A stretch of 21,331 bases of DNA, from NCBI RefSeq assembly GCF_000003605.2, contig NW_003122908.1:339157-360487 (forward strand), read 5' to 3'. This document shows positions 1-21,331 of the stretch, in pieces. The position numbers were made by a program, and so were the translations under genes. Under the pieces are notes generated by a model. The model did not search any database. It worked only from the letters and a program-made list of their open reading frames with translations, and was not told the origin of the DNA. Source of the DNA: Saccoglossus kowalevskii (taxonomy: Eukaryota; Hemichordata; Enteropneusta; Harrimaniidae). Every line of letters begins with the position of its first letter. Within the stretch, counting starts at the first letter, position 1.

Positions 1-285
1 AGCATAGGGGTGTCGGAATATAGGTGTGTAACCCCGAGGAGGGATGTGCCCCCCTCAGAAGGTAGAAATTTTGAAAAATGCAACCAAAATGAAGTCATTT
101 GTTGCATACTTAGGGATTTTCATTCTTGATCATTAAGAATACAGTACATGTACACAGAACCAAAGGCCTTACACACACGCTGGCTTTGATATAAGCCTAT
201 TATTGATATTTGGGTAAGTCTGGCAAGTGGAGGGGACAGTTGATATTGTGCCCCCCTGTCCCCCCCCATGATCGACGCCCCTGGT
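1..285. repeat. Probable interspersed repeat with C-run motifs
   Basis: The segment contains separate C-runs (near 50 and 240-270) and ends in ATCGACGCCCCTGG. On the other strand this reads as an AGGGGCGTCGAT-type start followed by G-runs, a style common among short interspersed elements of invertebrate genomes. Its other end may lie outside the window. No copy exists elsewhere in the window, so the call rests on sequence character alone. Confidence 0.4.
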
Positions 286-3200
286 AAATATTCAGATACC
301 ATATTAGCTGAATGGATGTAACCTACTGTCACAAGGTAAATCATACGGTGAGGTACTGTGGCGTGGTAGAATCGTCACACATAATACAGAAATACAACGG
401 CCAAAATAAAGTAGCGTCAAAGGATGGATTCTTTACCCCAAAATAGACAATAACTTATAGATATATTAGTACTGATATATGGTTATACACAGTAATGTCA
501 GAGTCGAATTTTGGGAGAGAACACGCACACCTGTAACAAACTTTCACGCACTTAAAGAAACACAAGTTCATGTGGTCAACCTAATATTTAACACAGGATA
601 ATCTAAAATAATATTTGTAATGCACATTGTAATATTTGACTATACATGATCAAAGCAATAATTACATTAATATTTAAATGCAAATAACCATGGTTAATGT
701 CCTAAATAAGTACATAATATCTAAATACAAGTAAATAATGTTTTACACTGTCATTGTAGACTATTAACATCAATCACTGTACCGTAACGACGAACGGAGT
801 AACGTAGAAATAACAAGGTCAAAGACTATTTTACTTAGCTTATTTAGTTGACCAATTTCCATTTAATGTCTCGATGATGGTTTGACAAATAAGGTACAGC
901 ACGGCTATGGAGACCCAGCGACCATGTAGGATACTATACCCAAAATATCAGGAACGGGCAGCAAACTTCTCAAGATGTTAACTATGGCAGGCAGCAGAGA
1001 GAAGTGATTCTTTTGTTTCACGCCATGTGGCAAGTTAATTTATTCAGGAAGGTTTCATTTTCAGATTGGTTAGCCACACTCATTAAATACAGACCCATAC
1101 AGTCAAATCTCTGGTCAAAATAATTAAACTTAATTAACAAACTGGCAAAATATACACGCCAACAATTCAAGTTAGATTACCTTTCACGATGCTGCTGAAT
1201 CTCAGAACATTATGGACAAGAATGGACATAGTGTGTAAGTAACATCAATAACTTCAGGATTTTTTTTATTACTCAGATATATAAATGGGAATTACGTTGA
1301 CAACAGCAACCAAACAGATGTCTGATTTAGGAATACCTATTACTCACGCCTAATGACTTATTAGTGTGCCACCTTCTGTATACAGAGATATAAGATTTTT
1401 AAATCCGATATAGTCATTACGAATATTTTATTCGAATACTGAATATTATGCTTTTCAATTTACAACTTATTTTCTAAAACAATTGGGGGGCAACAGTAAT
1501 AAAAGCAAATTGTGAAAGTGCATAAACTATTATATTTTGTTGAATATAATTGAATTATATTGAATTTTATTAATCCACATTGTGGTAGATCCCCATGCAA
1601 CCATACATGAGCTGGCACGTTTCTTGCATTACAGCTTCTAGTTACACTCACTCGATTTGCTCACCAATTTGCGCAGTGAAATATTCCCATTTGTTCTATG
1701 AAAACAATACATTTATTGCCGGTTTACAATTGAACAACGGATCCTGTGATCAAAAATTGTATAACATCGAAAATTAACTGAACATTGATAGTATGAAAAA
1801 TTAAATTTATAAATATAATAGTTTAACGTGAAGGGCTAGGCAGACTAATGGACACAAAATACTACACTAGAACACAGGCTAATTATTATCTGTTTTCTTT
1901 CCTTTTTTAAAGACACGTGGACTTATACCAACCAGTTGAGCAGGGTTTGCCAATTACTGAGCTGTTTTTATGATACTTGCTTTAAACAGAAATTATCAAA
2001 TTGTCTGCCAGTCTACCAGTATTGTATACTATTCTCTTTAACTATGTCGTTAAAAAACAACTTCCGTCAGTTCAATTTGCAATGTTTGTCGTCATACACT
2101 GGTCTTACCAAATAAGCATCGGACATGCTGTTATAACAATAGCGATAACGATAGATGTAAAAGGACGTTCAGTTCTATCAAACATCCCTGTGAAAGCTTG
2201 TTTTGTTTCTTTGACATAATAATTTCAATTGCCATAAATTCCATCTATTTATATGTCTGATACAATGCAATCATAATACTGTGTCGAATGCGATTTCCGT
2301 CTAGCTGAATCGCGAAACATACATATACTATTCAAAAGATGTCCTCGAAATACGTCACAAAACGACTGGATACCACTTTTGCGTAGTGTTTAACAACGGG
2401 GTGTGCAAATATTGATTTTTCGACACAAATTACATCAGCAATCCATATTTTGGGTTTCATGAGTAGACAAAAAGTGATATACAAATGTGTTTGTAGCTAA
2501 CATCATACTTCAATAAATCTATAGAACCATCGAGATGTTGGTATTTCTCCATGTGTGTAAAGATGCGTTAGTTAACTGCAACAACTCGCGCAACTGTACT
2601 GTACTGTAGATTGTTATTTAGTTACATTGGCCCTAGATTCTACATCTTATCACGTGTTATCGACATTTAGTACACTGTGACTTGTAATGTGATATGCAAG
2701 GTCACGCAAACAATAATCTCATTTTTCAATCACGGAAATGGCATTGCAGTCATAACACAAATCAATTCTTACAAAAAAAATAAATTACTTCTTTGTTAAT
2801 TTTCACATAATTGTTACGGTGAATCATTTGTGGGTTACTCTGACACATTTATATTTTGTTCGATTGAGGAAGTAAATGTGGTCGGTCTACATCGTGTATG
2901 GTGTCCGATTCGTACATACATATTTTTACAATATTTGTTACTCCAAAACAAACCTACCGCACGAATCGTTGCGTGGAATATTTGGATATGCCTGTTTTCC
3001 TGGTCCTTAACTTAGATGAAAAAATTTACGAATTTATGACATTCTCCGAACAAAATATCATTTTACACTGAGGCCCGAAATTGTGCAATAAATAGAGTGA
3101 ATTGCGATTGGCAATTGGTTATGTTGTGGTGTTCGCTTTAAAGTCATGTTCCGCTGTTCCAAATTAATACATGCGAGCAGCGCTGTGCGGTGCTTTTGTA

Positions 3201-4969
3201 GTGATGTCTAACAGTCTAAATAGTCTAATACGTCTTAACGTATCCAATAAACATTGACATGTTTCACATCGTTTTCACAGGTTGTTTTTATTAACCTTAC
3301 TTAACGACAAGTGTACTTAGACAATACGATGGAATAATAGTGTTAAGGTAGAAGCCTACTCATAATTTTTGACAAAATTGGTCATAAATCGCATGACAAT
3401 GTTCATTAGTTTATTATGTACAATCATGAAGCTAATGTCCCATGGTACAATGAAATAGCATTATTTTGTGTGCTACAGTTTAGCTTTTTGAGAAAAGTGT
3501 CCTAATATTTCTTGAAAATTGCTATAGAACACAATTGCAAGAAACATTGCATTTTTAACACTTTTTAAAACCTAGATTTTTCAAATAATTACTCCAAAAA
3601 GTACTCCATTATTAACAATATGTGATTTTTCAGCGTATGTCACCAGACTAGATTTTGAGATATTGCATTATTTCTCTGCCGTAGAAACCTGTGGTAAAAG
3701 TGTCATTTATAATAGTGTCAAAATGGCGACTTTCCACTAAAATACAACCATCAATTTCTCGAAAAAAAGGCTGGTGCCCCTCAACATTGTTTAGGCCAAT
3801 ATCCTTATATTGCCTTGGAGTACAGTTTATTGCAAAATGAACAAATTCGGAGTATTTTATTTTATTAGTAAGCTTCTAATTCAACAAACAATGACAACTG
3901 TGAACCTAGGAAACTGCGTCGTAATTTCTGTTGGATGAAGAGACCACGGCTTAACAAATGTGCGTTTAAGGGAACATATGCATGTTTAGTTGAGATCTGT
4001 CAATCAATGTCATCGTTGATGTAGGGGACTACAATCGTTGCGTAACTGCCGTTTAAGTTTATCTGTACTTTATAGAAATTAGGGTTCAAGTATATATAGT
4101 AGGTTACAGCGGCGTAATAATAATCGGTAGGGATTCTCTCCCGTTAGAACACTGTCTATGCAACTTTCTGGTAAAAAACTGTTTTTGTTTAACACCTGTT
4201 AACTTTTAAATAAGTGCACTCGGTTGAACATGCCATCAAAATACCAATCACATACATTTCCAGGTCGCATTTTTGTTTGCATTTTTGCAGGAATTAATGT
4301 CTGGCAGCTATTATACACTGACTGTTAGCTTGACATGTGCCTGATGTCTCAATATAAATCAATGACGTGTCAAACTGAAAACGGTTTTTGAAAAATATTT
4401 CAAAACTATGATGTGCGTGTTTCAAATTGTGATCTTGAGTGTATGTATTGTGAGTTCTTTTGTCTGTCTGTCTCTGACAAACTTCACTTTTGTAATTGTT
4501 TTTGTTTCCTTTCAAATTACGTTCCATTTTATTAACAAGCAATAATGTTGGAATTCGTCGGGAACCGAGACATGAAACGAGAATAGTAGGACATTAAACC
4601 ATATCCAATAATCTCGTTAAACAGCCAGACAAAGAATTAAATAATTTGTTGGTGATATTAGTTTTATGTCATTCAAGTAGGTTTAACAATAGTCAGTACG
4701 TGACGTGGGTTTTCCATAAAAAGCTGACGGGTTCCAAACATTCCACCACTTGTGCGCAGGAGAGCAGAACTGTGACTCGTCCACTACGGTAGGTTAATAT
4801 TACCACGTATTTATTTGAATGTGTCTATTCTGTCCACACAAAAAAAAAGTGCTTCACTTTGAGATCATTCCTAAACCACTATAGTAATCATTTGACTATA
4901 ATGTGAATTGTTTGAGATTTTGCGCGAATAGAGGGGAATATGGACTAAAGATTAATTTTCCAAAGATTT
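286..4969. other. Intergenic region, no gene recognised
   Basis: AT-rich sequence with only short open frames (up to about 80 codons) that show no splice-consistent or family-like content. About 3350-3870 has a distinctive A/T-run-rich character and could be an old repeat, but there is no second copy here to confirm it. A short TCTG run sits near 4460-4475. Confidence 0.6.
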
Positions 4970-5112
4970 AAGCGCGTCTGATTGCTGGCGGCCTTTTCGC
5001 GGTTTTCGGTTTGATTGCGTTTCCAATTTCATTCGTTACTGTTATTGTTCAAACGCGCCTAAGTTCAGAAACAAACGTCAGTCAGTAAGTAATAGTCGAC
5101 TGTATTTATAAT
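4970..5112 (+). promoter_or_regulatory. Putative promoter region of the sulfatase-like gene
   Basis: Between about 4971 and 5060 CpG dinucleotides cluster (GCGCG, GGCGGCC, CGCGG), in contrast to the AT-rich flanks. A TATA-like TATTTATAA lies at 5103-5111, 110 nt before the ATG. It would place a start site near 5135 and give a short unspliced leader. Alternatively, GTAAGT at 5085 and a CAG ending at 5190 could bound a 106-nt intron behind an untranslated exon. The sequence does not decide between the two. Confidence 0.35.
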
Positions 5113-5220
5113 CGGTGATATACTCTTGAATGCGTTAGCTAATTCCAGGGCAATGCGTTAATAATCTTATATATGTTGTCATTATCCCAGGTACCTAATT
5201 GCAAAGAAATATTTACCGAA

Positions 5221-5277
5221 ATGAAAGTCTTAGGTCTGTTCATTGCAATATACTGCAGTGCATTCAGTGTGGCTGCT
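5221..5277 (+). CDS. Exon 1: start codon and signal peptide
   Basis: The 19 codons read MKVLGLFIAIYCSAFSVAA, a short Lys-containing n-region, a hydrophobic core and an A-A cleavage site. The donor GTAAGT follows in phase 0. The ATG has G at -3. The product should enter the secretory pathway. The next exon begins NNGKG, so cleavage probably falls at or next to the exon junction. Confidence 0.85.
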
Positions 5278-8200
5278 GTAAGTATCATTTAAATCGTGCT
5301 TTAAAAGAAAACACAAATCGATTTTTAAAAAAAAAACTGCTTGCTTAGGAAAAGACCGTCTCCCTAATATGAGTATTTTTCATGTTACAAAAAGTTAAAT
5401 ATCTATTTGACACGCTTATTTCTTAGCTTCAAATTGTTGAACATCAGAGTGAATATTTTTAGTACTAACGAGAGAGTGTTGGCGTTCGCTGAAGTTTACC
5501 AAAAGCAAAATTGTATTACAGGATTTCAATTGACAACCACGCTAGATAATAATTTTGCTATTCACTATATTTGATGGAAATTGTTTGTATGAAATAGTAG
5601 TTAGGCCAGGGAAATCTACCACCTCTCGCTCGAGGAAAAATTATCATAATTATAATAGTTCTTTCATTAGTTATTTCATTGATTTATTATTATGGCATGG
5701 CCAGATGCAAAATCATTTTGGATGAATATTCTTAAATTTATTTTTGAATGGAAAACTTTTTGTTTAACATCTCTGTAATTATGTGATCAGTGTATTTTGG
5801 AAAGTCACAGTAATTGTGTAGACATTATCATAAAATTGGTGTGAATTTATTTATCATGTTTCATAATTTGGATGACATTCATTCACAAAACTCATATCAT
5901 AAACGATAAACTCAACTGTAATTTTTCTGATTGTATTGTATATAGTTTATTTTCATTTTCAAAATCCAATACTTTTATGTTCTGACGCACGTGAATGTGA
6001 CGCTGAAGATAGCTCTTTTACATGTCATTAATTGCAAATAAACAATTAACCTTATTAATTGGATTCAAAATAATTGTGTAAATGAAAGTTGTATTCCCAT
6101 TTTCTATGATCCGCACAGTTCATGGGAAGTCTCATTCAAAACATTCTTGTAATCGAATTTAGACTTTCCCCTTAAAAGTCAGGCAAGTATGTCTTTGAGT
6201 TGTTGCAACATTACAAATGATGCTTGATTTGGTGATTAAAAATCACCAGACATGTCAAGGTTCCAGTATTCCAGGAAATGATTTTATTATTTGTTATGGT
6301 TATCACAATAATCATTTAGAGTGTCCTGCATATAATGTAAAATATTTTGAAAAGTTGCATTTCTTTGTGTTTGATAAATGCTATGTTTTTTTTTATTTCC
6401 TTGTTCGTAACAATCTAGGAGTAGACGTCAAGCGTTAGGAATCCGCAGTGATTTAACTTTACCGAGGAAAATAAAAATGATTTCCATAAAAATTGCAATC
6501 ATGATAGACGGCTCAATATGTTTTGTTAACTGGATATGTTTACAGACGAAAATTCACAAGTTACATTTTGCTTCCCTCTAGACTATAATTATCATTCTAG
6601 TTATCTTTTGAGGGTACATGGAGAATAAAAAAAACACTCATGGTCGAAATAATATTTTTAGATTTAGAATTATAGTGCTCAATGATGTATAATCAATTTT
6701 ATTTTTGTTCGTCGCATTTAATAAATGTTTACTATCCACTTCACGATACGATACTTTCAGTGCACATTACGTAATGGCCGCAATTTATTTGATGTTTAAT
6801 TAGCTCAGGGGAGTGCAAAGTTGTCAGAATATCAAAATTCACTGTAAGTAAATAAATACACGTTTGAGTAAACAATTTGTGAATCAAATTATATCAGATG
6901 ATGATCGTCTATGAAGTTGTTGGAAATTATATTTGCATATATCGTAATACAGTTAAAATGTTTTGTTCGAAGTATTTCAAAATGTATCATTCCGACGTAA
7001 CTGCACTTATACGGGGATGAATATGTCACTTTCCAAATGTTTAAATGCATAAACTAAGTATATAACGTATACAATGTACATTCAACTATTCTCAGTTGAG
7101 TTATTCGGAATAATTTTGTTTTGTGTGACACGTGTTATAACGCGCATGCATAGTCTATCCGGGAAAGCTTAGATAGAATTGTAATACTATTTCTGTCTCT
7201 GATTGTCACGTATTTCTGTGTAGATTTGTATACATTTGCGTTAGTATGATTCTGAGTTAATCTTCATTGAACTAATTAATAGAGGATGTTGTTATAGTAT
7301 GTACAAAGTAAATGTATTACTTTTAATTAATACGTGGTTAGTACAAATGAACAGTAGATATCCAAATATAATTGCTGCATTTAGTAAAGCATGTTATTGG
7401 AGATACGGACAGGATGCATGGTTTTCTAGGAATTGACACGTCTATAATGTGCATGAAAGAGCTCTACACAAGTATTTTGCCTCTCATAATAATGTATGAT
7501 AACAACTATAGCTCAATAAATGTTTTCCTACTCACCCAGTAGTTGTATGTGAAGGATATGCCGAAAGTTCTGTGGACTCTTTTATAGTTCAACAACGCAC
7601 TTTTCCCGAAATGACATTTCTCCAAATTAGTACAGGACTTATATTTTTTATGAAATCCGCAGCATTTTCTAGACGCGAGAAAATCAGGTTTACCTGTGTT
7701 AATTGGTGAATGATTTCGGATTTAGTAACCCAGCTTATACTAAAAAGCGGTTCTAAATGCGCGGACCTCGTAAAATATATTCGCATGGAGTGGTTGTTGA
7801 CTGATCTCACGAATTCTTCATTTCCAAAAGGAAATGCATGGCAAACCAACGGACAACTACACTCAATCGAGTTATGTTGATTAAGAGACAACCAATCACA
7901 TCTATAAGCCGGTAGTGCTGAGTCAACCTGTTATATAGACTGTTAAATGAAATATAGTTCACATAAATATAACGAGCATACGAGCATTCGAATCCACGAC
8001 CAAGTTAGAGCAATTGGCGATCAATATGCGATGTTTGACATGTTATGCCACGTAATACGTAATACAGTGTATATTTCTGCATTAACTAAATTGTATTTTT
8101 CAACTATAAAGGTGTAATGATATTGGCAAATTGGGTTTAGAAGGTAGAATCTATCCGACTTGTTCCCTGTTTTTCTTCCGTTTCTTCTTTGCTCTCTCGG

Positions 8201-11200
8201 AGAAAATGAAACATTGCGACATATGCCACTATATTAATGTCTCCGATCTTCACTTTTTTTATTCGAAGAGTTATGAATGTTTAATATTGGTGATGCATTA
8301 ATCACGTAAAAGGGTGCTTGGCGCCGCGGCGGCGGTTTGTTTCTATTACAAAAATGTTACAAATAGATTGACACATTGTTCTCTTTGTGTCATCTATTGG
8401 TGCAATACAATAATAAATACCCGTAGAATTCCAACGTAACATTTAATTACTCTCTTTATTATGTATATGCCATTGTGCATAAAAGCTACTGTTATATTTC
8501 GGCGTTTAATGTTAAGCTGATGTATTGACGGGAAAACGGGCGCCAGATTATTGGAACCGTGTCTACACTTGCGAAGTCGACCTTTGCAAATAAGTTTAGT
8601 TTTTGCGACAACTGTTGGAGCCGTCTCACACGTGGCACTTTCTGCAACTGGGGACTATGAGCGTCAGTCCGGTGAGAGGGTCGAGAAGAAAGTGCTTATG
8701 TTCACCTTAAACGTTTATGTGCCGGTCAGACAAGAACATCGAAATGACTTGTCTGCCAACTCATCTGTCCAATCGACAGGCGAATCTATTATCTTCAATT
8801 TTTGTGACATATTAGAAGAACGTGGAAATTAAAATATTAATAATAAATTAACAGACCGCAAACTTGAGCAATTATTATCTTGAGTAATTTAGGACATGTG
8901 TGTCTGTTTGTCTTCTGTATTGCCTTTTATTCTAATACCCATATTTCTATAGACATCGCTCTTCTTCTACCAAAGTCGATAATTCAACGATTGCTACTGT
9001 TTTGATTTTAATATTTTATATGTTCCGCAAATAGTTTCCAACAAATAATGCTCCATTCATGTCATCGTGCACGTTTTCCATTGTGATTAATTATTTATTG
9101 TCTGTTGTTTGTTTGTTTGTGTCAACGCGTTCATTGATTGGAATACATTCTCCACGTTTATCAAAATATAATAAACATTAAGCATAATGTAGTTGAGAAG
9201 AAAATAAAAGGTTCATGTCATTTTAGAGAGCAAAATTTGTAGATATTGAAAAAGAAAATAAACTAAAAATATATATTGCTTTCGTTGCCCAGTATACACA
9301 ATATGTTCGTCTATTGTAATTATGTAGAATAATGGCAAAGGACATACTCATAGTAATGGCCAAGGACACGAATCACATGGACAGGGAAATGGCAATGGAC
9401 ACGACCCGAATTTCACTGGAGCACAGTGTACGTATGAAGGTAAGTTGGTTTATTTATACATCTGCAAACAGTTTATAGTCACTGTAAACTATTTCACGAT
9501 CATCATTACGTGCACTGTTACAACTACACTGTCGATATTTCCAACATAAACGACTTGTATTATTATTATTATAATGTATTATTATACACACCACATGCGT
9601 GTATGTATATATATCAGATGGCCAGGAAATATGCGCATACTGAATTATGATTACGTTTTAATATTTTATAATAACTTAGTTTGATATTCAATTTCGATAA
9701 AAACAATATTATCTTCAAGATAAGCACGTTTTCAATAATTGCAATATTTTGTTTTTCAAGCAAATTGAAAAACATTGGATTTATATTCGGTATTTCGTAC
9801 AGATAATTTGTTTAAGTGCACGAAACTTTTTCATCATGGATGGATGTTGCTTACATTGTTTGTTTTGGTCTCTCGTTGTTTTGTGTGTGTTTTAACCTAG
9901 AACATCGGGAGTGGTCATGCACACTCATATAGGTACTGCAATATAATAATATCACCCGCAACTGTGTAATAACTGGTAATAAATCTAAATAGTCTAATCT
10001 AATTGACCGAGATCTTCTTTGGTTTTCGATACAGATGGCAGACCTAACATAGTCATGTTTGTGGCCGATGATTTTGGTGAGTCCACTTTTCAACATACTT
10101 TTAACGATACATATCACATGATCTAAAGTTATTTTGTTCTGTACTGAGAGGAGATTTCTTTACTTATCGTCTGTGTTGTCTATTTACTTCGCAGGTCGCT
10201 GGGGTGAAGATATCATGGATGACGTCATTCCTAACATTATACGCATGGGCTCAGAGGGCGTCATTTTGGATAATTCGTACGTTCTCCCCACAAGTTCGCC
10301 GTAAGTGTTGGATAATTCCATCTTTTCGTGGTCAAAGACCGCCATGAGACCATTTATTATTTCTCTGTATTTTTTAGTCTAAAATGTGACGCGACTTAAG
10401 TTATATAAATGGTTAATTAGTCTGATTTTCACTCTAAAACGTTTACTACGTTTACAGTACGAGATCAGCCTTATTGACTGGATACATGCCACACAGAACT
10501 GGAATGCAGGTAAGCATATATTTTTATCACTACATAATTTAAGAGCTATTGCAATTCAACTGAAATCGACAATATTTAAAGTTGTCGGCCACAATAGAGA
10601 TTCGTATATTAAAAATTTAAAAACAAACTAGTATAACACATTTTTATTTTCAGTTTCATACTATATACCCGAGTGAAGGTTACGGCTTACCGATAAATTT
10701 TGAAATTCTGCCCCAGAAATTGAAAGAGCTGTGTTATACCACCTATGCCATTGGCAAGTAAGTATATAGTGCAAGAATGTGGATGCCTTATGCTACGTCA
10801 CAGAATTACTTGTTTTACTGAAAATTAAGACTATATTGCATACACCACCATATGCCATCACGATCGCAATATAGTTGTGTGCGTTTTCTACTACAACCTC
10901 CGTTCGTATTTCGACTTTATCAAATGAATGTTAAGAGTATGTTGAACTATATTCACAATTAACCGTACGGTGCAATGTTGATTTACCACTCGTCATCATA
11001 AAGATCTTAGACGTACTTGGCCGTCGAGATCTCGATGAAAAAGACAGAGTCACGATATTTGTTTTTGCTCCTCAAATAGTAAGTCTCACCACCATTGCTT
11101 GTACTGTTCCCCTGACCTATGCAACAGTGGGATTTGTAATAGAGAGCGCAATGAATGGCAAGAATATAATGCTCTTCGTGTGGCAAACACAAGTCTCGAG

Positions 11201-14200
11201 GATTTCTCGCTTTTAACGAGACCTCGGCGTTCTTTTGCGTTAAAGATCTATTCAAGAAGGTTTCACACTTGACAATAAGTTTATCCTGTCACGTCTAAAA
11301 AGCACACGACACACAATCATAGTTTTCCGTCTCGTGAATACAGGTGGCATTTAGGTTTCTGTGCTGATGAATACCTGCCGCAAAACAGAGGATTTGACAA
11401 GTTTTACGGCACGTACACCAGTGGTGTGGATTATTTTGATAAAACCTCAAGTGATGCCTTGACTGGTACGTATACGATCCTACAAATGTTTTCTCTTGAT
11501 TTTCTTTACTTTTATGTATTAACATATACTTTTTCCTCCGTCGTTAATGACATTTTTTTTATTTGAAACGTAATTGTTCATACTATACTTTACCTTGGTA
11601 TTGATGATATTCCTGGTAAATGGAAAGCAGCCATAAATACAAGATTAAAAGACAACTCAGGAAATCAACCTTTATCTAGTCATCTCAGTTTCCAACAACA
11701 TTTCTCAGACGAGCTGAATTTGCCACTATACAGACTTGAAAAACGGCCCTACATACAAATACCTCATAGCGGTTATGAACAAAATTCGGTCATCCGGACA
11801 GACTTGACACTGTGTGGCATGATCCCTCAATACCGGTGTTGAGGGACTGTGGCGTGATCTACTGGCCTTGCCTTCAGATATTAAACCCAATTTCAAAGGG
11901 TGTTATACTGCCCCCATCACAAAACCTGGGGGAGATTTGCAATGGCGTGTAATACACTACTGCTGTTTTTTTTTGCCAGGGTAAATTTTGCCGATTCTGA
12001 AAACTGTCCACTTTGTGGTGACCTGGATTCTCTCATTCATATTTTTATTGAATGTCCGGCGATTAACGCCCTCATTTCTAGCATTTCTACTGACTGTATT
12101 TTTACAAATTGGTTTGACGGTTCCTCTTTGGTGGTTCGTTATTTTGCCACCTACTCACTACTCACGTTGTTTTCTCTCTCGTCAGTGTGGGAGTATTTTT
12201 CTTTTTATCCATTATCACTGCAAAAGTTGCTATCCATAACTCCCGGCGGAATAAACGGGAGGGGAGTTCTTTTGTGGATTCGTTGGAAATTCTCAAAACT
12301 ATCACCAGCAGAATTAAATCTGAAGATCAGTACTTCAAACTTGTGAAACAGAAGGTCAGGTTCGAATACATTTGGACAACAAATGACACTCTCTGTTCCT
12401 TGGAAAATGGAAAATTACAAATCCATTTCTGAACTTGACTTCAAACTGTTAATGGTTCAGAGGTCGTTTTACACTTCTGTTATTCAACTTGTCATTTGGT
12501 TCAATCTTGTTGTTTCATGTCTGTGCCTATTTCAATACATCTCACCCAACGCCGTTGCTTGTTTGTTTGTTATTACACTACACGTTATGTGTTTGTATAT
12601 GTTTTTTTATTTGCCTTAGAATTTGGCAGGGAGGGGTCGTAACCTCTTGCAGTGAGAACCAATGTGACTGGCCTGCCAACGGGGTTCTAAGGGTTGTTTT
12701 TCTGAGTTAAATGTGAATCCCGTGAATCATAAATCACTAATACTTAATCTTATTTATGTTCAACAGGTCAATCAGCGTACGATCTTCATCAAAATGACAA
12801 GACAGTAAAAGCTAATAATAACAAGTATTTGTCGGTAAGTGTTAACTCTTTAAACAAATAACAATCATATAGGATAGTTTCTCCATACAATTATTGATAT
12901 TAATGCTATGTGCTCGCCTCCGCCTCGGATAGCGTATGTAAGCTTGCCTGCTTTGCACATGATACAGTAAAGAGAAGATTGCTGTGTCTCTGTATTAGAT
13001 ACCATTATCTCAATACCCATGCAAGCTGTCCATTTGATGCAACAGCCAATACATAGATACATCGTACAAACAAGCAAACAACTAATCAATTATTTACTCG
13101 TTTTATTCTAATATTATTGTCTCTAGGAGCAATGTTTGAACAAAGCCACTGATCTTATTAGCGAACACGATACGGCGAACCCATTATTTATGTACTATGC
13201 GTTTCAGTTAACGGGTTCTCCTTTACAGGTAAGACGTATGATATTCATACCAATAACCTACGCAGAACGAGCAAATTATCACGTAATACCTGCGCATTGT
13301 AGGTGAGGTCATACAACGATACGATATATTTTCAGCCGCACCACTACGCACACATTACCTACGCGGGAAGTGCCGATAATGTGATAATGGGCCCTCTTTT
13401 TCGTTCAAGATAGGTAAACAATCAGTAATAGTTATGAATATGGAATTTATCCTCTGCCGACTTTCAACGGGTAAATCATGTATTATACATGTTACAGGTC
13501 CTAGTCTAGCACCTACATTGATAGATCACAATATTAAATTCTATCGTTTTATACAGTCTTGTATACTCAAATGTATCTATGTATATATTGACAATTCACA
13601 GTAATATGCCATAACCACTTTATGCATGGTGTTTCAAATACGGGACACCAAATTGTATTGGATATAAATCCTAGAATAAACGTGAGTTATAGAAGTCATG
13701 CTTTTATATCAATATTGGTATAAACTTTGTGGTTTAAATACCTGGGTATAAATACTGCCCCTTTTGTGTTAGGGCTTAGTAGAGTTAAATTCCCTGGCTC
13801 AGTGTATATTATATACGTACTATGAACAAAATTACTGACTTGTTCAAATAGTATGCTACGTTCACTTCTATAGGCACCTCAAGAGAAATTGGACAAATAC
13901 AATGACGAGAATCCAGAGAGACGCGCATTCAAGGGTAAGGAATATGTACGCACGTGCGTAATTGTTGTCACGTGATAGCTACCATATTGTATTATAACAT
14001 ACACAGATATTTTCAGTTACGGGAGGTTACGTCATGATGATATATAAGTGAAAGATCATTTCAGCAAAATCGTGATTATTAAACTTCAAATCGCGTGAAC
14101 TTGAAGGTCGATGCATAATATTCGATATATCATGTACCACTTAACGTGTAATAAACAGCAACCAAGTTTAAAGGGCCGCAGTCGTCGTGCCGCGTCCATT

Positions 14201-17200
14201 TCGATATGGACTCATAGCGACGTATACAACGCGTGTAAAATACATTGTTTCCATGAAATTCGAACACGCGCTGTGCGACGACCACCGCGCTTTAAGTACA
14301 AATCATAGCGTTTAGTTGTGTAACTGACGTTATAGACACGTGTCAAGCGATAAGTTTCTCTTGATTTACAGCAATGGCTTCCGTGATGGACGATGCTATA
14401 CAAAGCGTAGTCGATGCTCTTCAGGAAAAGGGAATGTTGGATAATACGTATATCGTTTTTCTCAGTGATGTGAGTATCGACCATCATGACTCTTGGCAAT
14501 TTTACGAATAACTTGGTTCAAATGAGCGCAACGGCACTGGGTTGTAGCGATAGTAGCAGTATCTCGTCATGGGAAACATTGATGAATTTGTGATCGATCG
14601 ACATCTGTTCAGTTGTCTAGGTGTCGTGAACAATGTACCCCACCCTTTTTTTGATATCACAAACGTCATATTGATTTTGAGCTAGTATCAACAAATTATG
14701 AAAACATCGAGTGGATACATTGACAACGATTTATCGTTAACCAAAAACGTTTCTTTTTTCTTGCAATACACGCAATTTAGTATTCGTCCTATGAAATAAT
14801 GAAAACACGTTAAAACGCATGCGCACTGATTGTTCGGCTACGTCAAATAAGAATATGAGTACACATGTCTATTATTGGTTTTCATTCATCATCGAACGAA
14901 TATTATTGTGTGTGATAAAAAAAAAAACGACTCTTTCAATTTAAGATGAACCGTGTTCCAAATGTCAATATTTGTTTTGGTGTTACTATATTATTTATTT
15001 ATTTTATAAAATGTTATATTTCACAGAATGGTGGCGAAGTAACTCAGGGGGGAAACAACTGGCAACTGCGAGGTAACAAAGGAACACTCTACGAAGGAGC
15101 CATGCGTACACCAGCTTTCGTCTGGGCTAAGCCTGGAACTGACTTGATGGCCACTGGCGGAGAGGTGGCTGATGGGTGAGATTATTAGGAACAACCATAA
15201 CGAAGAAACTAAAGTACATTCAGTCATAATACAAAAATACAACAATGAACTTTATAGCATTTATATGTTGGCACGCATCGAGTGTTAATAACAACAGCAC
15301 AGGCGTTCATAATTATGACGCGTGCTTCCTCGTTGTAAATAACAGCATATTGAAACATAACGCTCATGAGTGCACCACAAATGTAGGAGAATGCAATTTA
15401 CATGTGTTTATATCACTTTTCATTCTCTAGATATTAAACTTTGCATTAGTATATGTAGTTAACCAACTTGATTCTCCCGCAAAGGATCATTGATAAAGTA
15501 TGACATCATCGGTAGCATCTGTTGTGAACAATTGAGGAAATGAGTTTCATCTATAACTTCCATAAAATTGGTTGAAAGCATAGAACATGGTATCATTATA
15601 GTATAATTCTATAGACGAGTAATACGCACACTGAAAATTCTAACTAATTCGCATCAATATTTCTCAAGTTATGGGTTATTTCTCAACTGTTTGCAGCCTT
15701 CTAGTGTGTTGTGATGTCATATTTTACCCATGATTCCTTGCTGGAAAATCAAAAATGGTGGAATTGAAACGATTTAGTTGCTATAGATATATAATATAAA
15801 TTGTTTTGGGCCATTGCCGTAATGGATATAGAAAAATGCGAGTAAGTTACACCAACACTAGCCAGTGAAGTTAGACTAAGCTTGTTCAAATGTCGCAAAC
15901 CATGTTTTAATTGTGTCTTCCATTTCAGCTTCATGCACGCCGTTGATTGGTTCCCCACAATCCTTAGTATCGCAGGAGGTATTAATGACGGTAAATTGAT
16001 ATTTCCTAGTATACATTCATTAAATGTATTTGTATCTTTACAACGCGGATGCTGGCGTCTAGTTCTTTGTATAACGGTATAGTAAAACTTGAGTACCATG
16101 TTTTGGAGCCATATCTTTTCCACAAACTTTATTAATTTATCACTAACTGTTCTCATTTCAGATGTAAACATGGATGGTAAGGACCAGTCGGTAATGCTGT
16201 TAAACGATGTGTCTGTACATCTCCGTACTGAGTTCCTGTATGCGTTGGACGAAAGCATGGACGCGGCAAACAAGAGAGCTTATAGGTAAACTATGGAATT
16301 GTTACATATACTATTTAGAGTCTATTGTTACAACACACTGCGTCCCGATTAAGTGATATAAATGTAAGTTGTCAACCTGTGGCCACACGAAATTACGTAA
16401 CACCGACGTTTTAAATCACCACAGTAGTATCTTTGCGACGTTTACGCAAAAAGCAACCATAGCCTACCCTGTGCATGTTCCCCTAATTTGTTGTTTATTC
16501 TAGGTTTGGAGATTTCAAACTTATCGAGGGTGAGCCATCATATATGTATCCAGTGAGAATCAATGACGACACCGGTATGTACACTACACTGCACTACACT
16601 ACACTGCACTGCACTGCACTACACTGCACTACACTGCACTGCACTGCACTGCACTACACTACACTACACTACACTACACTGCACTGCACTACACTACGGC
16701 AGAGGTCAGTGGTCGTTGAGAGATCAAAGTTCAATCTCAACCTTTTGACTTTTTAGTCTATTTCGGTATAGAAACGATCAGATCGTGTATGGGGCCTTAT
16801 TACTGCTTTTCAAGGATTGAACAGCAAACTCAGACAAAATATTGATAAAATAGAAAGTATGTATTTAAAAAGATGAATATATTTATTATGGAAATTCCTG
16901 AATTATTAATAAAACATTTGCCCTGGAATGCTCTTGAGTTTCATTCAAATTCAAAGAAAACGCTTTCATTGTCTATAAAAACTGTTTGGTCACCCGTGAG
17001 TCTTTGCGAGTTTTCTTCAATCTTCCGCTGGATCGGTCAAATAGAAATTGGCTACGAAAAAAAAAACAAAAAAACTGTTTTTTCATTGTTCTTTGACATG
17101 CGTTGGCAATTTATTTATTTTTATTTCATTCAATTGTGTTATTTTAAATTTTCATGCAAAAACAGAAATTCACTTGACAAAAAAATAAAAATATATTTTT

Positions 17201-18859
17201 TTTTTTGAAAGTGCGTTAAACAATCTACTCATAATTACCAAGTCAACATTTGTTCTTATTACCAAAGACTTTTTTCTCTTCTTTATTTCAGATGACGTTT
17301 TTGTTCTGCCTTACGGTGCTGTCAGTCCAGTCATCACCAACTATAGTCCAATCATTCCCGTGCCTGGAGAACCAGTACCACAGCCAGCCCCAGCTCCATC
17401 AGTGCCCCAGACACTATTGTATAATGTGAAAAGTAAGCCTTAGTTCTTTCCTTTTAGTACTGTCTTTATATATTTGTTTTCGTAAAGGGCAAATAGCTAT
17501 TAATTAACCTTTCAATATAGTTCAAATTATGTATTTTGGTTCAGTGTTTTATGTAGAATATAAAAAATTCCAAAAAATTCAGAACACATGTTGCCTGCCT
17601 TTAATAGTTTTATGATGCAACTGAATTGCGTCTATTCCGTAACGACAACTTTGCACTCATCCATTCGTTGCCCTTGCGCTTGCATGAGAGTAACAGGTGA
17701 TATTATTCTAATATCTGTATTTTGTTATATTTAAATTCCACAAATAGAAATGAATTAGATTTACATTCATGGTAGAAGTACGGTTTAAGTTTGTTTAAAA
17801 CTGAAAGCATATCATATACGCTATATACTGACGTTGCAGGTGAAAACAAATGATGACCGCGGGGTTCAAAGTTACGCTCAGGTCTCTAGAGGGCGCCATC
17901 TATTGAAAGCCATTTTGCCATGTGAATCTCAGAGATTACGTACAAGATGAGCTGTTTGCGTCGTCATCATGAGCCAAGCCTCTCCCAGATGGCCTTTCAC
18001 TGATGGTTTTATTTGTCATTTGCTATAATAGTGTGCGCCGTGTGTCATAATTGTGTACGGTCTCTATCACGTGATCAATTACAAAGAAATTGCGACAACT
18101 CGTGCTTTAGTTTTCACACTGCATTTTATGTAACATTAACCTTTTCTAGGGTCGCTTTGCTCATGTAATTGTGTTTGAAACAATATTTTGGTAAGATTTG
18201 GTCACCTTTATGTGGTTATATTCACGCAAAAGTCACAGCTACTCTAGCAGTCTGTATAACAATTCGCTCGAACCAACTTGAACTTGTTCCGTGCTTATTC
18301 TGATATTTGAGTCACCCCACCCCTAGACAATTTGAAAACGAAGTCAAGGACGCTTGACAGTTGAATACAACTTTCCCGTAAAGTGACGAGCCAATTCCCG
18401 TAAAGTGACGAGCCGATTCTGTGACGTCAAAATGAAGTGTTTGGATGGGAACAATGTCGTTAAAATCGACAATTGTGCTTGGTTGAGTAGTTGTTCTCAT
18501 ATAGGATATAGTCAAATCTCACAAATACATAATCGAATAATTATCGACGAGTCCGCGAACTGCTTACTTAAACTTGCCAACCCCAAAACTTAGAAGGAAC
18601 AATGCTTATATTTCTGCGAATGAATTGAACTCAAAATATTTTTCTCGTTTCAGATGACCCTACCGAACAAAACAACCTCGCTGGGAATTTCAGAGTGTAC
18701 GTTCTCATTCTATCATCTAAAATCAATATGGAGCGTATTAAAGGGGTAGAAAGTCTGAAGTTGAATGAAACCGCATGGAACAAAGACGTGGCCCTCTATA
18801 ACGAAATGATTGCTGGCGGTGTCTGGATGCCTGGTTGGTGCAGCGCAATCAGTCTGTAA
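5221..18859 (+). CDS. Secreted arylsulfatase B-like protein, 17 coding exons, probably catalytically inactive
   Basis: Joined exons: 5221-5277, 9328-9439, 10035-10076, 10195-10300, 10458-10509, 10654-10757, 11344-11465, 12767-12834, 13127-13228, 13874-13934, 14372-14469, 15027-15175, 15929-15990, 16162-16285, 16504-16574, 17292-17432, 18654-18859; 558 aa, all introns GT-AG and all phases compatible. Residues 1-19 form a signal peptide, 20-48 a His/Gly/Asn-rich linker, and about 59-550 a sulfatase fold. Motifs seen: RPNIVMFVADDFG (59-71), SSPTR (104-108) followed by SALLTG, GKWHLG (157-162), SDNGG (307-311), GGNNWQLRGNK (316-326), and DPTEQNNL (492-499). The family hydrolyses sulfate esters of glycosaminoglycans in lysosome or extracellular space, using a formylglycine made from Cys. 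Here that Cys is Ser104, and the catalytic His of the S-V-H-E-P motif is Gly251, so hydrolase activity is doubtful. Possible N-glycosylation sites are Asn47, Asn460 and Asn528. The closest human relatives by motif order are ARSB, ARSI and ARSJ. Family assignment is very secure; loss of activity is inference. Confidence 0.95.
5278..9327 (+). other. Intron 1 (4,050 nt)
   Basis: The longest intron of the gene separates the signal peptide from the rest. It is mostly AT-rich with nothing recognisable. Exceptions are a CpG-rich patch at about 8320-8340 (GGCGCCGCGGCGGCGG), a more GC-balanced stretch at 8520-8830 holding an open frame of about 90 codons without a good start, and a TTTG run near 9106-9121. 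First-intron position makes regulatory content plausible but unproven. Confidence 0.7.
9328..9439 (+). CDS. Exon 2: His/Gly/Asn-rich N-terminal segment
   Basis: The exon enters in phase 0 after ...TATGTAG and leaves in phase 1 at GTAAGT. Its first 26 residues are built almost only from Gly, His, Asn, Gln and Ser with recurring G-H and N-G pairs. They are followed by DPNFTGAQCTYE, with a possible N-glycosylation site at Asn47. This low-complexity stretch has no counterpart in human ARSB as I recall it. It could be a flexible or metal-binding tail. The acceptor's pyrimidine tract is weak, but phase agreement on both sides supports the exon. Confidence 0.8.
9440..10034 (+). other. Intron 2 (595 nt)
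   Basis: AT-rich intron with an ATT/TTA trinucleotide microsatellite at about 9558-9586 and a TG/TA run near 9598-9615. Nothing else is recognisable. Confidence 0.75.
10035..10076 (+). CDS. Exon 3: first metal-binding motif
   Basis: A 42-nt exon, phase 1 to phase 1, encoding DGRPNIVMFVADDF and the first base of the following Gly codon. R-P-N-I-V is the usual start of a sulfatase domain, and Asp68/Asp69 are the paired Ca2+ ligands of the family. Confidence 0.93.
10195..10300 (+). CDS. Exon 4: start of sulfatase signature, with Ser at the formylglycine position
   Basis: Phase 1 in, phase 2 out. It encodes residues 72-105 and two bases of Pro106. The end of the exon, Y-V-L-P-T-S-S-P, aligns with Y-V-Q-P-L-C-T-P of ARSB. 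Ser104 (AGT at 10293-10295) therefore occupies the position of the Cys that animal enzymes convert to formylglycine. AGT is one base away from TGT (Cys). Confidence 0.93.
10458..10509 (+). CDS. Exon 5: rest of sulfatase signature
   Basis: A 52-nt exon, phase 2 to phase 0, reading T-R-S-A-L-L-T-G-Y-M-P-H-R-T-G-M-Q after the split Pro106. Arg108 and the LLTG block are conserved sulfatase signature elements. Confidence 0.94.
10654..10757 (+). CDS. Exon 6: region leading to the G-K-W-H motif
   Basis: Phase 0 in, phase 2 out. It encodes residues 124-157, including I-L-P-Q-K-L-K-E-L, which matches the family's helix of the L-P-Q-L-L-K-E-A-G type, and T-T-Y-A-I-G before the split Lys158 codon. Confidence 0.94.
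10758..11343 (+). other. Intron 6 (586 nt)
   Basis: GT-AG intron that splits the Lys codon of the G-K-W-H motif. It contains open frames only on the opposite strand, with no recognisable product. No repeat was seen. Confidence 0.7.
11344..11465 (+). CDS. Exon 7: K-W-H-L-G motif and R-G-F-D-x-F-Y-G
   Basis: Phase 2 in, phase 1 out. It completes Lys158 and gives W-H-L-G-F, then N-R-G-F-D-K-F-Y-G-T and D-Y-F-D. These are the standard family landmarks after the catalytic Lys/His pair, and Lys158 and His160 are both retained. Confidence 0.94.
11466..12766 (+). other. Intron 7 (1,301 nt), host of a LINE remnant
   Basis: Phase-1 intron with donor GTACGT and acceptor ending CAACAG. Most of its length, from roughly 11575 to 12710, is a degenerate retrotransposon fragment in the same orientation as the gene. 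The flanks are ordinary AT-rich intron. Confidence 0.8.
11575..12710 (+). mobile_element. Degenerate 3' part of a non-LTR (LINE) retrotransposon
   Basis: Three frames give successive pieces of one LINE ORF2 C-terminus. W-R-D-L-L-A-L-P-S-D-I-K-P begins at 11850 and runs to G-D-L-Q-W-R-V-I-H. After a shift at the T-run near 11966 comes N-C-P-L-C-G-D-L-D-S-L-I-H-I-F-I-E-C-P (12002-12058). After a second shift near 12200 comes R-F-E-Y-I-W-T-T-N-D-T-L-C-S, ending at TGA 12430-12432. C-x2-C-x7-H-x4-C is the zinc-binding module at the end of many LINE reverse transcriptase proteins. A further degraded piece lies at 11615-11840. The element is 5'-truncated, frameshifted and inactive. The 3' boundary is estimated and no target-site duplication is clear. 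Confidence 0.8.
12767..12834 (+). CDS. Exon 8: short exon downstream of the LINE-bearing intron
   Basis: A 68-nt exon, phase 1 to phase 0, encoding G-Q-S-A-Y-D-L-H-Q-N-D followed by K-T-V-K-A-N-N-N-K-Y-L-S. It corresponds to the 'DL..N...Y.T..F' region before the A-x-x-L-I helix. It is shorter than in ARSB, where this stretch carries extra residues. Confidence 0.9.
13127..13228 (+). CDS. Exon 9: helix, P-L-F-M-Y-Y-A-F-Q strand and degenerate catalytic-His motif
   Basis: Phase 0 to phase 0, 34 codons. N-P-L-F-M-Y-Y-A-F-Q-L-T-G-S-P-L-Q aligns without gaps to K-P-L-F-L-Y-L-A-L-Q-S-V-H-E-P-L-Q of ARSB. The catalytic His position is Gly251 (GGT at 13214-13216). Confidence 0.94.
13229..13873 (+). 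other. Intron 9 (645 nt) with a possible cassette exon
   Basis: Phase-0 intron. Within it, 13336-13413 is preceded by a pyrimidine-rich TATTTTCAG and followed by GTAAAC. That exon-like block is 78 nt long and ends in an in-frame TAG. The remainder is AT-rich without recognisable content. Confidence 0.6.
13874..13934 (+). CDS. Exon 10
   Basis: A 61-nt exon, phase 0 to phase 1, encoding A-P-Q-E-K-L-D-K-Y then N-D-E-N-P-E-R-R-A-F-K. It matches the family's V-P-E-E-Y-L-K-P-Y region after the catalytic-His loop. Confidence 0.92.
13935..14371 (+). other. Intron 10 (437 nt) with a TTAA-bounded element
   Basis: Phase-1 intron containing an unusually CpG-rich block (14168-14295) described separately. 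The flanks are AT-rich. Confidence 0.7.
14168..14295. mobile_element. Possible MITE-like element with imperfect terminal inverted repeats and TTAA flanks
   Basis: TTAA at 14168-14171 and 14292-14295 bound a CpG-rich segment whose ends are imperfect inverted repeats. About 20 of 27 positions match, with the core GTCGTCG on the left and CGACGAC on the right. TTAA target duplications are typical of piggyBac-type non-autonomous elements. Only about 128 bp long and non-coding. Imperfect termini keep confidence low. Confidence 0.35.
14372..14469 (+). CDS. Exon 11: M-D-D-A helix and strand ending in S-D
   Basis: Phase 1 in, phase 0 out. It encodes M-A-S-V-M-D-D-A-I (compare M-V-S-L-M-D-E-A-V), the amphipathic helix to K-G-M-L-D-N-T, and the strand Y-I-V-F-L-S-D. 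The last codon is Asp308, a metal ligand. Confidence 0.94.
14470..15026 (+). other. Intron 11 (557 nt)
   Basis: Phase-0 intron placed exactly between Asp308 and Asn309 of the D-N-G-G motif. It contains a short A-run near 14919-14930 and nothing else recognisable. Confidence 0.75.
15027..15175 (+). CDS. Exon 12: N-G-G, G-G-N-N-W and L-R-G-x-K motifs
   Basis: Phase 0 in, phase 2 out. The first codon is Asn309, completing D-N-G-G across the junction. Lys326 in L-R-G-N-K corresponds to the conserved late active-site Lys. L-Y-E-G-A-M-R-T-P-A-F follows, as expected for an animal sulfatase. This is the longest uninterrupted conserved exon. Confidence 0.95.
15176..15928 (+). other. Intron 12 (753 nt)
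   Basis: Phase-2 intron, donor GTGAGA, acceptor CATTTCAG. Open frames in it, the longest on the - strand over 15749-16273, overlap true exons or lack family content. No repeat was seen. Confidence 0.7.
15929..15990 (+). CDS. Exon 13: D-W-F-P-T-I block
   Basis: Phase 2 in, phase 1 out. It encodes F-M-H-A-V-D-W-F-P-T-I-L-S-I-A-G-G-I-N-D, the usual H-x-x-D-W-x-P-T-L/I block. A second GT donor exists at 15979, 12 nt upstream and also phase 1, so a form lacking four residues is possible. Confidence 0.92.
16162..16285 (+). CDS. Exon 14: D-G-x-D block and following strand
   Basis: Phase 1 in, phase 2 out. It encodes V-N-M-D-G-K-D-Q-S-V-M-L (the family D-G-x-D-x-W/S region), R-T-E-F-L-Y-A-L-D (compare R-I-E-L-L-H-N-I-D), and A-Y before the split Arg420. 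Confidence 0.93.
16504..16574 (+). CDS. Exon 15: R-F-G-D-F-K-L-I-E-G strand
   Basis: Phase 2 in, phase 1 out. R-F-G-D-F-K-L-I-E-G matches the family R-x-G-x-W/Y-K-L-L/I-x-G motif. The donor GTATGT at 16575 leads directly into a pentanucleotide repeat array. Confidence 0.92.
16575..17291 (+). other. Intron 15 (717 nt)
   Basis: Phase-1 intron that begins GTATG and at once enters a pentanucleotide array. Further on it has A-runs (about 17057-17081) and a T-run just before 17208. An open frame over 16873-17208 is AT-driven and not credible as a gene. Confidence 0.75.
16580..16697 (+). repeat. Pentanucleotide minisatellite (TRCAC)n, about 23.6 copies
   Basis: Uninterrupted 5-bp units, TACAC or TGCAC, 23 complete copies plus three bases. 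The two unit types alternate irregularly in the order A A G A A G G G A G A G G G G A A A A A G G A (second base). No indel breaks the register. The array begins 5 nt after the end of exon 15. Confidence 0.95.
17292..17432 (+). CDS. Exon 16: proline-rich loop and L-L-Y-N-V strand
   Basis: Phase 1 to phase 1. Residues 456-483 are rich in Pro (P-V-P-G-E-P-V-P-Q-P-A-P-A-P-S-V-P), a variable loop where ARSB also has several Pro. T-L-L-Y-N-V-K then matches the L-F-D-I-x-x-D-P-x-E strand, which is completed in the next exon. Confidence 0.88.
17433..18653 (+). other. Intron 16 (1,221 nt)
   Basis: Phase-1 intron. It includes a 22-bp tandem duplication at 18373-18416, a CRE-type TGACGTCA palindrome at 18422-18429, and a segment around 17880-18000 with AGAGGGCGCCATCT. 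The latter resembles the CTCTAG/GGCGCC-containing ends of dispersed repeats, a weak similarity only. Confidence 0.7.
18373..18416 (+). repeat. Tandem duplication of a 22-bp unit
   Basis: Two adjacent copies beginning TTCCCGTAAAGTGACGAGCC, differing by one base near the end (CA versus CG). Probably a recent slippage or duplication event inside intron 16. Confidence 0.9.
18654..18859 (+). CDS. Exon 17: C-terminus and stop codon
   Basis: Phase 1 in. It encodes N-D-P-T-E-Q-N-N-L, the typical D-P-x-E-x-x-N/D-L motif of C-terminal sulfatase subdomains. A charged helix-rich stretch and G-G-V-W-M-P-G-W-C-S follow, before TAA at 18857-18859. The W-x-P-x-W-C end resembles the tail of ARSB-type enzymes. 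Confidence 0.92.
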
Positions 18860-18947
18860 TAATTACCCAATTGAATTCATTTATATTTATTTAATGTACA
18901 ATGACTTAGTAATTTGGGTCTCGGTAAAAACTTTAGTTAAAATTGTG

Positions 18948-18953
18948 AATAAA
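18948..18953 (+). terminator. Polyadenylation signal AATAAA
   Basis: A canonical AATAAA lies 88 nt past the stop codon, followed by a T/G-rich stretch. It is the most likely 3' end signal of the sulfatase-like gene and gives a 3' UTR of about 110 nt. A second AATAAA-containing stretch near 19690 could serve a longer form. Confidence 0.6.
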
Positions 18954-20203
18954 TTATGTGGGTTTAACTTTTGTGAATAGTTGACAAAAGTTTACTTTGG
19001 CGCTGGAAGGGTTAATGTTTATATTGCCGCTGCAAACACATATAGATGATGTTCTAATCGTTTGATTCATCCTCAACATGACCGCCAGTCTGTTATTTGC
19101 TATAATACATCTTTCCTTGTTAGTCACGCCCTCTAGTGGCCATACGAAGCGCTTCTATGAAGTACTAGTAAATGGTTTGCACGAGACCGTTTAACGTGTC
19201 TATATTGTTTTGGTGTTTCTTGGATAACAACTAAAACGAGTTGTACATTTGACTGATACTGTTGTAACTTTGACGTCACAGGGCGCTTCGTTACACCATT
19301 CCTGGGTATTTGGCACGTTCGGATATCTTGATTGGAGTATTTTACACTGCTGCAAGGAATACCAAAATCTCCATTAGACCCTAGCCATATACACATGCAT
19401 TAAGTATAAATGATATTTGGTGTGTGTATATGTTTGTATAGATATGTAACTGATTAAGCTTCAATGAAAACAAAAGTAGTATTTCCGTTATATTGTGGTT
19501 GTGGGTGGCGTCGCGTTATCAGGTTACCTGCGGACTAACACACCCTACGTCACGAGTGTACTGCACTAATTTCCTTCGCTCACACATTTGCACATTTTGG
19601 GATTTTATCATTAAAGGATGTTGTAAGCACTATTATTTTGGGTTATATTTCAACTATGATATTTAGATGTGTTTTTGAACTTGTATCGAATAATAAAATA
19701 ATGATACAGAAACTGCATAATGTTTTTGAAGCTGTTATACTAGTTCTAAATGTATGAATTAGGGGTTAGTATGGGTGGTCATTATGGATGTTTTGTTACG
19801 ACATCGGATACATGTGACATGAAGTACAATACCTGTCTTCTAGAAGTCGCCCACTGTCGCTTTGCTAGACGAGTGGGTAACAAACCAAACTGTTGTCGGT
19901 ACCGGTATGCTTGCTCCTACATTGAAATTACTTGTCAAATAATTGGCGCCCTCCGGCGACGAAACCTTGCAACAAATAAAGTTGATGTCAAAAGCATGTT
20001 TTCTAGTGAGGTGAATCTGTTGTTTTGAGTTAAAGACCATCATCTTTATTCATTGTCGTTTGTTTACTGAGTGTTGTATTGAGCTGACTAAGAATGTATA
20101 AAACCACATTTGAACAATCTTGTAAACTAATCTCAATGGGCATTGATAATACTATATGTTATATGTTCAGCTTATTTCTTTTGTTCCAGTTCGACTATAT
20201 TAT

Positions 20204-20250
20204 CTAGTTTACCAAATTTGCAACGGTGTTTACTACCTCCGGTAAACTAG
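20204..20250. repeat. Inverted repeat with perfect 10-bp arms
   Basis: CTAGTTTACC at 20204-20213 is the exact reverse complement of GGTAAACTAG at 20241-20250, with a 27-nt loop. It could be a cruciform or hairpin, or the remnant of a small element. No function is evident. Confidence 0.7.
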
Positions 20251-20367
20251 TTTGAATTACACTTCGTACACATATATAAATGCATTTAGTAGTCACTTTC
20301 AATTCAGTCTAAACTCTGGCAAATCTCTGCTAGAAAAGATTAAAAGTAGTTTTGTATACTTTTACAG

Positions 20368-20462
20368 AAATGCTGGGTCTAACGCAGATCGATTCACCAT
20401 TTGTGATCACAGGCGTGTCTGGGTTTGCTCGGCAGTACGATGAGTATCAGTCTGAGGGGCCA
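20368..20462 (+). other. Exon-like segment, faint resemblance to a discoidin (F5/8 type C) domain core
   Basis: A pyrimidine-rich acceptor (ending TTTTACAG at 20367) precedes an open frame reading L-T-Q-I-D-S-P-F-V-I-T-G-V-S then R-Q-Y-D-E-Y. Discoidin domains have W-L-Q-I/V-D-L-G ... I-T-G-V-x-T-Q-G-R ... Y/W-V. The spacing is shortened and no convincing donor was found, so this may be a decayed exon or chance. End coordinate is approximate. Confidence 0.2.
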
Positions 20463-20695
20463 CGTACGCGGTGTCATGAGTTACCATATAACGGGAAATT
20501 ACTTTAAAAAAACACATTTTCTATCACAGTTAAAATCCTCAGTTCAAAGTCAGACAGTGGTGGTGGTCATCGTGACGCATCATTTTCATGAGTTCCATAC
20601 AACTTATACAGCGCTTCTTAAATGAAGTGTTCGTTTATGCAAAATTCAAAGGATACAAACTGAAAATGATAAGAGTACCAGTTCGATAGCATTAT

Positions 20696-20858
20696 TTAAA
20701 GGGGCACCTTCCAGTTAAGCCTAATCTCACAACAAATTTACTTTCTGGATTAAAATAACAATGGGTAACAAAAGATAGATTAACATTGTAAACAACATAA
20801 ACAATAGTGTCCCATGATTCTTTGGTGCAATCCATGGGATTGAGCGGTTCCCCTTTAA
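20696..20858. mobile_element. MITE-like element with terminal inverted repeats and TTAA flanks
   Basis: TTAA at 20696-20699 and 20855-20858 flank AGGGGCACC at the left end and GGTTCCCCT at the right, inverted repeats matching at 13 of 14 positions when the flanks are included. The 163-bp interior is non-coding and has a small internal inverted repeat around TCCCATG/CATGGGA. TTAA flanks and short size suggest a non-autonomous piggyBac-type element. Transposon family is unproven. Confidence 0.5.
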
Positions 20859-21229
20859 AGGTATCTCCTGAAATTCGGAAACTATGAATTACAGGGTGAT
20901 GTAGTCGATGGGCAAGAGAATGTGTAAATCATGTCTGATATAATTGGCCCGAAACTCATCTGTCTTTGAACAGCTCGGTGTACAATAAGTTTGACGTGAC
21001 CGCAGTGCATGCAGGTCGCTATAATAAGTGGCACAACAATAAAACAACTGTAAAATGTTAGTATTCATGTTGGGGAAAAAACATTATGCATACACAAAGT
21101 AAAATAGACATCCAAATTAAAGCTCGCAATATATTTACTTCAATCAACAGGTTGACAGTTACCGCACAAATAGTAAGGGACTGGACAAAAAGTAGATGAT
21201 AGGTCGGTGTTTTTTTGTTTGTTTTTTAG
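20859..21229. other. Unannotated downstream stretch
   Basis: AT-rich sequence without a credible open frame or repeat. It ends in a long T-rich tract (about 21210-21227) that forms the acceptor of the candidate exon starting at 21230. Confidence 0.6.
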
Positions 21230-21331
21230 GAGGGTCACTGATTTTCGTGGCAGTGTTGAAGAGAGGGTTACAGTAATCTGCAATGGAAGGTCGCAATTGT
21301 TTGTGCAATGCAAGCCTCATGACACCACAGT
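21230..21331 (+). CDS. Candidate partial exon of a downstream gene, truncated by the window edge
   Basis: A strong pyrimidine tract and TAG (21227-21229) precede a frame, starting at AGG 21231, that stays open for 33 codons to the end of the window. It reads R-V-T-D-F-R-G-S-V-E-E-R-V-T-V-I-C-N, then Q-L-F-V-Q-C-K-P. The other forward frame beginning at 21230 stops after three codons. The two Cys and the alternating hydrophobic pattern look like a piece of a secreted beta-rich domain, but I do not recognise the family. The donor and remaining exons lie outside. Confidence 0.35.

Follow-up and report, generated by a model that had tools for sequence, protein, structure and literature searches.

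A probable sulfatase-fold pseudoenzyme of Saccoglossus kowalevskii, related to arylsulfatase B, with serine at the formylglycine position

The window, i.e., the whole 21,331-nucleotide stretch of Saccoglossus kowalevskii DNA that was analysed, carries on its plus strand a single gene of 17 exons (positions 5221-18859; contig C1550), whose 558-residue product is probably a pseudoenzyme with a sulfatase fold, related to arylsulfatase B (ARSB), that most likely has lost sulfate-ester hydrolysis and is retained by purifying selection. Serine occupies the position of the formylglycine Cys (Ser104), and a second residue of the active site, a conserved His, is replaced by Gly251. Since this second loss and a sign of selection accompany Ser104, the observation is more telling than it appeared in the initial annotation, which missed the His replacement, the tandem paralog of the gene and a related group of genes with eroded active sites.

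In the gene model all 16 introns are of the GT-AG type, their phases are consistent, and TAA in the last exon closes the reading frame; the product length of 558 residues given earlier is reproduced by this 17-exon model. The product is composed of a signal-peptide-like stretch, a His/Gly/Asn-rich segment, the PF00884 domain, a Pro-rich stretch and a C-terminal part. The match to PF00884 (residues 60-374, E 1.6e-47, 162.7 bits with a cut-off of 25) places it in the sulfatase fold family (S1), and the best PDB match is human ARSB (1fsu; E 2.4e-64 over residues 60-411), and the earlier description of an animal-type sulfatase, here ARSB-like, encoded by an intact gene holds. The N-terminus is inferred, by eye, to be a signal peptide. 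The features of the gene are as follows, each with its source.

5221..5277, plus strand: exon 1, start ATG and putative signal peptide MKVLGLFIAIYCSAFSVAA (called by eye; gene model)
9328..9439, plus strand: exon 2, His/Gly/Asn-rich N-terminal stretch NNGKGHTHSNGQGHESHGQGNGNGHDPNFTGAQCTYE (gene model)
10035..10076, plus strand: exon 3, PNIVMFVADDFG (gene model, 1fsu alignment)
10067-10072, plus strand: codons of Asp68-Asp69, the metal-ligand pair, in exon 3 (1fsu alignment)
10195..10300, plus strand: exon 4, ending YVLPTSSP (gene model, 1fsu alignment)
10293..10295, plus strand: Ser104 codon AGT at the formylglycine (Cys) position (gene model, 1fsu alignment)
10458..10509, plus strand: exon 5, remaining signature with Arg108 and SALLTG (gene model, 1fsu alignment)
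10654..10757, plus strand: exon 6 (gene model)
11344..11465, plus strand: exon 7, KWHLGFC with Lys158 (its codon split across exons 6 and 7) and His160 kept (gene model, 1fsu alignment)
12767..12834, plus strand: exon 8 (gene model)
13127..13228, plus strand: exon 9, PLFMYYAFQLTGSPLQ, with the Gly251 codon at 13214-13216 (gene model, 1fsu alignment)
13874..13934, plus strand: exon 10 (gene model)
14372..14469, plus strand: exon 11, last residue Asp308, a metal ligand (gene model, 1fsu alignment)
15027..15175, plus strand: exon 12, Asn309 and Lys326 (RGNKGTLYEGA) kept (gene model, 1fsu alignment)
15929..15990, plus strand: exon 13 (gene model)
16162..16285, plus strand: exon 14 (gene model)
16504..16574, plus strand: exon 15 (gene model)
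17292..17432, plus strand: exon 16, Pro-rich stretch VPGEPVPQPAPAPSVPQ of the C-terminal part (gene model)
18654..18859, plus strand: exon 17, C-terminus VWMPGWCSAISL and TAA stop (gene model)

The His/Gly/Asn-rich segment of exon 2 (9328-9439), which lies past the signal peptide, is a possible metal-binding or matrix-binding tail. A bacterial origin of the gene is rejected in view of its 17 exons and of ARSB as the best structure match. Intron 7 contains an insert (11620-12700) with a C-x2-C...H...C knuckle CPLCGDLDSLIHIFIECPAIN that resembles the terminal portion of a non-LTR retrotransposon (Pfam zf-RVT, E 0.073, below the cut-off), and intron 15 a tandem array (16580-16697) of TACAC and 15-base TACACTACACTGCAC units with 91% matches at period 5. 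Pfam gave no match over the cut-off for six further open frames (lowest E 0.027), Rfam at gathering thresholds gave no match in the window, and the six NCBIfam models that matched it were all far below their cut-offs. Elsewhere in the assembly, the mitochondrial contig (C4830, L103) carries COX1 on the strand opposite ND1 and COX2; ATA stands there at usual Ile sites, AGA (two codons in ND1) at Ser-like sites and AAA at Lys sites, which suggests a code with ATA as Ile, AGA as Ser and AAA as Lys. Such a code agrees with a hemichordate and not with echinoderms, whose mitochondria read AAA as Asn.

The serine itself, reported in the initial annotation, is confirmed: residue 104 is encoded by AGT at 10293-10295. 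The signature YVLPTSSPTRSALLTG is interrupted by an intron after SSP, with exon 4 ending at 10300 and exon 5 starting at 10458, and in the alignment with 1fsu the first S of SSPTR stands opposite the formylglycine position, where the PDB chain has Ala, taken to be the probable recording of the modified residue. In the 572 Mb assembly of the same species all 45 of the other sulfatase signature exons that were read carry Cys, thus Ser is not a habit of this genome. These exons (40 fetched and five in listed loci, repeats of one place counted once) represent 45 of at least 50 signature-exon places found with PF00884 among 131 scored of 169 candidates, a signature exon being defined by a PF00884 match that starts at profile position 1-11 and reaches position 53 or beyond. 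The window gene's own exons are absent from the PF00884 list used for this count, and the rows L001 and L028 (E 0.81, one place) and L101 (E 0.002) were dropped, their hits not being signature exons. The sulfatase repertoire of the genome is large, with at least 118 PF00884 exon matches, and several contigs hold more than one sulfatase copy, e.g., C843, C1420, C2107, C2176, C3460, and C1543.

Could the serine be concealed or only apparent? An error of sequencing or assembly at 10293, with TGT as the true codon, is suggested by the single base that separates AGT from a Cys codon and by the reliance on one assembly and one copy, yet the exon is otherwise undisturbed and the separate loss of His in both tandem copies lowers the expectation of a functional Cys; such an error is very improbable. 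A 563-base DNA query retrieved from the genome the full-length window copy, two fragments of the tandem paralog at 79%, and no second allele or haplotig. Similarly, the window showed no alternative, mutually exclusive exon bearing Cys when the whole product was used in tblastn at E 10: residues 71-106 are matched by the known exon alone, apart from a weak hit (E 0.94) in a different exon of this gene. The known A-to-I editing would turn AGT into GGT, a Gly codon, and not into TGT, hence RNA editing is an unlikely escape.

The second altered position, Gly251 in exon 9, is where the conserved active-site His is located, His242 in ARSB numbering, and the 1fsu alignment is ungapped across both altered sites. 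The statement that the rest of the signature is intact was therefore correct for Arg108 and SALLTG and does not extend to the active site as a whole. Compared with ARSB (S1_2), the window product shares the PF00884 fold and keeps Asp68, Asp69, Arg108, Lys158, His160, Asp308, Asn309, and Lys326; it differs by Ser in place of the formylglycine Cys, by Gly in place of the active-site His, and apparently by an additional N-terminus rich in His and Gly and by a Pro-rich stretch towards the C-terminus, both read from the window product. Consequently, what a functional S1 sulfatase possesses is found here as regards the metal ligands, the signature Arg, the Lys-x-His element and the second Lys, the active-site His is missing, and formylglycine, judging by Ser104 and by the lack of a hit for TIGR03942, which models the radical-SAM maturase, in an exon-by-exon search, would be missing as well. 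All 14 other sulfatase loci retrieved from the genome with a motif pattern for exon 9 have the His, a pattern that overlooks genes of other shape, the group on contig C843 among them. According to a published alignment, the His (AtsA His211) is present in 99% of 4058 S1 sulfatases (PMC5066984). Its replacement alone argues against ordinary sulfatase catalysis.

The same publication lists 857 sulfatases with a Ser nucleophile, all of them prokaryotic apart from a single tick entry and a single mouse entry (PMC5066984), in agreement with the rarity of Ser outside bacteria that had been put forward at the outset. Is the window gene then an animal Ser-type sulfatase, active after oxidation of Ser104 to formylglycine by an unrecognised maturase? 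The S-x-P-T-R signature has the form found in bacterial Ser-type enzymes, the majority of active-site residues are kept and the sequence appears to be under purifying selection. Against it stand the prokaryotic source of all but two of the published 857, Gly251 in place of a nearly universal His, and the maturation machinery of the genome. TIGR03942 gave no match in a six-frame, exon-by-exon search of the assembly, an absence that is not absolute, as such a search could overlook a gene broken into many small exons; in the control search the model had matches in 12 of 14 genomes, two above the cut-off. An FGE gene of the SUMF1 type is located on contig C300, with exons that include NMVGNAWEWTNDWW, followed by GGSYMCH and a further segment, these last two holding the usual pair of catalytic Cys, and is of the Cys-oxidising kind; further PF03781 matches were found on contigs C540, C2607, and C4451. 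With no TIGR03942 match detected exon by exon and an FGE of the Cys type present, the bacterial style of Ser maturation is not supported. The likeness to bacterial Ser-type sulfatases, matured by radical-SAM enzymes (anSME/AtsB), is confined to the S-x-P-x-R signature, whereas the window gene is rich in introns, closest to ARSB and devoid of the active-site His, and the dedicated maturase was not detected exon by exon. Thus the initial idea of a Ser-type formylglycine sulfatase is not upheld: a working enzyme of this type is unlikely, and its maturation by an unrecognised maturase in an animal is very improbable.

Evidence for selection comes from a tandem paralog that lies immediately upstream of the window gene (L012, L011; contig C1550). 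Its exons 5-14 equal those of the window gene in length and it shares AFQLTGSPLQ, hence Gly for His, while its signature exon, in which a Cys-bearing upstream twin was sought, falls in N letters; Ser104 was accordingly seen in one gene only and Gly in both copies. Over 313 codons of exons 5-14 the two copies are 84% identical, with dS of 0.464 and dN of 0.099, and the resulting dN/dS of 0.213 (95% bootstrap 0.15-0.31), which bears out the earlier assertion that this is not general decay, is one pairwise comparison with a frameshifted partner, in which the constrained lineage of the two is not told apart. In the same comparison dN/dS is 0.460 (0.26-0.75) in the less constrained exons 16-17 and 0.282 (0.21-0.38) in all exons but 15. 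In the tandem copy, exon 15 is one base shorter than its counterpart in the window gene and shifts the frame, thus this copy may be broken or misread. Since dS is lower in exons 13-14 (0.20) than in exons 5-9 (0.58), the copies may have undergone gene conversion, which could also account for the Gly common to both. Unless conversion spread it, Gly251 is older than the duplication. What is expected of a pseudoenzyme, i.e., catalytic residues lost under purifying selection, is therefore found here, as judged from a single pair whose partner is frameshifted in exon 15.

The alternative of a gene disabled not long ago, or of a private allele turning into a pseudogene, draws on the exon 15 frameshift as read in the tandem copy, on the two active-site losses and on the weaker constraint of the C-terminal exons. 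It is difficult to reconcile with a frame unbroken over 17 exons and splice sites that are all canonical, with the low dN/dS of exons 5-14 at a dS of 0.46, and with a Gly251 common to both copies and so, barring gene conversion, preceding the duplication; a pseudogene in the making is unlikely.

Sulfatase-like genes with an eroded active site are present elsewhere in this genome. The multi-copy group on contigs C843 (L088), C2602 (L101), and C2543 (L102), among others, resembles the window product, to which the joined catalytic domain of the C843 gene is 38% identical (122 of 322 positions). The group shares with the window gene KWHLGFC and the loss of the same His, replaced by Ala in all three genes read (FTLDIPAKHLE, NIDLPAKFPE, and SMDVPAKSPE). 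In contrast to the window gene, it retains the formylglycine Cys and, in both genes read at that position, shows Ala where the window gene preserves the active-site Lys (RGIAGTLFEGATR and RGIAATLFEGATR); the Lys-position exon of the C2602 gene was sought and not found. The kinship is also seen in the introns: of the nine that interrupt the window gene between residues 59 and 311, six are found at the same site and in the same phase in the C843 gene (donors after CTP, GNQ, VGK, YLA, HLE, and GD); the one in codon 71 is missing from the C843 gene, whose exon runs on, and the two that follow exons 7 and 10 could not be placed. The two ordinary ARSB-like genes compared differ in that four of the window gene's intron sites are absent from them: the gene on C1340 has no introns at the CTP, GLQ, and GK sites, and that on C201 reads through the PLQ site. 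In a 13-row tree of partial sequences, in which five of the ten inner branches are open and for which the program warns of long branches, seven ARSB-type rows including human ARSB are grouped together (95/93) with the window gene outside, and the window gene and its tandem copy join the C843 group (90/87). The shared intron sites are a stronger argument for this kinship than the tree. One may go further and propose that an ARSB-related duplicate founded a secreted family that was dismantled stepwise, either with His and Lys lost and Cys kept or with His lost and Cys changed to Ser, and that in the Ser branch unmodified Ser104 serves as an FGE-independent nucleophile or covalent sulfate trap, a chemistry that would be new for the sulfatase fold in animals; this is a speculative and quite unlikely scenario.

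How would the two substitutions abolish turnover in the probable pseudoenzyme? The roles of formylglycine and His follow the outline of the AtsA mechanism, as given in the same publication (PMC5066984). Ser104 that is not converted to formylglycine would provide no aldehyde hydrate to attack sulfur and release sulfate, and with Gly251 the His near the leaving group would be gone, so that the leaving group would be poorly bound or protonated and no turnover would occur. With Ser104 unmodified and Gly251 in place of His, little or no sulfate-ester hydrolysis is to be expected. The pocket, which retains its metal ligands, Arg and Lys, may still allow a sulfated glycan or a sulfate ester to be bound, and the protein may act outside the cell as a lectin-like binder, a matrix component or a decoy. 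Since catalytic residues are lost and yet the sequence seems to be under selection, a binding or structural role is suggested rather than sulfate cleavage, and because the metal ligands and positive residues are kept, a secreted binder of sulfated ligands or a matrix protein is favoured. A secreted sulfate-ester binder is what the sequence probably encodes, and this is the weakest step of the interpretation.

An active site in which most other residues are kept would equally fit an enzyme whose chemistry has changed. Ser or Thr serves as nucleophile in the alkaline phosphatase superfamily, and unmodified Ser104 might likewise act directly, in a phospho- or sulfo-transferase, an esterase or a one-shot sulfate trap. 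The kept metal ligands, Arg108, Lys158, His160, and Lys326 and the selection on the gene are in keeping with such a role, and Cys-to-Ser mutants of human ARSA and ARSB were reportedly trapped as sulfated enzyme. However, Gly251 removes the residue thought to assist the leaving group, and enzymes of the alkaline phosphatase type use a two-metal site; a direct nucleophile has a small but real chance of being correct.

To our knowledge, animal sulfatases are taken to be FGE-dependent enzymes with an invariant Cys, and a search of the open-access literature gave no paper that, judged by its title, dealt with sulfatase pseudoenzymes or inactive sulfatases. Sea urchin arylsulfatase, known as an active arylsulfatase, has reportedly been proposed to be an extracellular matrix protein; it is likened to the window product by description, as a secreted protein of the sulfatase fold for which a non-enzymatic role is suggested. 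Routine annotation would probably label the window gene as an active arylsulfatase. If it encodes a pseudoenzyme, it offers a natural test of which residues serve binding and which serve turnover on the sulfatase fold, and its product is a candidate sulfated-glycan binding protein.
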